Shown here: positions 1 through 64,000 of the stretch, piece after piece
How positions within the stretch are numbered: the stretch's first letter is position 1
Layout of the letters: each line of letters opens with the position of its first letter
Source: Patescibacteria group bacterium
Lineage (GTDB): Bacteria > Patescibacteriota > Patescibacteriia > 2-12-FULL-60-25
Direction: 5' to 3'
Length of the DNA: 64,000 nt
Assembly (NCBI GenBank): GCA_031082005.1
Contig: JAVHLR010000001.1
Span: 811,251-875,250 of the forward strand
The notes under the pieces: generated by a model
What the model was told of the DNA's origin: nothing
What the model saw: the letters and a program-made list of their open reading frames with translations, nothing else
The model's database searches: none
Program-made: the position numbers and the translations under genes

Positions 1-650
1 GACACCGCGATCAAGGTCAGAGTGGTCCAAGGCAGATCGACGTTCGCTTCGGTCAGCACGCCAACGAGCTTCGGCACCACAAAAGTCATCATGACGAAGC
101 CCACGACGAACATGGCCGTGATGATGAATGCCGGATAGATCATCGCGCCCTTGATTTTGCTCGTAAGGTCGAAGTCCTTCTCCTGCTGTTCAGCCAGATA
201 TTCCAAGACGTCACTCAACTGTCCGGACGTCTCGCCCGACCTGATCATGTTGATGAAAAACTGGGAAAATACGTCCGAGTGATGCTCGAACGCGTCCGAA
301 AGTCGTGCGCCGCCTTCGATTTCGCCGGCGATATCTATCAGCACGCGCTGCATCAGCGGATTTTCCGACTGCCGAGCGATGTTCCTGACGGCTTCCGGCA
401 ACGGCACCGCAGCCGAAACCATGACCGAAAGCGTGCGCGTAGTGATCACCAAGTCCTTCGGCTTAATCCTGTTCAGGAAATAAAGTATCGTCTTGGAAGC
501 CGCCTCGACCGAGGTGTAGGGCTCGATCAGCATCGTCTCAAGACCTCGTTCCTCAATAGCCTGCTGCGCTGCGACCGAATCGTCAGCCTCAATCAAACCA
601 GCCTGGATCTTCCCATCCGGCATCCGCGCTCGATACTTGAAAGTAGGCAT
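1..650 (-). CDS. pilC: PilC, type IV pilus inner-membrane platform protein (C-terminus cut by window edge)
   Basis: The first 216 residues are visible; the gene runs off the left edge. The protein is the polytopic platform that couples the PilB ATPase to pilin assembly. A cytoplasmic T2SF domain spans about residues 67-190, with the family signature around residues 133-149 (MIRSGETSGQL). It is followed by a membrane segment at about 172-192. The ATG at 650 gives a typical PilC start (MPTFKYRARMPDGK). The gene begins 8 bases after the CheY-like gene and is the last visible gene of the pilus operon. The second T2SF repeat must lie outside the window. Confidence 0.93.
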   Translation of the reverse strand, partial: MPTFKYRARMPDGKIQAGLIEADDSVAAQQAIEERGLETMLIEPYTSVEAASKTILYFLNRIKPKDLVITTRTLSVMVSAAVPLPEAVRNIARQSENPLMQRVLIDIAGEIEGGARLSDAFEHHSDVFSQFFINMIRSGETSGQLSDVLEYLAEQQEKDFDLTSKIKGAMIYPAFIITAMFVVGFVMMTFVVPKLVGVLTEANVDLPWTTLTLIAV

Positions 651-658
651 CGTTTAGA

Positions 659-1030
659 TCAACTCCCCAAAATCTCTTGAATCCGTTTTACCGTCTCATC
701 AGGCAAAGAATGGGCTTTTATCACATATCCTTCCGCTCCAAGCTTCAAGCATCTTTCGACGTCCTCTTTCTGCCCGAGATTCGACAGAACCAAGACTTTA
801 ATGCCCTTTGTCGCCTCATCCGCTTTTATCTTCTCCAGCACCTCAAAACCGTCCATCCTGGGCATCAATAAATCCAACAACACCAAATCCGGCCTGTCTT
901 TTTGCGCCAGTTTCAAACCGTCCTCGCCGTTAGTCGCGAACGCCACCTCATACCCCGACAATTCCAGCTTCTGCGCGTAGATGCTGGCCAAGAAACCATC
1001 ATCTTCGATAATCAGCACTTTTTTCTTCAT
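659..1030 (-). CDS. CheY-like single-domain response regulator
   Basis: This 123-residue protein is a bare receiver domain with no output domain. The acidic pair D10/D11, the phospho-acceptor D53 (in LVLLDLLMPRMDG), the switch residue S83 and the conserved K105 are all in place, so phosphorylation should work. It lies between pilB and pilC with gaps of 38 and 8 bases and is probably co-transcribed with them. A role in controlling pilus extension is inferred from position only. No histidine kinase is present in the window. Confidence 0.93.
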   Translation of the reverse strand: MKKKVLIIEDDGFLASIYAQKLELSGYEVAFATNGEDGLKLAQKDRPDLVLLDLLMPRMDGFEVLEKIKADEATKGIKVLVLSNLGQKEDVERCLKLGAEGYVIKAHSLPDETVKRIQEILGS

Positions 1031-1068
1031 ATGATTCGTTGTTTTTATGCTTAATCAGTGCCTCCCTG

Positions 1069-2808
1069 TTACGTGTCTTCTTGTGCCTCTTGACTCAACC
1101 TTAACACCTCTTCCACGGTCGTGAAACCTGACAATGCTTTCAATATCGCGTCTTGTCTCAAGGACAAAGCTTCTTGCCTTGCGATCTCCACCCTCACTTC
1201 TGCCACCGGAAAACCCTTTTCCACGATCCGTTTCATGCGATCCGTGAACTGAATCATCTCATCGATTGCGATGCGCCCCTGATAGCCGCTATTGCCGCAT
1301 CGTGCACAACCTTTTCCGTGGTAAAAGACTAAAGGCTTTTCTGGATCGAAACCCGACTCAAAGTATCTTTTCGGTATCGCTTTGATGTCAGCCTGCAGCT
1401 TATCCAGCGTTCTCTGTTCCAATACCTGCGGCTCTTTGCAGGCTTGGCAGATTTTCCTGGCCAACCTTTGCGCCACACCTAGGTTAAGCGTCGCCGCCAA
1501 CAAAAATGGTTCGACGCCCATGTCGACCAGACGAGGCACAAGCCCGAACACATCGTTCGTGTGCAAAGTCGAGAACACCAAATGACCTGTGAGCGAAGCA
1601 TGGATGGCGAGTTCTGCCGTTTCCCTATCGCGAATTTCACCGACCATGATGACATTCGGATCCTGACGCAACAGGGCGCGCAAACCCGCGGCGAATGTGT
1701 AATTCACTTCTGGTTTGATCTGCGACTGGTTGACCCCCTTGATGTAATACTCGACCGGATCTTCCAGCGTCGAGATGTTCACGCCCTCGCTGTTCAAAGA
1801 CGTAAGCGCTGCGAACAATGTCGTCGATTTTCCGGATCCCGTCGGACCTGTCACCAGCACCATGCCGAAAGGTCTATGGATTTCGGCGTGGATGACATCG
1901 ACATGTTCTTTACGGTAACCGAGATTCTCCAAAGTCGGTGCTGTCGCTGATGTATCCAAGATACGCATCACGATCTTCTCGTTATCCACGACCGGCAAAG
2001 CCGAGACACGAAAGTCGATGTTCCTACCGCCTATTTCCTGCGTGATACGTCCGTCCTGCGGTATGCGCGTCTCATCCAGCTTCAGGTTAGCCAGCACTTT
2101 AATGCGCGAAATAAGCGCCGGATGGACATAGATCGGCAAGACCAAAGTCGTTCGCAATACGCCGTCGATACGATAGCGCACACGAGATTCGTTACCGAGC
2201 GGCTCGATGTGGATATCCGATGCGCCACCCTCCACGGCGTGCCGCATGATGACCGAAACCATGCGTGAGACAGGCGCTCCTTTGATGATTTCTTCCAGCC
2301 TACCCACTTCTTCGGTCTTCTCGACCTTCTTTTCGAACTTACCCTTAGCTTGAGCCAATGCCGTCGCCACCTCAACACCCAACCCTCGAAGCTTCCTCAA
2401 TAGGCTATTGATCTGCGAACTTGGTGCCACGACGTATTTGATGGACCACCCCCGATCCGAAGCCATGAACTCCAAAGCCTCTGAAGCCCGTAAATCCTGC
2501 GGATTCATCAGCGCGACCTCCAACACTTTCCCGTCAAACGCGGTCGGTATGGCACTATACGTCTCTTTCGTGTCCTGCGGAATCAACTCAAGCGTCTCCT
2601 TTGGTATGACCCTTTCCGTCAGATCCACGAAAGGTAAAGCCAATGCTTCAGCCTTTGCTTTAGCGAAATCCAGCTCCTTCACATACCTTCCGCCAACCAA
2701 GGCTTGTTCCAGGGTTTTTCCGCGCGCCATCAAATCTTTGGCTATATCCGTAGCCTTTTGGTCCACTAAACCGTTTTTGATCAAAATATCAAGGATTTTC
2801 TCATCCAT
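1069..2808 (-). CDS. pilB: PilB/GspE-type pilus assembly ATPase
   Basis: This 579-residue AAA+ secretion ATPase powers pilus extension at the cytoplasmic face. An N-terminal GspE/MshEN-like domain occupies residues 1-140. The core has an Asp box (ASDIHIEP, about 196-203), Walker A (GPTGSGKST, 321-329), Walker B region (NVIMVGEIRDRETAE, about 385-399) and His box (TGHLVFSTLHTND, about 407-419). Near the C-terminus a CxxC pair and a second CxxC (CARCGNSGYQGR) form the zinc site expected of PilB rather than PilT. The stop of the upstream gene is 1 base away, so the two are one transcription unit. No pilT is visible in the window. Confidence 0.96.
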   Translation of the reverse strand: MDEKILDILIKNGLVDQKATDIAKDLMARGKTLEQALVGGRYVKELDFAKAKAEALALPFVDLTERVIPKETLELIPQDTKETYSAIPTAFDGKVLEVALMNPQDLRASEALEFMASDRGWSIKYVVAPSSQINSLLRKLRGLGVEVATALAQAKGKFEKKVEKTEEVGRLEEIIKGAPVSRMVSVIMRHAVEGGASDIHIEPLGNESRVRYRIDGVLRTTLVLPIYVHPALISRIKVLANLKLDETRIPQDGRITQEIGGRNIDFRVSALPVVDNEKIVMRILDTSATAPTLENLGYRKEHVDVIHAEIHRPFGMVLVTGPTGSGKSTTLFAALTSLNSEGVNISTLEDPVEYYIKGVNQSQIKPEVNYTFAAGLRALLRQDPNVIMVGEIRDRETAELAIHASLTGHLVFSTLHTNDVFGLVPRLVDMGVEPFLLAATLNLGVAQRLARKICQACKEPQVLEQRTLDKLQADIKAIPKRYFESGFDPEKPLVFYHGKGCARCGNSGYQGRIAIDEMIQFTDRMKRIVEKGFPVAEVRVEIARQEALSLRQDAILKALSGFTTVEEVLRLSQEAQEDT

Positions 2809-2809
2809 A

Positions 2810-3226
2810 TCATTGCCCGGTAGTTGTCGCCACAGAGTCGACCGTTTGTGTACCCGAAGGAAGAAGCGTCGCCGCTGTTTCAGACGAAGTCACGGCGTCA
2901 GACTGCGGTATCATCTGGATCGCCTGACTCGAGGTTACGCTCCCTGTCGTAGTCGCGTGTGCAGCGACCACTGGTGGCACAAAAGGATTTTCACGACCCA
3001 TCGCGGGCACGGTCAACACGAACTCACCCAGCGGCCTAAGCGTCAAAAATTTTTCATTGGTCGAAATATCTAATTTCGGATCGAATTTCACCACTCGGCG
3101 CATTATTAGCTGCTGTGGAACCTCGACCGGCAACATACTCGTACTTATGAACCAATAAGCCAAACCCAAAATACCTAATGCCAGCAGCACCATGATCAAC
3201 CTGGAAAAAATCGTTGTCTTCTTCAT
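2810..3226 (-). CDS. Small membrane-anchored pilus-operon protein of unknown function (PilP position)
   Basis: This 138-residue protein has a short basic N-terminus, one membrane segment at about residues 8-28, and then an extracytoplasmic region rich in Ser, Thr and Val. It lies between pilO and pilB, overlaps pilO by 4 bases and ends 1 base before pilB, so it is clearly in the operon. The position and the ENPFVPP stretch recall PilP, the lipoprotein that normally follows PilO. There is no lipobox and I see no firm sequence match. A PilP-like role is inference. Confidence 0.75.
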   Translation of the reverse strand: MKKTTIFSRLIMVLLALGILGLAYWFISTSMLPVEVPQQLIMRRVVKFDPKLDISTNEKFLTLRPLGEFVLTVPAMGRENPFVPPVVAAHATTTGSVTSSQAIQMIPQSDAVTSSETAATLLPSGTQTVDSVATTTGQ

Positions 3227-3885
3227 GGCGTTATCGCAGGGGCCGCATTAGGTTTGATCTCGACCATCGAGTACGTACGTAGCTGCAACAGGTACGACAT
3301 CTTATCTCCCGTAGCTTCAGAACCGCTAATGCCCACCACATCCATCAGGCGCAAACTGTTCTCCAAGTCGGAAAGGAACCTTTTCATGTTGAAATAGCTC
3401 TGCGTCTGTACCGCCAACTGGACGTCCATGGGTATCAGACGCAACGTGGCGGTCGGGCTCTGCTGCACCAAGACCTGTTGTTCGTTGAAGGCCAGGCTTT
3501 CGATCTTGACCCCGTTCCTCTCCGCTGCTGTCCCAAGCTGGGATAACAACGAAGGGATGTTCTGGCTTGACGGCAAAGCATTATCAATCTCACCCAACAC
3601 CGCAGCCGGGATCGACTGCGCCGCTGAAACGGATTTTTTCAAGCCGTCCAGATAGACCGATTCGTTATCGATAGCCGCCAGCAAAGACGCCGTCTCTGCA
3701 TTCGATTCCTTCAGCGACTGGATAAGCGGCCGATGCACCAGCATGCCCACCGCGATGAACCCGGCGATCGCCAGCAGGAAGATCGAAGCATAATACTCCG
3801 TCAACAATTTCGACGGTTTCTTCTCTACGACCACTTCTTTCTCTTTCGGAGTTTTGTTGTTCAGCAATTCCGGCATATCCGTCAT
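3223..3885 (-). CDS. pilO: PilO-like type IV pilus alignment protein
   Basis: The 220 residues fit the PilO plan: a cytoplasmic N-terminus (about 1-30), one membrane helix at about 33-51, a coiled-coil stretch (about 55-90) and a ferredoxin-like periplasmic domain to the end. PilO pairs with PilN to link the inner-membrane platform to the rest of the machine. Sequence conservation is low, as is normal for the family. The call rests on topology plus gene order pilM-pilN-pilO. It overlaps pilN by 4 bases (ATGA type). Confidence 0.82.
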   Translation of the reverse strand: MTDMPELLNNKTPKEKEVVVEKKPSKLLTEYYASIFLLAIAGFIAVGMLVHRPLIQSLKESNAETASLLAAIDNESVYLDGLKKSVSAAQSIPAAVLGEIDNALPSSQNIPSLLSQLGTAAERNGVKIESLAFNEQQVLVQQSPTATLRLIPMDVQLAVQTQSYFNMKRFLSDLENSLRLMDVVGISGSEATGDKMSYLLQLRTYSMVEIKPNAAPAITP

Positions 3886-4973
3886 TGGCTCGTCTTAGCC
3901 AGCTGTTTCAGCAGCGCGCCTTCATTCAACGTCAACCAGATATTGAACGACACGGCCTTGACTTTATAGGGATTCTGGTCGTCATATTCCACCGTATAGC
4001 TGTTCGCCTCGACCTTCTTCACGAATGGCGCTTGTTGATAAGCGGCCAGCTGTCTAGCCGCCGAATCAAGGCTGTCTGCCGTTATCCCCAACGAAATTCT
4101 GCGGTCCGGAGACAGTGCGAAGTTCGTATAATAAACCGTCGGCAGCGTATTGATCTCCAAGTCTTCCAAGAGCGTCGTCGGACTTAGATGCTGATCCAAT
4201 AGAGCGGCCAATGTCTGGAGCTTCGGTTCAAGCAGCTGGAACGAAGACCATGCTTGGAGTTGGCTCTGGATATCTGACCTGACGCTCTCCAACTGACGAT
4301 TAGCTTGGTTCGCATTCTCTTTGCTTCGGTTGAGCTGGAAATCTAGCAATCCGTAAGTCCCACCCAAAAGCAACAAAAAAGTGACTACTGCCGTGATCAG
4401 CGTGAACCTTCTGCGCGGTACATCCACCTTCAGACGCAATGCCTCCTCTGAAACAAAACTGACTTTCACCGGTTTTCGCACTCTTCGTATGACCCTGACT
4501 CGTCGTGGAGTCTTGGCGAAAGGAGCGATCTGCACCTTGCCTTTCGGCGCACCCGTCATCTGCGCCGTCGGCAAAACTCCCGTACCTACCTTTACTGCTT
4601 CTGCAGAAGCGCCCGGCAACCCAGGCATCTGTTGCTTCACCAGCGCCGCACCAGCTTTCATCGGAGGCGCTTTGAAAAATTCCGGAGGCGTCTTCGCCGG
4701 AGCCGCTTCCGGCTTAGTCTTGAACAATCTACCTCTAATGTCTTCGACGAATGCAGTCAAATAATATGCAGCCTTGGTCAAAGTCGGTTCCCCTTGCAGG
4801 ACCTGGTCCAACTCACCTTCATCAACTTCGATAATTTCTATATCCTCCTCTTCTTCCGTCGGAAAATTGAATTTCAAATCCGAACCAGGCTCACCCTTCG
4901 CAGGTTGCGCCGCTTTCATCACGTCTTCTTTTTTCCGCAGCTCTTCTGGGAGCAACGAAATATCTTCCGGCAT
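3882..4973 (-). CDS. pilN: PilN-like pilus protein with a long cytoplasmic extension
   Basis: This protein has 363 residues, against about 200 for classical PilN. It starts with ISLLPEELRKKE, which matches the short PilN N-terminal motif (INLLP-type) that binds the PilM groove. The next roughly 170 residues are an added Pro/Ala/Lys-rich cytoplasmic linker. One membrane helix follows at about 190-212, then a coiled coil and the periplasmic PilN domain. It lies between pilM (10-base gap) and pilO (4-base overlap). The long linker between the PilM-binding motif and the membrane is unusual and may extend the reach of the PilM contact. Confidence 0.85.
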   Translation of the reverse strand: MPEDISLLPEELRKKEDVMKAAQPAKGEPGSDLKFNFPTEEEEDIEIIEVDEGELDQVLQGEPTLTKAAYYLTAFVEDIRGRLFKTKPEAAPAKTPPEFFKAPPMKAGAALVKQQMPGLPGASAEAVKVGTGVLPTAQMTGAPKGKVQIAPFAKTPRRVRVIRRVRKPVKVSFVSEEALRLKVDVPRRRFTLITAVVTFLLLLGGTYGLLDFQLNRSKENANQANRQLESVRSDIQSQLQAWSSFQLLEPKLQTLAALLDQHLSPTTLLEDLEINTLPTVYYTNFALSPDRRISLGITADSLDSAARQLAAYQQAPFVKKVEANSYTVEYDDQNPYKVKAVSFNIWLTLNEGALLKQLAKTSQ

Positions 4974-4983
4974 GTATTGTTGA

Positions 4984-6051
4984 TTATTCGATATCCCTCA
5001 TGGCGCATCCGATGCTCACGCTGAACCTTGGGCCGATCTCATCCAAAATCGGACGCAAATCCTGCGGATAGACGACTCGAGCCCAAGGATCGCCCAGATA
5101 TGCGTTCACGTTCATGAGTTGTGTGATGAATTCCGGCAGACGCGGCAGCAAGGCCGAACCCCCGGTCAAGATGATCTTGTCGATGCGCTTCTGCTGTCCA
5201 TCTTCCGTCTGCCCCTGATAAAGATTGAAAGAATATTTTATCTCGTCGATTATCGGCTTCAACAAAGTAGAGAGGATCGGCGAGATATCCCCAGTCTGCG
5301 CAAAAGTCTGCATCGCGCGGATGTCACGCTTCATGTTCTCCGCCTGTTCATAGGGTACACCCAAAGTCTTGGAGATAGTTTGCGTTATAGCGACACCGCC
5401 CGTGGCTATGGAGCGGTTCAGGAACGGTATACCTTTTTCGATGACAGCGATGTTGGTGCGCACCGAGCCGATGTCGATGACCATGATGCTCGAGCGATCT
5501 TTACCGATCAACGCCCTGATCTGCGCAAAAGCTTCGGTCTCCAACGAAATCAGCTCAAGACCGGCCTTCTTGGAGAGGTTCATGTACTTTTGCACCAATG
5601 ATTTCGGCGCTCCTGTCAAGAGAACTTTTGTCGTCTTCTTGCCCCCTTCTCCCCCGCTCGTCTCTACCACTTTGTGATCCAGGGAAATCTCATCTAACGG
5701 GACCGGAATCAGCTTCTTAGCCTGCAGCTGTATAGTCTCATTCAGTTCTTTCTCATTCGACGTCGGTACGCTGATGATCGAGGAAAAAACCGACGAAATC
5801 GGCAAAGCCGCGACTGAAAGCTTAGTCGTGCACTTGGCCTTAGCGATCATCTTCTTGAGGAACTCGGCTGTTTTATCGACTTCCTCGTTCATCGCCTTCT
5901 CGTAACTCTCGACCGGCAATTTCGCGAACGCATACGTCACCAATCTGGCGCGTCCCTTCTCGTTCTTGAGTTCGACTAGCTTTATGCCTGACTGGCCGAT
6001 ATCCAAGCCGATATAACTTTTATGTGCTGGCTCGTGTGAAAATAATCCCAT
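4984..6051 (-). CDS. pilM: PilM, actin-like type IV pilus assembly protein
   Basis: This 355-residue cytoplasmic protein has the actin/FtsA fold used by PilM. Phosphate-1 (YIGLDIGQSGIKLVEL, about residues 14-29), the second phosphate loop (MVIDIGSVRTNIAV) and the adenosine loop (ILTGGSALLPRL) are all recognisable. PilM binds the N-terminal tail of PilN, encoded by the next gene. It starts 3 bases after the stop of the large surface-protein gene, so the operon probably begins with that gene. Confidence 0.95.
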   Translation of the reverse strand: MGLFSHEPAHKSYIGLDIGQSGIKLVELKNEKGRARLVTYAFAKLPVESYEKAMNEEVDKTAEFLKKMIAKAKCTTKLSVAALPISSVFSSIISVPTSNEKELNETIQLQAKKLIPVPLDEISLDHKVVETSGGEGGKKTTKVLLTGAPKSLVQKYMNLSKKAGLELISLETEAFAQIRALIGKDRSSIMVIDIGSVRTNIAVIEKGIPFLNRSIATGGVAITQTISKTLGVPYEQAENMKRDIRAMQTFAQTGDISPILSTLLKPIIDEIKYSFNLYQGQTEDGQQKRIDKIILTGGSALLPRLPEFITQLMNVNAYLGDPWARVVYPQDLRPILDEIGPRFSVSIGCAMRDIE

Positions 6052-6054
6052 ATA

Positions 6055-8007
6055 TCAGAAAGCGTCTTGTGAAGTCGGTAAAGATTTCGCGACGTCCGAC
6101 ATGCCTGGCGGCGGGTTCGCCACCGCGCGTCCGTCGAACACTACAGTCTCTGCCGCCACAACCGCATCCCTGTAATTCCGCTGCAGGTCTATCTTGTACG
6201 CCGCCATCAAGCCCTTCACCAACAAGGGCGTCGTATCGACACCGCCGCTCGTGCCGGTGTGGATCGTATCTTCCGCGAAAATCGCAGCTGCGATCGTAGC
6301 GACACCGGAGCTGATGTTGATATTACCTCCAACCAAGCCGTTCTTCTTCACGATGATGCCGAAAGAAGCAAGGTTCCTTAACGATTGGATGTTGGTGCTG
6401 CCTGTATAATCTACATTTCCTGTAATCGACAAATCTCCTTCGACTATCAGTAAGCCATTGCCTCTCTCTGTCTGTGTCGAACCGTTAAGCAGCGTCTTTG
6501 TGTTAAGAGTAGCATTCCCCACCACCCGATACACCTTACCCGCCAAGATATTCGGCAGTTGTGCCGTAATGTCTCCCGAAGCAAGATTCTGTACCGTGCC
6601 ATAGCGTCCATTCAAGATGCCGTTGATATCAAGGCTTCCCAAGGTGCCCTTGTACTGTGTCGAACTCTTCGGAAGAGACAACGTGACTGCTCCGGTCTCT
6701 GAACAGCCCGAACCGCTGGCGAAATCCGTGATGGCGCCCTGTGAGGTCAAGCAATAAGTCGCTTCCGATTCTTTACCCGCGCTTCCTGTTATGCCCTTCT
6801 GTGCATACACATTACCGAATTTCGCCTGCAACCACGCTGGCAGACATGATGGTGCGACGCCACAATTCGGATCTGCGCAATCCAAGCCCATCAGACCATC
6901 GTTATCCACACCATCGGTACAGCATGCTTCCGCTCCGGCGCCGCAAGCTGCTTCACCTATGAGCGTACATGAAGCGTAGCCATCACAACTCAAATCGACA
7001 CAGTCTATCGTACCGTCACCGTCATCGTCGATGCCGTCTGCGCACAGATCATTCCCGTAATAATCGGTATTGGTCGGCGTTTCCTGGCACTGCGAAGCAC
7101 TCTGACAGGCAGGCTCGGTGCAATCGAGAGTTCCGTTACCGTTGTCATCGATGCCGTCCATACACAGAGGCTGACCCCAGGCATCGGTGTTTCCGGGTAT
7201 TTCGTTACAGGCCGCGCTTGCGTTGCACGCCGCATCGGCACAATCCGCTACTCCGTTCAGATCATTGTCCACACCATCGCTACAGTTGGATTCGGTCACC
7301 GTACTGTTCGCATATTCGAAATCCACATAACCAAAACCATTCCCTCCTACATAACCATTCCAGCCCAAAGAACCCAGCGTCGGATGCGTCGGCGGATTTC
7401 CCGGCTGGAACCATTTCGTCGCGGTATTGTAATAAACTTTGTAGGGATATGTTGTGCAAGCGCCAGTAAAATCAGCACAATTCAAGGAAATCCAACCGTT
7501 ATCGCCTTCGCTGCAGACTTTCACCCAGCCCCTAACTTCTACCGCGCCGCTACCGGCGTTGATGACTGCATTCAATCCGCCTTGAGGGGGCGTGCCATTG
7601 CAAGCGGCGTGCAGGCCACATGAAGAGCCGAAACAAACCCAGCCTGATTTATCAGACCAACCGAATCCCGTTATCTCACGCGTAGTAGGGTTGATTTTCA
7701 CCCCGTAAGTCCCGCAAGAACCTGCACACGTCTGCGGATTCAGGTCGTTCAAAGAAATCCAACCGATATGATCCGACCAGACCCAACCGATGACATTATC
7801 CGTCGCTGCGGCTTGAACCGTATATGAGCGGGTATCGGTGAACTGCAAAAAACCCAGCAGCATACCGACGCCCCCAAAGACGACGAGTCCGGAGACAAGA
7901 TAATGCCAACGCCACAACCACGTGGGGCGCCTGCGTCTCTTATTCAAAAACTTCACTACCTTATGATGTAAAGGATGGCGTTTTTTCACACGCCCCCATT
8001 GTACCAC
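6055..8007 (-). CDS. Large surface protein with GW modules and four Cys-rich MopE-like repeats
   Basis: This 650-residue protein opens the pilus operon. A basic N-terminus is followed by one membrane helix at about 36-53 and a long extracytoplasmic part. Residues about 70-180 hold three related Trp-rich modules (VIGWVWSDHIGWISLND, GFGWSDKSGWVCFG, DNGWISLNC). Residues about 235-390 hold four repeats of the form CxDGxDxDxxGxxDCxDxxC, typical of MopE-type metal-binding repeats; their spaced Asp residues suggest calcium binding. The C-terminal 250 residues are Gly/Asn/Ser-rich, probably beta-helical. It may be a pilus-associated adhesin or PilX/PilY-like tip factor. That role is inferred from operon position only. 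Confidence 0.85.
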   Translation of the reverse strand: MVQWGRVKKRHPLHHKVVKFLNKRRRRPTWLWRWHYLVSGLVVFGGVGMLLGFLQFTDTRSYTVQAAATDNVIGWVWSDHIGWISLNDLNPQTCAGSCGTYGVKINPTTREITGFGWSDKSGWVCFGSSCGLHAACNGTPPQGGLNAVINAGSGAVEVRGWVKVCSEGDNGWISLNCADFTGACTTYPYKVYYNTATKWFQPGNPPTHPTLGSLGWNGYVGGNGFGYVDFEYANSTVTESNCSDGVDNDLNGVADCADAACNASAACNEIPGNTDAWGQPLCMDGIDDNGNGTLDCTEPACQSASQCQETPTNTDYYGNDLCADGIDDDGDGTIDCVDLSCDGYASCTLIGEAACGAGAEACCTDGVDNDGLMGLDCADPNCGVAPSCLPAWLQAKFGNVYAQKGITGSAGKESEATYCLTSQGAITDFASGSGCSETGAVTLSLPKSSTQYKGTLGSLDINGILNGRYGTVQNLASGDITAQLPNILAGKVYRVVGNATLNTKTLLNGSTQTERGNGLLIVEGDLSITGNVDYTGSTNIQSLRNLASFGIIVKKNGLVGGNINISSGVATIAAAIFAEDTIHTGTSGGVDTTPLLVKGLMAAYKIDLQRNYRDAVVAAETVVFDGRAVANPPPGMSDVAKSLPTSQDAF

Positions 8008-8071
8008 AAATCATCTAGACCTACACCAGAAAACCCACCACAAATATCAACAGCGATAAAAAACCTTTTCG

Positions 8072-8485
8072 TCACACTCGCCCCATCCCCTCATCCATGG
8101 CTTTATTCGACAGAGCATCCGCAATCTTGTTCTTATCCCTTGTCACGTGACGATATCTGACCCTTCCTCCCAGACGCGTCTCCAGGTTCTTCATTTCCAA
8201 ATATCTTTTTGCGATTTCCGCATTCTTTACCTTATATTCGCCGTTAGCTTGCTTGACCATCAATTCGCTATCCGCCACCACTTCGACTGAAGTCGCCCCC
8301 AACTCCAAAGCTCGCGTCAGGCCTGCGATAACCGCTTGATATTCCGCCTGATTGTTGGTCGTACGTCCAAGATACCGCGCGATCTCATCCAACAACTTGC
8401 CATTTTCGTCAAAAATCGCGACGCCGATCCCGGCCGGTCCAGGGTTTCCTCGCGCGCCCCCATCTGTCTGTATGATCAAATGCAT
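8072..8485 (-). CDS. rnhA: Ribonuclease HI
   Basis: This 137-residue enzyme degrades the RNA strand of RNA-DNA hybrids, for example at Okazaki primers and R-loops. All four catalytic acids are present: Asp in QTDGGARGNPG, Glu in NNQAEYQAV, Asp in VVADSELMVKQ and the final Asp in NKIADALSNKAMDE. I place the start at the ATG at 8485 (MHLIIQTDGG). A longer in-frame reading would overlap the recJ stop and add an unconserved Gly/Cys-rich tail. The start lies 20 bases after recJ, so the two DNA-repair genes are probably co-transcribed. Confidence 0.95.
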   Translation of the reverse strand: MHLIIQTDGGARGNPGPAGIGVAIFDENGKLLDEIARYLGRTTNNQAEYQAVIAGLTRALELGATSVEVVADSELMVKQANGEYKVKNAEIAKRYLEMKNLETRLGGRVRYRHVTRDKNKIADALSNKAMDEGMGRV

Positions 8486-8505
8486 AAATTTCAGATTAAA
8501 AATAT

Positions 8506-10284
8506 CTAGCCCGTGACCGCCGTCTGCTTGATTCCCTCCGCATCCCTCACATCCACCAGCTTGCACTGCGCTTCACGACGACCGTTCCATTCATTGATGT
8601 CGATTTCGACGACCACATCGAGTTTTTGCCCGAAGGACAGCTCCTCGAGACGCTGCCCGAAATTGAAACCCATGAACTTCGCCCGGCGACCCGCCGCATC
8701 GCGCAGCATGCAACGGACGTGTTTATGCGTCTGCCCCACCAAATCACATGACGCGACTTCCAGATCCCTGATCATGAACAGCGGTTTTCGGTTGCCCTCG
8801 CCGAAAGGCTGCAGCCGCCGTAACGCGTCCGCCAATCCGACATCCACTTGGCCAAGATCCACTTCTGCATCGATATTCATGAACGGCATCAACCCATCGA
8901 TGTCGAGGTTCTCTCGAGCATACACATCCAGTTTATGGATCAAAGTCTCGACTTGCGATTCTGCCCCGAAAGAAAAACCGCATGCCTGGACATGACCTCC
9001 CACGTGGGTGACGAAACCCTCGCCTGCTCGCCTTACGGCTTCAGTGATATCGAAAAATGCGTATGATCTGCCTGATCCGACCCATCGGTCGCCATGCCGT
9101 CCGATGGCGATCGTCGGCTTGCCCGTACGATCAAGGTATTTGCCCGCCACCAACCCGACAAGCGCGGGTTGCCAGGTTTCAGACCAAAAAGACAACAGCG
9201 GAGCTTGCTCGACGGCGGACAATTGGGTTTCCGCCTCGACCAACATGGTCTGCATCAAACGTTGACGGTCACGGTTCTGTTCTTCCAGGCGCCCAGCTAA
9301 TTCCGCCGCAGCCTCATCCGTCTCCGCCAACATCAGATCCAGAGCTAAGGACGCATGGTCCATCCTTCCGGCTGCGTTGATACGCGGCCCCAGCCCGAAT
9401 GCAATCGACTGCGCGTCCAACTCACCGGGCGTCTGTCCGGCAGCGCGGATTAAAGCGCGCAGACCCGGCCGACGCGTCTTGTTCATCACCATCAGGCCGT
9501 ACTTTTCCAGGACGCGATTCTCGCCCAAAAGCGGCACCATGTCAGTCACTGTCGCGATAGCCACCAGATCAAGCAACCACTTATCGAAACCTTCGGGCAG
9601 TGCCATCCCCTTTTCCACAGCCGTCTCATAGACCGCGCTGGCGAACTTCCAAGCGACCCCGACAGCCGCCAAATGCTTGAAAGGATACTCCTCGCCTTCC
9701 AACTTAGGATGCACCAAAATAGCATCAGGCAATGTCTCTCCGAACTGATGGTGATCAAGTACGATGACGTCCATGCCCAAACTCCTGGCCAATGCTATCT
9801 CATCCACGCTGGCGATGCCGCAATCCACCGTAATAATCAAATCCGCTCCTTGTTCAGCCAGCGCCCTGACCGTACCCTCATGCAAACCATATCCCTCTTT
9901 ATCGCGATGCGGAATATATGAGCTTACGTTTGAAACCGGAACAGACGACTGCTTTTCGATCTCGCGCAACGTAGTGATCACGACCGCGCTGCCCGTCACT
10001 CCATCCGCATCATAATCCCCATGGACCACGATCTTTTCCTGATTCTCCAATGCAGAAAAAACCCTCTCGACTGCTGGCTTCATCTGCCTGAAAAGCCACG
10101 GCTTATGTACTCCGTTGTCCCATGACGGTTCCAGAAAATGTTGTGCTTCCTCAATGTTGGAAATACCACGATTCGCCAATAGATATGCCAAAACTGGAGG
10201 CATCCCTTGAGATACCACAAAATCAGTGAGTCGCTCCAACAACTCCCCGTCTGGTTCCTGCGGCGGGTTCCATCGTTTTTTCAT
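8506..10284 (-). CDS. recJ: RecJ single-stranded-DNA-specific exonuclease
   Basis: This 592-residue 5'-3' ssDNA exonuclease acts in recombination and mismatch repair. The DHH phosphoesterase motifs are in order: HGDYDADGVTGSAV, ITVDCGIAS, VIVLDHHQFGETLPDA. The DHHA1 motif THVGGHVQACGFSF follows, and then an OB-fold C-terminus. I choose the ATG at 10284 (MKKRWNPPQEP). The frame is open upstream to a TTG at 10353, but that extension is encoded by the arm of a hairpin repeat and adds an unconserved MNPYTYRF... tail. It is followed by rnhA. Confidence 0.95.
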   Translation of the reverse strand: MKKRWNPPQEPDGELLERLTDFVVSQGMPPVLAYLLANRGISNIEEAQHFLEPSWDNGVHKPWLFRQMKPAVERVFSALENQEKIVVHGDYDADGVTGSAVVITTLREIEKQSSVPVSNVSSYIPHRDKEGYGLHEGTVRALAEQGADLIITVDCGIASVDEIALARSLGMDVIVLDHHQFGETLPDAILVHPKLEGEEYPFKHLAAVGVAWKFASAVYETAVEKGMALPEGFDKWLLDLVAIATVTDMVPLLGENRVLEKYGLMVMNKTRRPGLRALIRAAGQTPGELDAQSIAFGLGPRINAAGRMDHASLALDLMLAETDEAAAELAGRLEEQNRDRQRLMQTMLVEAETQLSAVEQAPLLSFWSETWQPALVGLVAGKYLDRTGKPTIAIGRHGDRWVGSGRSYAFFDITEAVRRAGEGFVTHVGGHVQACGFSFGAESQVETLIHKLDVYARENLDIDGLMPFMNIDAEVDLGQVDVGLADALRRLQPFGEGNRKPLFMIRDLEVASCDLVGQTHKHVRCMLRDAAGRRAKFMGFNFGQRLEELSFGQKLDVVVEIDINEWNGRREAQCKLVDVRDAEGIKQTAVTG

Positions 10285-10330
10285 CCTTTCGATTCTTTCA
10301 TGCGGTCGATAAAAAGACAAAAAAGGGAGA

Positions 10331-10420
10331 AACCTGTAAGTGTACGGATTCAAGCCTGCGGGGCTCGTTTCAGTCTACCTCGAACACATCCTCGGCGATG
10401 AATCCGTACACTTACAGGTT
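10331..10420 (-). repeat. Long-armed hairpin repeat, copy 1 (core inverted)
   Basis: The arms 10331-10352 and 10399-10420 are perfect 22-base reverse complements (AACCTGTAAGTGTACGGATT...). The 46-base loop between them holds the conserved core. Read on the minus strand, the core contains GAGGATGTGTTCGAGGTAGA and ends CCCCGCAG. This is the only copy in the opposite orientation and the only one not touching a gene end. It sits between a terminator-like hairpin of the lipoprotein gene and the start of recJ. One arm could be read as an N-terminal extension of recJ. Confidence 0.9.
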
Positions 10421-10460
10421 CGGAAAGGAAAAAAAAGAAGGGGAACGAAGGATTTACGAC

Positions 10461-10493
10461 AAACCCGCGGCTCAAGTCATGAGCCGCAGGTTT
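10461..10493 (-). terminator. Hairpin after the 10501-11382 lipoprotein gene
   Basis: A 14-base stem (AAACCTGCGGCTCA on the minus strand, 13 of 14 paired) closes a 5-base loop just after the lipoprotein stop at 10501. There is no U-run of four or more, so the terminator call is moderate. Confidence 0.55.
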
Positions 10494-10500
10494 GAGTGGA

Positions 10501-11382
10501 CTACGGGAGAGGTATCCTGCTCGCTTGCCAAGTCCCCAACAAATCAGACGTTCCGTCGTAACCGACGACGCCGTACATGTATGACGAACTAAGCAGTGAT
10601 CCGACGTAACGGAACCCCTGCCGCACAAACTCGACGTGCCTGACGAAAATGTCGCCATCTTGTGCGGTCGACCCGTCAAGCGAAAGATATCGCCCATCCT
10701 GACGAAAACCTACGACATCACAAGCGCTGTCGAAGGTCGTGCCGTCGAAACACCAAGACGCCTCCACATTCACCACGGTCCGAAGAGGCAAAGTGACGCA
10801 CAACGGCTCGAAGAGGTGGCTCGCCGAGTCACGCGGAATCGCGCACGCCGTGACAATCGTCTCCGGCTCGGAGTCGAAAGCATCGGTCGCGAACAGATCC
10901 AGCTGCGCTTGCGGCCGCTGCACCTTGTCGAATCCATGCCCCGACATGAAGTGGAACGTCGCGACGTCCTGGTCAGCGATGCTCCACACGAAATCCGCCG
11001 ACACCTCGTACGACCCCGTGTCGTCGCTGCGGTAGGCGATAGCTTGAACGACGTCACAAGTACGATCTTCAAGCGGGTTCAACGGCACAGCGACTTCGTC
11101 CGGCGAGCTCTCGCATGTCGCGAACATGATATCCGTCGGAATCTCGTCCTGACCATCATCCGTCGTCTGGCCATCCCCTGTATCCAAACTCGGGCGCTTG
11201 ACCGACGAAGCGTAGATGTCTTGACGAGACAGCTGAAAAAACCTAGCTGGAGTTTTTTCCGCCATAGCTTCACCGACGACATCATCCGTCGAATTCCCAG
11301 CCGATTCTTCCGGCTGTTGCAGCAGACAGGCGGAAATGGGGACGGACAAAAACACCACCAAACCGAATAGACGATTTTGCAT
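10501..11382 (-). CDS. Secreted lipoprotein of unknown function
   Basis: The 293-residue product starts at the ATG at 11382, preceded by a good ribosome site (GGGAGAAGG, about 5 bases upstream). MQNRLFGLVVFLSVPISAC is a lipoprotein signal with lipidation at the Cys of SAC. The mature protein has a short acidic Ser/Thr/Asp linker and then a probable beta-rich domain with several Cys residues (TCESS, RTCDVV, TACAIP, PLCVTL, SWCF, SACDVV) that may form disulfides. I recognise no domain family. It is monocistronic, with a terminator-like hairpin behind it. Confidence 0.75.
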   Translation of the reverse strand: MQNRLFGLVVFLSVPISACLLQQPEESAGNSTDDVVGEAMAEKTPARFFQLSRQDIYASSVKRPSLDTGDGQTTDDGQDEIPTDIMFATCESSPDEVAVPLNPLEDRTCDVVQAIAYRSDDTGSYEVSADFVWSIADQDVATFHFMSGHGFDKVQRPQAQLDLFATDAFDSEPETIVTACAIPRDSASHLFEPLCVTLPLRTVVNVEASWCFDGTTFDSACDVVGFRQDGRYLSLDGSTAQDGDIFVRHVEFVRQGFRYVGSLLSSSYMYGVVGYDGTSDLLGTWQASRIPLP

Positions 11383-11486
11383 GACACCTTCTCCCACAAA
11401 AAAAAGAACGAATGCGTTGAATCACGCTTTCGTCCTGCACCTATCTATACCGCTACCCTATCCACTGAAACAGTCAAGTGGATAAG

Positions 11487-11588
11487 TCAAAATGACCCTG
11501 CAAATGGAGCGATCAAAAAAAACACTGTCGCAAAGGCGATGAAACCGATGACTATCTTATTTATGAATTTTCTCTGTTTAGCTTTCAT
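11487..11588 (-). CDS. Possible 33-residue single-helix membrane protein
   Basis: A short frame reads MKAKQRKFINKIV followed by a hydrophobic run (IGFIAFATVFFLIAPFAG) and a TGA stop. The basic N-terminus plus a single hydrophobic helix of about 18 residues is the plan of many small bacterial membrane proteins. No Shine-Dalgarno site is visible and I know no family for it, so it stays tentative. It lies between lepA and the lipoprotein gene, on the same strand as both. Confidence 0.4.
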   Translation of the reverse strand: MKAKQRKFINKIVIGFIAFATVFFLIAPFAGSF

Positions 11589-11610
11589 ATGGATTTAATA
11601 TTTTTCTAGC

Positions 11611-11638
11611 CTGGATTCCCGCCTACGCGGGAATGACG
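11611..11638. repeat. GGATTCCCGC..GCGGGAATGAC palindromic repeat
   Basis: This short palindrome (ATTCCCGC...GCGGGAAT around a CTAC loop) belongs to the widespread CTGGATTCCCGCCTNCGCGGGAATGACG type found between genes in many bacteria. Fuller copies occur at 53738-53802 and 55539-55598. Confidence 0.8.
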
Positions 11639-11647
11639 AATGAAAGT

Positions 11648-11680
11648 ATGTTCGAGGTAAACTAATACGAGCCCTCCCCA
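11648..11680 (+). repeat. Decayed core of the long-armed hairpin repeat
   Basis: TATGTTCGAGGTAAACTAAT followed by ACGAGCCCT matches the conserved core with a few substitutions. No complementary arms flank it. It lies 83 bases to the left of the intact core of copy 2 and in the same orientation. It is probably the remnant of an older insertion. Confidence 0.75.
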
Positions 11681-11696
11681 TTTTTCCTATCCCTCC

Positions 11697-11789
11697 TAGT
11701 GTTTCCAGAATAATTTTTTGTGGCGAGGATGTGTTCGAGGTAGACTGAAACGAGCCCCGCAGCAACAAAAAATTATTCTGGAAACACTA
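11697..11789 (+). repeat. Long-armed hairpin repeat, copy 2 (end of lepA)
   Basis: The arms 11697-11721 and 11765-11789 are perfect 25-base reverse complements. The loop holds the core with GAGGATGTGTTCGAGGTAGA and CCCCGCAG. The right arm ends exactly on the lepA stop codon (11787-11789), so the left arm is an inverted copy of the lepA stop and the following bases. In the lepA mRNA it would form a hairpin starting at the stop codon. Confidence 0.95.
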
Positions 11790-13601
11790 ATCCCCATCCT
11801 CGCGCCTCAAGACTTTTATGAACGTATCCGGCGGTATCTCCACCGAACCAGCGCCCATACTTAGCATGCGCTTCTTACCCTTCTTCTGTTTCTGCAGCAG
11901 TTTCATCTTACGCGTCACATCGCCGCCATACAAGTAGCCAGTCACGTCTTTACGGAAAGCCGAGATACGATCCGCGGCGATTATCTTCGCACCGATGGCG
12001 GCTTGGATCTTGATCACGAACTGCTGACGCGGCAACGTCTCTTTTAAAGTCGCCACGACTTCCCTACCTCGACGATACGCCTCCGACTCATGCAATAGCA
12101 TGGAAAATGCCGGCACCTTCTTATCGGCTACCAGGATATCCAGCAGGACGATTTTCGCCGCACGATAACCGATGAACTCATAGTTCAATGACGCATAGCC
12201 TGATGACGCGCTCTTGAGTTTATCATGGAAATCCACGATGACGGACGAAAGCGGCATGTCAAAATGCAGAACCGTACGCTTCGGATCCAGGTAATCAGTA
12301 GATTTATACATACCGCGACGTTCGGTCACGAGCGCCATGATGTTGCCGATGTAATCCGCGGGACAGACGATATCGACCAAAACCCAAGGCTCACGGACTT
12401 CGCGCAGATGCGACGGATCCGGGAACTCCATGGCCGAGGTCACCACGCTTTCATCGCCACCCGTCGACGTAATCTCGTAGGCCACGCTGGGACTCGTGAT
12501 GACGAGTTCCATATTGTGTTCGCGTCTCAACCGTTCCTGCACGATCTCGAGATGCAACATGCCCAAAAGACCGCAACGGAAGCCATAACCCAAAGCCAAC
12601 GACTGCTCCGGTTCAAAAGCCAACGCCGCATCCGACAACTTCAGCTTCATCATGGCCTCGCGCAACCTCACATACTCATTGCCTTCCTTCGGAAAAATAC
12701 TGGCGTACACCATGGGCCGCACTTCCTTGTAACCCGGCAATGGCTTAGTCTCCGCAGCGTGCTCGAAACTCGCGATAGTATCGCCGACGCGCACCGCCGA
12801 AATGTCCTTCAAGCCCGACACGACATAAGCGATCTCACCTGCTTCGATCGCCTCGGTACTGACATAGTCAGGCTTCAGGAAACCCACATCCAACGCCTGG
12901 CCTTCTGTCGCCGTCGCGATGAACTTCAACTTTTCGTTCTTGGATAGTTTGCCGTCCATCACGCGCACATAAGCCACGACTCCGCGATAGTCGTCGTATT
13001 TGGAATCGAAAATAACGGCGCTAAAAAAAGCCGATCGATTACCTCTCGGATGCGGAACGTCTTTGACGACTCGCTCAAGAATCAGATCCACGCCAGCGCC
13101 AGTCTTACCTGAAGCGCAGATGATCTCTTCGCGCTTACAACCGATCAACTTCATCAGCTCTTCCGCACAACGTTCGACATCAGCCGCCGGCAAATCAATC
13201 TTATTCAAGACCGGAATGATAGTCAGGTCTTGTTCCAACGCCAGATACAGATTTGCGATCGTCTGCGCCTGCACTCCCTGAGTCGCATCGACGAGAAGTA
13301 TCGCGCCTTCGACCGAAGCCAACGAACGAGAGACTTCGTAAGTGAAATCCACATGTCCCGGAGTATCGATGAGGTTAAGTTCGTATTCTTGGCCATCCTT
13401 CGCCTTATATTTCATCCGCGCCGGCTGCAGTTTGATAGTGATACCGCGCTCGCGCTCCAGATCCATTGTATCCAAAAGCTGCTCTTTCATCTTACGTTTA
13501 TCGATCGTCCCCGTAGTTTCCAAAAGCCGATCGGACAGCGTGGACTTGCCGTGATCGATATGCGCAATGATGCAGAAGTTCCTTATTTTCTGTTGCTCCA
13601 T
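11787..13601 (-). CDS. lepA: Elongation factor 4 (LepA)
   Basis: This 604-residue translational GTPase back-translocates or remodels stalled ribosomes. G1 (AHIDHGKST, about 13-21), G2 region (ERERGITI), G3 (DTPGHVDF) and G4 (NKIDLPAAD) are intact. The length and the characteristic C-terminal domain (ending in YGGDVTRKMKLLQKQKKGKK...) separate it from EF-G. It begins at the ATG at 13601, about 50 bases after the FecR-domain gene region on the same strand. Copy 2 of the long-armed repeat starts at its stop codon. Confidence 0.98.
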   Translation of the reverse strand: MEQQKIRNFCIIAHIDHGKSTLSDRLLETTGTIDKRKMKEQLLDTMDLERERGITIKLQPARMKYKAKDGQEYELNLIDTPGHVDFTYEVSRSLASVEGAILLVDATQGVQAQTIANLYLALEQDLTIIPVLNKIDLPAADVERCAEELMKLIGCKREEIICASGKTGAGVDLILERVVKDVPHPRGNRSAFFSAVIFDSKYDDYRGVVAYVRVMDGKLSKNEKLKFIATATEGQALDVGFLKPDYVSTEAIEAGEIAYVVSGLKDISAVRVGDTIASFEHAAETKPLPGYKEVRPMVYASIFPKEGNEYVRLREAMMKLKLSDAALAFEPEQSLALGYGFRCGLLGMLHLEIVQERLRREHNMELVITSPSVAYEITSTGGDESVVTSAMEFPDPSHLREVREPWVLVDIVCPADYIGNIMALVTERRGMYKSTDYLDPKRTVLHFDMPLSSVIVDFHDKLKSASSGYASLNYEFIGYRAAKIVLLDILVADKKVPAFSMLLHESEAYRRGREVVATLKETLPRQQFVIKIQAAIGAKIIAADRISAFRKDVTGYLYGGDVTRKMKLLQKQKKGKKRMLSMGAGSVEIPPDTFIKVLRREDGD

Positions 13602-13653
13602 GTCCCAGGATACTGCCTGAAAAAAGGGTTTTTGGCAATGTCCAAAAGCACGA

Positions 13654-14658
13654 TTACGCTCCTGGACCGATGACTTGCGGTTGGGTGCTGGGTAGAATTT
13701 CCTGCAGCAACGGAGCCCTTTCAGGAACGACGAAAGTCGACGAAGTGTTGATCAACATCTCTCTACGCCTTTGGAGCAGCTCCCTGTAAATCATGAATTC
13801 CTGACGTAGGACAGGTCTGGCCGGCAATATGACGGGTTTCACCGGCCGCTTCAGCTTATCCGACGTCAATTTCGTGATGCCGAACTTGAAACTATCAACC
13901 AACCGCTCGCTCACGCTCAAGCGTCGGATCGTGCTCTTCAGGATACGCGCATCGCGCAACAAAATTCCCTTTGTCGCGATCTTCAAACCCTCACCGGACG
14001 TTATCTTGACCGGTTCCGCATCAGACGCCTCTACACCGGCCAATTCAGCCGTCTCGTTCGAGACTTCGACTTCGTGATCGGCCACCTGGATGTCCACGCC
14101 GTCGTCCTGGACCTCAACGCCAAAAGCCGTTCCGCGCACTGTCGCCACGACGCCGTTCGCCGAGACCGAATAGTATTCATCCTGACCCAGAAGACGTTCA
14201 AAACGCGTCCACACCCGTCCGGCATTCAGCCGCAACTGGATAAAAATATTCCCATCAGCTGCCTCATCCTTCAGCAACACCAAATCCGTCCCTTCATCCA
14301 ATCTGGCCCGTCCGGAATCAGGGTAAATGATGAAAGCCACGCCTCGCCCGACTTGCATCTCATCCCCGTCTACAAGCTCTGTCCCGTCTTTCCCTGCTTG
14401 TTTCGATCCGTCTCGAGTGATGTCGACGCTCGCGTCCACCCCCAACTCAAGATAACCGATGACGGCATCAGCCGAGTATCCCGGTTCGACATTTTCCCCT
14501 CCCGTTTCGTCGGCAGTTCGCGAATCTTCCTGCTGCACGGCGATCTGCTTCTGTGTCTGCGCTGGGTTCTTCACCACCCGCGGCCCAAGCCTAAAACACC
14601 CAGCACCCAACCCGACCAAAGCGACCAACAAAGCAAACGAAAGATATCCTTTTTTCAT
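13654..14658 (-). CDS. FecR-domain lipoprotein
   Basis: The product has 334 residues from the ATG at 14658 (MKKGYLSFALLVALVGLGAGC). A second ATG two codons upstream at 14664 is also possible, with AAAGATG overlapping it. The LGAGC lipobox predicts a lipidated cell-surface protein. Residues about 100-200 form a FecR-type domain (ARLDEGTDLVLL, GRVWTRFERLLGQDEYYSVS, VVATVRGTAFGVEV). Such domains are found in FecR anti-sigma regulators and in surface proteins. No ECF sigma gene or TonB receptor is nearby, so a structural envelope role is more likely. Confidence 0.88.
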   Translation of the reverse strand: MKKGYLSFALLVALVGLGAGCFRLGPRVVKNPAQTQKQIAVQQEDSRTADETGGENVEPGYSADAVIGYLELGVDASVDITRDGSKQAGKDGTELVDGDEMQVGRGVAFIIYPDSGRARLDEGTDLVLLKDEAADGNIFIQLRLNAGRVWTRFERLLGQDEYYSVSANGVVATVRGTAFGVEVQDDGVDIQVADHEVEVSNETAELAGVEASDAEPVKITSGEGLKIATKGILLRDARILKSTIRRLSVSERLVDSFKFGITKLTSDKLKRPVKPVILPARPVLRQEFMIYRELLQRRREMLINTSSTFVVPERAPLLQEILPSTQPQVIGPGA

Positions 14659-14763
14659 AATCATCTTTATTTCTAAACAATACTACCACACCTCGCAGAA
14701 CCCAGCAGCTTTTTCTCTTCCTGATAAACTGACCAAAGCGGCTTGGTGAATTATTATTTAAGC

Positions 14764-14803
14764 CAGGATGTGTTCGAGATATGTTGGACGCGTCCCTCAC
14801 CTC
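14764..14803 (+). repeat. Decayed core of the long-armed hairpin repeat
   Basis: AGGATGTGTTCGAGATATGT followed by ...CGCGTCCCTCA aligns with the 5' two thirds of the conserved core; the 3' part has drifted. It has no matching arms and lies 79 bases left of the intact core of copy 3. The spacing is nearly the same as for the decayed core beside copy 2. Confidence 0.7.
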
Positions 14804-14815
14804 TACTCTCACTCC

Positions 14816-14904
14816 GAGCTGCGGTTGCGTTGTTTTATCAGCGAGGACCTGTTCGAGATATATCAACCGAGCCCCGCAGCGATGAAACAACGCAACCGCA
14901 GCTC
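14816..14904 (+). repeat. Long-armed hairpin repeat, copy 3 (end of murJ)
   Basis: The arms 14816-14839 and 14881-14904 pair over 24 bases with one T-G mispair (14836 with 14884). The core is the GAGGACCTGTTCGAGATA subtype with TATCAACCGAG and CCCCGCAG. The right arm ends inside the murJ stop codon (14903-14905). The left arm is therefore an inverted copy of the murJ 3' end. Confidence 0.95.
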
Positions 14905-16543
14905 ACCCCATCGCCTCCTCCATCCCATCGATCTTAGGTTTCTTGCGCCACAATTTTCTTTTTATCGCATCCCTGAAATCAAGCAGCTCTTTTGATCTCA
15001 AGACCCACGCCACCAACAAAAAAGTACCGCCGCCGGCCAAACACGCCGCTGCCGCCTGTAACGCGACTTGCCAAAAAGTCTGCAAAGGAAAAATCGAACC
15101 CACAAGCTGTCTGACCGGATAACCCACCGCGATTATGCTGGCTGCGGCAGCCATGGATTTCAGGATCGAGATATTCAACGCGTACGTATCGAAAGGGCCA
15201 TATTTTTTCTTGAGAAACGTCCAAAGCAACAGCGCGTTGATATATGAAGCCGCCGCGAAAGCCAAAGCTAATCCGGTTATGCCGAACAGGCCGCGCCACC
15301 AGACGGCCAAAGCCAGATTGCAGGCTTCAGATACGAACGCGATAAAAAGAGGCGTCTTCGTATCTTGCTTCGCGTAAAAAGCGCGGGCGAATAAAGGCAC
15401 CAGGGCTTGCGCGATCAAGGCTGCCGTAAAAGCGCCCATGACGTTCGCCGTGCGGATCGTATTATCCCAATCGAATTCCCCTGCCCCTAGCGCAAGACGG
15501 ATGATTTGGGCGCGCAAAAGGAAAAAAATCGCCATGGACGGTAAGATGAAAAATCCGATTTTGCTCGTAGCCGAAACCAATTCAGCAGCGAAACATCGCT
15601 GGTCATTCCGGCTCGCGGCTCGCGACAGCAAGGGGAATGCTGCCAAGGCGAATGAGATGCCGAAAATCCCCACCGGAAAAGATTGGAGATTATTCGCCAG
15701 ATTAAAGACCGCAACCGAACCCGTCGGCAAAGCCGAAGCTAAAGCCAAAAGCACCACCAGATTGAGCTGCGAAAGGCCAAGCCCCAATGTCCGCGGCAAC
15801 ATCAACTTAAGGATGCGCCTGACTCCCGGCGGTCGGAAAGAAGGCAGCGGCAACTTGCCCAACCCAAGCTTCAGCACCACCGTCGTCTGCGTAGCCAGAT
15901 GCAAAAATGCTCCGATGATCACGCCCCAGGCGACCCCGATTATGCCTAAACGAGGAGCTAAGACCAAAGCACCGAAAATGATGCCGAGATTATAGAAAAC
16001 CGGCGCCAAAGAAAAAGCCATGAAACGTTTCAAGGCCTGAAGTACACCACCCATCACGGCGGAGATCCCGAGCAAGAACGGAGAAAGGAACATGACGCGC
16101 GAAAGCGCAATCGTCTGCTCAAGTTTATCGCCGCTGAAACCCGGCACGGTCCAAGGCACTATCCATTGCGCCGTCAAAGCCAAAACCAGACAGACACCAG
16201 CCATCACCGCTCCGACGATCGACAGAGTCTGCGCCGCCAACTTCCAAGCTTCGTCTTTGCTGCGCGTCTCGAGATATTCGGAAAAAACCGGAATGAAACC
16301 TGCGGACAATGCACCCAGAATAATCAAAGAATAAATCAAGTCCGGTACTCGAAAGGCAGCGTAATATACATCAAGGTCATATCCAGCGCCGAAACTCGAA
16401 GCCAAGACCCTATCGCGCAACACACCGACCAGCCGCGAAGCTACCGAAGCCGCGCCCACGATCAAAGCCGCAGCAGTCAGGCCATTAGCCTCGCCGTGCC
16501 ACAAATTATGCAACTTGTCGTTCAAAACACGAATTAAGTTCAC
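14903..16543 (-). CDS. murJ: MurJ-like lipid II flippase (MVF family)
   Basis: This integral membrane protein has about 14 hydrophobic segments. It begins GLTAAALIVGAASVASRLVGVLRDRVLASSFGAG, the typical first helix and loop of MurJ, with its conserved basic residues. MurJ flips lipid II outwards for peptidoglycan synthesis. No ATG is available at the N-terminus. I chose the GTG at 16543 (546 residues); a TTG at 16594 would add 17 residues. Neither has a Shine-Dalgarno site. The last bases of the gene are part of copy 3 of the long-armed repeat. Confidence 0.93.
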   Translation of the reverse strand: MNLIRVLNDKLHNLWHGEANGLTAAALIVGAASVASRLVGVLRDRVLASSFGAGYDLDVYYAAFRVPDLIYSLIILGALSAGFIPVFSEYLETRSKDEAWKLAAQTLSIVGAVMAGVCLVLALTAQWIVPWTVPGFSGDKLEQTIALSRVMFLSPFLLGISAVMGGVLQALKRFMAFSLAPVFYNLGIIFGALVLAPRLGIIGVAWGVIIGAFLHLATQTTVVLKLGLGKLPLPSFRPPGVRRILKLMLPRTLGLGLSQLNLVVLLALASALPTGSVAVFNLANNLQSFPVGIFGISFALAAFPLLSRAASRNDQRCFAAELVSATSKIGFFILPSMAIFFLLRAQIIRLALGAGEFDWDNTIRTANVMGAFTAALIAQALVPLFARAFYAKQDTKTPLFIAFVSEACNLALAVWWRGLFGITGLALAFAAASYINALLLWTFLKKKYGPFDTYALNISILKSMAAAASIIAVGYPVRQLVGSIFPLQTFWQVALQAAAACLAGGGTFLLVAWVLRSKELLDFRDAIKRKLWRKKPKIDGMEEAMG

Positions 16544-16631
16544 GCCCGCAATTATGCCGAACAGACACGCTTTAGTCGAGACTGAAAAAAACAATATTCA
16601 AATACATCCAATCTCCCCTTTTCCTCACCAC

Positions 16632-16722
16632 AGAGCAGGAAAAGTAATAATACCCTCCGAGGATGTGTTCGAGGTAGACTGAAACGAGCCCCGCAGGAGG
16701 GTATTATTGCTTTTCCTGCTCT
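16632..16722 (+). repeat. Long-armed hairpin repeat, copy 4 (overlaps the end of a glycosyltransferase gene)
   Basis: The arms 16632-16658 and 16696-16722 pair over 27 bases with one T-G mispair (16645 with 16709). The 37-base loop is the conserved core (GAGGATGTGTTCGAGGTAGA, CCCCGCA). The right arm reaches 16 bases into the coding sequence beyond the stop codon (16704-16706), covering the codons for EQEKQ. The left arm is an inverted copy of these codons in non-coding DNA, which indicates the direction of copying. Confidence 0.95.
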
Positions 16723-17429
16723 CCCCCCCCGCCCATTTCGTAAGCGAACAACTCTTTCTTGATCTGCCCTATCGTCATGATGTGGAGTTCTGCGAAAAGA
16801 TATTTTATCGCGAGGACGAATCTGCCGTCTTTCTCCAGACGCCTGACGGAAACCGATATCGGATGTGATTTCAACAAACCGAATTTATGTCCCAACTTTT
16901 TCGCACGCTGCACATAATCATGGTCTTCGGCCAGCACGACTTCCTCATCAAATCCTTTTATGCCTTCGTGCGCATGGCGTCTGACCAAAATACAAAAACC
17001 CGGAGCATGAGGTTTTATCTTCTCCGTCGCAACCGCATAGGCGTTATAGATCTCATGCATCGCCTTATCCACCGGTTTGCGCGACAATGGCCTGACTTTA
17101 CAGCTCGCTACGTCCAGTCCCTTCTTATCCATCTCCGCCACGCAGTCACCCAAAAAATGACTTGACGGCATCTGCACATCCGCATCAAAAAAAACCAAAA
17201 TCTCCCCTTGAGCGGCGATTGCACCGCGGTTTCGCCCTGGTCCAGGCATTCCGCCCTCGACGACCTTTGCCCCGAATTCCTGCGCCACCTCCGCAGTCTT
17301 ATCCGTCGAATGGGCATCGGCGACAATCACTTCATAATCCTTGTATGATTGGGCTTTGATGGTCTCGAACAATTTTGGCAGCATCTTTTCTTCGTTCTTG
17401 GTCGGTATGATGATCGATATGCGAGGCAT
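16704..17429 (-). CDS. Family 2 glycosyltransferase
   Basis: This 241-residue GT-A enzyme starts at the ATG at 17429 (MPRISIIIPTKNEEKMLPK). The reading frame is open further upstream but would overlap the SpoU gene. The nucleotide-sugar site is shown by ADAHSTDKT and by the DXD-type VFFDADVQMP; a later acidic pair AEDHDYVQRAK may hold the catalytic base. A hydrophobic stretch near the C-terminus may attach it to the membrane. Such stand-alone GT2 proteins typically act on lipid carriers, but the acceptor is unknown. Its last codons are part of copy 4 of the long-armed repeat. Confidence 0.92.
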   Translation of the reverse strand: MPRISIIIPTKNEEKMLPKLFETIKAQSYKDYEVIVADAHSTDKTAEVAQEFGAKVVEGGMPGPGRNRGAIAAQGEILVFFDADVQMPSSHFLGDCVAEMDKKGLDVASCKVRPLSRKPVDKAMHEIYNAYAVATEKIKPHAPGFCILVRRHAHEGIKGFDEEVVLAEDHDYVQRAKKLGHKFGLLKSHPISVSVRRLEKDGRFVLAIKYLFAELHIMTIGQIKKELFAYEMGGGGEQEKQ

Positions 17430-17461
17430 AAAATTTCGTAGGGTCATGTCTGACCGCGCAC

Positions 17462-17914
17462 CTACGATACATTCAAAATCCAATAACATGCAATCCCGGC
17501 CGCCACGGCCACGTTCATCGACTCTTTTCTGCCGCGCTGGCGCATAAAGACCAAATCATCGCACAACTCGCGCAATGAAGGCGGGATACCGTCCACTTCG
17601 TTGCCCAACAGCAACGCCGTTTTATCGGTCGGCCGATACGCAGCGAGTTCGGTCGCCCGCTCATCCAGCTCCAGACCGACTATCCTGAAACCCAGAACGC
17701 GTAAGCCCTTGATGACCCCTACGACATCAGTCACCTGCTCACAAACCACGCTATCCTCTGCGCCTAACGCAGTCTTTGCGACACGCGGATGCGAAGGTGC
17801 CGGAGAATAACCCGTAACCCACAGCTTTTCTACCCCAAGCGAATCACAAGTACGCAACAACGACCCGATATTCTGGGCCGAACGGATGTCATGCGCGATG
17901 AGATGAAGAATCAT
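17462..17914 (-). CDS. SpoU/TrmH-family RNA 2'-O-methyltransferase
   Basis: This 150-residue protein is a minimal SPOUT domain without the RNA-binding extension of TrmH or RlmB. The three SpoU motifs are present: HDIRSAQNIGSLLRTCDSLG, LLLGNEVDGIP and RGRKESMNVAVAAGIACY. It binds SAM in the trefoil knot and methylates a ribose in tRNA or rRNA; the target cannot be told. I start at the ATG at 17914 (MILHLIAHDIRS). The stop lies 32 bases before the glycosyltransferase start. Confidence 0.93.
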   Translation of the reverse strand: MILHLIAHDIRSAQNIGSLLRTCDSLGVEKLWVTGYSPAPSHPRVAKTALGAEDSVVCEQVTDVVGVIKGLRVLGFRIVGLELDERATELAAYRPTDKTALLLGNEVDGIPPSLRELCDDLVFMRQRGRKESMNVAVAAGIACYWILNVS

Positions 17915-17970
17915 GACAACAAAGTACATACACTCTCGCATTAAATCAAATAACTCATGGCTCGGTTCGT

Positions 17971-18074
17971 AAGTAACTTAGGGGTTTGGGGGTCCGTGCT
18001 AAGCGTGGCGCATAAGAGAACCCAAGATGATTCATCAAGAGCGCATCACGGGCCCCCAAAACCTTTGGTTACTT
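17971..18074. repeat. Imperfect long hairpin between two divergent genes
   Basis: The arms 17971-17998 and 18047-18074 match as reverse complements at 23 of 28 positions (AAGTAAC...TTTGGGGG..CCGTG) around a 48-base loop. The shape recalls the long-armed hairpin repeats, but the loop does not resemble their core. It may be a decayed relative or an unrelated hairpin in the 5' region of the RlmD-like gene. Confidence 0.6.
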
Positions 18075-18143
18075 TCAGTTATGAAAGTGACATCTCTGAC
18101 ATTCAAATTTGAATTTTATCCTGCATTAAGTTACATTCCTGCC

Positions 18144-19550
18144 ATGCGTTTCGGACATCGAGTGACAGGCACCATCCAAGACTACGACGACAAAGGCCGT
18201 GGTTATTTTGAGTTGACCGGAACTGACGGCAGTCAACAAGGTTCTGGCCGTGCCGTCATCCCGTTCTCGGCCAAAGGAGATGAGTTGGATGCAACATTCC
18301 TGTCGCGCGATCGTGGCAACAAAATCTGCAAAGTCGAAAAAATCAACCAGCCCGGCTCCGACCGGATCGTTCCACCTTGCCCGCACGCCGGCGTGTGCGG
18401 CGGCTGTCTCTGGCAGCACCTACGCTATGACGCACAACTTTCGATCAAGCGCGACATGATAAATCGCGCGCTGGAATCCTTCGGTCACGCTGAACGGATC
18501 GATGAAGTCATGGCCTGCCAGTCGCCTTCGGAATTCAAATCGTTCTTCCGTAATCGCATGGATTACGCCGTCGGTTGGAACAGCCAGATCGGACTCAAGG
18601 AATACGGTTCATGGAGCCGCTACGTGGACGTCAAAACCTGTTACCTGCTCAACCCACATGCGGCCGAAGTGCTGCAGCATGTCCGCGAGTGGATGGTCGA
18701 ATCCGATCTCCAACCCTGGGATGCCAAATATTTCACTGGCGACGTCCGCTATGTCGTGATGCGCGAAGGAAAAAACACGAAGCAGCTATTGGTGGTCATC
18801 GTAGTCAAAGATGCGACGCGCGTCACCGACATCCATCGCTCATCGCTCATCGCTCGCCTTTCTCCATACTGCACTTCGCTCCTCATCGGCGAACAGAACC
18901 TGACGACAGATATCTCACTAGCGCAAAAATTCGAAGTGCTGGTTGGGAATCCCTGGCTCGAAGAGATCGCCAACGATGTCACCTACCGTATCCACCCCAA
19001 CTCATTCTTCCAGACGAATACCCGCATGGCGGAGGAGCTGCAGAAATGCGTTTTCGAATCTCTAAAACCAAATGTCATCTCGACCGGAGCGGAGAGATCT
19101 TCCAGTTGGAATATTTTAGATCTCTATTGCGGCCTCGGCTTCTTCGGCATCTATCTGGCGAAAAATAATACCGATCTGAAAATCCACGGCTTCGAAATAG
19201 ACGAACCCGCCATCGAACTCGCGAAATTCAACGCCGCAAAAAACGGCGTCGCAGAACGTTGCGAGTTCTTCGCCGGAAAAGCCGAAGACTTATCATGGAA
19301 AGATATCCCTGCAGATACGGTCATCCTCGATCCGCCACGTTCCGGACTGCACCCCAAGGTCCTCAAGACGCTGCTCGACATGAAACCGCGCAACATCATC
19401 TACGTATCCTGCAACTATCATCGGCTCGTGGATGAGATGAAGCAACTCAAGACTGCTTATCACATCGAAGACATGAAAGCCTTCGACCTATTTCCCCATA
19501 CCCCGCACGTCGAGGTCGTTACAAAATTATCCCTGTTGTCGAATACTTAA
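18144..19550 (+). CDS. rlmD: RlmD/RumA-like 23S rRNA (uracil-5-)-methyltransferase
   Basis: The product has 468 residues from the ATG at 18144 (MRFGHRVTGTIQDYDDKG). An N-terminal TRAM/OB domain (about 1-60) is followed by Fe-S cysteines (CPHAGVCGGCLWQH). A central domain leads to the SAM methyltransferase fold (ILDLYCGLGFFGIYL, GFEIDEPAIELAKFNA, ILDPPRSGLHPKV) and the catalytic Cys in IIYVSCNYHRL. It methylates uridine C5 in rRNA; the exact position is not decidable. A repeat at 19074-19111 is translated in frame as VISTGAERSSSWN, directly before SAM motif I. Confidence 0.93.
   Translation: MRFGHRVTGTIQDYDDKGRGYFELTGTDGSQQGSGRAVIPFSAKGDELDATFLSRDRGNKICKVEKINQPGSDRIVPPCPHAGVCGGCLWQHLRYDAQLSIKRDMINRALESFGHAERIDEVMACQSPSEFKSFFRNRMDYAVGWNSQIGLKEYGSWSRYVDVKTCYLLNPHAAEVLQHVREWMVESDLQPWDAKYFTGDVRYVVMREGKNTKQLLVVIVVKDATRVTDIHRSSLIARLSPYCTSLLIGEQNLTTDISLAQKFEVLVGNPWLEEIANDVTYRIHPNSFFQTNTRMAEELQKCVFESLKPNVISTGAERSSSWNILDLYCGLGFFGIYLAKNNTDLKIHGFEIDEPAIELAKFNAAKNGVAERCEFFAGKAEDLSWKDIPADTVILDPPRSGLHPKVLKTLLDMKPRNIIYVSCNYHRLVDEMKQLKTAYHIEDMKAFDLFPHTPHVEVVTKLSLLSNT
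19074..19111 (+). repeat. GTCATCTCGACCGGAGCGGAG repeat inside rlmD
   Basis: This half-element (GTCATCTCGACCGGAGCGGA then GAGATCTTCCAGTTGGAA) is nearly identical to the left part of the intergenic repeat at 57054-57116. It lies wholly within the coding sequence and keeps the frame. Confidence 0.85.
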
Positions 19551-19568
19551 TTCTGAATCCTTTTTTTT

Positions 19569-19605
19569 GTCATCCCGGGCACAGACCCGGGATCTTTGTT
19601 TTTTC
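19569..19605 (+). terminator. Terminator of rlmD, made from a GTCATCCCG repeat
   Basis: GATCCCGGGTCTGTGCCCGGGATGAC-type palindrome (here GTCATCCCGGGCACAGACCC, then GGGATC) followed by a U-rich tract CTTTGTTTTTTC. It starts 18 bases after the rlmD stop. Confidence 0.75.
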
Positions 19606-19711
19606 ATCCTCAACCCTATCATCAAGCGCACTTCAATCCGATTCTTCCCCGACCTCTAATCAACCTTCCCTAAATGCTAAATACTGACTACTAAATGCTA
19701 CACAAGTGCGC

Positions 19712-19717
19712 TATACT
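19712..19717 (+). promoter_or_regulatory. -10 element TATACT of era (probably leaderless mRNA)
   Basis: TATACT ends exactly 6 bases before the era ATG at 19724, so transcription would begin at or next to the start codon. There is no Shine-Dalgarno site. No clear -35 is seen. Confidence 0.6.
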
Positions 19718-19723
19718 TCCCGC

Positions 19724-20578
19724 ATGAAATCAGGTTTTGTCATGCTTGCGGGACGTTCGAACGTCGGCAAATCGACGCTTTTGAATACTCTTATCGGCAC
19801 CAAGGTCGCCATCGTCACACCCAAGCCGCAGACCACACGCCATCCGATCCGCGGCATATTGCACGATAAGCGAGGTCAAATCGTCTTTGTGGATACGCCG
19901 GGCGTCTTTTTGGGCCGCAAGGATCGCGTCTCCAAGGTACTCAACGAATTCGTCGACGATACGCTCTCGGGCGTCGATGCCGTCGTCTATGTCATGGATC
20001 CGACGCGCGACATGGGGCCTGAAGAGGAACATATCCAAAAGATGTTGCGCGCGACACGCGTCCCTGTCATCGCCGTCATCAACAAGGCTGATCTGGATTT
20101 AGCCAAACGCCCTCACCAAAAAACCTACGAAGCCGCGGACGTCAACCAAGTGACCACTCTGAACATCAGCGCACAAAGCCACAAGAACTTGAACCTCTTG
20201 GTCGATGCCCTATTCGATGTGCTGCAGGAGAATGAACCTCACTATCCCGACCTTCAGCTTACGGACATCTCGCACAACCAGTGGCTCGAAGAGCTGGTGC
20301 GGGAAAAAATCTTCCTCAACCTCGAAGAAGAGATACCTTACAGCATCAAAGTCCAGCTTGAGGAGCTTGAAATCCGCGAGGACGGTTCACGTTTCTTGGC
20401 GATGAACATCTGGACGACCGAGGAACGCTACAAAAAAATGATCATCGGCAAGGGCGCCGAGATGCTGAAGCGTATCGGCATGGCGGCGCGCCACGAAATC
20501 GAGGATGTCGTCGGCTGCAAAGTCTTTCTCGAGCTGAACGTGAAAGTCGACCCCAAATGGCAGACCAGATTCGTTTGA
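19724..20578 (+). CDS. era: GTPase Era
   Basis: This 284-residue ribosome-assembly GTPase binds the 3' end of 16S rRNA. G1 (GRSNVGKST, 10-18), G3 (DTPGVF), and G4 (NKAD) are intact. The C-terminal KH domain carries IIGKGAEMLKRIG. I start at the ATG at 19724, where a -10 box lies 6 bases upstream, rather than six codons earlier. The next gene begins one base after the TGA stop. Confidence 0.97.
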   Translation: MKSGFVMLAGRSNVGKSTLLNTLIGTKVAIVTPKPQTTRHPIRGILHDKRGQIVFVDTPGVFLGRKDRVSKVLNEFVDDTLSGVDAVVYVMDPTRDMGPEEEHIQKMLRATRVPVIAVINKADLDLAKRPHQKTYEAADVNQVTTLNISAQSHKNLNLLVDALFDVLQENEPHYPDLQLTDISHNQWLEELVREKIFLNLEEEIPYSIKVQLEELEIREDGSRFLAMNIWTTEERYKKMIIGKGAEMLKRIGMAARHEIEDVVGCKVFLELNVKVDPKWQTRFV

Positions 20579-20579
20579 C

Positions 20580-21332
20580 ATGGCACTGAACTTCGACATG
20601 CATCCGTTCTTGGAAGCCGCGGTTCCCCAACCGCGTCAGTTGAAGCCGGCCGAACGTAAGAAAGAAACGCTTGCGCTTTCGAGATTCGAACGGATCATCA
20701 GCCTCGAAGATCTTCAAAATCATCTGACCTCTTTGCTCGCTTCTCGGCGCCTGAAAGGCACAGAAGAACAAAACGTGCGCGAAGCGTGTGACAACGTGTT
20801 TGGTTGCGACCCCTGGAAATATGAGCCGATCCTGCTCGACCAACTCTTCGCCGAACGACGCGGCGCTGCAGATCCGGAAAAGATCAACCGACTTCGCGGC
20901 CTGATCAGAGCCGGCTCTTGGATGAACTATCCGCGCACGACTGAAAAGATGGCTCTTGAGGACCTGGCGGTTGTCCGCCGCTCGGAAACGCAGGATTGGC
21001 ACGAAAGAATCCGTCATGCCGACCCCGATACATCCAAAGAACTAGCCAAAAACCGCGACGAACTCCTTGAGGAGCTGACGGAGGCGGAACAGGCGCTGAC
21101 GAAAAAAACCACAGGAGACGGACTCGATCCGGCTGCTCGTACCGTTGAAGACCTGCTCGGCCACGAATGGTTCAGCATGAAACAGCTCATAGCGGCCAAC
21201 GGACTGAATTGGCAAGCCGCCCGAACCCACCATCTGACCGCTGCACGGATCCAAGAGATCGAAAGGCTTCGCGCTCTACGCGATTTCATCTATTATCGCC
21301 TGCTTTATCCGACCTGGGCGAAAGGCCGATAA
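20580..21332 (+). CDS. Conserved-looking protein of unknown function
   Basis: This 250-residue soluble protein is mostly helical and charged, with no signal or membrane segment. I recognise no domain. A helix-turn-helix-like stretch may lie near the end (FSMKQLIAANGLNWQAARTH). It begins 1 base after era and is surely co-transcribed with it. A nested terminator/promoter follows its stop. Confidence 0.8.
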   Translation: MALNFDMHPFLEAAVPQPRQLKPAERKKETLALSRFERIISLEDLQNHLTSLLASRRLKGTEEQNVREACDNVFGCDPWKYEPILLDQLFAERRGAADPEKINRLRGLIRAGSWMNYPRTTEKMALEDLAVVRRSETQDWHERIRHADPDTSKELAKNRDELLEELTEAEQALTKKTTGDGLDPAARTVEDLLGHEWFSMKQLIAANGLNWQAARTHHLTAARIQEIERLRALRDFIYYRLLYPTWAKGR

Positions 21333-21347
21333 GCCGACCCGCGACGC

Positions 21348-21383
21348 CACCGCCTTGACAAATGAGGCGGTGTTTTGTAGTTT
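21348..21383 (+). promoter_or_regulatory. Promoter nested in a terminator hairpin
   Basis: CACCGCC (21348-21354) pairs with GGCGGTG (21366-21372), followed by a T-run: a terminator for the gene ending at 21332. The hairpin loop holds a perfect -35, TTGACA (21355-21360). After a 17-base spacer comes the -10 TAGTTT (21378-21383). The promoter serves the small gene at 21420. Confidence 0.8.
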
Positions 21384-21419
21384 AAGGAACGCACCTTTCC
21401 TGAAGGAGGAAAGCATAGC

Positions 21420-21620
21420 ATGGTCAATCGAAGAGACAAGAACAGGCAAGCCGCAGACGCCGTATTCAGTCGAGACACCAAGCCGACGCAGGCCGACATC
21501 GACCGTTTTCTCCTGCAGTCCGAAGGAATCGAGGTACCGCGCAGCCAGCGCCCAACCGCGCCCTTCGAGTTCAGCTCTGACCAACACCGACGACCCGCGG
21601 ACCAAGACACCGAGTCCTAG
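21420..21620 (+). CDS. Small 66-residue protein with strong promoter and ribosome site
   Basis: The product is polar, with many Arg, Gln and Asp residues and no recognisable domain. It is supported as a gene by a consensus promoter at 21355-21383, a strong Shine-Dalgarno site (AAGGAGGA, 21403-21410) and a terminator at 21667-21705. CTTTCC and GGAAAG flank the Shine-Dalgarno site and could form a hairpin that hides it. Few genes in this window have such a complete set of signals. Confidence 0.7.
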   Translation: MVNRRDKNRQAADAVFSRDTKPTQADIDRFLLQSEGIEVPRSQRPTAPFEFSSDQHRRPADQDTES

Positions 21621-21666
21621 TCCACACCTCCTTCGAACTCCCACGCGCGCGCACGCGCCAAAACAA

Positions 21667-21705
21667 CAAGCCCTGATCACTCGATCAGGGCTTGAATCGT
21701 TTTTC
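21667..21705 (+). terminator. Terminator of the 66-residue gene
   Basis: CAAGCCCTGATC pairs with GATCAGGGCTTG around a short loop, followed by AATCGTTTTT. Confidence 0.85.
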
Positions 21706-21717
21706 GTGGATATCCGC

Positions 21718-22578
21718 CTACTCCTGCAGATCCTTCAGTTCGACAATCTCGTAATCGAACAGTCCGCCGAAATCTCCGGCCTGGGAATTTTTCGCCAGTT
21801 TCAATTTAAGCACCAAAGGGTTCTGCCTGTTATTCAGCACCGTGACCTCACCGAACCAATTATGCGCTTTGATGACCTCGACTTTCGTCGGCACGCCGTT
21901 CACGACGAGCTGATATTCCCCAAAACCGCTATCTGCTTTAGCGAAAAACACGTCTTGCCGATCGATGATGCGCTCCACCTCATTACTTAAGGCTGTGAGT
22001 CCGGATTTCACCGAACCGCTCGGCAATCTTTCGATCAAGGTCGCGTCCGTCAGGCCAAAATCCAAGCTGCTCTGTTTTGAGATCAATAAGTTCTCATACA
22101 CATCCGGAGACAGCCATAAGACACCTTTCCCTAAGGCGTTGTCGTCACCTTCTTTCCAGAATGCCGGCGGCATCAACTGATATGAGTTCTTCAGGTTGCC
22201 CGCCGGCAACGAACCCGTACGTTGGATCTTCTTCTTATCCGCATCGATAGCCTCGGCCTTCCATTCCAGATCCACCAGGTTGCCGGGTGCGAAACGCTTT
22301 ATGACGATATTACGGTCGATCTCTTCCGTGTCATACCCCAGCTCCTTCGCGCCGCTGCGGTTTCCTTTCATGAATTGGCGTGACTTGATGACGCTGCCCG
22401 CCGTCAAGACGATCTTCTTCGCCGCATCTTGAGGCGACAAATCAGTGATCTCCAACGGTTTCGGTCCGGCAGGCTTCTGATCAGGCACTTTATCCTTGCC
22501 TGAAAAACAACCGGCGCCGAGCGTCGCACTCAAGACCAGCACGGCCGACAAGGCGGTCAAACCAAATTTATTTCGCAT
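21718..22578 (-). CDS. Lipoprotein of unknown function
   Basis: The product has 286 residues from the ATG at 22578. MRNKFGLTALSAVLVLSATLGAGC is a lipoprotein signal with an LGAGC lipobox. A short Lys/Pro linker precedes a probable beta-rich domain with no family I know. It starts 8 bases after the membrane-protein gene upstream, so the two probably work together at the cell surface. Confidence 0.8.
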   Translation of the reverse strand: MRNKFGLTALSAVLVLSATLGAGCFSGKDKVPDQKPAGPKPLEITDLSPQDAAKKIVLTAGSVIKSRQFMKGNRSGAKELGYDTEEIDRNIVIKRFAPGNLVDLEWKAEAIDADKKKIQRTGSLPAGNLKNSYQLMPPAFWKEGDDNALGKGVLWLSPDVYENLLISKQSSLDFGLTDATLIERLPSGSVKSGLTALSNEVERIIDRQDVFFAKADSGFGEYQLVVNGVPTKVEVIKAHNWFGEVTVLNNRQNPLVLKLKLAKNSQAGDFGGLFDYEIVELKDLQE

Positions 22579-22585
22579 ATGTTTG

Positions 22586-23227
22586 TTATCTGGGTACATA
22601 GTCTATTATCATGACTAAATTTTCGATCTCCGTCTTATCCAACGAAACCGCCAACTCCATCTTGATGCTGACACCCTCCCCGATGGCGAATACGGACTCG
22701 GTCCCGGTCTCGCTGTCGCGCATGGACGATTCATCCAACTTCTGCCGGATGAACAGATCCATGTAATGCTTTAACGTCTCTTCGTAAGGCAAGGGTTCGT
22801 CCCAGGTGAGGATAACCGTATTGAAGCGTGAAGCGTCAGTCTCCAGATCATCCAGCTTCGAGTTCTGCCATTCCACCGCTTCGCGCGAGCCTAGCACATT
22901 GTCCAACAACCCGTCGAGACTGATCGGCAAAGCCAAACCTATCAGCCTCATCGGCCCAGTCATGAAACGCGCGAGCTTGGCCTTATCTTGACCTCGTATT
23001 AAGATGGTTGAAGCCGCTTGGTCCGTCCTATACAATTGGATACCAGGGGGGAAGTCCGCAGGCAACACATCCATAATCCTGACCACACCGCCGAGATACA
23101 GCCTTGCCGCGACGAATCCCAAAACCACACAAGAAATGACTCCGATGGCTGCCATGACGCTGCAAGTGCGCCACCAAGGGCTGCCTTCCGCGATCCTATC
23201 GACTTTTTCCTGCAAACTATCGGCCAT
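22586..23227 (-). CDS. Single-pass membrane protein of unknown function
   Basis: This 213-residue protein has a cytoplasmic N-terminus of about 20 residues, one membrane helix at about 23-45 and an extracytoplasmic domain of about 165 residues. The domain shows alternating hydrophobic strands (TILIRG, FNTVILTWDEPL, NLVMIIDYVP). It forms a pair with the lipoprotein gene 8 bases downstream. No family recognised. Confidence 0.8.
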   Translation of the reverse strand: MADSLQEKVDRIAEGSPWWRTCSVMAAIGVISCVVLGFVAARLYLGGVVRIMDVLPADFPPGIQLYRTDQAASTILIRGQDKAKLARFMTGPMRLIGLALPISLDGLLDNVLGSREAVEWQNSKLDDLETDASRFNTVILTWDEPLPYEETLKHYMDLFIRQKLDESSMRDSETGTESVFAIGEGVSIKMELAVSLDKTEIENLVMIIDYVPR

Positions 23228-23327
23228 ATATGGCTGAGGGTAACCGAAACTCCGCGATTAGTCGATAGATGACATTTCCAATCAAACCTCCTCGCTTGGA
23301 GGATCTAGAAAAATAATCATCTGATTT

Positions 23328-23789
23328 ATGGTCAAGGACAAAAAACCTGCCAAACTTAGTGTAGGCGCGATGGCGCCAGATTTCAGTCTGCGCGACGAAT
23401 CCGGCAAAACCGTAGACCTGTCAGGATTCCGCGGAAAAAAGAATGTCGTGCTGGTCTTCTATCCCGGCGACATGACACCGGGCTGCACGGTCCAGCTGTG
23501 CGCCGTGCGCGACGACTGGTCAAAATTCGAAGCAGCTGACGCGGTTGTCTTCGGCATCAACCATGGCGACACAGACAGCCATCAGCGCTTCAAACGCGCA
23601 TACGACTTCCCTTTTCCGCTGCTCATCGACACCGGTAAGAAGACCAGCGAAAAGTTCGGCGCCCTTAAGACCCTCTTCGGTCGGCCTGTCATCAAACGGA
23701 CGGTGATAGTGATCGACAAAGAGGGCAAGATCGTCTTCCTGAAATCCGGTATGCCCAAGCACTCCGATATCCTGAAAGCGATAAAATAA
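23328..23789 (+). CDS. bcp: Peroxiredoxin, Bcp/PrxQ type
   Basis: This 153-residue thiol peroxidase has the Prx motif [13 protein letters not shown]. The peroxidatic C53 and a resolving C58 five residues later mark it as an atypical 2-Cys PrxQ enzyme. It removes hydrogen and organic peroxides in the cytoplasm. It opens a group of antioxidant genes (SOD, AhpC-like, glutaredoxin) within 2 kb. Confidence 0.95.
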
Positions 23790-23810
23790 TCCACTCATGA
23801 GACCTCAAAT

Positions 23811-24413
23811 ATGAAGACAGAAACCAAAGCCCTGCCTTTCGATAAGAATCTGGAGGGCATATCGAAAAACACGATAGCCATACACCACGACAAGCTGTAC
23901 GCCGGATACGTCGCCAAGAAAAACGAGATCGCGGAAAAACTCTCCGCCCTTTCGCACGGCGGAGACGTCTCCAGCTCCAACCAGACGTACAGCGAACTAC
24001 GCGCCTTGAAAGACGGCGAAACATTCGCCGTCAACGGCACTTATCTCCACGAATGGTACTTCGAGGTACTGGGCGGCGACGGCAACCCGCAAGGCGAGAT
24101 TGTGGAAGCGCTCAAAGCGAAATACGGTTCTCTCGAAAACTTCCAGGCGTATTTCACGGCGTGCGGCATGGCTGCACGCGGATGGGTCGTACTCGCATGG
24201 GATACGCACGACCAGTTACTGAAAATCTATACCGGAGACGCGCACAACCAGGGCGGCGTCTGGGGCTGCATCCCGATAATCGTCCTCGATGTGTACGAAC
24301 ACGCCTACTTCATCGACCATGGTTCAGACCGCAAAGCCTACATCGCAGCATTCTGGAAAAACCTGGATTGGACAAAAGCCGACGCACTGTATAAAAAAGC
24401 CGTCAGCAAATAG
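23811..24413 (+). CDS. Fe/Mn superoxide dismutase
   Basis: This 200-residue enzyme carries the four metal ligands H26, H80, D160 and H164 (DVYEHAY) and the GWVVLAWD motif. It converts superoxide to peroxide, which the flanking peroxiredoxins can remove. Residues alone do not settle Fe against Mn; GDAHNQGG places a His at the position often used to tell them apart. It follows bcp by 21 bases. No signal peptide. Confidence 0.96.
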   Translation: MKTETKALPFDKNLEGISKNTIAIHHDKLYAGYVAKKNEIAEKLSALSHGGDVSSSNQTYSELRALKDGETFAVNGTYLHEWYFEVLGGDGNPQGEIVEALKAKYGSLENFQAYFTACGMAARGWVVLAWDTHDQLLKIYTGDAHNQGGVWGCIPIIVLDVYEHAYFIDHGSDRKAYIAAFWKNLDWTKADALYKKAVSK

Positions 24414-24474
24414 CGACGAATAATCATTCGCCACTACCATAATTGTTAAATTCTAACTGTTAACTTCTAAACTT

Positions 24475-24999
24475 ATGATACAAGTAGGAACCCTTGCGCC
24501 GATATTCGAAAACATCGAAGCTTACCAAAAAGGAGAATTCATCAAAAAAAGCCTGACTGATTACAAAGGCAAGTGGCTAGTCTTCTTCTTCTATCCGCGC
24601 GATTTCACTTTCATCTGTCCGACGGAACTCAAAGGCTTCTCGAAGATGCATGATGATTTCGCCAAGATGAATTGCGAAGTCCTTGCCGCCTCGACCGATT
24701 CCGCCTGGTGCCACAAAGCCTGGTTCGAACGCGACCTGCCCGAAATCACATATCCGATACTCGCGGACACGACCCTCAAGGTCGCGCGAGACTACCAAGT
24801 ACTGAATGAAGCCGACGGCTCCGCCGAACGCGGCCTCTTCATCATCGATCCGGAAGGTATCGTCAAATATTCGCTCATCAGCTCCGGCTCTGTCGGCCGC
24901 TCAGTCAAAGAAGTCTTGCGCGTGCTCGGCGCACTGCAATCAGGCGACCTCTGTCCAGTCGACTGGGAACCCGGCACACAGACACTCGGAAAGGCCTAA
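24475..24999 (+). CDS. ahpC: AhpC-like typical 2-Cys peroxiredoxin
   Basis: This 174-residue protein has the peroxidatic C48 in FTFICPTEL and a resolving C160 in GDLCPVDWEPGT near the C-terminus, as in AhpC. Reduction would normally come from AhpF or thioredoxin; no ahpF is seen here, so the glutaredoxin at 25073 or a thioredoxin elsewhere may serve. A strong terminator follows the stop. Confidence 0.95.
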   Translation: MIQVGTLAPIFENIEAYQKGEFIKKSLTDYKGKWLVFFFYPRDFTFICPTELKGFSKMHDDFAKMNCEVLAASTDSAWCHKAWFERDLPEITYPILADTTLKVARDYQVLNEADGSAERGLFIIDPEGIVKYSLISSGSVGRSVKEVLRVLGALQSGDLCPVDWEPGTQTLGKA

Positions 25000-25015
25000 C
25001 CGAATCCAAAGGGCC

Positions 25016-25044
25016 AAAAAGACAGCGTTCGCGCTGTCTTTTTT
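25016..25044 (+). terminator. Rho-independent terminator after ahpC
   Basis: AAAAAGACAGCG, loop TTCG, CGCTGTCTTTTTT. The poly-A side also allows termination of the convergent glutaredoxin gene. Confidence 0.95.
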
Positions 25045-25072
25045 GATTCTCTTGAACTAAATACAGACCATC

Positions 25073-25315
25073 TTATCCCTTCACCTTCAAACCCAACGCT
25101 TCTTCCAACGCAGCTTTATTCCATCCCACGATGACCGCACTGTCGATCTCGATTACAGGTACGCCCATCTGGCCAGACTTCTTGACCATCTCATTGGCTG
25201 CCGCCGGATCCGCAGCTACATCGACATCCGTGAAAGCAATGCTTTTCTCCTTCAAGAAATCCTTGACGAGCTTGCAGTACGGACAAGTGGGTGTTGAATA
25301 TACTTTGACTTTCAT
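25073..25315 (-). CDS. Glutaredoxin
   Basis: This 80-residue thioredoxin-fold protein has the CPYC active site (C11, C14), the cis-Pro segment MGVPVIEID and a C-terminal helix. It is of the small Grx/NrdH type and reduces disulfides or recycles peroxiredoxins. It lies convergent to ahpC. Confidence 0.93.
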   Translation of the reverse strand: MKVKVYSTPTCPYCKLVKDFLKEKSIAFTDVDVAADPAAANEMVKKSGQMGVPVIEIDSAVIVGWNKAALEEALGLKVKG

Positions 25316-25436
25316 ATTTTGCGAAGTGCTCTATGCCGCTTATTATAGCACACCACACCCATAGATATTTATCCACAGGCAAAAAAACACACGACCGCAT
25401 AAGTATCCAATCTTTTTTCCACCTCTCTCCAGGACT

Positions 25437-26942
25437 TTAAACCCCTTCCAACCACTTCGCCAATAATCTAACCCCATACCCCGACGCCCCATACGGCTGA
25501 TCAGGTCGTGATTCTTTTTCCGTGTACGACGGACCGGCGATGTCTAGATGCGCCCAGGGAGTATCACCCACGAATACTTTCAGGAAAAAAGCCGCGCTGA
25601 TGGTGCCCGCTTGCCCGCGTGCTCCGACATTTTTTATGTCAGCGATCTTTGATTTGATGTGTTCGTTATACGGCTCATACAACGGCAACTCCCACAACGG
25701 TTCGCCCGTCTCACGCGCCGCTTTCAATAGACGATCGGCCAGCTTCCCGTTATTCGACATGAGCCCTGCAATCTCTTCGCCCAACGCCACGACACAAGCT
25801 CCGGTCAACGTAGCCAAATCGACGATCACATCAGGTTGTAACGTCTTGGCGTACGACAACGCATCAGCCAAGGTGATGCGCCCTTCGGCGTCCGTATTCA
25901 ACACCTCGATCGTCGTGCCATCCATCGCCTTCAGCACATCTCCAGGACGATAAGCGCCTGTCCCCGGCATGTTCTCCACGGCCAAAAAAATACCATGCAC
26001 TTCGACGTTGGGATTCAATTTAGGTAACGCCTTGAACAATCCGATGACCGAAGCGGAACCTGCCATATCGATCTTCATCGTCGTCATGGAATCGCCCGGT
26101 TTGATGTTCAATCCGCCCGAATCGAAAGTCACAGCCTTACCCACGATAGCGACCTTCTTTTTGGCGTTCTTGGGCTTATAGACCAGATGCACTCCGACCG
26201 GCTCGTGTGCCGAACCCTGCCCGACGGCCAAAGCCGCTATCATCCCGAGCTTTTCCATCGCCATCTTGTCCAATACTTTTATGCTGACGCCTTTGCCGGC
26301 GATTTTCTTCGCCGCTTCAAGCAAATCTTGAGGTGTCATATGCGCCGACGGCGTATTCACCAAGTCGCGTGCGTAATTCGTAGCGTCAGCCAAAATCTCT
26401 CCCCGCTCAAAAGCATCTGCCGCGGACTTCAGGGTTCTGGCTTCCGTCTCGCACACCCAAACGTCCTTCAACTCGTGAGGCGGTTTATCTTTCTTCTTAA
26501 GCGCACCGTGATAAACATGAAAGCGATACGCGGAAAGCACCAAGCCTTCAGCTAGCGCCTGCGCTACGGCTTTCACTTCGAGACCACCCAATCCGGCTCC
26601 ATGCAGGACTGTCGAGACTGTTTCTGATCTGGTCTGCATCGCGAGTTTGACGATATGCCCGCCGATCTTTCTGACCGCATCAGTATCGAAATTTTTCTTG
26701 TCTCCCAAGCCGATGACGGCTACGCGTTTGGCTTTGATCTTGCCCAACGTCGGAAAAACCATGATTTGCCCCAGCTTCCCCTCAAAATGGTCCTGACCGA
26801 TCAATTGCGCGATCGCACCGTCCAATGCTTTATCCGCCGCGCCTGTCGCGCCCGCCGGCTTCGTCACGCCCTGGAACAGATTCACGACCAATAGATCGCA
26901 GGCCTGATCCATGATGTCCTTCTGTCGTAGTTCTATCTTCAT
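25437..26942 (-). CDS. pepA: Leucyl aminopeptidase (M17 family)
   Basis: This 501-residue protein has the family's two-domain plan. The dimetal catalytic part shows VTFDSGGLNIKPGDSM and the signature NTDAEGRITLADAL. It releases N-terminal residues from peptides in the cytoplasm and may also bind DNA as PepA does. The start at 26942 gives MKIELRQKDIMDQ, a plausible N-terminus. Confidence 0.97.
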   Translation of the reverse strand: MKIELRQKDIMDQACDLLVVNLFQGVTKPAGATGAADKALDGAIAQLIGQDHFEGKLGQIMVFPTLGKIKAKRVAVIGLGDKKNFDTDAVRKIGGHIVKLAMQTRSETVSTVLHGAGLGGLEVKAVAQALAEGLVLSAYRFHVYHGALKKKDKPPHELKDVWVCETEARTLKSAADAFERGEILADATNYARDLVNTPSAHMTPQDLLEAAKKIAGKGVSIKVLDKMAMEKLGMIAALAVGQGSAHEPVGVHLVYKPKNAKKKVAIVGKAVTFDSGGLNIKPGDSMTTMKIDMAGSASVIGLFKALPKLNPNVEVHGIFLAVENMPGTGAYRPGDVLKAMDGTTIEVLNTDAEGRITLADALSYAKTLQPDVIVDLATLTGACVVALGEEIAGLMSNNGKLADRLLKAARETGEPLWELPLYEPYNEHIKSKIADIKNVGARGQAGTISAAFFLKVFVGDTPWAHLDIAGPSYTEKESRPDQPYGASGYGVRLLAKWLEGV

Positions 26943-26965
26943 ATCGGATTACTTTAGTAAAGAAG

Positions 26966-26996
26966 CATCCCGGGCGCAACCTTTGCGCCCGGGATG
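26966..26996 (-). terminator. GC-rich hairpin between the HAD gene and pepA
   Basis: CATCCCGGGCGCA pairs with TGCGCCCGGGATG around a 5-base loop. It starts just after the HAD gene stop at 27007. No good U-run follows on the minus strand. Confidence 0.6.
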
Positions 26997-27006
26997 GGAT
27001 AGCGAC

Positions 27007-27822
27007 TCAAATCTTAAGATTGATTCCGTGTTCGAGCCTGAAAGCATCGATGCGACGCCGGAAGGCATTGGCCAGGTCAAGAGGCATCATGTCCCAAAGC
27101 TGTGGACGATGGATCGCCCCATCCTTGCACCGGTACATGTGGACCACATCCTTCTTCTCCGCGACGATGGGCCAGCCTTTCGTTTCGGCCAACGAGGTCA
27201 GCTCAGCATCAGGATTGAACGCGATGAAGTGTCCGACGACTTCGCCCATCTTACCGTCCAAAAAGCTGTCACCGACAGCAGTGCATTCCGGCAGGTCCCA
27301 TCCCTCAGCCTCCGCCATCTCCAGGATGATCTCATCCTTACGATGGCTGCACACGTCCGGCTTGCCGCCGGTGAAGTATCCGTTCTCTTGAGGATGACGG
27401 GTGCCGCGCCAACGCTGCACTCCCTTAGTCTTGGCGAAAGCCGCGACCGCCTGCTCGATCGAACCCGAAAGGATGATGGGCTCGATATTGACGTCGCGTG
27501 CCGCCTGCATCAGGAGCTCGGTGAACAGATGGACTTTGTCGGCGTTGCGCTGCACGGCACACTCTGCGACGAACTCCGCATCAGACACCCGCACGCCGCG
27601 GAGCCGCTCCTCGCCCTGATAGGCTTCGACCTGCGCGCTGACCCATTCACCGAACGGCCTGCGCCGGCTCTTGTAGTCCGAACGCTGCCTTAGGGCTTTG
27701 GACTGGACGATCTTGGGCAAGACCCCGTGGTAAACCGCTTGGCTGATCCATGCATCATACATCTGCCAACGCAAGCATGTCCCGTCAAGATCAAAAACCA
27801 CCTTACGCTTCTGTGTAGTCAT
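27007..27822 (-). CDS. HAD-superfamily phosphatase (SerB-like)
   Basis: This 271-residue protein shows HAD motif I (VFDLDGTCLRW), motif II (IILSGSIEQ) and motif IV (AVGDSFLDGKM). The helical cap between motifs I and II is of the SerB/HAD-IB type. The substrate is not clear. It has a clear ribosome site (GAGGTGA, 4 bases before ATG) and a promoter at 27848-27876. A second, shorter SerB-like protein is encoded at 45177. Confidence 0.88.
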   Translation of the reverse strand: MTTQKRKVVFDLDGTCLRWQMYDAWISQAVYHGVLPKIVQSKALRQRSDYKSRRRPFGEWVSAQVEAYQGEERLRGVRVSDAEFVAECAVQRNADKVHLFTELLMQAARDVNIEPIILSGSIEQAVAAFAKTKGVQRWRGTRHPQENGYFTGGKPDVCSHRKDEIILEMAEAEGWDLPECTAVGDSFLDGKMGEVVGHFIAFNPDAELTSLAETKGWPIVAEKKDVVHMYRCKDGAIHRPQLWDMMPLDLANAFRRRIDAFRLEHGINLKI

Positions 27823-27847
27823 GGGTCACCTCAAAAAGTACTCACGG

Positions 27848-27890
27848 AGTAAACCAAAAAACGGGCGCATGGTCAATACCCTGCACCCGT
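27848..27890 (-). promoter_or_regulatory. Promoter of the HAD gene nested in the VKOR-DsbA terminator
   Basis: On the minus strand ACGGGTGCA and TGCGCCCGT (8 of 9 paired) form a hairpin followed by TTTTTT, terminating the VKOR-DsbA gene that ends at 27908. The loop contains the -35 TTGACC (27871-27876). The T-run lies in the 17-base spacer before the -10 TTTACT (27848-27853). Confidence 0.78.
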
Positions 27891-27907
27891 CTGAATTCGA
27901 TTTTCAC

Positions 27908-29029
27908 CTATTTTTTTAATTCGTCGTCGATCAATTCCTTGAACTGCTCGTAGGTGGGGATGCCTCCCAAGACCTGATCATTGAAGAAAATCGTGGGCGT
28001 TGAATCGACGCCCAAAGCCTCGCCAGCTTTACGGTCAGCGACTACCCTATCCGCCGCCGTCGGATCGTCCAAACAGGCATTGAATTTTTGTTTGTCGATG
28101 CGCAATGCCTCTGCATACCTCACAAGATCAGCGCGCGTAAGATTCTCCTGATTGAGCAAAGCCGCATCGATGAATTCAAGGTACTTCCCTTCACGTCTGG
28201 CGCACTCTGCGGCGATACCCGCGCCTTTTGAATTCGCATGGATCTCGGGGAGGATGAAAATCCGTGATGCAAATTTGACACGATCCTTATATTCATCCTT
28301 AATCCGTTTCATCGTGGGGAAAAACGCCTTACAGCCCGGACACTCCAGATCCAGATATTCCACGATCGTCACGCTCGAAGTCGCCGGTCCTTCGTACGGC
28401 AAATCAGCCGGAAGGATGTCGTTCAACGTCGGTGTTGAATTGCCGGAAAGCAACGAAGGCAACGCCCCACCCACGCGATCCGTCAGCAACAGCCACAAAG
28501 CCAACCCGCCGACCACGATAGCGGCTGCGATTGATATGAACACAACCTTCAATTCGCGCAAGATGAGATTCTCCGGAAGATGCTCCTCACCTTCAAAAAA
28601 CGAAAGGATGAAAAGAATCGTCGCGCTGACGGCGGAAAGAAGGCACCAGGTGCAATACGCACGTATCTCGAACGTCTGCACCAGCGTCAGGAAGCCTGAT
28701 TCGATGAAGCCGAAAAAAGTGGCGAGCAACATCACGTTCTTCCAGAATTCAGGTTTATGCCGCGGCGTGTATGTCCGGATGACGAGCGCAACCAAAATCG
28801 CCCCGTAAAACACCAAACCTAGTATCGGTCGAGGGATACCGAAAGACGTGGCCCAAGACGAGGCCCTGACCACATCGCATCCCGAGACTATCCCGCAGAC
28901 TATCGGCGCGCCGGTCAGGTACGTGATCGACAAATAAGTCGAGGCGAACAGACCGATCAAGGACGTCCAAAGCATCAGACGATGCACCCAAATCATTTTC
29001 GCGACAGGTATTGTCTTCAGATATCTCAT
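27908..29029 (-). CDS. VKOR-DsbA fusion, disulfide bond formation protein
   Basis: The product has 373 residues from the ATG at 29029, which has a ribosome site (AAAGGGA). The N-terminal half is a vitamin K epoxide reductase domain with four or five membrane helices, loop cysteines (VCGIVSGC) and the quinone-side CTWC pair. The C-terminal half is a periplasmic DsbA-like thioredoxin domain with the active site CPGC (EYLDLECPGCKAFFP). The fusion oxidises secreted proteins and passes electrons to quinone. It fits the many Cys-rich surface proteins here, such as the one at 6055. Confidence 0.95.
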   Translation of the reverse strand: MRYLKTIPVAKMIWVHRLMLWTSLIGLFASTYLSITYLTGAPIVCGIVSGCDVVRASSWATSFGIPRPILGLVFYGAILVALVIRTYTPRHKPEFWKNVMLLATFFGFIESGFLTLVQTFEIRAYCTWCLLSAVSATILFILSFFEGEEHLPENLILRELKVVFISIAAAIVVGGLALWLLLTDRVGGALPSLLSGNSTPTLNDILPADLPYEGPATSSVTIVEYLDLECPGCKAFFPTMKRIKDEYKDRVKFASRIFILPEIHANSKGAGIAAECARREGKYLEFIDAALLNQENLTRADLVRYAEALRIDKQKFNACLDDPTAADRVVADRKAGEALGVDSTPTIFFNDQVLGGIPTYEQFKELIDDELKK

Positions 29030-29054
29030 AACTTTTCCCTTTGATACACGATAA

Positions 29055-29687
29055 TCAATCATTATTCGGACACTTCGCCGTATTCCATAAGCCACGCCCT
29101 GCCATCTTGGCATCATTTTCCAGATCCTTCAACTCCTGCTTCCTCAAAGGATTCAAAGGAAAAGAAAGATAGGCATAAGCATAGCCTTCACGCACCATAT
29201 GGGCGTTCAGATCGGTCCCATCATCCAAAAAGACATTACGCAGCAGCCTGCCATATTTATCCTGTTCGTCGGCTTGTGGATCGGCCTCAAGACGGACACG
29301 TTTCCCTTCAGCCAGTTCATGCATCTTGGCTGATGCCTCCTTCCCATAGCACTCCACGGTTTTACGCGGATCGACCGTTTCGGGAGTATTGATGCCGAGC
29401 ATGCGTATCTTGCGCGCCTTATCGTCTTCATCGATCTTCACCTCAAGCGTATCTCCATCCACGACCTTGGTCACTGACGCGTTCGTCTCAAGTTTCACCA
29501 CGGCCGCAGGGAGCGAAGACGACACTACACCCCCTGTCTCCGACGACGGCATCGGTTGCGGGACGATCGTCACCGTATCACCGACAACAGGGCTTATCTT
29601 GAATTGACCGCTTGAATAACCATAAGCCAAGTCACCGAACGCCAGCAGCAACAGAATCCCCAAAAAATAGAACAGTCTTTTCTGCAT
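29055..29687 (-). CDS. Secreted thermonuclease (SNase family)
   Basis: The product has 210 residues from the ATG at 29687. A hydrophobic signal or anchor (RLFYFLGILLLLAFGDLAYG) is followed by a linker and a staphylococcal-nuclease domain. Catalytic elements are VVDGDTLEV, IRMLGINTPE and DKYGRLLRNVF. It cuts DNA or RNA outside the cell with calcium. For an organism with reduced biosynthesis it could supply nucleotides, which is inference. Confidence 0.93.
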   Translation of the reverse strand: MQKRLFYFLGILLLLAFGDLAYGYSSGQFKISPVVGDTVTIVPQPMPSSETGGVVSSSLPAAVVKLETNASVTKVVDGDTLEVKIDEDDKARKIRMLGINTPETVDPRKTVECYGKEASAKMHELAEGKRVRLEADPQADEQDKYGRLLRNVFLDDGTDLNAHMVREGYAYAYLSFPLNPLRKQELKDLENDAKMAGRGLWNTAKCPNND

Positions 29688-29766
29688 ATGCGACATGATA
29701 ACCGTCTTTCGGCTAATTTGGTAGCGCGATGTTCTTTCTTCGTCGCACATGATGTAACATCACCCC

Positions 29767-30120
29767 ATGGGCAAAGAACACGTCAAAGACATACGGATAG
29801 AGGGACCAAAACCCCCTTCCGACGATTTCGAGACCGCGATCTTCTCCGCGGAAATCGGAGAATGTCCAGGTATAGATCTTCACGGCTTAAGCGCAGACTC
29901 CGCACTGCACGAACTCGACAGTTTCATGCACCAAGAGCTGATGCGCGGATCCGAAGTCATAAAGATCATCCACGGCAGAGGCGAACAAGTCCTGCGTCGC
30001 GCCGTCCACTCATGGCTCGAAGAGCAAAAACGACTTGATCTGGTTGCACTCTATCGTGATGCCCAAAGCCCAGGCCAACAGAATGCCGTGACCTACGCCG
30101 CATTGCACAGGTTGAAATAG
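29767..30120 (+). CDS. Smr-domain protein
   Basis: This 117-residue protein has the Smr signature GIDLHGLSADSALHELDSF followed by IKIIHGRGEQVLRRAV. Smr domains, as in the MutS2 C-terminus, are nucleases that cut DNA or mRNA on stalled ribosomes. A -10-like TAACAT ends 6 bases before the ATG, suggesting a leaderless mRNA. It is divergent from the nuclease gene. Confidence 0.9.
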   Translation: MGKEHVKDIRIEGPKPPSDDFETAIFSAEIGECPGIDLHGLSADSALHELDSFMHQELMRGSEVIKIIHGRGEQVLRRAVHSWLEEQKRLDLVALYRDAQSPGQQNAVTYAALHRLK

Positions 30121-30138
30121 CCGAACGCAGAGTCTCCG

Positions 30139-31005
30139 TCATTTCATCGCCGACACCAAAAGATCAAGCGCCGCTTCAGCCAACAGGTGGCTTTTATGAT
30201 CAAAATAGCAATCGACGGAATCCACTTCTGGCGTCAGTTTCGCGTGCAAAGCCAACAAATCGAAAGTATGGCTTACCGTCGCCGCCACCGACCGGGCTTT
30301 CGCTTTCTTGAGGACCGATGCCGCTGCCTTCAACGTCTCGCCGCTGTCTGCCATATCGTCGACCAACAAAATGCGTGCGTCTTTGACTTTCGTCCCACTG
30401 GGCAATTTCGCAAGCACCTTCCGTCCCACGCGCTTCTTCTCTATGACGATAAACGGCACGCCGAGCCTGTCCGCCGCTAAAGAGGCACGCGAAACCGCAC
30501 CATGATCCGGCGCCGCGACTAAATCGATTTTTTCCTCGACCTCGATCCCCTGCCAAGGCAACACGTCCTCCAGCTTGCCTTTGAACGATTCCACGAAGGC
30601 TTCGCTATGCGCATCCAACGTCACGATACTGTCGAACATGGCGGACAGGAGCTTCCCGACCATCAGCCCGGTTGCTTCATCACCCGGACGCGTCGGACGA
30701 TCCTGACGGCCATAAGCTATCCACGGCGCGATCAAGCTAAGTCGCCGTACGCCCGCATGACGCAATCCGTGGGCCAAAGACAACACACGGAATAGCGATT
30801 TAGGCGCCTCCCAAATATTCGCCACGACCAACGCTGAATGCGACACCTTGGCCGGACCAATCAGTTTCATCTCCCCGCGGCGATATTCGCCTTCTTCTAC
30901 GAACTGCGGTTCGATCCCGAGTTTTTTCGCGCAAGCCAGGACTAGTTTCGACTCATCACCGAATCCGACGACATTTATTTTTTTCATAGTATATTTTTTC
31001 ATCAT
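30139..31005 (-). CDS. prs: Ribose-phosphate pyrophosphokinase-like protein
   Basis: The 288 residues hold two PRTase-like domains in the Prs plan. APWIAYGRQDRPTRPGDEATG matches the ATP-binding flexible-loop region. ILLVDDMADSGETLKAAA is the PRPP loop. It is somewhat shorter than typical Prs (about 315) and divergent. It would make PRPP from ribose 5-phosphate. Its ATG overlaps the TGA of the phosphoribosyltransferase gene (ATGA); a second ATG six codons later is possible. Confidence 0.85.
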   Translation of the reverse strand: MMKKYTMKKINVVGFGDESKLVLACAKKLGIEPQFVEEGEYRRGEMKLIGPAKVSHSALVVANIWEAPKSLFRVLSLAHGLRHAGVRRLSLIAPWIAYGRQDRPTRPGDEATGLMVGKLLSAMFDSIVTLDAHSEAFVESFKGKLEDVLPWQGIEVEEKIDLVAAPDHGAVSRASLAADRLGVPFIVIEKKRVGRKVLAKLPSGTKVKDARILLVDDMADSGETLKAAASVLKKAKARSVAATVSHTFDLLALHAKLTPEVDSVDCYFDHKSHLLAEAALDLLVSAMK

Positions 31006-31637
31006 TCTTTCCTGCCTTGTTCGAGTAGCCTCAAGACTTCCTCATCTTCGACCTGCGGAAAATCCCGATAGAACTGTCCGACCGATCCATACCGCTCCGG
31101 TTCGTCCAAGGCGATGACTTCATCGGCTTCCTGGCGCAGATACGCCAACGTCTCGGCTGCTCCGTTCGGCACAGCGACGACGATCTTCGCTGCGCCTCTC
31201 CCCTTAGCCGCAGCGATCGCTGCGCGCATAGTCAGACCGGTTGCGATCCCATCGTCGATCAACACGACTGTCTTCCCCTGCATATCAGGCAAATCCCTGT
31301 CTGGCCGATATCTCTTCACTCTCCGTTCGGCCTCTTTCGTCTGCTGCTCCACGATCTTATCCAAAGCGTCTTTATCGGTCGCGATGCGCTCGCTCTCGTT
31401 CCACACCGTCTCGCCCGTCTCCGCCAGAGCGCCGATCGCATATTCAGGATTATACGGCGCACCGATCTTTCGTGTGACTAAGACGTCGAACGGTATGCCA
31501 AGAGCTTTCGAGACTTCAGCGCCTAACACTGCGCCGCCGCGCGGCAGAGCCAACAACAAGACATCCGGATTGCCTTTATACCCTTCCAAGCTCCCCGCCA
31601 ACTGTGTCCCTGCGTTTCGCCTATCTTCGAAGATCAT
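31002..31637 (-). CDS. Phosphoribosyltransferase-domain protein (COG1926 type)
   Basis: This 211-residue PRTase has the PRPP loop VVLIDDGIATGLTMRAAI and an N-terminal LALPRGGAVLGAEVSKAL stretch typical of this family. The natural substrate of the family is not settled. Translational coupling to the Prs-like gene suggests that both handle PRPP. Confidence 0.88.
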   Translation of the reverse strand: MIFEDRRNAGTQLAGSLEGYKGNPDVLLLALPRGGAVLGAEVSKALGIPFDVLVTRKIGAPYNPEYAIGALAETGETVWNESERIATDKDALDKIVEQQTKEAERRVKRYRPDRDLPDMQGKTVVLIDDGIATGLTMRAAIAAAKGRGAAKIVVAVPNGAAETLAYLRQEADEVIALDEPERYGSVGQFYRDFPQVEDEEVLRLLEQGRKE

Positions 31638-31677
31638 ACTGCGTCAGTATACTTCGCTTTGGCGCTTACGGACAGAA

Positions 31678-31706
31678 TTGACGGGTTAACTTCGACTTGT
31701 TAAAAC
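31678..31706 (+). promoter_or_regulatory. Promoter of the 31723 gene
   Basis: TTGACG (31678-31683), 17-base spacer, TAAAAC (31701-31706). A strong Shine-Dalgarno site (CGGAGG) follows about 6 bases before the ATG at 31723. Confidence 0.65.
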
Positions 31707-31722
31707 CTACTCGGAGGTAGAG

Positions 31723-32193
31723 ATGGCCCAACCGATCAGACATGAACTTTCAGCAAAAGACCTCGTCTGGCTAGAGATGCTTTCCGCCAAAATATGGCAG
31801 AGGCACCAGACGGTGCAGCGCGCCAACTTGAGCGGCCACACGATGCGAAAAGATTACTGCACCGAAAAACGCAGTCTTACCAGACAAGAGTTCAAGCGTC
31901 TCGAAAGGCTCATCCGCGCACATGAGCTGCCCTGCACTCCCGGAAGCGGCGTCTTCGGCTTTGGCCTAAGCCTGACCATCTTTGCCCATTCGGCTTCGCC
32001 CGGAGTAAAACCCGACGCCCTCATCCGCATCACAGGCAAGCAACTCCCTCTCATGCTCTTTCCGGATACCCAGAGCGACGAGGGCAAAGTCTGGGAAATC
32101 TTTTCGTCCTTCACTCACACAGCGCGCAACCGCGAGCTCTTGAGCCTCTATGGCTTCGAGCCGCCTCGTGAACGCGAATACTACGAATACTGA
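31723..32193 (+). CDS. Protein of unknown function, 156 residues
   Basis: A soluble, basic protein with no signal or membrane segment. The N-terminal half is helical (LSAKDLVWLEMLSAKIWQRH, RQEFKRLERLIRAHELP). The C-terminal half has short strands. I recognise no domain. The gene is supported by a good promoter, a strong ribosome site and length. It is not adjacent to any operon partner. Confidence 0.8.
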   Translation: MAQPIRHELSAKDLVWLEMLSAKIWQRHQTVQRANLSGHTMRKDYCTEKRSLTRQEFKRLERLIRAHELPCTPGSGVFGFGLSLTIFAHSASPGVKPDALIRITGKQLPLMLFPDTQSDEGKVWEIFSSFTHTARNRELLSLYGFEPPREREYYEY

Positions 32194-32289
32194 AAGCCGG
32201 GGATGCTCCTCCCCGGCTTCGAGTCATCAGATTAAGGTATCGGCCAGGTTGACTTTAACGACGAATAATCATATTATTGGCCGGCATTC

Positions 32290-32361
32290 GGGGATCGTCT
32301 AATGGTAGGACAGCGGCCTTTGAAGCCGTGAATCTAGGTTCGAGCCCTAGTCCCCGAGCCA
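32290..32361 (+). tRNA. tRNA-Gln (anticodon TTG)
   Basis: A 72-base cloverleaf with a 7-base acceptor stem (TCGGGGA/TCCCCGA), anticodon loop CTTTGAA, T-loop TTCGAGC and encoded CCA. Confidence 0.97.
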
Positions 32362-32363
32362 GA

Positions 32364-32393
32364 CAAAACGCACCGCGCAAACGGTGCGTTTTG
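32364..32393 (+). terminator. Hairpin after tRNA-Gln
   Basis: CAAAACGCACCG pairs with CGGTGCGTTTTG over 12 bases around a 6-base loop, 2 bases after the CCA end. Confidence 0.8.
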
Positions 32394-32454
32394 CGCTGTA
32401 CGAAATATCGATGACATGCAACAATTGCTGCAATAACTAATTTAGTGAAAAAAT

Positions 32455-32685
32455 ATGCCAGAAAAATTCCCTGCGCCGCCTTCAGAACATTCTCCTCAAC
32501 AAAGCGACGAATCCAAGACCATGCAGCAGCTCGGTGAAATAGCTTTCTCCGAATCATCAGACTCCTTCAGCGCCGACGTAGCCCACCAGAGTTTAATGAT
32601 GGGTCATCATGCCAACGAAGCAGAATCCCGACGCATTCAGCGGGAATCCTACAAAAAGAATGAAGGGACTGAAACAAAAAAGTAG
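32455..32685 (+). CDS. Small acidic/polar protein of unknown function
   Basis: A 76-residue protein rich in Ser, Glu and Gln, probably largely disordered (MPEKFPAPPSEHSPQQSDES...) with one helix in the C-terminal half. No family recognised. Support comes from an open frame between a tRNA and a clear terminator at 32701-32729. No Shine-Dalgarno site. Confidence 0.55.
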   Translation: MPEKFPAPPSEHSPQQSDESKTMQQLGEIAFSESSDSFSADVAHQSLMMGHHANEAESRRIQRESYKKNEGTETKK

Positions 32686-32700
32686 CTATTCCCTTGAACA

Positions 32701-32729
32701 AAAAAGCATCCCCAGAAGGGGTGCTTTTT
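32701..32729. terminator. Bidirectional rho-independent terminator
   Basis: AAAAAGCATCCCC, loop AGAA, GGGGTGCTTTTT. It has A- and T-runs on both sides and lies between convergent genes ending at 32685 and 32731. Confidence 0.92.
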
Positions 32730-32730
32730 C

Positions 32731-32922
32731 TTATTTCAGGAAACTCATCAATCTCTTCACCATCTCCTGATGCTTTTTCTCATCATTCTCGATGTGTCGC
32801 ACGGCGTTCGCGAAGCCGTTGATTTTTGCCTCATGCAAGATCTTCTCGCAATTATCCTCTGCCACGACTTCCGCCTTCAAAGCCTCTTCGAGTATCAGTT
32901 CTAATCCTTCTTTTGAAGCCAT
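32731..32922 (-). CDS. Two-helix protein resembling half of a ferritin-like domain
   Basis: This 63-residue all-helical protein carries carboxylate/His spacing (AEDNCEKILHEA and ENDEKKHQEMV with an ExxH motif), as in one half of a rubrerythrin/ferritin four-helix bundle. It is too short to be a whole bundle. It begins 1 base after the stop of a gene whose product has a similar helical pair. The two may form a heteromeric bundle. This is inference from helix pattern only. Confidence 0.6.
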   Translation of the reverse strand: MASKEGLELILEEALKAEVVAEDNCEKILHEAKINGFANAVRHIENDEKKHQEMVKRLMSFLK

Positions 32923-32923
32923 A

Positions 32924-33232
32924 TTATTTTGCGTTCTCTAGGATATTATTCAACACATTCTTATGACCGGTACTTTCTTGGATCATGGTATTAAGCAATT
33001 CTCCGGCTTCCTTCTCATGCTCCCCGAAATACTTCATAAAGCCTTCGTCGTGGACCACCTTAAAATACGTAGTGATGAAATCCTCTTCATAGACCACACC
33101 CTGTCTGATCAGATCCTTCATGTGCGTCAAAGGGTCAGAAGATTCACCCGGCCCCGTGCTCCGACGGAAGTAGAACCAATAGACCAGAACAGCCACCACT
33201 GCGGCAAAAACTATGGACAAGGCGTAATACAT
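32924..33232 (-). CDS. Membrane-anchored helical protein, possible partner ferritin-like half
   Basis: This 102-residue protein has an N-terminal membrane helix (YYALSIVFAAVVAVLVYWFY) and then two predicted helices with EEDFITTYFKVVHDEG and EHEKEAGELLNTMIQESTGH. The Glu/His placement recalls ferritin-like di-metal sites. The gene is 1 base from the 63-residue gene. Metal storage or peroxide defence at the membrane would fit but is not shown. Confidence 0.6.
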   Translation of the reverse strand: MYYALSIVFAAVVAVLVYWFYFRRSTGPGESSDPLTHMKDLIRQGVVYEEDFITTYFKVVHDEGFMKYFGEHEKEAGELLNTMIQESTGHKNVLNNILENAK

Positions 33233-33363
33233 ATGTCCATAGGGTAAAGCCTTAAGCGATATTTGACAAATCGCACCTCCCGTCCTCCGCAGACGGACAG
33301 AGTCACGCGTGCGACTCGGGCATTTGCCCGGATGCCGATTATGAGGCTAAAATCAATGACGAC

Positions 33364-34692
33364 ATGAAAACACACCGCAGGATTGTGCCGCTGATCATAG
33401 CATTCGCCGCAACCAACGCCGCAGTCATCGTGTATTTCTGGTGGCTCGGCTCGAACAAATTCCTTTTTGGGACGCTTGGTCAACAACTCATCGCACTCGG
33501 TAGACTCTCTGGATTGTCGCTCGTATTCTTCGTCTTGCTCCAGATACTGCTCATCGGACGGATCGGCTGGCTCGAAAAGACCTTTGGCTTCGACAAACTT
33601 GCACGCCTCCACCACGGGGTAGGGTTCAGTCTTGTCATCCTGCTGTTGGCTCACCCGTTCCTGCTCTCGTTTGGTTACGCCCTGCGCAGTTCTGACACGA
33701 TTTTCCGGCAATTCCTCGGTTTTCTTGCCTGGGAAGATGTGATGAAAGCGTTCATCGCAACGTGCTTGTTCATCCTCATCATCGTCATTTCTGCCCTGAC
33801 GGTGTTGAAGAAACTCAAATACGAGACTTGGTACTTCATCCACCTGATCATATATTTTGCCATCCTCCTTGCCTTCGGACATCAGCTCGCCGTTGGTCGA
33901 TCGTTGCAGGACAAGACCTTCGCCGTTTACTGGGTCGTGCTATATGCCTTCGTGGTGCTCAACCTGCTGTACTACCGCTTCTTCCTCCCGTTGCTCAACC
34001 ACCTGAAACATTCGTTCAGGATAGAGAAAGTGGAATATCCGACGGCCGACTGCGTCTCGATATATCTGTCAGGGAACCGACTTGAACGGTTCAGATTCGC
34101 TCCGGGTCAATTCGCCATTTTCCGTTTTCTCGCCAAAGGGTTCTGGCACGAAGCGCACCCCTTCTCGTTTTCGCTCTTGCCCGACGGAAGATCCTTGCGT
34201 ATCACGGTAAAGGACCTGGGCGATTACACCGGAAGGATGAAGAACCTCAAACCGGGCACACCGACGATCATCGACGGGCCGCTCGGGATATTCACTTTGC
34301 ACAGAAGGACGAAGGACAAGATCCTGCTGATCGCCGGCGGAGTCGGAATCACGCCCATCCGCGCCCTGGCTGAAGACGCAGTCAAAAAATCAATCGATAC
34401 CGTCATGTTGTACGGCGGTCGCGACACGTCCTCATTGGTGCTGAAAAACGAACTGGACGGGTTGGCTGCATCGAAGCATCTCCGCACCCATTACGTCCTA
34501 AGCCACCAAGAAGATTGGGGCGGAGAAAAAGGCTTCATCGATGATGAAAAGATTTCACGCCTCGTCCCCGACTTCGCCGACAGGGATCTTTACCTTTGCG
34601 GTCCTGCGCCGATGCTGAAGACCGTCCTTTCGCTCGCAAAACAATTACGGATACCGAAGGATCAAATCCATTTCGAAAAATTTTCGTTATAA
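33364..34692 (+). CDS. Ferric-reductase-like transmembrane flavoprotein
   Basis: The 442 residues hold an N-terminal ferric-reductase membrane domain of six helices with His pairs for heme (HHGVGFSLVILLLAH and FIHLIIYFAILLAFGH). A cytoplasmic FNR-type module follows: FAD binding at RFAPGQFAIFRF and HPFSFSLL, NAD(P)H binding at LLIAGGVGITPIRALAED and the C-terminal HFEKFSL. It would pass electrons from NAD(P)H through flavin and heme across the membrane, to metal or oxygen. The heme source is unclear, since no heme synthesis genes are present here. Confidence 0.93.
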   Translation: MKTHRRIVPLIIAFAATNAAVIVYFWWLGSNKFLFGTLGQQLIALGRLSGLSLVFFVLLQILLIGRIGWLEKTFGFDKLARLHHGVGFSLVILLLAHPFLLSFGYALRSSDTIFRQFLGFLAWEDVMKAFIATCLFILIIVISALTVLKKLKYETWYFIHLIIYFAILLAFGHQLAVGRSLQDKTFAVYWVVLYAFVVLNLLYYRFFLPLLNHLKHSFRIEKVEYPTADCVSIYLSGNRLERFRFAPGQFAIFRFLAKGFWHEAHPFSFSLLPDGRSLRITVKDLGDYTGRMKNLKPGTPTIIDGPLGIFTLHRRTKDKILLIAGGVGITPIRALAEDAVKKSIDTVMLYGGRDTSSLVLKNELDGLAASKHLRTHYVLSHQEDWGGEKGFIDDEKISRLVPDFADRDLYLCGPAPMLKTVLSLAKQLRIPKDQIHFEKFSL

Positions 34693-34759
34693 AAACTGCC
34701 GCCTGATGCGAATCGCCGAGCTTGAAACACCGGCCTATCTACACTACAATCCATATATT

Positions 34760-35881
34760 ATGTACGAAACCTGGATTTCCGCCAGAAACGCCTTTTTCCA
34801 CTTCAGCTACACCAAAATCCTGAAGCCTTTTTATTTCAGGCTGGATCCAGAGTTCATCCATGATCGCATGACCAAGGTGGGCAAGATATTGGGTCGCTTC
34901 GGCGTGACACGCGCCTTGACATCAGCTGCTTTCGACTATCGCAACGCCAAACTCGAACAGACCATCCTCGGAATAAAGTTCGCCAACCCGCTCGGCTTAG
35001 CCGCCGGCTTCGACAAAAACGCCGAAATCATCGACATCTTGCCGAGCGTCGGCTTTGGTTTCACCGAAGTCGGCTCCATCACCGGTGAACCATGCCCCGG
35101 AAACCCCAAAAAACGCCTCTGGCGCCTACCTAAATCCAAATCCTTGGTCGTCTATTACGGCTTGAAGAATGACGGTTGCGAAGCGCTTGCCCGACGCCTC
35201 AAAGACAAAAATTTTCCTCTGCCCGTCGGCGTCAGCGTCGCCAAAACCAACAACCAAGCCTGCGCCGATGCGGAGACTGGCATAGCCGATTATGCCAAAG
35301 CATTCGAAACGATGAAGGACATCGGACAGTACATCACTGTCAATATCAGCTGCCCCAATGCTTTCGGCGGCGAGCCTTTCACGGACCCGCAAAAACTCGA
35401 AACATTGCTCACCAGGCTCGATGCAATACAAACGGACAAACCGATCTTCCTCAAACTGGCTGCCGACCTATCGCACGCCGAGACGGATGCCATAATCGAT
35501 GTAGTGCGCCGGCACCGTGTCCACGGTTTCGTCTGCACCAACCTGACGAAAAGACGTGACAATCCGAAAATCATCGACGCAGAAGTGCCGAAGGTCGGCG
35601 GATTAAGCGGTAAAGTCGTGCAGGAGATGTCCGACGAACTGATCAGGTACGTCTATTCCAAGACCAAAGACACGCACGTCGTCATCGGCTGCGGAGGTGT
35701 CTTCACGGCACAAGACGCCTACCGAAAAATCCGTCTCGGCTCATCCTTAATCCAACTCATCACCGGCATGATCTACGAAGGACCGCAACAAATCGGCGCC
35801 ATAAACCAAGGCTTGGTCAAGTTGCTGGAAAAAGATGGGTTCAACAACATCTCGGAAGCCATAGGTGTGGACAACAGATAA
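34760..35881 (+). CDS. pyrD: Dihydroorotate dehydrogenase (class 2-like)
   Basis: The product has 373 residues from the ATG at 34760; a -10-like TACAAT lies 9 bases upstream. The N-terminal helical extension (about 1-60) and GLAAGFDKNAEIID, followed by GFGFTEVGSITGEPCPGNPK, place it with membrane-linked class 2 enzymes. The C-terminal FMN part has IGCGGVFTAQDAYRKIRLGSSLIQL. The catalytic-loop motif reads NISCPNAFGG, with Cys where class 2 enzymes normally have Ser. No other pyrimidine gene is nearby. It oxidises dihydroorotate to orotate. Confidence 0.92.
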   Translation: MYETWISARNAFFHFSYTKILKPFYFRLDPEFIHDRMTKVGKILGRFGVTRALTSAAFDYRNAKLEQTILGIKFANPLGLAAGFDKNAEIIDILPSVGFGFTEVGSITGEPCPGNPKKRLWRLPKSKSLVVYYGLKNDGCEALARRLKDKNFPLPVGVSVAKTNNQACADAETGIADYAKAFETMKDIGQYITVNISCPNAFGGEPFTDPQKLETLLTRLDAIQTDKPIFLKLAADLSHAETDAIIDVVRRHRVHGFVCTNLTKRRDNPKIIDAEVPKVGGLSGKVVQEMSDELIRYVYSKTKDTHVVIGCGGVFTAQDAYRKIRLGSSLIQLITGMIYEGPQQIGAINQGLVKLLEKDGFNNISEAIGVDNR

Positions 35882-35923
35882 TCAACAAAGATACACTTTA
35901 TCCACTGACTATTAAAAAATAAT

Positions 35924-36439
35924 ATGAACAAAACATTCATTGTTCTCGCTTTACTCCCCCTTCTCGGCGCCGGGTGCTTCGGCTCACCCGCTCCGGACGG
36001 CGAAGGACCGTACACCAACGAACCGACACCAGCCGTTTCCGAGGTGATGCCCGAAGAAGAAGGACCGCCGCTGTTGGAAGAAGCCGAAGAACCGACCGCC
36101 CAACCAGCGGTCAAAGCGCCCAAAGACAGCCTATTAGCCGAAACACAAAAAGCCGGAGCTGAAGCCGTGGTCAAGAACGTCAACCTCGCCAAACCAGGAT
36201 ACGTCATGATCCACGAAGTCGCCGACGGAAAACCAGGTAAAATCATCGGTACCGGTACGTTGCTCAACGCCGGCGAAACCAAGGAGGTCTATGTCAAAGC
36301 CACCATCGTCAGCGGCAAAGAATACTTCGCCATGCTGCACACGGATAACGGCGACGGATTCTTCAACATCGCAAAAGACTCGCCGACCACGGATGCTGAC
36401 GGCAACATCGTCATGATGAAGTTCAGCGTCACGAAATAA
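35924..36439 (+). CDS. Lipoprotein with a C-terminal DUF7282-like beta domain
   Basis: This 171-residue protein begins MNKTFIVLALLPLLGAGC, a lipoprotein signal. An acidic Pro/Glu-rich linker spans about 20-75. The last 95 residues (VVKNVNLAKPGYVMIHEVAD, ETKEVYVKATIVSGKEYFAML) resemble the DUF7282 type of surface beta-sandwich. Function unknown. A terminator follows. Confidence 0.82.
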   Translation: MNKTFIVLALLPLLGAGCFGSPAPDGEGPYTNEPTPAVSEVMPEEEGPPLLEEAEEPTAQPAVKAPKDSLLAETQKAGAEAVVKNVNLAKPGYVMIHEVADGKPGKIIGTGTLLNAGETKEVYVKATIVSGKEYFAMLHTDNGDGFFNIAKDSPTTDADGNIVMMKFSVTK

Positions 36440-36453
36440 GCTCCGTACGACAT

Positions 36454-36486
36454 AAAAAACACTCCGTCATCAACGGAGTGTTTTTT
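36454..36486. terminator. Bidirectional terminator
   Basis: AAAAAACACTCCG, loop TCATCAA, CGGAGTGTTTTTT between convergent genes. Confidence 0.93.
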
Positions 36487-36495
36487 ATGAGGCGA

Positions 36496-37062
36496 TCAGC
36501 TCAACTTCTTCAGCCCTTTCCACCAATCGTGCGCCGTCGCATCTTTCAACTCTGCCCAAAGCCGCTTGGCCGATTCGGTCTGCAGCGCGTTTCCTACGTT
36601 ATCTATCCAATCTTGCACCAAGGGATGACCCATCTCCAGATATTCCTTGGCGGTCACGGCAGTCTCCAGATAATCCGCGTCCTTGGCGATGACCCCGGCT
36701 GGCGGTTCCTTGTGCTCTATCGTTTTCCACAGCTGCATTATCCTCTCCCCGGCTTCACCCAATGACCCTACTTGCTCATCAGCGGCTTTTTCGTCTTCAG
36801 CCGTGACGTATCTTCGCGCCAATTTATGCAGATCCCCGATACGTGTCTCATGCGCATCATGGAACACCAACATGGCACAGACTTCGTCTGGTTTCTCGTA
36901 CTTCTCCATCACAGCCAAGACATATCCGATCTGCGCCGCCCGCAGCGAATGTTCGGCGATGCTATCGGGATTCTCGATTCCGACCAACGTCCAGCCGCCG
37001 TGCTTCACCCGGCGCATCTGCCCGAGTTCAAAAAAATATTTTAGGATATTTTTCGAATCCAT
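36496..37062 (-). CDS. HD-domain phosphohydrolase (YfbR/HDDC2-like)
   Basis: The product has 188 residues from the ATG at 37062 (MDSKNILKYFFELG). The HD motif residues are visible in SIAEHSLRAAQIGYVLA, MLVFHDAHETRIGDL and the later KDADYLETAV. The closest known function is 5'-deoxynucleotidase (dNMP hydrolysis). An upstream ATG at 37080 is possible, but the extra residues are not typical. Confidence 0.88.
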   Translation of the reverse strand: MDSKNILKYFFELGQMRRVKHGGWTLVGIENPDSIAEHSLRAAQIGYVLAVMEKYEKPDEVCAMLVFHDAHETRIGDLHKLARRYVTAEDEKAADEQVGSLGEAGERIMQLWKTIEHKEPPAGVIAKDADYLETAVTAKEYLEMGHPLVQDWIDNVGNALQTESAKRLWAELKDATAHDWWKGLKKLS

Positions 37063-37075
37063 ATTATTCATCATT

Positions 37076-37103
37076 GTCATCCCGACTCGATGGCCAGGAT
37101 GAC
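37076..37103. repeat. Short GTCATCC...GGATGAC repeat
   Basis: GTCATCC and GGATGAC are inverted ends around 14 bases. It appears to be a minimal member of the GTCATCCCG repeat group and lies just upstream of the HD gene. Confidence 0.6.
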
Positions 37104-37123
37104 GGAATTAAGTAAACCGACGC

Positions 37124-37864
37124 CTAATCTACAACAGCGACGTTCCCACAATACACTTGATTCTGCAAGCTGACCGCACAGACCCGATAAAACGTCGTTC
37201 CTTGCGGAGTCCGCTGATCTACATAGCTGGTCCGCGCCAAATCTAAGACATGCGCCAGATATCCGTCATTCGGATAAGATAAATTCGGGTTGTTCTGCGA
37301 CCTGACTGGTTTATAGAATTTGATCCCGAAAGACGCATCCATCGGCGTCCACGACAGTACGGCGTTGCCCTGTATGTCACGGTCTACTCGCAACGTCAAT
37401 TGTCCTGCGGGCGCTTCGTTAATCTTGACCACAGGCTCTTCCGTAAGGGCTAGTTTCTTTTTTTCTCCCTCCGGTAATCCGATCTTTATCGTCACCGCCT
37501 TATTCGCCGAACAAATCCGCTTCGTCTTGGTCACGATGCACAAGCGATAAAAATATACGCCCTTATCCAACCTCTCGCTGAAATTCGTCGAATAACGGTT
37601 GGTCGTCGCAGCTACGGTGCTCGCGGCTTCAACGTATTTCGCGGCAGCCTGATCATCCGCGCGTCTGATCTCGTAAGACACAAAATCTTTGGGTTTGTTC
37701 CACCTGAACCAACGGAATTCCACGCCATGTGTCTGCACGATAGGACGAAAATGCAGTTGCGCATCGATCACCGCAGGTACGTCAGCGCTCTCGGCTGATG
37801 CCGAAAACGGCACGCACAACGCAAGCGTCAGGATGATCATCGAAACAAAAATATTTGGCTTCAT
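37124..37864 (-). CDS. Secreted protein with two fibronectin-III-like domains
   Basis: This 246-residue protein has a signal peptide (MKPNIFVSMIILTLALCVPFSASA). Two related domains follow, at about 35-125 and 150-245. Each ends with a strand containing a Cys and a nearby second Cys (FYRLCIV...RICSANK and FYRVCAVS...VYCGN), probably a disulfide in each. Trp/Tyr positions match FN3-like repeats. It is likely an extracellular binding or spacer protein. Confidence 0.78.
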   Translation of the reverse strand: MKPNIFVSMIILTLALCVPFSASAESADVPAVIDAQLHFRPIVQTHGVEFRWFRWNKPKDFVSYEIRRADDQAAAKYVEAASTVAATTNRYSTNFSERLDKGVYFYRLCIVTKTKRICSANKAVTIKIGLPEGEKKKLALTEEPVVKINEAPAGQLTLRVDRDIQGNAVLSWTPMDASFGIKFYKPVRSQNNPNLSYPNDGYLAHVLDLARTSYVDQRTPQGTTFYRVCAVSLQNQVYCGNVAVVD

Positions 37865-37880
37865 GTGTAAACTGATAAAA

Positions 37881-38525
37881 TCAACTTCGGCCGCAGATTA
37901 TCGAGTCCAATGACTCGAGCGCGGTCTCAAGCGGCTCTTGCGCTAATCTTTCTATCGCATCCAACTTCTCCCTGTCCGTCAGCGGCGCTGCTTGGGTCGC
38001 GTTCCACAGTTCGATCTGTGGCGCCAATAGAGTCACCAACCTACATCCGTTATTCCCGCACCAAACGCCGAACGCATCCAAAAAATCCTCGTCACGCATC
38101 TTAATCGGTCCCGCAGCCTCGTCCTGGGTCAATCCCATGACTTGCCACGATTCCACCACCGGCCCCAAGAGCTCATCCCCGGCGCGTGACATGATCAAGC
38201 TGGTGAAACCGCCGGATCGCGTCATCATCTCGCCCAGGAATATCCCATCAGCGGAAAAAATCACGCTCGTCTTTTCTTGCTTGCTGCAACCGCAGCTCAC
38301 AGGGCAACCCACGACGGCATCGTGCAACAGCTCGAGTTCAGCCGTCATTCGCGACCTGTCTTTCTGGCTCAACCTACTCAACAGCGACTCGTAAGCCCTT
38401 AAGCACGGCCCAGCGTCCGTAGTCGGACGCTGTTCCGCGACCCCCTGCTTAGTCTCCACCTTTTTGGATTCTGTCGCCTTCTTCATTTTCCCCTTTTTCG
38501 GCTGGGGTGTCTTCTTCTTGGCCAT
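37881..38525 (-). CDS. Protein of unknown function with Lys-rich N-terminus
   Basis: This 214-residue protein starts with about 35 Lys/Thr-rich, probably disordered residues. A globular part follows with several Cys (GPCLRAYE, VGCPVSCGCS, WCGNNGC, ICGRS). CPVSCGC could bind a metal. No family recognised. The gene starts 1 base after ftsX, on the same strand, so it may belong to the ftsEX transcript. Confidence 0.75.
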   Translation of the reverse strand: MAKKKTPQPKKGKMKKATESKKVETKQGVAEQRPTTDAGPCLRAYESLLSRLSQKDRSRMTAELELLHDAVVGCPVSCGCSKQEKTSVIFSADGIFLGEMMTRSGGFTSLIMSRAGDELLGPVVESWQVMGLTQDEAAGPIKMRDEDFLDAFGVWCGNNGCRLVTLLAPQIELWNATQAAPLTDREKLDAIERLAQEPLETALESLDSIICGRS

Positions 38526-38526
38526 A

Positions 38527-39447
38527 TCATTTCTTCAGATATTTACCCACAGCCGCCCACGAAGACAAAGCGACCAGTCCGGCCAATACGCCACACTCGA
38601 CTGACGCCAAACGCGGCCAATTCGCCATGAAGAACTTCAGCAGACCAGGATCGGCGCCATCCAAAAAATTCGCCAGATACGGTTCGAGATAGACGATCGC
38701 CGAGAAAACGATTCCACCGGCAATGAAAATCGCGAACAGCGCAAGGAATATTCCCTCTAACACGAAGGGCATCCTGACGAAAGAGTTCGACGCACCCACG
38801 AGCCGCATGATCCCGATCTCTTCGCGTTGCGTATAGATCGCGACGCGGATCGTATTATAGACGATGAGTATGGAGAACAGGGCGAAAACGGAAATCAAGA
38901 TCAAACCGAATACCTGCACTGAACGGCTGATTTCCCTGACGCGTCGGATAGTCTCCGCGTGGTCATCGTAATTTTTCGATTCTATGGCGAAATTGAATTG
39001 AGGGTTATCCAGAGCCTGCAGCAAAAACGGATAATCAGCCGTGTTCTTGGCCTTGATGATCAAAGTCGCGCCGAAAGGATTCTGTTCGAGCTCGGACAGG
39101 CTGCCCAGGACTTCAGGCTCCGCGGCATGTTCTCGCTTGAAATTCTCCAGAACAGCTTCAGCTCCGACCAGTTCGGCCGATTGGACTTGCGACAAAGATG
39201 TCATCAAGAACTTCGCCTGATCTAGGACCGCTGGGGGCGTATTCGGCAAAAAATAAACCGACACGTCGATCTTGCCTTCCAGCTCCTGCGCCGCGCGGTT
39301 GAGCAGCACGTTGACGCCCAACAGAACATTGACCGAAAGCATGGCCAGCACCAAGACGAACACTGTACTCAAAGCCAACCACAAATTCCGCACGAAGTGT
39401 TTCCACGCGCTGACGATTATCCTCCAGATATTTATTAAGAACGACAT
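38527..39447 (-). CDS. ftsX: FtsX, cell division ABC transporter-like permease
   Basis: This 306-residue protein has four membrane helices: one at about 20-45, then a large extracellular loop (about 50-175), then three at about 180-300. This is the FtsX topology. With FtsE it activates peptidoglycan hydrolases at the septum. It starts 5 bases after ftsE. Confidence 0.95.
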   Translation of the reverse strand: MSFLINIWRIIVSAWKHFVRNLWLALSTVFVLVLAMLSVNVLLGVNVLLNRAAQELEGKIDVSVYFLPNTPPAVLDQAKFLMTSLSQVQSAELVGAEAVLENFKREHAAEPEVLGSLSELEQNPFGATLIIKAKNTADYPFLLQALDNPQFNFAIESKNYDDHAETIRRVREISRSVQVFGLILISVFALFSILIVYNTIRVAIYTQREEIGIMRLVGASNSFVRMPFVLEGIFLALFAIFIAGGIVFSAIVYLEPYLANFLDGADPGLLKFFMANWPRLASVECGVLAGLVALSSWAAVGKYLKK

Positions 39448-39452
39448 GGTTA

Positions 39453-40139
39453 TTATGCGGGCAGGAGATATTTCCCTTCGGCCTGGTCAGACACCACCAT
39501 CCCGCCGTCCAAGGTGATGACCCGACGGCGCAAGGCATTGACCACTTCGCGGTTATGCGTCACCAGCACGATCGTCGTGCCGAAGGAATTTATCTTAAGG
39601 AGCAGATCGATTATCTCACGGGCATTCAGCGTATCCAAGTTCCCCGTCGGCTCATCCGCCAAAAGTATCTTCGGCCGATGGACCAACGCACGGGCGATCA
39701 CGACACGCTGCTGTTCTCCGCCGGAGATCTGGTTCGGGAAACGATGCGCCTTTTCATCCAAGCCGACTATCTTGAGGACTTGCGGCACGATCTCGTGGAT
39801 CCGACGGCCCGACATGCTCGCGACTTCCAGCGCAAAAGCCACATTCTCGTAAACCGTCTTCTTCGGCAACAATTTGAAATCCTGGAAGACGACGCCAATC
39901 TGCCGCCGCAAAAACGGCACGTCACGTCCAGGGATACGCGTAATGTCCCAGCCTCCGATATCGATGCGTCCGCGCGACGGCCTCTCTTCCGCAATCAACA
40001 ATTTCGCCAAAGTGGTCTTACCTGCTCCGCTCTGCCCGACGATAGACACGAACTCACCGTGGTCGATCTTCAGATTGACTTCGCGCAGGCCTTGCACGTT
40101 CGGCGGATAGATTTTCGAGACTTTTTCCAGTGTAATCAT
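39453..40139 (-). CDS. ftsE: FtsE, cell division ATP-binding protein
   Basis: This 228-residue ABC ATPase has Walker A GQSGAGKTT, the Q-loop in VFQDFKLLP, signature ISGGEQQR and Walker B ILLADEPTG. I start at the ATG at 40139 (MITLEKVSKIYPP). A TTG at 40148 overlaps the stop of the RlpA-like gene (TTGA) and would add three residues. It forms an operon with ftsX and the RlpA-like gene. Confidence 0.96.
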   Translation of the reverse strand: MITLEKVSKIYPPNVQGLREVNLKIDHGEFVSIVGQSGAGKTTLAKLLIAEERPSRGRIDIGGWDITRIPGRDVPFLRRQIGVVFQDFKLLPKKTVYENVAFALEVASMSGRRIHEIVPQVLKIVGLDEKAHRFPNQISGGEQQRVVIARALVHRPKILLADEPTGNLDTLNAREIIDLLLKINSFGTTIVLVTHNREVVNALRRRVITLDGGMVVSDQAEGKYLLPA

Positions 40140-40144
40140 ACGTT

Positions 40145-40903
40145 TCAACCGGACTTGCCGTCTTTAACCGGAATAGGTAAAGGCAATGGCTCGACCAGAA
40201 CCTTCAGTTTCCCGGCTGACAACGGCGAAAGTTTCTTGAACGCGACAGAATCCAAATCGATCACCCTGTTCGGGAACAGATCACGGTCCGGCCCATAGTC
40301 GTTGACGGTCACGACCACTGATTTAGTCGGGTCGTCTTCCAAGCTGACTTTCAACTTCGTCCCTTTAGGGAAATCCGGCGATGCCGCGAACAGACCACCT
40401 TTGTGCCTGTACCACGTCGCTTCGCCGCTACGCATGCCGCGCGGCGCCAAGGCCAGACGGACGCGCACTTCAGGACCGACGCGCGTGATGATGAATCCGT
40501 CTTTCTCTTCGACGTCAGCGCGGCGCCATGCGCCGAAAGGGGTTTTCGTCTCAAGTACGACATCGCTCCATGCGTCATCGTGACTGAAATCCAAATAATC
40601 TTTCTTGACCCCGATTTGGACGCCTTTTTCGGTCAAAGCATAGGATGTTTCCCACACGACCTCGATCTCCGACGAACTGGTCGATACATAGAGGTCGGTC
40701 GGATACGCCAATTCACCGTTATCCCATTTGATGAAGGCCTGGCCTTCCAGGATATCGAGATTTACGGGGTGACCGATGAATCCAGAATCAAGATGCAAAA
40801 CATGCATCACCTCGGCTTTTGCCGGCGAGCCATTAGCTAAAATTCCGAGAGCCAAAACTCCCAGAAATACTCCAATTTTCCTCCACTTCAGCATCGCATC
40901 CAT
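40145..40903 (-). CDS. RlpA-like double-psi beta-barrel protein, secreted
   Basis: The product has 252 residues from the ATG at 40903. A signal peptide (KIGVFLGVLALGILANGSPAKA) is followed by a beta-rich region of about 110 residues. A C-terminal RlpA-type DPBB domain shows GEATWYRHKGGLFAASPDFP, VVVTVNDYGPD and RVIDLDSVAFKKLSPL. RlpA proteins cut or bind denuded glycan at the septum. Placement directly before ftsEX supports a role in daughter-cell separation. Confidence 0.88.
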   Translation of the reverse strand: MDAMLKWRKIGVFLGVLALGILANGSPAKAEVMHVLHLDSGFIGHPVNLDILEGQAFIKWDNGELAYPTDLYVSTSSSEIEVVWETSYALTEKGVQIGVKKDYLDFSHDDAWSDVVLETKTPFGAWRRADVEEKDGFIITRVGPEVRVRLALAPRGMRSGEATWYRHKGGLFAASPDFPKGTKLKVSLEDDPTKSVVVTVNDYGPDRDLFPNRVIDLDSVAFKKLSPLSAGKLKVLVEPLPLPIPVKDGKSG

Positions 40904-40966
40904 ATTAGCAGCTTTTTCTCTAAAATCACAGACTGCAATGTGGAAAAAATACACGCGCCATAAAAC

Positions 40967-40995
40967 AAAAATGACTGCCTGTTTGCAGTCATTTT
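40967..40995. terminator. Hairpin after tRNA-Thr
   Basis: AAAATGACTGC, loop, GCAGTCATTTT. It lies just downstream of the minus-strand tRNA, with T-runs on both strands. Confidence 0.88.
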
Positions 40996-40998
40996 CGC

Positions 40999-41073
40999 TG
41001 GAGCCGGCTCCGGGATTTGAACCCGGGACCTCTGCTTTACGAAAGCATTGCTCTACCGCTGAGCTAAGCCGGC
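40999..41073 (-). tRNA. tRNA-Thr (anticodon CGT)
   Basis: A 75-base cloverleaf: acceptor GCCGGCT/AGCCGGC, anticodon loop TTCGTAA, T-loop TTCAAAT and encoded CCA. The first base pair of the anticodon stem is A-G. Confidence 0.96.
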
Positions 41074-41196
41074 ACTCATCCTTAGCGGCGCTAGGCTATC
41101 AAAAAAACAAGCGAGGCGCAAGAGGCGGATAGATCATCAGGATTGCCGCCTCGTTCACCTGGACAACGCCGATGAATCGCCATAAACTAAAACTAT

Positions 41197-41610
41197 ATGG
41201 AACAACCCTTTGAATTCCCGATTGATCAAGTACCTTCCGCAGTCGAACAGCCGACCTCATACGACCCAGAAGAAGATCCGCTGAAAAATGAAGTATCAGG
41301 CATTTTGGATGCGTACCGGCATAAAAAATTCGCTCGTCTGTTCAACCCGAAGACCAAGATGTTCGAAAAACCCGATGACGCTGACGCAGCCGAAGAGATT
41401 TTCCGCATCCGCTACCCTAACGGTCTAGGCCACCCACAAAAAGGTAACTTCGCTGTCGTGGCTACGGCACTAGATGAACACGGAAGAAATATCGGCGGCG
41501 GTTGGGTCGAATCCTTCGAGACTGAATACGAAGCCGAACGTTGCGCCTACATCATCCGAAAAATCAATCCAGACCACGAACCGGAAGTCGCAAGCAACAA
41601 AGATTGGTAA
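41197..41610 (+). CDS. Protein of unknown function, 137 residues
   Basis: A soluble acidic protein. The C-terminal part (RYPNGLGHPQKGNFAVVATA, GGGWVESFETEYEAERCAYI) looks like a small alpha-beta domain. No family recognised. TAAACT lies 8 bases before the ATG and may be the -10 of a leaderless or nearly leaderless mRNA. A terminator follows. Confidence 0.75.
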   Translation: MEQPFEFPIDQVPSAVEQPTSYDPEEDPLKNEVSGILDAYRHKKFARLFNPKTKMFEKPDDADAAEEIFRIRYPNGLGHPQKGNFAVVATALDEHGRNIGGGWVESFETEYEAERCAYIIRKINPDHEPEVASNKDW

Positions 41611-41630
41611 ACAGGGATGACAAATATACA

Positions 41631-41654
41631 AAAACCGACGTCTAACGTCGGTTT
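41631..41654 (+). terminator. Terminator of the 41197 gene
   Basis: AAAACCGACG, loop TCTAA, CGTCGGTTT, followed by CTGTTTCTGG. Confidence 0.8.
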
Positions 41655-41699
41655 CTGTTTCTGGTAATCCCTCGAAGCTCCTTCAGGAGCGAAGTGAGA

Positions 41700-41774
41700 T
41701 GGAGCGGGTAGCGGGAATTGAACCCGCCTCTGGTGCTTGGGAAGCACCCATAATAGCCACTATACGATACCCGC
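41700..41774 (-). tRNA. tRNA-Gly (anticodon CCC)
   Basis: A 75-base cloverleaf: acceptor GCGGGTA/TACCCGC, anticodon stem-loop GGTGC TTCCCAA GCACC, and encoded CCA. Confidence 0.97.
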
Positions 41775-41841
41775 ACTATCGGTCACCGAAGATTCGCGTT
41801 CCTCACAAGACGCATAACCGATGACCGTATGGACTCATTTT

Positions 41842-42459
41842 TTAAAATCGCAGATATCTCTTCACGTCCGAATCTGCCACACGCTTGTTCAGCTCTTCGT
41901 CGTATTTGGCGTAATCATCCGTCGTCGAACCGTAGGAATTCGCCAATTTCTCTTCCAACAATTGTGGCTTGACCACTGCTTCGCGATATTCCGCCTCGGT
42001 CCAATTGAATGTGTCTTTCAGATATTTCGATACGTCCGGCACAGTGCTGCTGGCCATCTCGACGTAGCCTTGATACATCTTCAGCACCTCGTCATCGGTC
42101 ATCGCGACGCTCTTCTTCTTGGCCATGTCACGCACTGCCGCTTCGTGGATCAGACGCTCGTAAGCGTTCTTCTCCATCGTAGCGTCCATGGTCTGCCCGC
42201 CACCGGCTTGCTGCACCGCCTCTGACTTCAGGAATGTTTCGATGGCATCGCGCGCGACCAGGTAATCGGAGAAAGAGATCGTCTCGCTTCCGACCTTAGC
42301 GACCGGGAAAAAACCGGCCAACTTGCGTACCATCGCGTTCGTATCATGTTTCACATACACGGCCATGATCAACCAGGAGAACAAAAGGGACAAAGCGATG
42401 GCTCCAGCCAGGACAGCCATCACGATTTTCGGATCGTTGATTTTCTTGGGATTCTGCAT
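41842..42459 (-). CDS. SurA-N-like membrane-anchored chaperone without PPIase domain
   Basis: This 205-residue protein has an N-terminal membrane helix (about 12-33) and a helical periplasmic domain (VAKVGSETISFSDYLVARDA, YERLIHEAAVRDMAKKK, FNWTEAEYREAVVKPQLLEEKLA). The pattern matches the N-terminal chaperone part of SurA/PrsA/PpiD. No parvulin domain follows, so any chaperone role would be without isomerase activity. It starts 3 bases after the FtsB-like gene. Confidence 0.78.
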   Translation of the reverse strand: MQNPKKINDPKIVMAVLAGAIALSLLFSWLIMAVYVKHDTNAMVRKLAGFFPVAKVGSETISFSDYLVARDAIETFLKSEAVQQAGGGQTMDATMEKNAYERLIHEAAVRDMAKKKSVAMTDDEVLKMYQGYVEMASSTVPDVSKYLKDTFNWTEAEYREAVVKPQLLEEKLANSYGSTTDDYAKYDEELNKRVADSDVKRYLRF

Positions 42460-42462
42460 ATT

Positions 42463-42879
42463 TTAGAATTTATCAGGCTCAAAGAAATATTTAAACCACA
42501 GGTTTGGATTAGACTCCACTAGCGGTTTAGGTTCAGAGATTATATCGGCTGCAGGATTTTTACCAGCCGGCTCGAACCCCTGCATGACATACACCGTTTC
42601 ACCCGGTTTTTTCCAGCCCAAACGCGCCCGCGCCTCGTATTCCACCTTCTCCGGCGTAGCCAACGACTCCGTCAACTGGACCAACTTCATTTTCTTGGAT
42701 TCCAGCGAGTCAGCCTTGGCTTCGAGCGATTTGATTTCCTTCTCCAACGAATAACCACGATACGTCTCACGTACCGTAGATATTCCGACGAACAACAACA
42801 AGGCCAGATTGAAGATCAGGAAGATGGGCCAGCGCAAAGCCCTCTGCAACCAAGTCTTTTCCTGGTTACCGTTCCTCAT
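42463..42879 (-). CDS. ftsB: FtsB/DivIC-like septum formation initiator
   Basis: This 138-residue protein has a short cytoplasmic start, one membrane helix at about 14-32, a coiled coil (about 38-75) and the DivIC motif region ARARLGWKKPGETVYVM. It would bridge FtsL/FtsQ-type partners at the septum. It overlaps the PH-domain gene by 4 bases (ATGA). Confidence 0.88.
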   Translation of the reverse strand: MRNGNQEKTWLQRALRWPIFLIFNLALLLFVGISTVRETYRGYSLEKEIKSLEAKADSLESKKMKLVQLTESLATPEKVEYEARARLGWKKPGETVYVMQGFEPAGKNPAADIISEPKPLVESNPNLWFKYFFEPDKF

Positions 42880-43604
42880 AGCTTCTCTTCGATGACTTCC
42901 TCGATCTCTTTTGCCGCTTCTTCTGTCTGCTTCTCCATTTTGTCGGCCTCTTTCTTCTCTTGCGCCAAAAACGCTTCCGTCACGGCCGCGCGCTCACGCG
43001 TCTTGAGGATCGTCTCGATGCGCTGCAACTCTTCCAACGAATAATTCTCCAACATCTTACCGATGGATTTGACCTTGTCGCCCTGATCCGGAGCTTTGCC
43101 CGAAGCTGCCGGTTGCGCGTCCTGCTTCAGATCATTGATCATCTGATGCAGCATCTCCGGTTTGGAGACCTTGTGCGCCTCGATCATCGCCGACGCTCCA
43201 GCCGTCTGCACTTTGACCGTACCGACCCTGAAGATCGATTCAATTATCCCGACCTTACTCCAAGAGACATCCTGGATCTTCTCCAGCAACGCCTCGGTCA
43301 CCAAACGCGTGAATATCCCCTTCTGATCGACATCCACCAGACGGATGTTGGTGAGGACCAGCACGTCAGCATCCCAAATCAACAAAGTCCTGATGGCGAT
43401 CGCAATCCCGATGACCACAGAAATGACGAACAAGGCCAACCCGAACACCCCCCAGGAGAACATGGGGAACATCAAAAAGAAGGGCAAAACGATCAAGACC
43501 AACGCCAGGAATAACCCCGGCGCAAGCGTAATCGCATGCCGCCTGACGATAAAACTGACCTTTTCCCCGTCTTTCAACTGAAGAACGTCTTCGATGTGGA
43601 ACAT
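42876..43604 (-). CDS. Bacterial PH-domain membrane protein (YdbT/YdbS-like)
   Basis: In 242 residues there are two adjacent membrane helices (about 28-70), then a bPH2-type domain (VLVLTNIRLVDVDQKGIFTRL, LEKIQDVSWSKVGIIESIF, GTVKVQTAGAS), then a long charged coiled coil to the end. Such proteins sit in the membrane; their function is not known. It opens the operon with the FtsB-like and SurA-N-like genes. Confidence 0.85.
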   Translation of the reverse strand: MFHIEDVLQLKDGEKVSFIVRRHAITLAPGLFLALVLIVLPFFLMFPMFSWGVFGLALFVISVVIGIAIAIRTLLIWDADVLVLTNIRLVDVDQKGIFTRLVTEALLEKIQDVSWSKVGIIESIFRVGTVKVQTAGASAMIEAHKVSKPEMLHQMINDLKQDAQPAASGKAPDQGDKVKSIGKMLENYSLEELQRIETILKTRERAAVTEAFLAQEKKEADKMEKQTEEAAKEIEEVIEEKL

Positions 43605-43681
43605 GGCGTAATATTAGCTTAACGGAGGGGGTTGGGCAACATACGGCCGTCGTACCAGAAATTGAAAGGACGCCGTCTTCC

Positions 43682-45172
43682 TTACGGCGCGAACGGGTGC
43701 TTATCGCTCTCCACGTCGCGCTTCAACGCTTCCAATATCCTCACCATCCCATATACATCCAAACGACAATATTCGATTTCGTCAGCGATGAGTTTTTCTT
43801 TCTCCGCCTCGGATATCGTGGGGTCGGTGATTACCGGCCAAGTCGCAGACGCTTGGTCCCCTTTGCGGATATTCAAATTATCATAGGACAATTCCGGCAC
43901 TAAAACCGGCATCACTTTTTTGAGCGATGCGCTGCCGCGAAAACCCGGGTGGACGTAGGCATGCTGCTTAAACGGTCGAATCAGGTCATACATGCGGTTA
44001 TTCAAGCCAAAAAGAAAATCCGCATGCTCTGGATGCGCTTCTGCCAGCTCCCGATTCCTACCCATCTCGAAGCTCGCATGCCATGCGACAAGATTTCCCG
44101 AAGGACCGATTTCTTGTCGCATATCCGCAATCAAATCCAATGCTGGATCGTCGAAGGTCCGCATTAAAAAATCATGTCGGCGCGATTCTGCATCCCTGCT
44201 TAAGACAAAAAGCGAATATTGGAATGGAACCTGCTGATATGGCCGATAACCATCGAACGGCGGAATCGGAGAACTATATGTCTCATAATCGAAAAAATAC
44301 AAAGGGTACTCTAGCGCTTCGATATCTGCTCGGATCCTATCTTTGTCTATCCTGTGCGGCCAAAGCACTTCCGGTGCGCGATATGGAATACTCGCCAAAA
44401 ATTCATCGGACAGCCCCTCAAGCGTCACCCCACCACTTTCCAACATTGCCGCAGCCGTGGCTGGACCCAGCACCCGCATAATCCCCTCTTTTATCGGATA
44501 AACAAAATGGTTCAACCAACATCCGGTGTACTTACACGTCACTAAATCATGACATTGTGCAAGATGCACCGCGGCAAGCTGCTGCGGCCAGTCCAACACT
44601 TCTTTAGCACGCGGTATCAAATCCTCTACCGCCTGTATTTTTCCCAAAACCAAATCCGTGACATCTTCCTCAATGAACAACTCGTTGACTTCGATAGCAC
44701 CACGCCGCACGTATCCGTTGTTAATATGCGTCAAAAAAGTCTTTCCGATCGGTATGCCCGCCAGCTCAAAACAGATCTTCTGAAACGCCAAGTCAAAATA
44801 ATAGTCATCCTTTACGCTTGTTGCCATTTTGACCTCGTGGATGTTCCATTTTCCATCAGCACCCAGCGTCAAGATATCCGCTCGCGCGCTTAGGCTTGAT
44901 GCAAACGCGGTTGGCTGGAAAAGTATCTTCGCTCCACCAGACATCGCAACCTGCGTGTCCCTGAATCCTTCAAGATTAAAACTTCGTATTTCAACCCCAC
45001 CTGGATAAAGGCCTCGTGCCAACAAATCTACTTCGCGACCCTGCTGTGCGACAAGTCCAACTCCACCTTCTTCTGGGACGCACACATCCGGTCTAACCTT
45101 CTCGAGCCACAACCTGATTGGACACTCTTTAAAGTGCATGAAGGACGATTTAGTCAAAAGCGGTGCAGGCAT
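43682..45172 (-). CDS. DUF2779-type double nuclease
   Basis: The 496 residues appear to hold two nuclease modules. The N-terminal half is PD-(D/E)XK/Cas4-like: KSSFMHFKECPIRLWLEKVRP at the start, and ILTLGADGKWNIHEVKMATS with the ExK pair. Cys residues (LVTCKYTGCW) may serve an iron-sulfur or zinc site. The C-terminal half is a DEDD-type RNase H-like exonuclease beginning YPLYFFDYETYSSPIPPFDG, with later HASFEMGRNRELAE and YCRLDVYGMVRI. DUF2779 proteins are suspected DNA repair or defence nucleases. It ends the accessory block before the R-M island. Confidence 0.85.
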   Translation of the reverse strand: MPAPLLTKSSFMHFKECPIRLWLEKVRPDVCVPEEGGVGLVAQQGREVDLLARGLYPGGVEIRSFNLEGFRDTQVAMSGGAKILFQPTAFASSLSARADILTLGADGKWNIHEVKMATSVKDDYYFDLAFQKICFELAGIPIGKTFLTHINNGYVRRGAIEVNELFIEEDVTDLVLGKIQAVEDLIPRAKEVLDWPQQLAAVHLAQCHDLVTCKYTGCWLNHFVYPIKEGIMRVLGPATAAAMLESGGVTLEGLSDEFLASIPYRAPEVLWPHRIDKDRIRADIEALEYPLYFFDYETYSSPIPPFDGYRPYQQVPFQYSLFVLSRDAESRRHDFLMRTFDDPALDLIADMRQEIGPSGNLVAWHASFEMGRNRELAEAHPEHADFLFGLNNRMYDLIRPFKQHAYVHPGFRGSASLKKVMPVLVPELSYDNLNIRKGDQASATWPVITDPTISEAEKEKLIADEIEYCRLDVYGMVRILEALKRDVESDKHPFAP

Positions 45173-45176
45173 ATTT

Positions 45177-45860
45177 TCAGATCTGATAAATCACGTCCTT
45201 CCGTTCGACCACCACTTTCCAACCGTAACGCTTGGCCGCGGCGTAAAGTTTCGAATTCGGATTGAAACAGATGGGCTCGGCTACAAGCTTGAGGAAAGGG
45301 ATATCGCTCTCCGAATCACCCACGCCAACCGAACCGACCAGAGTCAGACCCTCTTTTGCCACCGCGCGTTTCAAGATCTTGGACTTATCGCATATCAAAT
45401 CATGGAACGAGGTACGTCCGGTATAACGGCCATCAGGACCGACCTCATTTATCCTGCCGTAGACTTTATCAAAGCCCCATTTCGCACAAAAAGGATCCAA
45501 TGCCTCTTTGGGTGAATTCGAGATAGCCAACAAAAAATATCCACGGCGCTTGAGCTTTTCCGCCAAATCACGCGTGTACCGATACACATGCGCCCCTGAC
45601 CGCGCCACAACCCGCTTAGCCTCGACCATGAAGGCCTCATGTTCTAAACCCTTGATACGGCTCTCGAATGCTTTTATCACAGCATCAACATAATCATCAT
45701 AAGAACCCTCACGATCAAGCCACTTCATCCGAGCCTTAGCATACGAACGACCAGCGTTCGCAGACAACACTCCATCACTGACCAAAGCATCGGTCAGCTC
45801 GATAAGCAGGCTAGAACGAAAGATAGTACCGTCGATATCAAAAATGGCGACTTTACGCAT
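45177..45860 (-). CDS. HAD-superfamily phosphatase (SerB-like)
   Basis: The product has 227 residues from the ATG at 45860 (MRKVAIFDIDGTIFRSS). Motif I DIDGT, motif II (LLAISNSPKEAL), the conserved Lys (CDKSKILKRAV) and motif IV (VGVGDSESDIPFLK) are intact. The form is HAD-IB, as in SerB and related phosphatases. The gene overlaps no neighbour and lies 4 bases before the DUF2779 gene on the same strand. Confidence 0.9.
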   Translation of the reverse strand: MRKVAIFDIDGTIFRSSLLIELTDALVSDGVLSANAGRSYAKARMKWLDREGSYDDYVDAVIKAFESRIKGLEHEAFMVEAKRVVARSGAHVYRYTRDLAEKLKRRGYFLLAISNSPKEALDPFCAKWGFDKVYGRINEVGPDGRYTGRTSFHDLICDKSKILKRAVAKEGLTLVGSVGVGDSESDIPFLKLVAEPICFNPNSKLYAAAKRYGWKVVVERKDVIYQI

Positions 45861-46135
45861 ATGAAAGGAGTTTAGCATAAAAGCTACCCCTCACTCATGC
45901 GCGCTGCCGAGGTGCTAGCTGACCAGAATCGGTGTGCCACCCGGTATGACAAGGATAATAGAGATAATAAACGCCCCGTTCCTTGCCCTCCATGGATTGC
46001 CTAAAAACCGAACCGAGCACCGTTGTCCAAATAAATCAATTAAGCATTTTAGGAGATGGAGTCAAGGAATCTTCTTTCAAAAAAACAACTACTATCATCT
46101 CAAAAACACCTCCAAAACTTCTAATAATGGACTCT
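45861..46135. other. Intergenic stretch before the AT-rich island
   Basis: No convincing gene is seen here. Short frames exist on the plus strand, but they run into the DUF262 gene and lack start signals. The base composition changes from GC-balanced to AT-rich near 46000, which may mark the edge of a transferred segment. Confidence 0.5.
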
Positions 46136-47890
46136 TTACCTGAGCCGAATAGCTCTCCTCATCTGTTTAAAATACGTTTCAGACAACCACCTTGAATGAG
46201 CACGTATTGCTACAGAGTCCCATTTACCGCTCCTTTTAGAACATTGAATTACATCTCTAGCATGCTCATTTCCAACCTCTTCCTTATATAATTCAGCCTT
46301 CTCTTCAAAAGACTTATCCTGCAACTGGCTGTTCTTCAGTGTGTTAAGGAGCATCATATTGCCAATGCCCTGAATATAGTAATCGTAATAATAATCTTTA
46401 ATTTCCTTTTTGCTTCTTCTATCTCCAATTTGTTTTTTGAACTCCGAGTCTTTCAATAAATCATTCACGGCGATACACCAATCATAACGAAAAGAATTAT
46501 TCCCTTTCAATTTTTTCTTACCTTGCGGAAAAACATGCTCTAAGCTATTAGCGTCGTAATCATTAATACGGCTATGTTTTTTTGGACCTTCGCCAATAGT
46601 TCTAAATAAAATGTATTTTTTTGCTTTTTCATTTAAATCCTGGCTCTCAAAAAGTTTTTTCTTTGCCCCGTCTTGCAGCATTCCATTTATCTGAGAAGAA
46701 AAATACTTTTCGATTTTCTTTAAGTCATTTCTACTTTTGAAATCCCGCATTTGCTGAAAAATTTCATCTTTAATATCTTGAGGCATTTGAGAAAATAATT
46801 CACGTTTCAAAAACATTACAAATTCAAGGAGGTTCGCGAACCTCACTAAGCGATTAATATTAACCTTTGATCGTACTTTTAAAAATAGTGGATAATGCGT
46901 CTTAAATCCCAAATAATTTAAACACATAAAGGCCATTGCACACTCTCTTTCCTTTATCTCAACATTAACCAGCTCTGAATAAAATTTTTGTTTTTCCTCC
47001 AAGTCGTGCATCAACTTAATAGCATCTCCTTCAAATCTCATGAGGTGCTCGTCCTTGAAATAATCGTATAACTTAAATTTTTCTAGATTCTTTTTAGTGT
47101 CTGAGGATGAATATACATCGAGATAATCTTTCAAAAAGCTTAAAGCCGCATCTGAGTCTGGAAATTGATTAATAAATCTATTCCACATTAATGCTATTCT
47201 CTTTCTGCCATTCCTTCGACATTTTTCAATTAGCAAACTTTTAATCAGATCTATTGGGGTTAATGGCAATCTCTTATTATTCATCGCTTCAAATACTTCA
47301 ATTTCGTCTGAACTTGCGGACAAGTTTATAACGACCAACTCAATATTCAAAGTAACAAAGTTATAAATTTCTTTTCTTTTCTTTTCGCTTTTCTCTGCCT
47401 TAATCAGTTCCGTAAACTTATCGTATGAAGAAATTATATGTTTATAAATCTCATCCCTCCGTTCTTCTTCAGTGATATCATAATCATCACAGATGATTTT
47501 ATTAAAAAGATCTCTCCTTTTACCCTCATGCAGCTCTATAGTCCTCCTCTTAAACCTAACAACATGAAACCAGTCATCAATTTTTTGTATCTCAGAAGAC
47601 TTCAAACGCACATTTCGAGATAGACACCTTAACAAAATAGCTAACGATAAGAGCCTTTGTTGGCCATCGATGATCTCAAGTTTCCCTTTCACATTCTTAC
47701 AAATGATCGCGCCCAAAAAAAGCTTCTCGTGCCGTCCGGAATGGCTCTTAACATCCTCATACAAAGACTCTGCCAATCCAACCTCCCAATCATAAAATCT
47801 CTGATAGTCCGGTATCACCATCTGAACACCCTTTATATCCTTAAAAAAATATTCGCGTTCGACGTTGCTCACGGTTGGGCTAATTTTCAT
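46136..47890 (-). CDS. DUF262/DUF1524 protein (GmrSD-like)
   Basis: This 584-residue protein has an N-terminal DUF262 ParB-like domain with the motif DGQQR (75-79; the IIDGQQRLLSL segment). A helical middle leads to a C-terminal DUF1524 HNH-type part around NSLEHVFPQGKKKLKGNNSF. GmrSD enzymes of this plan use NTP and cut modified phage DNA. The gene is much more AT-rich than its surroundings. It starts 2 bases after the PD-ExK gene and is the last gene of a three-gene operon with a DNA methyltransferase. Confidence 0.9.
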   Translation of the reverse strand: MKISPTVSNVEREYFFKDIKGVQMVIPDYQRFYDWEVGLAESLYEDVKSHSGRHEKLFLGAIICKNVKGKLEIIDGQQRLLSLAILLRCLSRNVRLKSSEIQKIDDWFHVVRFKRRTIELHEGKRRDLFNKIICDDYDITEEERRDEIYKHIISSYDKFTELIKAEKSEKKRKEIYNFVTLNIELVVINLSASSDEIEVFEAMNNKRLPLTPIDLIKSLLIEKCRRNGRKRIALMWNRFINQFPDSDAALSFLKDYLDVYSSSDTKKNLEKFKLYDYFKDEHLMRFEGDAIKLMHDLEEKQKFYSELVNVEIKERECAMAFMCLNYLGFKTHYPLFLKVRSKVNINRLVRFANLLEFVMFLKRELFSQMPQDIKDEIFQQMRDFKSRNDLKKIEKYFSSQINGMLQDGAKKKLFESQDLNEKAKKYILFRTIGEGPKKHSRINDYDANSLEHVFPQGKKKLKGNNSFRYDWCIAVNDLLKDSEFKKQIGDRRSKKEIKDYYYDYYIQGIGNMMLLNTLKNSQLQDKSFEEKAELYKEEVGNEHARDVIQCSKRSGKWDSVAIRAHSRWLSETYFKQMRRAIRLR

Positions 47891-47892
47891 AA

Positions 47893-48435
47893 CTAACTTG
47901 CTTGCGTTATTTTTGGCATTGGGAATCCCAATTTATGTAATGGCAAATAATTAAAGTAATACTGACAGCCGACTGAAATCACATAATCCAAAACGTCCTT
48001 ATATTCAGGCCTTCTGAACCAATCATTCAAAATGTAAATATACTCAACTTCAATATTCAAAGGCGCCATTAACTTCCGATATTGTTTCTTCTTGAAATCG
48101 CAAGTCTGTAGCTTCTCATCAACCGATCCGGCCACCTCCTGAAACTTCATTTCAATAACAAATAAAGTGTTGTTATGAATCACATAAATAGCTTCGTCTG
48201 GCAACAGCTTTTTTGATATGTATTTTATGTAATCAATCCCTTGAAACTCAAGATACCTGTATAAAGCAAATTTCTTGTAACTTCGTGCAATCTCCTTGCC
48301 TTCAAAATAAATTACATTACCTTTGACGGAGTAACCCTCTATCTCATTAACAACGGAGCCGATATCTTTACCTCTTTCAAAATTCAATCCAGTTAATGTA
48401 TTCCCTCCCCCTTTTCCTAGCTTAATCATATTCAA
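47893..48435 (-). CDS. PD-(D/E)XK-type restriction endonuclease candidate
   Basis: This 180-residue AT-rich gene has a classic nuclease core: P79-D80 (LPDEAIYV), then E95-M-K97 (LFVIEMKFQE) with 14 residues between. Helix and strand order after it fit the restriction-endonuclease fold. It lies 5 bases after the methyltransferase gene. Together they make a type II restriction-modification pair. No close family recognised, so the restriction role is inferred from motif and context. Confidence 0.75.
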   Translation of the reverse strand: MNMIKLGKGGGNTLTGLNFERGKDIGSVVNEIEGYSVKGNVIYFEGKEIARSYKKFALYRYLEFQGIDYIKYISKKLLPDEAIYVIHNNTLFVIEMKFQEVAGSVDEKLQTCDFKKKQYRKLMAPLNIEVEYIYILNDWFRRPEYKDVLDYVISVGCQYYFNYLPLHKLGFPMPKITQAS

Positions 48436-48440
48436 CCTTC

Positions 48441-49226
48441 TTACATGCTCATAAAACGCAACTTGGACAAATCCAAATACTTCTTCTCCGTATCAATTCC
48501 TATGTATCTTCTCCCATTTGCTACTGCCGCCAAACCGGTCGTCGCGCCGCCAGAGAATGGATCTAAAACCAAATCGCCCTTATTAGTGCTTGCTAACACA
48601 ATCCTCTGAAGTAGCGCGAGTGGCTTCTGCGTAGGGTGCTTGCCAAACCTTTTTTCATCTGGCTTGGGCGAACCAATCGCCCAAACAGACCTCATCTGTT
48701 TACCCGGTTTCTTTATCAAATCACCCAGCCATTCGCCTTCCTTCATCGCCTTGTAATTGAATAAGTGCTTTGCCTTCTTGTCCTTTCTAGCCCAAATGAT
48801 CGATTCATGACTCGCAGTAAAAAATCGACAACTTAAATTCGGTGAAGCGTTTGGTTTAAACCAAGCAATGTCATTCAGGATGTGGTATCCGAGTTTCTGC
48901 ATCGCATGACCACACTGATAAATTGAATGGTAGGTCCCACTTACCCAGAGCGTACCCTCTGGCTTGAGGACTCTTCTGCAAGCATCAAGCCAGCGTTCAT
49001 GAAAATCATAGTCATCCTCAAATCCCTTGCTCTTATCCCAATCTCCCTTATCAACCTTGACCCTACGCCCGGCGTGAACCGACATCCCCCCGTTCGATAA
49101 ATTGTACGGAGGGTCAGCAAAAATCATATCTACTGTCTCTGGCTCCATTTTATTTAGGAGTTCGATTGAGTCACCGTGGTAGAGTGTAAAATCGTTTTTT
49201 TGGAAGTAGGGCTTGATATCCAGCAT
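48441..49226 (-). CDS. DNA adenine methyltransferase of DpnA/MboI-2 type (beta class)
   Basis: The product has 261 residues from the ATG at 49226 (MLDIKPYFQKNDFTLYHGDS). Motif IV DPPY (38-41, in IFADPPYNLSNGG) precedes the SAM motif I (LVLDPFSGGATTGLAAV, about 225-238), the order of beta-class amino-methyltransferases. KHPTQKPLALLQRIVLAST is the conserved motif X region. From memory it is close to M.DpnA, which methylates GATC, so GATC is the likely target. A TTG at 49268 could give 14 more residues. It is the first gene of the AT-rich R-M operon. Confidence 0.88.
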   Translation of the reverse strand: MLDIKPYFQKNDFTLYHGDSIELLNKMEPETVDMIFADPPYNLSNGGMSVHAGRRVKVDKGDWDKSKGFEDDYDFHERWLDACRRVLKPEGTLWVSGTYHSIYQCGHAMQKLGYHILNDIAWFKPNASPNLSCRFFTASHESIIWARKDKKAKHLFNYKAMKEGEWLGDLIKKPGKQMRSVWAIGSPKPDEKRFGKHPTQKPLALLQRIVLASTNKGDLVLDPFSGGATTGLAAVANGRRYIGIDTEKKYLDLSKLRFMSM

Positions 49227-49521
49227 GAAGTTATCCACAAAGCGATCAGATCGTAGCACAAACCCCAAATTGGATCTAAAAATAGCTGTTTTTTAGCAAT
49301 TTTGTATTTCACCCCAAACCCCACTCTCGCTACTCCCCACCTCCGATACAGAAGTATATTTCCTCATACCGTCGACTCGTACACCTTCTTTGCCATGCTC
49401 CCTCACGACACTTAATCTCACCCCATCGACCTCACAGCCTGCATTAAACCCACATCACAAAAAACCAATCCCACCCGACGGAACAAGACAGAAAAATACC
49501 GTCACAGACCCCAGCGTCACC
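49227..49521. other. Intergenic stretch upstream of the R-M operon
   Basis: I see no gene here. The base composition returns to GC-balanced, with C-rich runs on the plus strand. The R-M operon promoter presumably lies near 49230-49300 on the minus strand, but no clear -35/-10 pair stands out. Confidence 0.5.
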
Positions 49522-49550
49522 TTGACTTCATGGCCTCAACGTCGTAGAAT
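49522..49550 (+). promoter_or_regulatory. Near-consensus promoter of a small RNA
   Basis: TTGACT (49522-49527), 17-base spacer, TAGAAT (49545-49550). A transcript would begin near 49557. Confidence 0.75.
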
Positions 49551-49554
49551 ATAC

Positions 49555-49767
49555 TCACAATGTCTCCCCAAAAGGGAGATCCGAGGAACCTCCGGCCAAC
49601 CCCGGAGGTTCCGCTTTTTTATAAAGAAGCAATTCCACTACACGTTGAAGAACGAAACCAAAATCCTCATCATTCATCCAATCTATCTTTCTTAATAACC
49701 GACGTGCGCTCATCGCACGAACTTGGGTCAACATCAAAGAACGCGATTCCCCGTGGAAAGAGAACAT
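49555..49767 (-). CDS. Doubtful 70-residue frame after hicA
   Basis: A frame starting 12 bases after hicA reads MFSFHGESRSLMLTQVRAMS and continues RRLLRKIDWMNDEDFGFVLQ, which looks protein-like. Its last third is encoded across the terminator of the small RNA on the other strand, which argues against it. No family recognised. It may be a remnant. Confidence 0.25.
   Translation of the reverse strand: MFSFHGESRSLMLTQVRAMSARRLLRKIDWMNDEDFGFVLQRVVELLLYKKAEPPGLAGGSSDLPFGETL
49557..49620 (+). ncRNA. Candidate small RNA of about 64 bases
   Basis: Behind a strong promoter comes a short hairpin (TCTCCC...GGGAGA, about 49563-49579) and then a textbook terminator: GGAACCTCCGG (49585-49595) pairs with CCGGAGGTTCC (49602-49612), followed by a T-run ending at 49620. 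No ribosome site or frame fits between them, so a non-coding RNA is the simplest reading. It lies between the R-M operon and hicBA, divergent from the former. Target unknown. Confidence 0.65.
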
Positions 49768-49779
49768 GTAATACCACTT

Positions 49780-50010
49780 TCACAAGTCCTCCAGCACCCG
49801 CAGATAATCCTCGACATCAAAACCTAAAATCCTAAGATTGTTGCGTATGATGAAAATCGGCAGCTGGGTGTCACGAGGTATGACCACAGGTCTTTTTAAT
49901 CCGAATTTTGAATAAATCCGATGGTCACCTTTCTCACGTTTGAACTCACACCCAATATGGAGAAGAAACTTCTCGAATTTCTTCCACGATATCGGAGTTA
50001 AACCGGACAT
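49780..50010 (-). CDS. hicA: HicA-like mRNA interferase toxin
   Basis: The product has 76 residues from the ATG at 50010. The dsRBD-like HicA fold shows MSGLTPISWKKFEKFLLHIG, the catalytic His in KGDHRIYSK and the PVVIPRDTQLPIFIIRNNLR segment. It cuts mRNA when free. It follows hicB by 7 bases. Confidence 0.92.
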   Translation of the reverse strand: MSGLTPISWKKFEKFLLHIGCEFKREKGDHRIYSKFGLKRPVVIPRDTQLPIFIIRNNLRILGFDVEDYLRVLEDL

Positions 50011-50017
50011 AACAGAA

Positions 50018-50299
50018 TCAAGCCGGCATTCTGACAAAGCTGTCCTCCTGCGCCACCAAAACAGGAGGCTGCCATACCCTTTTTGACTTTGCCCAGCCCA
50101 AATCGCGCAAAACAGCGTCCAAAGTACCCATCTCTTTAGCCTCTTCAATAAAAATATCCACCATCTCGGCAAACCGCTTCTTAGTCTCTTTGAGGGTCTT
50201 GCCGGACGTAGAGATATCCAAAGCAGGAGAATAGGCTACATAGCGCTTGCCTTCCTTCAAAAAACTCACAGGAACAGTGATTTGGTACCCCGTTTTCAT
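50018..50299 (-). CDS. hicB: HicB-like antitoxin
   Basis: The product has 93 residues from the ATG at 50299 (MKTGYQITVPVSFLKEGKRY). It has the HicB partial RNase H fold (YVAYSPALDISTSGKTLKET, KKRFAEMVDIFIEEA). A C-terminal tail replaces the usual DNA-binding domain, so any autoregulation must use another surface. The antitoxin-first order ensures protection against HicA. Confidence 0.9.
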   Translation of the reverse strand: MKTGYQITVPVSFLKEGKRYVAYSPALDISTSGKTLKETKKRFAEMVDIFIEEAKEMGTLDAVLRDLGWAKSKRVWQPPVLVAQEDSFVRMPA

Positions 50300-50307
50300 A
50301 CGTTTTG

Positions 50308-50335
50308 AGTATACCGAAAATCCACAAGAAGACAA
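50308..50335 (-). promoter_or_regulatory. Promoter of hicBA
   Basis: On the minus strand TTGTCT (50330-50335), 16-base spacer, TATACT (50308-50313), ending 8 bases before the hicB ATG. The mRNA is probably leaderless or nearly so. Confidence 0.7.
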
Positions 50336-50433
50336 ATTATTTTGCATATATCGAGACGAATTAGAATAAGTGACTAAAGCCCTACTTATACAGCTACCAC
50401 AAACCAAAAAACGGTCAACTCGACCGGACTTTC

Positions 50434-51045
50434 CTACAACCCGTACGTATACAGCGACAAGACAGCAAAAACTATCGCGATAGACAAAGTACCTACGGAG
50501 AACGGAATAATCAGATCCAAACCCGACCAGCGGGCGATGAGCAGAGCTGTCACACCCAAGACTTGCAGCAACATCTTGACCTTTCCATACCAATTCGCGC
50601 TGATGAACGGTCTGCCTTTGGCGCGCCTGACCACTGCATTGACCACAATCGCCAATTCCACGAACACGATGACTGCAGCAAAATAAATATTGATTTCGCG
50701 CGCCACGAACAGGATGACGACTGAACCTATGAGGAGTTTGTCCGCGATCGGGTCGGCGATCGTACCCCACAGGGTTATCTGTTTGCGTGTCCGCGCTAAC
50801 GATCCATCGAGCAGATCCGTGAACGCCGCGAACAAGAAAAGCGGCACCACCACCACCCAAGCTTCGTGCCACAGATAAAACAGGATGAACGGCGTAAGAA
50901 GCACGCGCAACACCGTCAGGTGATTCGGCTTGATGTCGCTCGGGATGAGCTTAAGGAAGGTCGCCCGCATCAGACGATCATGGAAATAAAGTTTTACGTT
51001 GTCGTTCGTCATCAGACGACAGGACTCCTGGTCAAATAGCTGCAT
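50434..51045 (-). CDS. pgsA: CDP-alcohol phosphatidyltransferase (PgsA-like)
   Basis: The product has 203 residues from the ATG at 51045, which has a strong ribosome site (GGAGGGGAGAG). The CDP-alcohol signature D-x2-DG-x2-AR-x8-G-x3-D-x3-D is complete in DLLDGSLARTRKQITLWGTI and the following ADPIADK. Five or six membrane helices follow. It likely makes phosphatidylglycerol phosphate from CDP-diacylglycerol. It is divergent from the large membrane protein at 51093. Confidence 0.92.
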   Translation of the reverse strand: MQLFDQESCRLMTNDNVKLYFHDRLMRATFLKLIPSDIKPNHLTVLRVLLTPFILFYLWHEAWVVVVPLFLFAAFTDLLDGSLARTRKQITLWGTIADPIADKLLIGSVVILFVAREINIYFAAVIVFVELAIVVNAVVRRAKGRPFISANWYGKVKMLLQVLGVTALLIARWSGLDLIIPFSVGTLSIAIVFAVLSLYTYGL

Positions 51046-51092
51046 AAACACTCTCCCCTCCAGGGGATAACGTGCTACCATTATGGACGCAT

Positions 51093-53246
51093 ATGAAGGA
51101 AAGATACAAGGACTTGCTCGCCGGCCTGGTGCTTTTGGGCGTTTTCTTCACTAACCAGACCTGGATTTCCGGCTATACCGTGGGCCATTTCGTGACCTTT
51201 TTCTCCATCCTCTATCCTTCCTACCTCCTGGGTCGTCGCACCATCCCGGGCGCAAGCTGGTTCGCCTCTGTCGGTTTCGGTTCCCTGCTCTACTTGGCTT
51301 TACAGTCAATAGTGCAGACGGCTTGGTTCTACGCCGGAGGAAAACTCGATCTGCAGAGCGACATGTGGACCATGGGTATGACCATGTTCATTTGTCTCCT
51401 CATCTCCGCCACTCTCCCAACGCCTGAAGCCGAAAGAAAAGTCCAAACACAAACCGATAAGAACGCCATCATCTACGGCATCATCCTCACCGCTATCTCC
51501 GGCGTAGCGGCATATTTCGTCATCCATGGCGCGTGGGTCTCGGGTGTCACGCACAGCATCCGCACGCCCTGGCCCCTGATGCCTTCGGGCACGCTGCTGG
51601 CTTTGGCTCTGGCGTGGCTTAGTGTCCTGCTCTCTGCTTGGCTCGTCGCACGCCCGGTTTTCACCGCATGCCTCACCGCCGTCGCCATCTTCTCTACGAC
51701 CGCGCTGGCGCCGCTCATCTATCGCATCGGATTCGGCTTCGACGGCTTTCTGCATATCGCTTCAGAGAAAATCATCCAAAACACCGCGACGCTTTCGCCC
51801 AAACCCTTGTACTACATGGGGCAATACGTCTTCACGACCTGGCTTTCGCGTTTCACCAATTTGCCCGTCGAACAATTGGATAGATGGTTGGTGCCAGTCG
51901 CTGCGGCAATCTTCTTTTCCGTCTGTGTATATTTTGCTTTTGCACGTCACGGCCGCATCACTTCGCTCGCTGCGTTCCTGCTCTTGCCGCTCGGCGTTTT
52001 CGTGGCCACGACGCCTCAGTCCCTAGCTTACATCCTTGGCCTCTCCGCCATCCTTCTAGCGCTTGATCAGGATGAAAACCGCGTCCGCTTCATTGCTCCG
52101 CTCATCCTAACTGCCTGGGGCGTCGCGGCTCATCCCCTCGCTGGCATTCCTTTCAGCCTGATGGTCATCACCATCCTATTGGCTAAAGCAGGAAACACAC
52201 CACGGATCAAGATGATATTCGGCGCTTTAGCCTCGCTCTTCGTCATCGGATCCGCCATCTCCGTGCCAGCCATGTTTCTTGTGTTGAGCAAGAGCGGCAA
52301 CACGCTCATCAACTGGCAACCCCAAACCATCTTCTCGCTCCAACCCTGGTCAGATTTCCTGGGACATTTCCTGCCCTACATCGGCAATCATTACGTCTTT
52401 TGGCCGGCTTGGTCCACGTTGGCCGAACAGGCACTACCTTGTCTATTGCTCTTGGCTTCCATCATTACCCTGACCCGCAAGGACATCCGTCGCACGCCTT
52501 ACGCTATGGCTTTAGCCGCAGCCATACTCTTCCTTATCGTCGGCGCATTACTCAAGTCAGCGGGAGAATTCGCTTTCCTCATCGACTACGAACGTGGCAA
52601 CTACGCTGATCGGTTGAATACGATGTCGATCATGCTACTTTTCGCCGCAGCTCTCCCGGGCATCACCGCACTGCTGGAAAAAACAAAAACCGCCGGACTT
52701 TTGCGAGGCACAGCGACGATCGTACTACTCTTGAGTTTCAGCGCTGGTCTAGCCTTCAATTCATTACCGCGACATGACGCGATGGTCGTTGGACGCGGTT
52801 GGAGCACCAGCGCGACAGATATCGAAGCGGTACGCGCCATCCAGAGCGACGCAGACAAACATCCCTACACCGTGCTGGCCAACCAAAGCGTATCAGCCGC
52901 CGCTGTCCTGCAATTCGGTTTCCAACGCTATGCCGCTGACGACGTCTTCTACTATCCGATTCCTACCGGCGGTCCGCTTTACCAGATCTATCTCGACATG
53001 ACCTACAAAGATCCCACGCGCGCTGCTGCGCAAGAAGCCGGACGCTTGGGCGATTCAAGCCTGGTCTATGTCGTCATCAATGATTATTGGTGGCGCGCCG
53101 AAATGACCAACGAAGCCTTGTCGGCCATCGCCGACGAAGAGATGGAATTCGGCGACGCCACAAAAGGGGTCGGCAACTCGATCAAAGTCTATAAATTCGA
53201 CTTGAGCAAGCCTTCCAAGGCAGCACCACAAACCGACGGTTCGTGA
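51093..53246 (+). CDS. Large polytopic membrane protein, glycosyltransferase-39/GT-C-like
   Basis: The product has 717 residues from the ATG at 51093 (MKERYKDLLAGLVLLGVFF); a GTG 7 codons upstream is less likely. It has about 12 to 14 membrane helices in the first 550 residues and a soluble domain at the end. An Asp-containing first-loop motif (GFGFDGFLHIASEKI) is in the place of the catalytic loop of GT-C enzymes. It would use a polyprenyl-phosphate sugar. Its 3' end overlaps the convergent glycosyltransferase by 58 bases. Confidence 0.8.
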   Translation: MKERYKDLLAGLVLLGVFFTNQTWISGYTVGHFVTFFSILYPSYLLGRRTIPGASWFASVGFGSLLYLALQSIVQTAWFYAGGKLDLQSDMWTMGMTMFICLLISATLPTPEAERKVQTQTDKNAIIYGIILTAISGVAAYFVIHGAWVSGVTHSIRTPWPLMPSGTLLALALAWLSVLLSAWLVARPVFTACLTAVAIFSTTALAPLIYRIGFGFDGFLHIASEKIIQNTATLSPKPLYYMGQYVFTTWLSRFTNLPVEQLDRWLVPVAAAIFFSVCVYFAFARHGRITSLAAFLLLPLGVFVATTPQSLAYILGLSAILLALDQDENRVRFIAPLILTAWGVAAHPLAGIPFSLMVITILLAKAGNTPRIKMIFGALASLFVIGSAISVPAMFLVLSKSGNTLINWQPQTIFSLQPWSDFLGHFLPYIGNHYVFWPAWSTLAEQALPCLLLLASIITLTRKDIRRTPYAMALAAAILFLIVGALLKSAGEFAFLIDYERGNYADRLNTMSIMLLFAAALPGITALLEKTKTAGLLRGTATIVLLLSFSAGLAFNSLPRHDAMVVGRGWSTSATDIEAVRAIQSDADKHPYTVLANQSVSAAAVLQFGFQRYAADDVFYYPIPTGGPLYQIYLDMTYKDPTRAAAQEAGRLGDSSLVYVVINDYWWRAEMTNEALSAIADEEMEFGDATKGVGNSIKVYKFDLSKPSKAAPQTDGS

Positions 53247-54385
53247 GCCTGTAAGATTTCTTTCACGGCCGCATCACGTTCCAGATCCGTCTCCGGGGCT
53301 GCCAGCGCTTCGCGCACAGCTCTGACCAAATCATCGACCGAACCAGGCTTAAAAAGCCGACCAACTCGGCCTAAAGTTTCGCTTACTCCGCCGACGTCTG
53401 AAGCTACAACATTGCATCCGCTAGACAACGCTTCGAGGATGACCGTGGGTTGATTTTCCATGACCAAGCTCGGCACGACAACGACGCCGCTACGCGACAT
53501 CTCTCTGGCGACATCTTGCGGCGCTAGATTCCCCTTCACTTCGATTTTCGTGTCACCGATACTTTCTATCGCACGTCGCATCCTCCCATCTCCCACAAAA
53601 ACCAAACGCTCCACAGAATCACGAATGATGCGCCAACCTTCCAACAACAGACCCACACCCTTATCCGCATCCAGCCGACCGACAAAGAGAATTTGTTTTC
53701 TATCGCGGCCTCCTTCTGTCATTCTAAAATCTTCTTCGTCATTCCCGTGCAGACGGGAATCCAGGCCCTGCACTGCTGGATCCCCGCCTTCGCGAGGATG
53801 ACAGAAAAAACTAATTGGGTTCGGAATCACTTCCTGCCTCGAATCAACAAAAAAACCTCGCGCTACGTGCTGTCCCAAAAGCCATTTCGTCGGCGATATG
53901 ACCACGTCAGGATTTCCCAAAGCCTTTTTCCTCAATCCCGCCCAACCCCGACGCCACAGACTTCTCGACAGACCAAAAGATTCGCCGTAAATAATCTGTC
54001 CCGATGGCTCAAACAACTGAACATCGTGCAAAAAATGGGCCCACCTGACGTGTCGTCCCGAATGCAGCGCAGCGAAATCGAGGGACCTTTTTATTTTCCA
54101 CGCCGTCCCCATCCCACAACCCGTCAGATTATGGCTAATCACGACATCCGGCTTCCAAGTGACTATCTCATCGACAATCACTTTACGCGGCATCAGATCC
54201 CGCAGGTGAAAACTCAAACGCCCAAGCACCGACTTTCTCAAGAGTGTCTTAAAATCATCGCTCGGTCCCCAGACTTTTATCTCATGTCCGCGTTCTCCCA
54301 AAAAATCCGCATACGTCGCGGCGATGCGTCCGGCTCCGCCCTTACTCTCGGGTGGATAGTCGTTCGTGATGATGGCGATTCTCAT
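53189..54385 (-). CDS. GT4-family glycosyltransferase carrying two repeat-derived insertions
   Basis: This 398-residue GT-B enzyme starts MRIAIITNDYPPESKGGAGR. The C-terminal domain holds ILFVGRLDADKGVGLLLEGW and the donor-binding VPSLVMENQPTVILEALSSG. Two stretches come from palindromic repeats: about residues 96-112 (KRSLDFAALHSGRHVRW) and about 193-220 (HPREGGDPAVQGLDSRLHGN). Both keep the frame. The second lies in the linker between the two Rossmann domains, where it may be tolerated. The start overlaps the next GT4 gene by 4 bases. Confidence 0.92.
   Translation of the reverse strand: MRIAIITNDYPPESKGGAGRIAATYADFLGERGHEIKVWGPSDDFKTLLRKSVLGRLSFHLRDLMPRKVIVDEIVTWKPDVVISHNLTGCGMGTAWKIKRSLDFAALHSGRHVRWAHFLHDVQLFEPSGQIIYGESFGLSRSLWRRGWAGLRKKALGNPDVVISPTKWLLGQHVARGFFVDSRQEVIPNPISFFCHPREGGDPAVQGLDSRLHGNDEEDFRMTEGGRDRKQILFVGRLDADKGVGLLLEGWRIIRDSVERLVFVGDGRMRRAIESIGDTKIEVKGNLAPQDVAREMSRSGVVVVPSLVMENQPTVILEALSSGCNVVASDVGGVSETLGRVGRLFKPGSVDDLVRAVREALAAPETDLERDAAVKEILQAHEPSVCGAALEGLLKSNL
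53738..53802. repeat. GTCATTCCCG...GGATGAC repeat inside a glycosyltransferase gene
   Basis: A full copy of about 65 bases: GTCATTCCCGTGCAGACGGG, then AATCCAG, a spacer, and GGATCCCCGCCTTCGCGAGG ending ATGAC. It is nearly identical in its conserved parts to the intergenic copy at 55539-55598. Here it is translated in frame. Confidence 0.92.
54052..54092. repeat. Second GTCNTCCCG-type repeat in the same gene
   Basis: GTCGTCCCGAATGCAGCGCA followed by GCGAAATCGAGGGACCTTTT is the familiar GTCATCCCGAATGCAGCGCA...GAGGGATCT half-element. It is translated in frame as RSLDFAALHSGR. Confidence 0.8.
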
Positions 54386-55491
54386 GACTTCAAAGAAGTA
54401 TACACCTCAACCAACCCATCGATATGCCTCTTCCAGGTGAATTTCTCCAGCACCTTTTGGCGTGCCGCTTTTCCCATCTCATCCCGCATGCCCGGATTCT
54501 CAAGCAACAAACGCAGATGCGCTGCCAACTCCTGAGCATCGCCGGGCGGCGACAGGAATCCCGTCACTTTATCTTCAACGACCGTCCTGACACCCGGTAA
54601 ATCAGACGCGACTACTGGGATGCCGCAAGCCTGTGCCTCGACCGCGACTAAACCAAACGCTTCAGCGCCGGAAGTGGAAGGGAAAGCGAAAACATCACCG
54701 GCACGATAGACGTCAGGCAAATCCGGTTCTTCTACACGTCCCACGAACTTAACGCGCTCAGAAACCCCGATTTCATGCGCCAACTTTTCGTAACCCGACC
54801 TCAATTCACCCTCGCCGCACAACAGACAAAAAGTATCCTGCGGCAATTCCGCGAATGCCTTCAGCAGGACATCGACACCCTTGAACGCATGCGGCCTGTC
54901 CATTCCACCTACGAACGAAACAACTTTAAAATTTTCGGGGATCCCGAACCGTTCGCGGCATTCAGCACGCAGTACGTCATCGATAGGCGTGAATCTCTCT
55001 TCATCGACACCGAACGGCAGCTCATGCAGCCTCGCCGAACCGACGAACTTCTTATACGAAGAATGCTTAATGTAATCCAAAGAGCTGCACAACAAAGCAT
55101 CCGCACTGCCCACGACCCACGGCTGAAAAAACATCCGGTTCACGCCCAAAATCCAATTCCGCTTCGTTTCGACCTGCGCATCCATGTGCAAAGTCATAAC
55201 CACGCGTTGTTTCGCGCCAAGTATCTTCAATATTGCCAACACTTCTGCCGTCCCATAAAAAGGAAAATGCAGATGCACGATGTCATAACCCTTGATGAGC
55301 TTTTTCAGCCCCCAGGGATTCGCCACCGCCGTATTCCCATATCTCCACAGCGCCGGGAAACTCGGCATCCCAGCAGAAAACAAATCCGCCTCGATTCCGC
55401 GTTGCCTCAAAAACTCGACTTCTTTAGCCGCGACTTTTCCGATGCCGCCAACCTGCGGCGGTGCAACACACGATAGATGGATTATTTTCAT
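54382..55491 (-). CDS. GT4-family glycosyltransferase
   Basis: This 369-residue GT-B protein starts MKIIHLSCVAPPQVGGIGKV. VVSFVGGMDRPHAFKGVDVL and FAFPSTSGAEAFGLVAVEAQ give the C-terminal donor site with the E-x7-E motif. It probably adds a hexose to a lipid-linked glycan. It overlaps the next GT4 gene by 4 bases (ATGA), so both are translated together. Confidence 0.94.
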   Translation of the reverse strand: MKIIHLSCVAPPQVGGIGKVAAKEVEFLRQRGIEADLFSAGMPSFPALWRYGNTAVANPWGLKKLIKGYDIVHLHFPFYGTAEVLAILKILGAKQRVVMTLHMDAQVETKRNWILGVNRMFFQPWVVGSADALLCSSLDYIKHSSYKKFVGSARLHELPFGVDEERFTPIDDVLRAECRERFGIPENFKVVSFVGGMDRPHAFKGVDVLLKAFAELPQDTFCLLCGEGELRSGYEKLAHEIGVSERVKFVGRVEEPDLPDVYRAGDVFAFPSTSGAEAFGLVAVEAQACGIPVVASDLPGVRTVVEDKVTGFLSPPGDAQELAAHLRLLLENPGMRDEMGKAARQKVLEKFTWKRHIDGLVEVYTSLKS

Positions 55492-55538
55492 ACTTATTCT
55501 TCTGATTTCTTCTCAAGCAATACCACACTTCAACCTTC

Positions 55539-55598
55539 GTCATTCCCGTGCAGACGGGAATCCAGAAGGGCCTGGTTCCCCGCCTTCGCGAGGATGAC
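55539..55598. repeat. Intergenic GTCATTCCCG...GGATGAC repeat
   Basis: GTCATTCCCGTGCAGACGGG with AATCCAGAAG, then CCCCGCCTTCGCGAGGATGAC-type end. It lies between two glycosyltransferase genes. Confidence 0.92.
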
Positions 55599-55627
55599 AG
55601 AAAAACACAAAAACGACGAATCTCGAA

Positions 55628-56713
55628 CTACCACAACACAACCATCTTAGTCACCCAGTGCAACGTTTTCCCGATAGGATTCAGCAGCGCCTTCACCGGC
55701 CAGCTCTCCACATCCTGATAGGCGATCGTCGGCGAGGTCATGGCTAATATTTCACGATCGCGTCGCACCCGAAAGCCGTTCACCGCTTTTCTTTGATCGG
55801 CGATGTAACGCCACGTCTCTGCTTTCAAGAAATATCCATACACCTTAAGCTTATCCCTCCACCAACCTTTGGCGACGGCAAAAACCCACAAAGCCGACTC
55901 TGCCGCGATCAATTGCGGCGCGAGCCAGACTAAAGTCGCGATCTTATAGTTCATGAGGATCACGAACCACCGGTTGCGTTCCATCCAAAACCATTTCTGG
56001 ATCGAACGTGAAAATTCGTAATGATGTTGCACCACGCTCTGCGGCGCCATGACGCAACGGTATCCAGCCAACCAGATACGCCAACCCAAATCCAGATCTT
56101 CGTGATAAGCCTGAAACCTCTCTTGGAACAAACCGCCAGCCCGCGCGACGGCAGAGACGCGCAACAATACCCCAGCTCCGGAGGGATACGCGATATCAAC
56201 GACATTTCGCGGCGCTTCCTTCCTTCTCTTATGATAGCCATAAGCGTAACCGAAACCGAGATAATGCAAGGCATTACCCCACGAATTTATCTCGTCAGGA
56301 TTCTGTTGCAGCACAAGCAAGGATTGGACCGCACCGATCTTTTCATCCGCTTCCGCCACGCGTACCGCGGCTGATAACGCACCGATCTCGAAAGCCGCGT
56401 CGCCATTCAACAGATAGACATAATCAACTCCTTCTTCCGCCGATTCTCGGAAGAGAATATTATTGCCGCCCGTGAAACCTAGATTTTCCCCGGGTTCACG
56501 AATCACCACTTCAGGCAAACGACCCGCATACTCCTGCATTAGCCGCTTCACTTCATCCAACGTCCCATCGCCAGGATTATTGTCGATGAATTTCAAACGC
56601 CAAGCTTCACGCGGATAATCCTGCGCCGCAACACCTTCGAACAAAGCGCGCATGAATTGCGCGTTCTTATAGAGCAGGACGAGGACATCGACTTTCGGAA
56701 AGTTATCCGGCAT
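55628..56713 (-). CDS. Family 2 glycosyltransferase with C-terminal membrane region
   Basis: The 361 residues begin VDVLVLLYKNAQFMRALFEG. The rhamnosyltransferase-like GT2 domain shows FIDNNPGDGTLDEV, GENLGFTGGNNILFRE and VYLLNGDAAFE (DXD region), with AYHEDLDLGWRIWLAG as catalytic-base segment. Hydrophobic helices lie at about 260-290. It overlaps the start of the DUF2304 gene's stop region by 11 bases, so the genes are closely coupled. Confidence 0.92.
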   Translation of the reverse strand: MPDNFPKVDVLVLLYKNAQFMRALFEGVAAQDYPREAWRLKFIDNNPGDGTLDEVKRLMQEYAGRLPEVVIREPGENLGFTGGNNILFRESAEEGVDYVYLLNGDAAFEIGALSAAVRVAEADEKIGAVQSLLVLQQNPDEINSWGNALHYLGFGYAYGYHKRRKEAPRNVVDIAYPSGAGVLLRVSAVARAGGLFQERFQAYHEDLDLGWRIWLAGYRCVMAPQSVVQHHYEFSRSIQKWFWMERNRWFVILMNYKIATLVWLAPQLIAAESALWVFAVAKGWWRDKLKVYGYFLKAETWRYIADQRKAVNGFRVRRDREILAMTSPTIAYQDVESWPVKALLNPIGKTLHWVTKMVVLW

Positions 56714-57044
56714 CTTCTTTTTTCGGTAAGTCGCGTAAAGCGTCGCGCCGTACCATCTCGGTCAATTTGCGTTCCAAACCTTCCATGGAGACGAAAATCT
56801 TGAACACCAGAACGAACAACGTCACGACCGATGCATAGATGACGAAGTCAGAACCGCGTCCGACACCGAAGAAATTGGCGACAAGCGTAGCGGTCTGCGG
56901 CAACGCGATAACGACCCCGGCACCGATCCACAACACAGACCAAAGCAACGTCTCGCCGAGGGTTATCACGTTCTGTCTCATCCTGCGCCAAGTCACATAC
57001 AACGCTCCAAGCAAGACTGCGATAAGTACGATTTGTATCAACAT
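56703..57044 (-). CDS. DUF2304 membrane protein
   Basis: The product has 113 residues from the ATG at 57044 (MLIQIVLIAVLLGALYVTWR). Three membrane helices and a basic C-terminal tail match DUF2304 proteins, which commonly accompany GT2 enzymes acting on polyprenyl phosphate. An upstream in-frame reading to 57104 is encoded by a palindromic repeat and is not convincing. Confidence 0.88.
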   Translation of the reverse strand: MLIQIVLIAVLLGALYVTWRRMRQNVITLGETLLWSVLWIGAGVVIALPQTATLVANFFGVGRGSDFVIYASVVTLFVLVFKIFVSMEGLERKLTEMVRRDALRDLPKKEDAG

Positions 57045-57053
57045 ATTGTAAAT

Positions 57054-57116
57054 GTCATCCCGACCGGAGCGGAGGGATCTTCCAGATGGAAGTTTTCTCG
57101 ACAAGCTCGAAATGAC
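57054..57116. repeat. GTCATCCCGACCGGAGCGGAG repeat
   Basis: GTCATCCCGACCGGAGCGGA, then GGGATCTTCCAGATGGAAG, and ending CTCGAAATGAC. The ends GTCAT/ATGAC are inverted. The left half recurs inside rlmD at 19074. Confidence 0.85.
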
Positions 57117-57122
57117 ATATTT

Positions 57123-57803
57123 TTATTTACTGAACATCCCGATGAACAGCTGCCAGGCGATCTTCACTGCATCAAGATTCTTGTTGCCTTTCGCCAGGGT
57201 ATCTTCGGAATAAGTGACCTTGACCGGCACCTCCACCCAACGCAAATCCGAACGCGTGATCAAACGAAGCAATTCAGAACAATGCGCCATCCTATCTTGC
57301 CTGAAGTCGAGCCGTCGCGACGCTTCGGAGTTCATCGCGCGCAGACCGCTCTGCGGATCCGTCAGCTTGCGCGGGATGCCCATGACGAGCGCGTTGAAGA
57401 TTTTTATGGCGCGATGCAACAACCGACGCGATAGCGGAATCCCTTCCGGCCGCAAACCCATAAACCGAGAACCCATGACGACATCCGCCTCACCACGCTT
57501 GATCGGATCGACCAGAACAGGGATAAAACTCGGATCATGCTGGCCATCTGCATCGATATGTACGATCACGTCAGCGCCTATCTGCAACGCCGCTTCAGTC
57601 CCTGTCTTAAGCCCCGCGCCCTGGCCGCGGTTCATGGCATGGCGCAAGACAGTAACACCAGACTGCATAGCCGTATCGAACGTAGCATCGCTCGAACCGT
57701 CATCAACAACAACCACGCCGTCCACCAACGGCCGTACTTTGCGGATAGTCTCACCTATCCGTTTTTCTTCGTTATACGCCGGAATTACGGCAATAATCCG
57801 CAT
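57123..57803 (-). CDS. DPM1/GtrB-like family 2 glycosyltransferase
   Basis: This 226-residue protein has MRIIAVIPAYNEEKRIGETI, VVVVDDGSSDAT and the DXD-type IVHIDADGQHDPSFI. It resembles polyprenyl-phosphate mannosyl/glucosyltransferases that charge an undecaprenyl carrier. The DUF2304 protein encoded 78 bases downstream and the GtrA protein at 60396 are typical partners. The sugar is not known. Confidence 0.94.
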   Translation of the reverse strand: MRIIAVIPAYNEEKRIGETIRKVRPLVDGVVVVDDGSSDATFDTAMQSGVTVLRHAMNRGQGAGLKTGTEAALQIGADVIVHIDADGQHDPSFIPVLVDPIKRGEADVVMGSRFMGLRPEGIPLSRRLLHRAIKIFNALVMGIPRKLTDPQSGLRAMNSEASRRLDFRQDRMAHCSELLRLITRSDLRWVEVPVKVTYSEDTLAKGNKNLDAVKIAWQLFIGMFSK

Positions 57804-57949
57804 GCGCTTAGCTTACGCTATCCCACAATTTTTGACTACACCCTATATTCATCGAAACGTGCGCTTCTTGACCTTTTCCAGGTAAAAGACGAAACTAGTC
57901 ACAAGCGAAACCGTCGCCAAAAATCGTACCAAAAACTCAACTTTTCGTA

Positions 57950-58190
57950 CCTGTAGGGTCAAGACAGTCGGGACGTCTTGGCTTGCGACGGCGGTATGCC
58001 TATTGGTCGCCCCTAGCGGTGGGCTGTCGGCTCTGTGGGCGCTAGTCGCCGTCACCAGAGTCGCCTAAAAACCAAAGGTGGAAAGGCTGGCAGTAACCCG
58101 GTCCTGGCCTTGTCCCCGGCCGCGGTCGACCGTCGACCGCGGCAACATCTATCTATCCAGCCCCCGCAAGCTATTCTCGCTGCGGGGGCT
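57950..58190. ncRNA. Candidate structured RNA of about 240 bases, family not recognised
   Basis: This 530-base gap holds a GC-rich block with no long frame. Several helices can be drawn: AAGAC/GTCTT (57961-57979), GACGGCG/CGCCGTC (about 57987 and 58048), nested CTAGCG/CGCTAG (58013 and 58040), a 12-base stem GCCGCGGTCGAC/GTCGACCGCGGC (about 58119-58143), and a last hairpin AGCCCCCGCA/TGCGGGGGCT (58159-58190). The final hairpin lacks a U-run on either strand, so the strand is open. I do not see the marker motifs of RNase P, SRP RNA or tmRNA. Confidence 0.6.
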
Positions 58191-58243
58191 ACACGTTTAA
58201 ATAAATAAACACCAGTTCTTCCTTTTTTTTCCTTCCTTCCCTA

Positions 58244-58336
58244 AAACCACTTAGTACAAAAAATATCGCGTGAGGACCTGTTCGAGATAGACTGAAACGA
58301 GCCCCGCAGCGCGATATTTTTTGTACTAAGTGGTTT
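58244..58336 (+). repeat. Long-armed hairpin repeat, copy 5 (end of an epimerase gene)
   Basis: The arms 58244-58270 and 58310-58336 are perfect 27-base reverse complements. The 39-base loop is the GAGGACCTGTTCGAGATAGA subtype of the core, ending CCCCGCAG. The right arm stops 1 base before the stop codon of the epimerase (58338-58340). Confidence 0.95.
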
Positions 58337-58337
58337 C

Positions 58338-59363
58338 TTACCCCATTTTGAACCCCAACAGACTCTTATGCGCAATCGTATAATCGATCGCCCGCTTCAA
58401 CCCTTCATCCAATCTGACGAGCGGCAACCATCCCAACCTCTCTTTGGCTTTGGCGATATCCGGCAAACCTAACTCCGACATGAACAAGAGCGGCGGTTCG
58501 AAGGTGATGTGCGAAGTCGAACCCGTCATCTCGATGATCCGCTGCGCGACATCCACGAGCGGCATATCCAAATCGCTGCCGATATTCACCGGACCGATAT
58601 CGTTCGGCGCAGCCATGAGCTTAGTCATCCCATCCACGACATCCGAAACATACACGATTGACGTGCGGAAAGTCTCGTCACCATAAATGACGAGGTCTTT
58701 GTTATCCAAAGCGTTAGTGACGAAATCCGGGATCATCTGGCCGTCGAACAAGGGCATGCGCGGACCATATGTACGGAAGATACGCGCAATCCTCGTCTCG
58801 ATCCCATGCACCTGCCGATACGTCTCGAACATCGTCTCGGCATAACGCTTGCCTTCGTCATAGCATGCACGTTGGCTCAACATATCGACCGAACCGAACA
58901 TGTCCTCCTTATACGGCGCGTTATCCGCGAGCCGCGGGCCGTACACCACGGAAGCCGAAGCCTGCATGATCTTGGCGTGATAACGCACCGCCAAATCCAA
59001 GACATTCTTCACGGCCAACGAATTCGCCAAAAGCGTCTGCAGTTTATATTGATCAAATTTCTTCGGACTGGTCGGACACGCCAAATGATAGATCTCCTGG
59101 ATGCCTTGGAATTTTATCTTGAACCTCCCTAATTCAGGGAAGATCTCCGGATCGAAAGACTGTGTGAAGTCATGACGGATGAATTCGAAATCCGGATTCT
59201 TCAGCAGATGGTCGATATTCGATTCCTGCGAGGTGATGAAATTATCCACGCAGATGATCCGCGCTCCGCCCTCGAGCAATTTTTCGCACAAGTACGAACC
59301 GATGAAACCGGCGCCGCCCGTGACCAGTATATTCTTCTTTTCGAGATCCAACTTTTCATCCAT
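58338..59363 (-). CDS. NAD-dependent epimerase/dehydratase, UDP-glucuronate decarboxylase-like (copy A)
   Basis: This 341-residue extended SDR has the NAD site ILVTGGAGFIGSYLCEKLL (about 14-32). Catalytic residues are in MQASASVVYGP and RACYDEGKRYAETMF (YxxxK). The CYDEGKR segment and IARIFRTYGPRM are typical of UXS-type UDP-glucuronate decarboxylases. The enzyme would provide UDP-xylose or a related nucleotide sugar for the nearby glycosyltransferases. It is clearly paralogous to the next gene, 7 bases upstream. Confidence 0.92.
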   Translation of the reverse strand: MDEKLDLEKKNILVTGGAGFIGSYLCEKLLEGGARIICVDNFITSQESNIDHLLKNPDFEFIRHDFTQSFDPEIFPELGRFKIKFQGIQEIYHLACPTSPKKFDQYKLQTLLANSLAVKNVLDLAVRYHAKIMQASASVVYGPRLADNAPYKEDMFGSVDMLSQRACYDEGKRYAETMFETYRQVHGIETRIARIFRTYGPRMPLFDGQMIPDFVTNALDNKDLVIYGDETFRTSIVYVSDVVDGMTKLMAAPNDIGPVNIGSDLDMPLVDVAQRIIEMTGSTSHITFEPPLLFMSELGLPDIAKAKERLGWLPLVRLDEGLKRAIDYTIAHKSLLGFKMG

Positions 59364-59370
59364 ATATTTT

Positions 59371-60384
59371 TTAGAATGAGACTAAATTACGATGCGACTT
59401 TGAAAAATCTATCATCTTCTGCAACCCGTCATCCAATCTGACGAGCGGAATCCAACCCAGGATATCCCTGGCACGCGTCACATCCGGCATCCCTGCTTCG
59501 ACGTAATGCGAAAAAGGCATCTCGAACCTGACCTGCGAACGCGAACCCGTCATCTCCAATATCTTTTGCGCGACCGATACGAGGCGCAGCTCCTGGTCTG
59601 ATCCGAGGTTCAAAACGGTGATATCCACCGGCGTCGACATGAGCCTAACCATTCCATCCACGATATCCGTCACGAACGCCAAAGACGTCCGTGTCTCCTC
59701 GGAACCGGTTATAACGATATCACTGTTATCCAACGCATTCAGGATCATGTCCGGGATCAGGTTACCGTCGAATATCTTCATGCGCGGGCCGTACGTCCGG
59801 AAGATGCGCGCGATCTTCACATCCAAACCATAGACGTCGGCATAGGTCTGCATGATGGCTTCGGAGAAACGCTTGCCTTCGTCGTAAGCGCCGCGCGAAG
59901 TCAAATGGTCGATATGGCACTCGTCTGTTTCGGAATAATATTGTTTGTCCGGTTGGCGTGAACCGTAAAGCACGCTTGAGGACGCATACAGCATCTTGGA
60001 GCGGTATTTCACGGCCAAGTCCAAGACATTCTTGATCCCGACCGAATTCGTCAGCACGGTCGCTATCTTGAAATCATCGAAATGCCTCTTCGAGATGGGA
60101 CAAGCGAGATGATAGATCTCCTGGATGCCCTGGAACCTGATCTTGAAGCGCTCAAGCTCGGGCAGATTCTCGAGATCCAGCGGCTGGATGATATCGTGGT
60201 TGATGAATTCGAAGTTCGGTTCCTGCAGCAAGTGCTCGATATTGGAGAGCGAGCTGGTGATGAAATTGTCCACGCAGATGACGCGCGAATCCTTGAGCAG
60301 ACGTTCGCACAGATGCGAACCGATGAATCCCGCGCCACCTGTCACGACCACGTTCTTCCTGTCGAAAATTGGTTTGTTTTCCAT
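59371..60384 (-). CDS. NAD-dependent epimerase/dehydratase, UXS-like (copy B)
   Basis: The 337 residues have NVVVTGGAGFIGSHLCERLL, YASSSVLYGSR, RGAYDEGKRFSEAIM and IARIFRTYGPRMKIFDGNLI. It parallels copy A along its whole length, which points to a tandem duplication followed by divergence. The YDEGKR core is kept, but the residue before it differs (Ala for Cys). The two may have different substrates or form a heterodimer. Confidence 0.92.
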   Translation of the reverse strand: MENKPIFDRKNVVVTGGAGFIGSHLCERLLKDSRVICVDNFITSSLSNIEHLLQEPNFEFINHDIIQPLDLENLPELERFKIRFQGIQEIYHLACPISKRHFDDFKIATVLTNSVGIKNVLDLAVKYRSKMLYASSSVLYGSRQPDKQYYSETDECHIDHLTSRGAYDEGKRFSEAIMQTYADVYGLDVKIARIFRTYGPRMKIFDGNLIPDMILNALDNSDIVITGSEETRTSLAFVTDIVDGMVRLMSTPVDITVLNLGSDQELRLVSVAQKILEMTGSRSQVRFEMPFSHYVEAGMPDVTRARDILGWIPLVRLDDGLQKMIDFSKSHRNLVSF

Positions 60385-60395
60385 GTTTTGGTCAA

Positions 60396-60884
60396 TTATA
60401 ACCCACTCGCTCCCTCGGTGCTACCTTTAACCGGTTGTTTGCTGAATAATCTCCACGGTTCGGGATGGAAGGTAAACAGGCGATGAGCGGAAAAAGTGAA
60501 GACCGCGATGATGAATACGTTGGCTACAGCCATCAAGATGTCGTGTATATGGAAGACGTCGTGGCCCAACCAGAACAACAAGCTGCTCAAGCCGATCGCG
60601 ACCACGGCCACTGCCGCGAAACGCAGCGCAGCGCCATAAGACCTCGCCGCCAAAAAAGTGAAGCGTCGGTTGGCTTCGAAATTCGCTATCGTCCCAAGAA
60701 TGACGCACAGCGCGTATTCGAAAGTCTTCGGTCCGCCAGGCCAGACGACGCGCGACAATAAAGCGTACATCCCGATGACCAAGGCATTAGCCGAAACACC
60801 GACCGCGAAGAATATCATCAGTCGCCTCCGCTCCCTTTTTATCGCCGCCAAAATCTTGTTCACGCCATCCATCATCTGGGCCAT
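60396..60884 (-). CDS. GtrA-family membrane protein
   Basis: This 162-residue protein has four membrane helices (about 22-45, 52-75, 85-108, 112-135) and the family motif ANFEANRRFTF. GtrA proteins are thought to help move polyprenyl-linked sugars across the membrane. The ATG at 60884 overlaps the subtilase end by 13 bases; later ATGs at 60875 and 60872 are possible. It fits with the GtrB-like enzyme at 57123. Confidence 0.92.
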   Translation of the reverse strand: MAQMMDGVNKILAAIKRERRRLMIFFAVGVSANALVIGMYALLSRVVWPGGPKTFEYALCVILGTIANFEANRRFTFLAARSYGAALRFAAVAVVAIGLSSLLFWLGHDVFHIHDILMAVANVFIIAVFTFSAHRLFTFHPEPWRLFSKQPVKGSTEGASGL

Positions 60885-62731
60885 ATCTCAAACAAACGCC
60901 ATCCGTCTTCCGCTGGTTCGCCCGCCGGAGATTGCAGCCAACGCGAAACCTTCATTTCACCCTCCACGAGATTCAATCCAGTCGCATCCTCGACAAACAT
61001 CAGATGCTCACCAACCGTTGATAAGTCAAAAACACCGTTACTCGACACATCGCGCGACCGGCGCACGATCCAGCCGCCATCGCTCCTCGGCGCATCGATA
61101 TTTCCAGAAGACAACACCTTTCCGCCGTCGCCCAGCACGACCAATCGACCATCACCCGCAGCCGGCGCGACCAGGAATGAAGGAACTGGCCGGTTTACCG
61201 AAAGCGCGACCAAACCCCTCATACCTTGTCCCAGGCCGCTGACCGATTGAGGCGATGGATTTTTCTGCGCCACCAACCAGGCTCTGTCGCCTTCCGTCTC
61301 TCCCATGAAAAGCGAGTCCGAGCCCCGTGACTGCAAATCTTGAGCCGCCAAATAGAGTCCGCCGTCGACTGACCCGAGTTCTCCTGCAGCCAACAACAGA
61401 CCGTCGAAACTGAAAATACGCCACAAACCTGACGGATCGTTCTGATAAACGACGGCGATCTCGGGCAGATCGTTGCCCGTCCAACGCACAAAAGCGGCGC
61501 GCAAACCCCGCCTATCGCCTCCGCCACCGACAGAAAAACGCGTCAATTCTTTTCCCGTCGCTGCAAGCACCCTGACCTCCGGCGATCGGCCCTGATCAGC
61601 CGCTTGGAGGTGCAACGGTCCGAATGATTCCGTCTGTTCGTCATCCGACAAGGCTCGAGCCGCATCGACAATCCCGCTGCCTAACCCTGCTACGCCCTGC
61701 GGCAAACTGCTCGCCGTATCCTTAAGGCGTTCCGCCAACTCTATAGCGCCCCATTCCGGATGATGCGCTTTCAACAAAGCCGCGACCCCGCTGACCAACG
61801 GTGCGGCCAAAGACGTACCGTTTAATTCACCGACGTATCCCGAACCCGGCAAACCGGTCTTCTGATCCTTGACCGGACGCGCCGCAAAGATGTCATAGCC
61901 AGGAGCGCTCAAATCCACGCATGAACCGAAATTCGCATATGGCGAACGTCGTCGCGTTTGGTCGACGGACGAGACTGTCAAAACACCACGTCCGGCCACA
62001 CCCTTGTCGCAAGCCGGATAACCGGGCACCAGATCCAGATTATCGCCTGAACTCGTCTTTCCGTTTCCCGCCGCACTCACCACCAAGACCCCCTGCGCCG
62101 CAGCTTCGCTGATCGCATTGTCCAACCCTTGGTTGAAATCACTACCCACGAAACTCAAATTGATGATATCCGCGCCATGCGCCACTGCATATCTTATTGC
62201 GTTGATGATGTCCCCGTCCTGCCCGTAACCGTCCTGGCCCAAAACCACCAGCGGCATGATCCTGGTATTCCACGCCACGCCCGAAATTCCGATACTGTCG
62301 TTTCCTTTAGCCGCAACAAGCGAAGCGACTGCCGTACCGTGAAGATAGGCTTCCTTGCTGCCGTTGCTCGATCGTCTCGGGCGCACCTCTCCGTCGCCAT
62401 ATACGAAATTCCAGCCGTGCACGTCGTCAATATGGCCATCCTGGTCATCATCCCTGCCGTTCCCTGCGATCTCATTCTTGTTCAACCAGATGTTATCCTT
62501 CAAATCAGGATGATCGATATCGATTCCGCTATCGATAACGGCTACGACGACATCATCCGTACCGGTCGATACGTCCCAAGCCTGCGGAGCATTTATCGGC
62601 TCCAAATACCACTGTTTTCCTGCGAATGTGTCATCAACAACCGCAGCATGGACTGACTGCGTTGAAACAAAAACGAAAAATGCCGAAGCAAGAGCGTAAA
62701 AGCAAACTCCAGGGAAAACTACCCTAAACAT
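60872..62731 (-). CDS. Secreted subtilisin-like serine protease (S8)
   Basis: The 619 residues begin with a signal peptide (about 1-29). The S8 triad is D67 (VAVIDSGIDIDHPDL), H131 (YLHGTAVASLVAAKG) and S307 (ELNGTSLAAPLVSG), with oxyanion N223 (AAGN). Residues about 375-619 form a beta-propeller-like region of short repeats. No propeptide domain is evident: the mature domain begins soon after the signal. The enzyme would process or degrade proteins at the cell surface or outside. Confidence 0.95.
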   Translation of the reverse strand: MFRVVFPGVCFYALASAFFVFVSTQSVHAAVVDDTFAGKQWYLEPINAPQAWDVSTGTDDVVVAVIDSGIDIDHPDLKDNIWLNKNEIAGNGRDDDQDGHIDDVHGWNFVYGDGEVRPRRSSNGSKEAYLHGTAVASLVAAKGNDSIGISGVAWNTRIMPLVVLGQDGYGQDGDIINAIRYAVAHGADIINLSFVGSDFNQGLDNAISEAAAQGVLVVSAAGNGKTSSGDNLDLVPGYPACDKGVAGRGVLTVSSVDQTRRRSPYANFGSCVDLSAPGYDIFAARPVKDQKTGLPGSGYVGELNGTSLAAPLVSGVAALLKAHHPEWGAIELAERLKDTASSLPQGVAGLGSGIVDAARALSDDEQTESFGPLHLQAADQGRSPEVRVLAATGKELTRFSVGGGGDRRGLRAAFVRWTGNDLPEIAVVYQNDPSGLWRIFSFDGLLLAAGELGSVDGGLYLAAQDLQSRGSDSLFMGETEGDRAWLVAQKNPSPQSVSGLGQGMRGLVALSVNRPVPSFLVAPAAGDGRLVVLGDGGKVLSSGNIDAPRSDGGWIVRRSRDVSSNGVFDLSTVGEHLMFVEDATGLNLVEGEMKVSRWLQSPAGEPAEDGWRLFEIWPR

Positions 62732-62805
62732 GACCTTATGGTAAGTCCTCGGCCAACAACGGGCAAATGCTGGACGAAACGGCTAAAATTTGACACTCTA
62801 ATGCC

Positions 62806-64000
62806 ATGTTCAACTTCGGACTCAAACTGAAAAGGCTCATCCTCGTAGCCGGCGATTTTGCCGTCTTCCAACTCGCCCTGATACTGACGCTCTTGCTGCG
62901 CTATGGACGGATAGAAATCGCGACATGGGAAATGCACGCGCTCCCCTTCACGACGCTGGGTTTCATCTGGCTGCTCGTCTTCTACATCGTCGGCCTGTAT
63001 AACCTCAAACTCGTCAAAGACAACCTGGCGTTTTTCCGCACCTTCCTCGAAGGCATGCTGGCCAACTTAGTCATCGCCCTGGCTTTCTTCTATCTTTTCC
63101 CGATGTTCGGGATCGCGCCTCGCACGAATCTTATTTTGGACTTCGCGCTCATCCTGCTTCTCGGTTATGCCTGGCGTCTGGCTTTCAACCGCTATATCGC
63201 TCCATCTTTGTTCCGCAACCGCATCCTGTTCGTCGGACATGCGAACGACGCCGAACGCCTGCACAGCCTGCTGAAGACCAGTGCCATGGGTTTTGAGCTT
63301 GTGGCCGTTGCCGAGACATCGCCAGGGACGCGCTTCGATGATGGCACCATCACCTGGTACGTCAGCATCGAATTGATCGATTCCATCCTGAAAGAAAAAA
63401 ATATCCATACGATCGTGCTCGGACATCGTACCGAGGAAATCCCTGGATTGCGCGATTCCCTTTATCGGACGCTGTTCACGCCGGTCGCCTTGCTGGATCG
63501 AGCTTCCCTCGAGGAAACGGTCACAGGTCGTGTGCCGTTGGAATACGTGTCACAGACCTGGTTCCTCGAGAATCTGCGCGAACACGACAAAGTCTGGTAT
63601 GACGCCGTCAAACGCGTCGCCGACATCCTGCTCGCCATCCCGTTCGGCATCTTCACCCTGCTCATCTATCCCTTTGTCGCTCTGGGAATAAAACTGACTT
63701 CCCCTGGCACTGTCTTATACTCGCATATCCGCATCGGGAAACACGGCAAACCTTTCCGCATCTGGAAATTCCGCAGCATGCGTCAGGATGCCGAAGCCCA
63801 AGGCAAGCCGCAGTTCGCCACCGCCAACGATCCGCGCGTGACGAAGTTCGGGTCTTTTCTGCGCAAGACACGTCTGGATGAGTTCCCTCAAATCTGGAAT
63901 GTGATACGCGGCGACCTCTCTTTCATCGGACCACGTCCTGAACGCCCGGAGTTCGTGGAAGAACTCACGAGGCAGATGCCCTACTACAATTTGCGTCACC
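62806..64000 (+). CDS. Polyprenyl glycosylphosphotransferase (initiating sugar transferase), cut by window edge
   Basis: About 398 residues are visible. Four or five N-terminal membrane helices lead to a CoA-binding/NAD-like domain (ILFVGHANDAERLHSLL). After a further helix comes the catalytic bacterial sugar transferase domain (HIRIGKHGKPFRIWKFRSMR, FLRKTRLDEFPQIWNVIRGD and LSFIGPRPERPEF). It transfers a sugar-1-phosphate to undecaprenyl phosphate to begin polysaccharide synthesis. Only the C-terminal tail is missing. A -10-like TAAAAT lies at 62783-62788. Confidence 0.93.
   Translation, partial: MFNFGLKLKRLILVAGDFAVFQLALILTLLLRYGRIEIATWEMHALPFTTLGFIWLLVFYIVGLYNLKLVKDNLAFFRTFLEGMLANLVIALAFFYLFPMFGIAPRTNLILDFALILLLGYAWRLAFNRYIAPSLFRNRILFVGHANDAERLHSLLKTSAMGFELVAVAETSPGTRFDDGTITWYVSIELIDSILKEKNIHTIVLGHRTEEIPGLRDSLYRTLFTPVALLDRASLEETVTGRVPLEYVSQTWFLENLREHDKVWYDAVKRVADILLAIPFGIFTLLIYPFVALGIKLTSPGTVLYSHIRIGKHGKPFRIWKFRSMRQDAEAQGKPQFATANDPRVTKFGSFLRKTRLDEFPQIWNVIRGDLSFIGPRPERPEFVEELTRQMPYYNLRH

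Follow-up and report, generated by a model that had tools for sequence, protein, structure and literature searches.

How did the last codons of a gene come to be repeated, in inverted form, just outside that gene? The window (by which we mean the whole 64,000-nt stretch of DNA analysed here) lies on the 1.24-Mb main contig of a 1.31-Mb Uhrbacteria genome, G000, and at 16632-16722 contains a palindrome, copy 4, made up of two 27-nt arms (16632-16658 and 16696-16722) that are complementary at 26 of 27 positions and have 37 nt between them, the sole mismatch being at 16645, where the left arm has T. Within the right arm are the stop codon (TAA in the gene sense) and the EQEKQ codons of a glycosyltransferase gene located at 16704-17489 on the minus strand. 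Both the near-perfect palindrome and its overlap with the gene end had been described in an earlier note made from the letters of this DNA, and both descriptions hold. Folding of the single strand yielded z = -8.1 (minus) and -9.6 (plus) relative to shuffles. A search for palindromes scoring at least 17, with 25-80 nt in the loop, gave 30 for the main contig but 0, 0, 0 and 0 for four Markov-1 controls, indicating that the copy 4 palindrome is not due to chance. The features at the locus are as follows:

16606-16631, plus strand: tract rich in pyrimidines, beyond the left arm of copy 4
16632-16658, plus strand: left arm of copy 4, the putative inverted copy, complementary to 16696-16722 and homologous to an orphan left arm in the congener G007
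16659-16695, plus strand: type A core of copy 4, GAGGATGTGTTCGAGGTAGACTGAAACGAGCCCCGCA, identified by its recurring 30-nt block and by the profile census
16696-16722, minus strand: right arm of copy 4, putatively native host DNA, with the EQEKQ codons, the stop codon and the nucleotides up to the core
16704-17489, minus strand: glycosyltransferase gene, with its 3′ end within the right arm and an 86% identical ortholog in G007 (L026)
16723-16731, plus strand: C-tract beyond the right arm (read as Gly codons in the gene sense), within the position-fixed pyrimidine enrichment at +27 to +37 of type A elements

Copy 4 is one member of a dispersed hairpin family, in which cores are common to the copies and arms are specific to each copy. 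Nearly all of the long-stem, long-loop hairpins recovered from the G000 main contig by an unbiased hairpin search carry one of two cores, and a profile search located 38 cores in this contig and another 27 in G007, whose syntenic contig measures 1.52 Mb. The type A core can be written as GAGGA(YN)TGTTCGAG-RTAGACTGAAA-CGAGCCCCGCAG, and the type B core as GAGGACTGTYTGAG-(variable insert, often self-complementary)-CGAGTTCCGCAG. With up to three mismatches allowed, the 30-nt type A block occurs at 18 places in G000 and at 7 in G007, and among 41 genomes of the family type A matches are limited to these two, i.e. to one genus. Type B matches are found in 22 of the 381 genomes of the class, and lie within variable arms at most of the loci read. 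A plasmid search with the type B core (E ≤ 1) yielded three short matches, two of which were read, and both of these are within hairpin-forming sequence. The central part of the core, TGTTTGAGCGNAGCGAGTTC, is located inside hairpin-forming sequence with differing arms on a Variovorax plasmid, a Butyrivibrio plasmid and several viral contigs (L239, 541-660; L240, 550-705; L247; L253; L255). A literature search for Uhrbacteria palindromes or for the core sequence found nothing relevant, and a scan of window positions 10000-17500 against Rfam 15 gave no RNA family above its gathering score, all matches being weaker than that. Two type A cores of G007 (contig C1, near 290500 and 575965) are broken up by a small hairpin of a second kind, GCCCCGCCGCTCGCGAGC(A/G)GCGGGGTGA. 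Other copies and remnants in the window are:

10331-10420, minus strand: element copy in the minority orientation, also inverted at the orthologous G007 site (573500)
11649-11674, plus strand: remnant core distal to the intact lepA-end element, detected by nhmmer
11697-11789, plus strand: type A element at the lepA end, with the stop codon in an arm
14765-14785, plus strand: remnant core distal to the intact murJ-end element, detected by nhmmer
14816-14904, plus strand: type A element at the murJ end
58244-58336, plus strand: type A element with 27/27 arms

Arm length is near-constant across copies (22-29 bp), the outer ends being on average 26.9 and 25.1 nt from the core (s.d. 2.5), and the arm sequence is specific to each copy. 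The inner ~9 nt, however, are partly common to the arms of many copies (TTCTTAACC / GGTAAGAA and similar), so that, strictly speaking, only the outer arm is specified locally; the exception is a class of elements, copy 4 among them, that are palindromic right up to the core. The elements are flanked at fixed distances by a pyrimidine tract, beyond the left arm, and by a C-tract, beyond the right arm. The left tract (-54 to -28) was seen in 25 of 34 elements as compared with 2.8% of random intergenic windows, and it is not a property of gene ends that have no element. In BLAST searches, the arms matched almost exclusively their orthologs or array neighbours, and for this reason we rejected the idea that arms may serve as guides to other loci. 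A 26-nt near-copy (96%) of the left arm of element 1126894 is present about 250 nt away from it (G000 contig C3, 1126643-1126668).

The cores are oriented with respect to the chromosome. Relative to the C-rich strand, 37 of 38 in G000 and 25 of 27 in G007 (62/65 together) point in the same direction, and most are located in the half of the chromosome with strong GC skew. Since the flanking genes are on either strand and include divergent pairs, transcription does not explain this orientation. One exception is shared: the sole inverted copy in G000 (821606; 10331-10420 in the window) has an orthologous counterpart in G007 (573500), which is likewise inverted, and damaged. In both genomes, roughly one half of the chromosome has a steep cumulative GC skew and the other half a flat one (the stretches noted being 640k-1241k of contig C3 in G000 and 60k-740k of contig C1 in G007), and the flat-skew half also displays a weaker gene strand bias.

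Which of the two arms is the copy? The earlier note had proposed that the left one was copied from the right, and this is supported by gene-end overlaps, by the atpD and gpmI loci and by strand composition: the left arm, distal to CCCCGCAG, behaves as an inverted copy, and the gene-side right arm as native DNA. Overlap with the 3′ end of a gene supported by orthologs, amounting to 1-20 nt, was seen for the right arm in nine elements of G000 and G007 and for the left arm in none; in the same survey, one further element was found entirely within an ORF. The atpD end is occupied by a type B core in G000 and by a type A core in G007. Read in the gene sense, G000 has GAC GTA GCT GCA TGA TATTATTCG..., the type B core, and then CGAATAACATCATGCAGCTACG, and G007 has GAC GTG TCA GCG TAA AAATTTTATGCG, the type A core, and then CGCATAAAATATTTACTCTGACAC. 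The right arms encode the C-termini VAA* and VSA*, respectively, and each left arm complements the codons of its own genome. The two proteins end in GIEDVAA and GIEDVSA, and AtpD of most family genomes aligns up to query residue 455-457, which together indicate that the atpD gene end is native. In G006, a type B core lies about 15 nt from the AtpD stop, as judged by match positions only. At gpmI, the arm takes in the L-I-stop of a tail that G007 shares in identical form, and the synonymous codons mirrored in the left arm are those of G000 itself. Finally, the outer arm read in the right-arm, leading-strand sense has G/(G+C) of 0.66, as compared with 0.56 for the element-free leading strand, and G outnumbers C in 36 of 39 elements; the left arm thus runs against the strand skew, as would be expected of an inverted copy, although part of the skew, namely the G excess over 0.56, may reflect target preference.

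The single mismatch in copy 4 is not informative in the same way. The earlier note had set T16645 against an expected C, an expectation that comparison with G007 does not support: the orphan left arm at its orthologous copy 4 site, AGAACAGGAAAAGTAAAAATACCCTCC, also has T at the equivalent position. Being common to both left arms, this T predates the split between the two genomes, and the mismatch gives no direction. With T at that position the glycosyltransferase would end one codon earlier; the comparison would fit either a change in the G000 gene arm (TAA to CAA, making the protein one codon longer) or a left-arm change that preceded the split. We rejected T16645 as proof of a gene-arm mutation, since a left-arm change before the split is equally parsimonious.

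Orthologous sites provide a view of how the arms change. At three sites with clearly homologous arms in G000 and G007, 71 aligned arm columns comprise 55 unchanged, 6 with simultaneous changes in both arms (T/C, G/C, C/T, C/A, C/G, G/A) and 10 with uncompensated changes. The C/A and C/G double changes could not have passed through a G-U pair, and the frequency of uncompensated changes makes strong selection for pairing doubtful; recopying of one arm from the other would explain both kinds of change. Homologous arms are 77% identical between the two genomes, as compared with 46% at fourfold sites, which suggests either constraint or recency. At other shared gene ends (637502/754083, 948426/436962 and 1043846/326121) the arms bear no relation to each other and the cores can be of different types, which is what turnover in one location would be expected to give.

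Occupancy of particular gene ends is itself shared, those of the glycosyltransferase, murJ and atpD carrying elements in G000, G007 and G006. At the copy 4 site, the gene end of G007 carries a type B palindrome, accompanied by an orphan type A core that retains its left arm, and in G006 (L031), too, a type B palindrome lies on that genome's own gene end. Of 11 small arrays, 10 have an intact copy nearest the gene, accompanied by distal copies that are decayed or have no right arm, a pattern suggesting that new copies arise beside the gene end. We rejected the notion that orphan left arms are fossils of the present gene end: the resemblance is weak in three arrays (p ~0.03-0.13, with 0.03 at the glycosyltransferase end) and does not exceed random in most of the others. 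The G007 sites orthologous to elements 1145110, 803330 and 1211801 measure 11-24 nt, as opposed to 154-247 nt in G000, and neither arm can be recognised in them. At the G007 site of element 1070772, both arms are present without the full core, but GAGGATGTGT of the core is retained, and the core was probably lost there rather than originally absent.

The explanation that we tentatively favour, giving it almost an even chance of being correct, is that the core induces the leading strand to fold back and switch template, so that an inverted copy of the flank is written. The inherited part would be the core of ~37-50 nt, with the arms built locally. Once synthesis has passed through the core, the nascent 3′ end would fold back on it and take the just-synthesised flank as template for ~25 nt; copying would halt near the G-tract, and the nascent end would then return to its own template, so that the leading strand would run from the host flank (the right arm) through the core to the inverted copy (the left arm). 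If still paired to the parent strand, the G-tract at the outer end may set the length of the copy, and repeated switching could re-copy an existing arm, so that both arms change together. The core may arrive at a new site by recombination between cores or by single-strand insertion at the fork, which are candidate routes only. A fold-back of this kind predicts exactly the observed order, strand preference and perfect stems. As in template switching, the hairpins consist of a near-perfect reverse-complement copy beside its source and show simultaneous compensatory changes (the six at the three orthologous sites, alongside ten uncompensated). Template switching by fold-back, which makes and repairs hairpins and involves priming in the hairpin loop, is described in PMC8794818, together with a leading-strand preference in E. 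coli.

Several observations count against fold-back template switching. It predicts a native right arm at the G007 empty sites, unless this was deleted or has diverged, and its absence from the three sites is the main evidence on the opposing side, although weak in view of saturation (46% identity at fourfold sites) and indels. Orthologous arms are also better conserved than fourfold sites, the left pyrimidine tract is not accounted for, and the inner ~9 nt common to many arms imply that not all of each arm is local. The explanation is drawn from patterns in sequences, no insertion or switching event having been seen directly.

The frequent position of copies directly after stop codons, the occupancy of the same three gene ends in three genomes and the better conservation of orthologous arms than of fourfold sites would all suit a functional 3′-end structure, either terminator-like and bidirectional or an mRNA-end hairpin with a protein-binding internal loop, which is inherited vertically and in which stems vary while pairing is selected. 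We regard this as fairly unlikely, because orientation is tied to the chromosome strand even at opposed or divergent genes, core type switches at one and the same gene end, and the arms are broken in about nine of 54 elements. Moreover, the gene-sense sequence downstream of copy 4, GTGGTGAGGAAAAGGGG, has no T-run, and arm mismatches (16 G-T, 9 A-C and 11 other on the plus strand) show no excess of the class that would form G-U in gene-sense RNA. Stop codons adjoining the elements could also be taken to mean that an mRNA 3′ end was retrotransposed to yield the inverted arm, an alternative offered by the earlier note. It does not survive well and is now very improbable: a search for reverse transcriptase (PF00078) found none in G000, two in G007 and one in G008, and orientation follows the chromosome strand, not the direction of the gene.

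The strand bias, together with the hairpin form, would suit a miniature single-strand transposon of the IS200/IS605 or REP/RAYT-like kind, entering the lagging-strand template and bringing its own arms; IS608 and ISDra2 are reported to target the lagging-strand template (PMC6006769). A search for the Y1 transposase domain (PF01797) yielded matches in G006 and G007 only, and none in G000, which is 100% complete. No core lies within the Y1 loci examined or near them, and these loci were rejected as mobilisers of the cores. The arms are specific to each copy and hence did not travel, and we consider such a transposon distinctly unlikely. Copy-specific arms would be accounted for at once if the core had entered pre-existing perfect palindromes such as terminators, but palindromes with 24-27-bp arms are very few without a core and number dozens with one, and the GAGGATGTGT remnant at the G007 site of 1070772 points to core loss; this reading is close to refuted.

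If fold-back template switching is the correct explanation, the elements would be natural, repeated records of this process in a bacterium: its polarity, the length of its product and the sequence that served as source could all be read off the genome. They would also show a one-step origin of long perfect hairpins and the reason why both arms change together. A repeat could then spread with its stem rewritten each time, and would thereby stay hidden from ordinary repeat annotation. It is possible, if on balance doubtful, that the core is a selfish loop: an enzyme-less sequence that spreads while the replication fork writes an inverted copy of the adjacent host DNA, fitting every copy with a custom stem. 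Given the related core (TGTTTGAGCGNAGCGAGTTC, with variable arms) of Variovorax, Butyrivibrio and some viral contigs, such selfish loops would form a class extending across phyla.

Comparison with known systems brings out what is particular to these hairpins. Intrinsic terminators likewise form a hairpin straight after the stop codon, but the elements here have a conserved loop of 37-50 nt, a stem of 22-29 bp and an orientation independent of transcription, and the short GC-rich hairpin followed by a T-run is absent at copy 4. A retroelement would have a reverse transcriptase available, and the PF00078 search found none in G000. Integron attC sites have conserved outer R boxes and an integrase; the outer arm ends here are not conserved. 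REP sequences with RAYT/TnpA_REP (PMC2817692, PMC3733652, PMC8266576) are also short palindromic interspersed repeats with links to single-stranded DNA; there, the stem is the repeated part, whereas here the loop is repeated, the stem is unique and differs in every copy, and G000 has no cognate Y1 transposase. A separate REP-like repeat family, CTGGATTCCCGCC...GGGAATGACGAA, is present at 11609-11640, 53734-53809 and 55535-55605 of the window. The repetitive hairpin elements (RHE) of sponge mitochondria (PMC2800124) resemble our elements as dispersed intergenic hairpin repeats in small genomes; ours differ in being bacterial and in having a shared loop, copy-specific stems and chromosome-strand polarity. 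There are also parallels in template switching and quasipalindrome correction (PMC8794818, PMC7202029), where single events also give reverse-complement copies and perfect stems, both arms may change simultaneously, and a leading-strand preference has been reported in E. coli. Template-switch mutations have been described as sporadic, whereas the elements reported here combine a core recurring at dozens of places with a near-constant product length.
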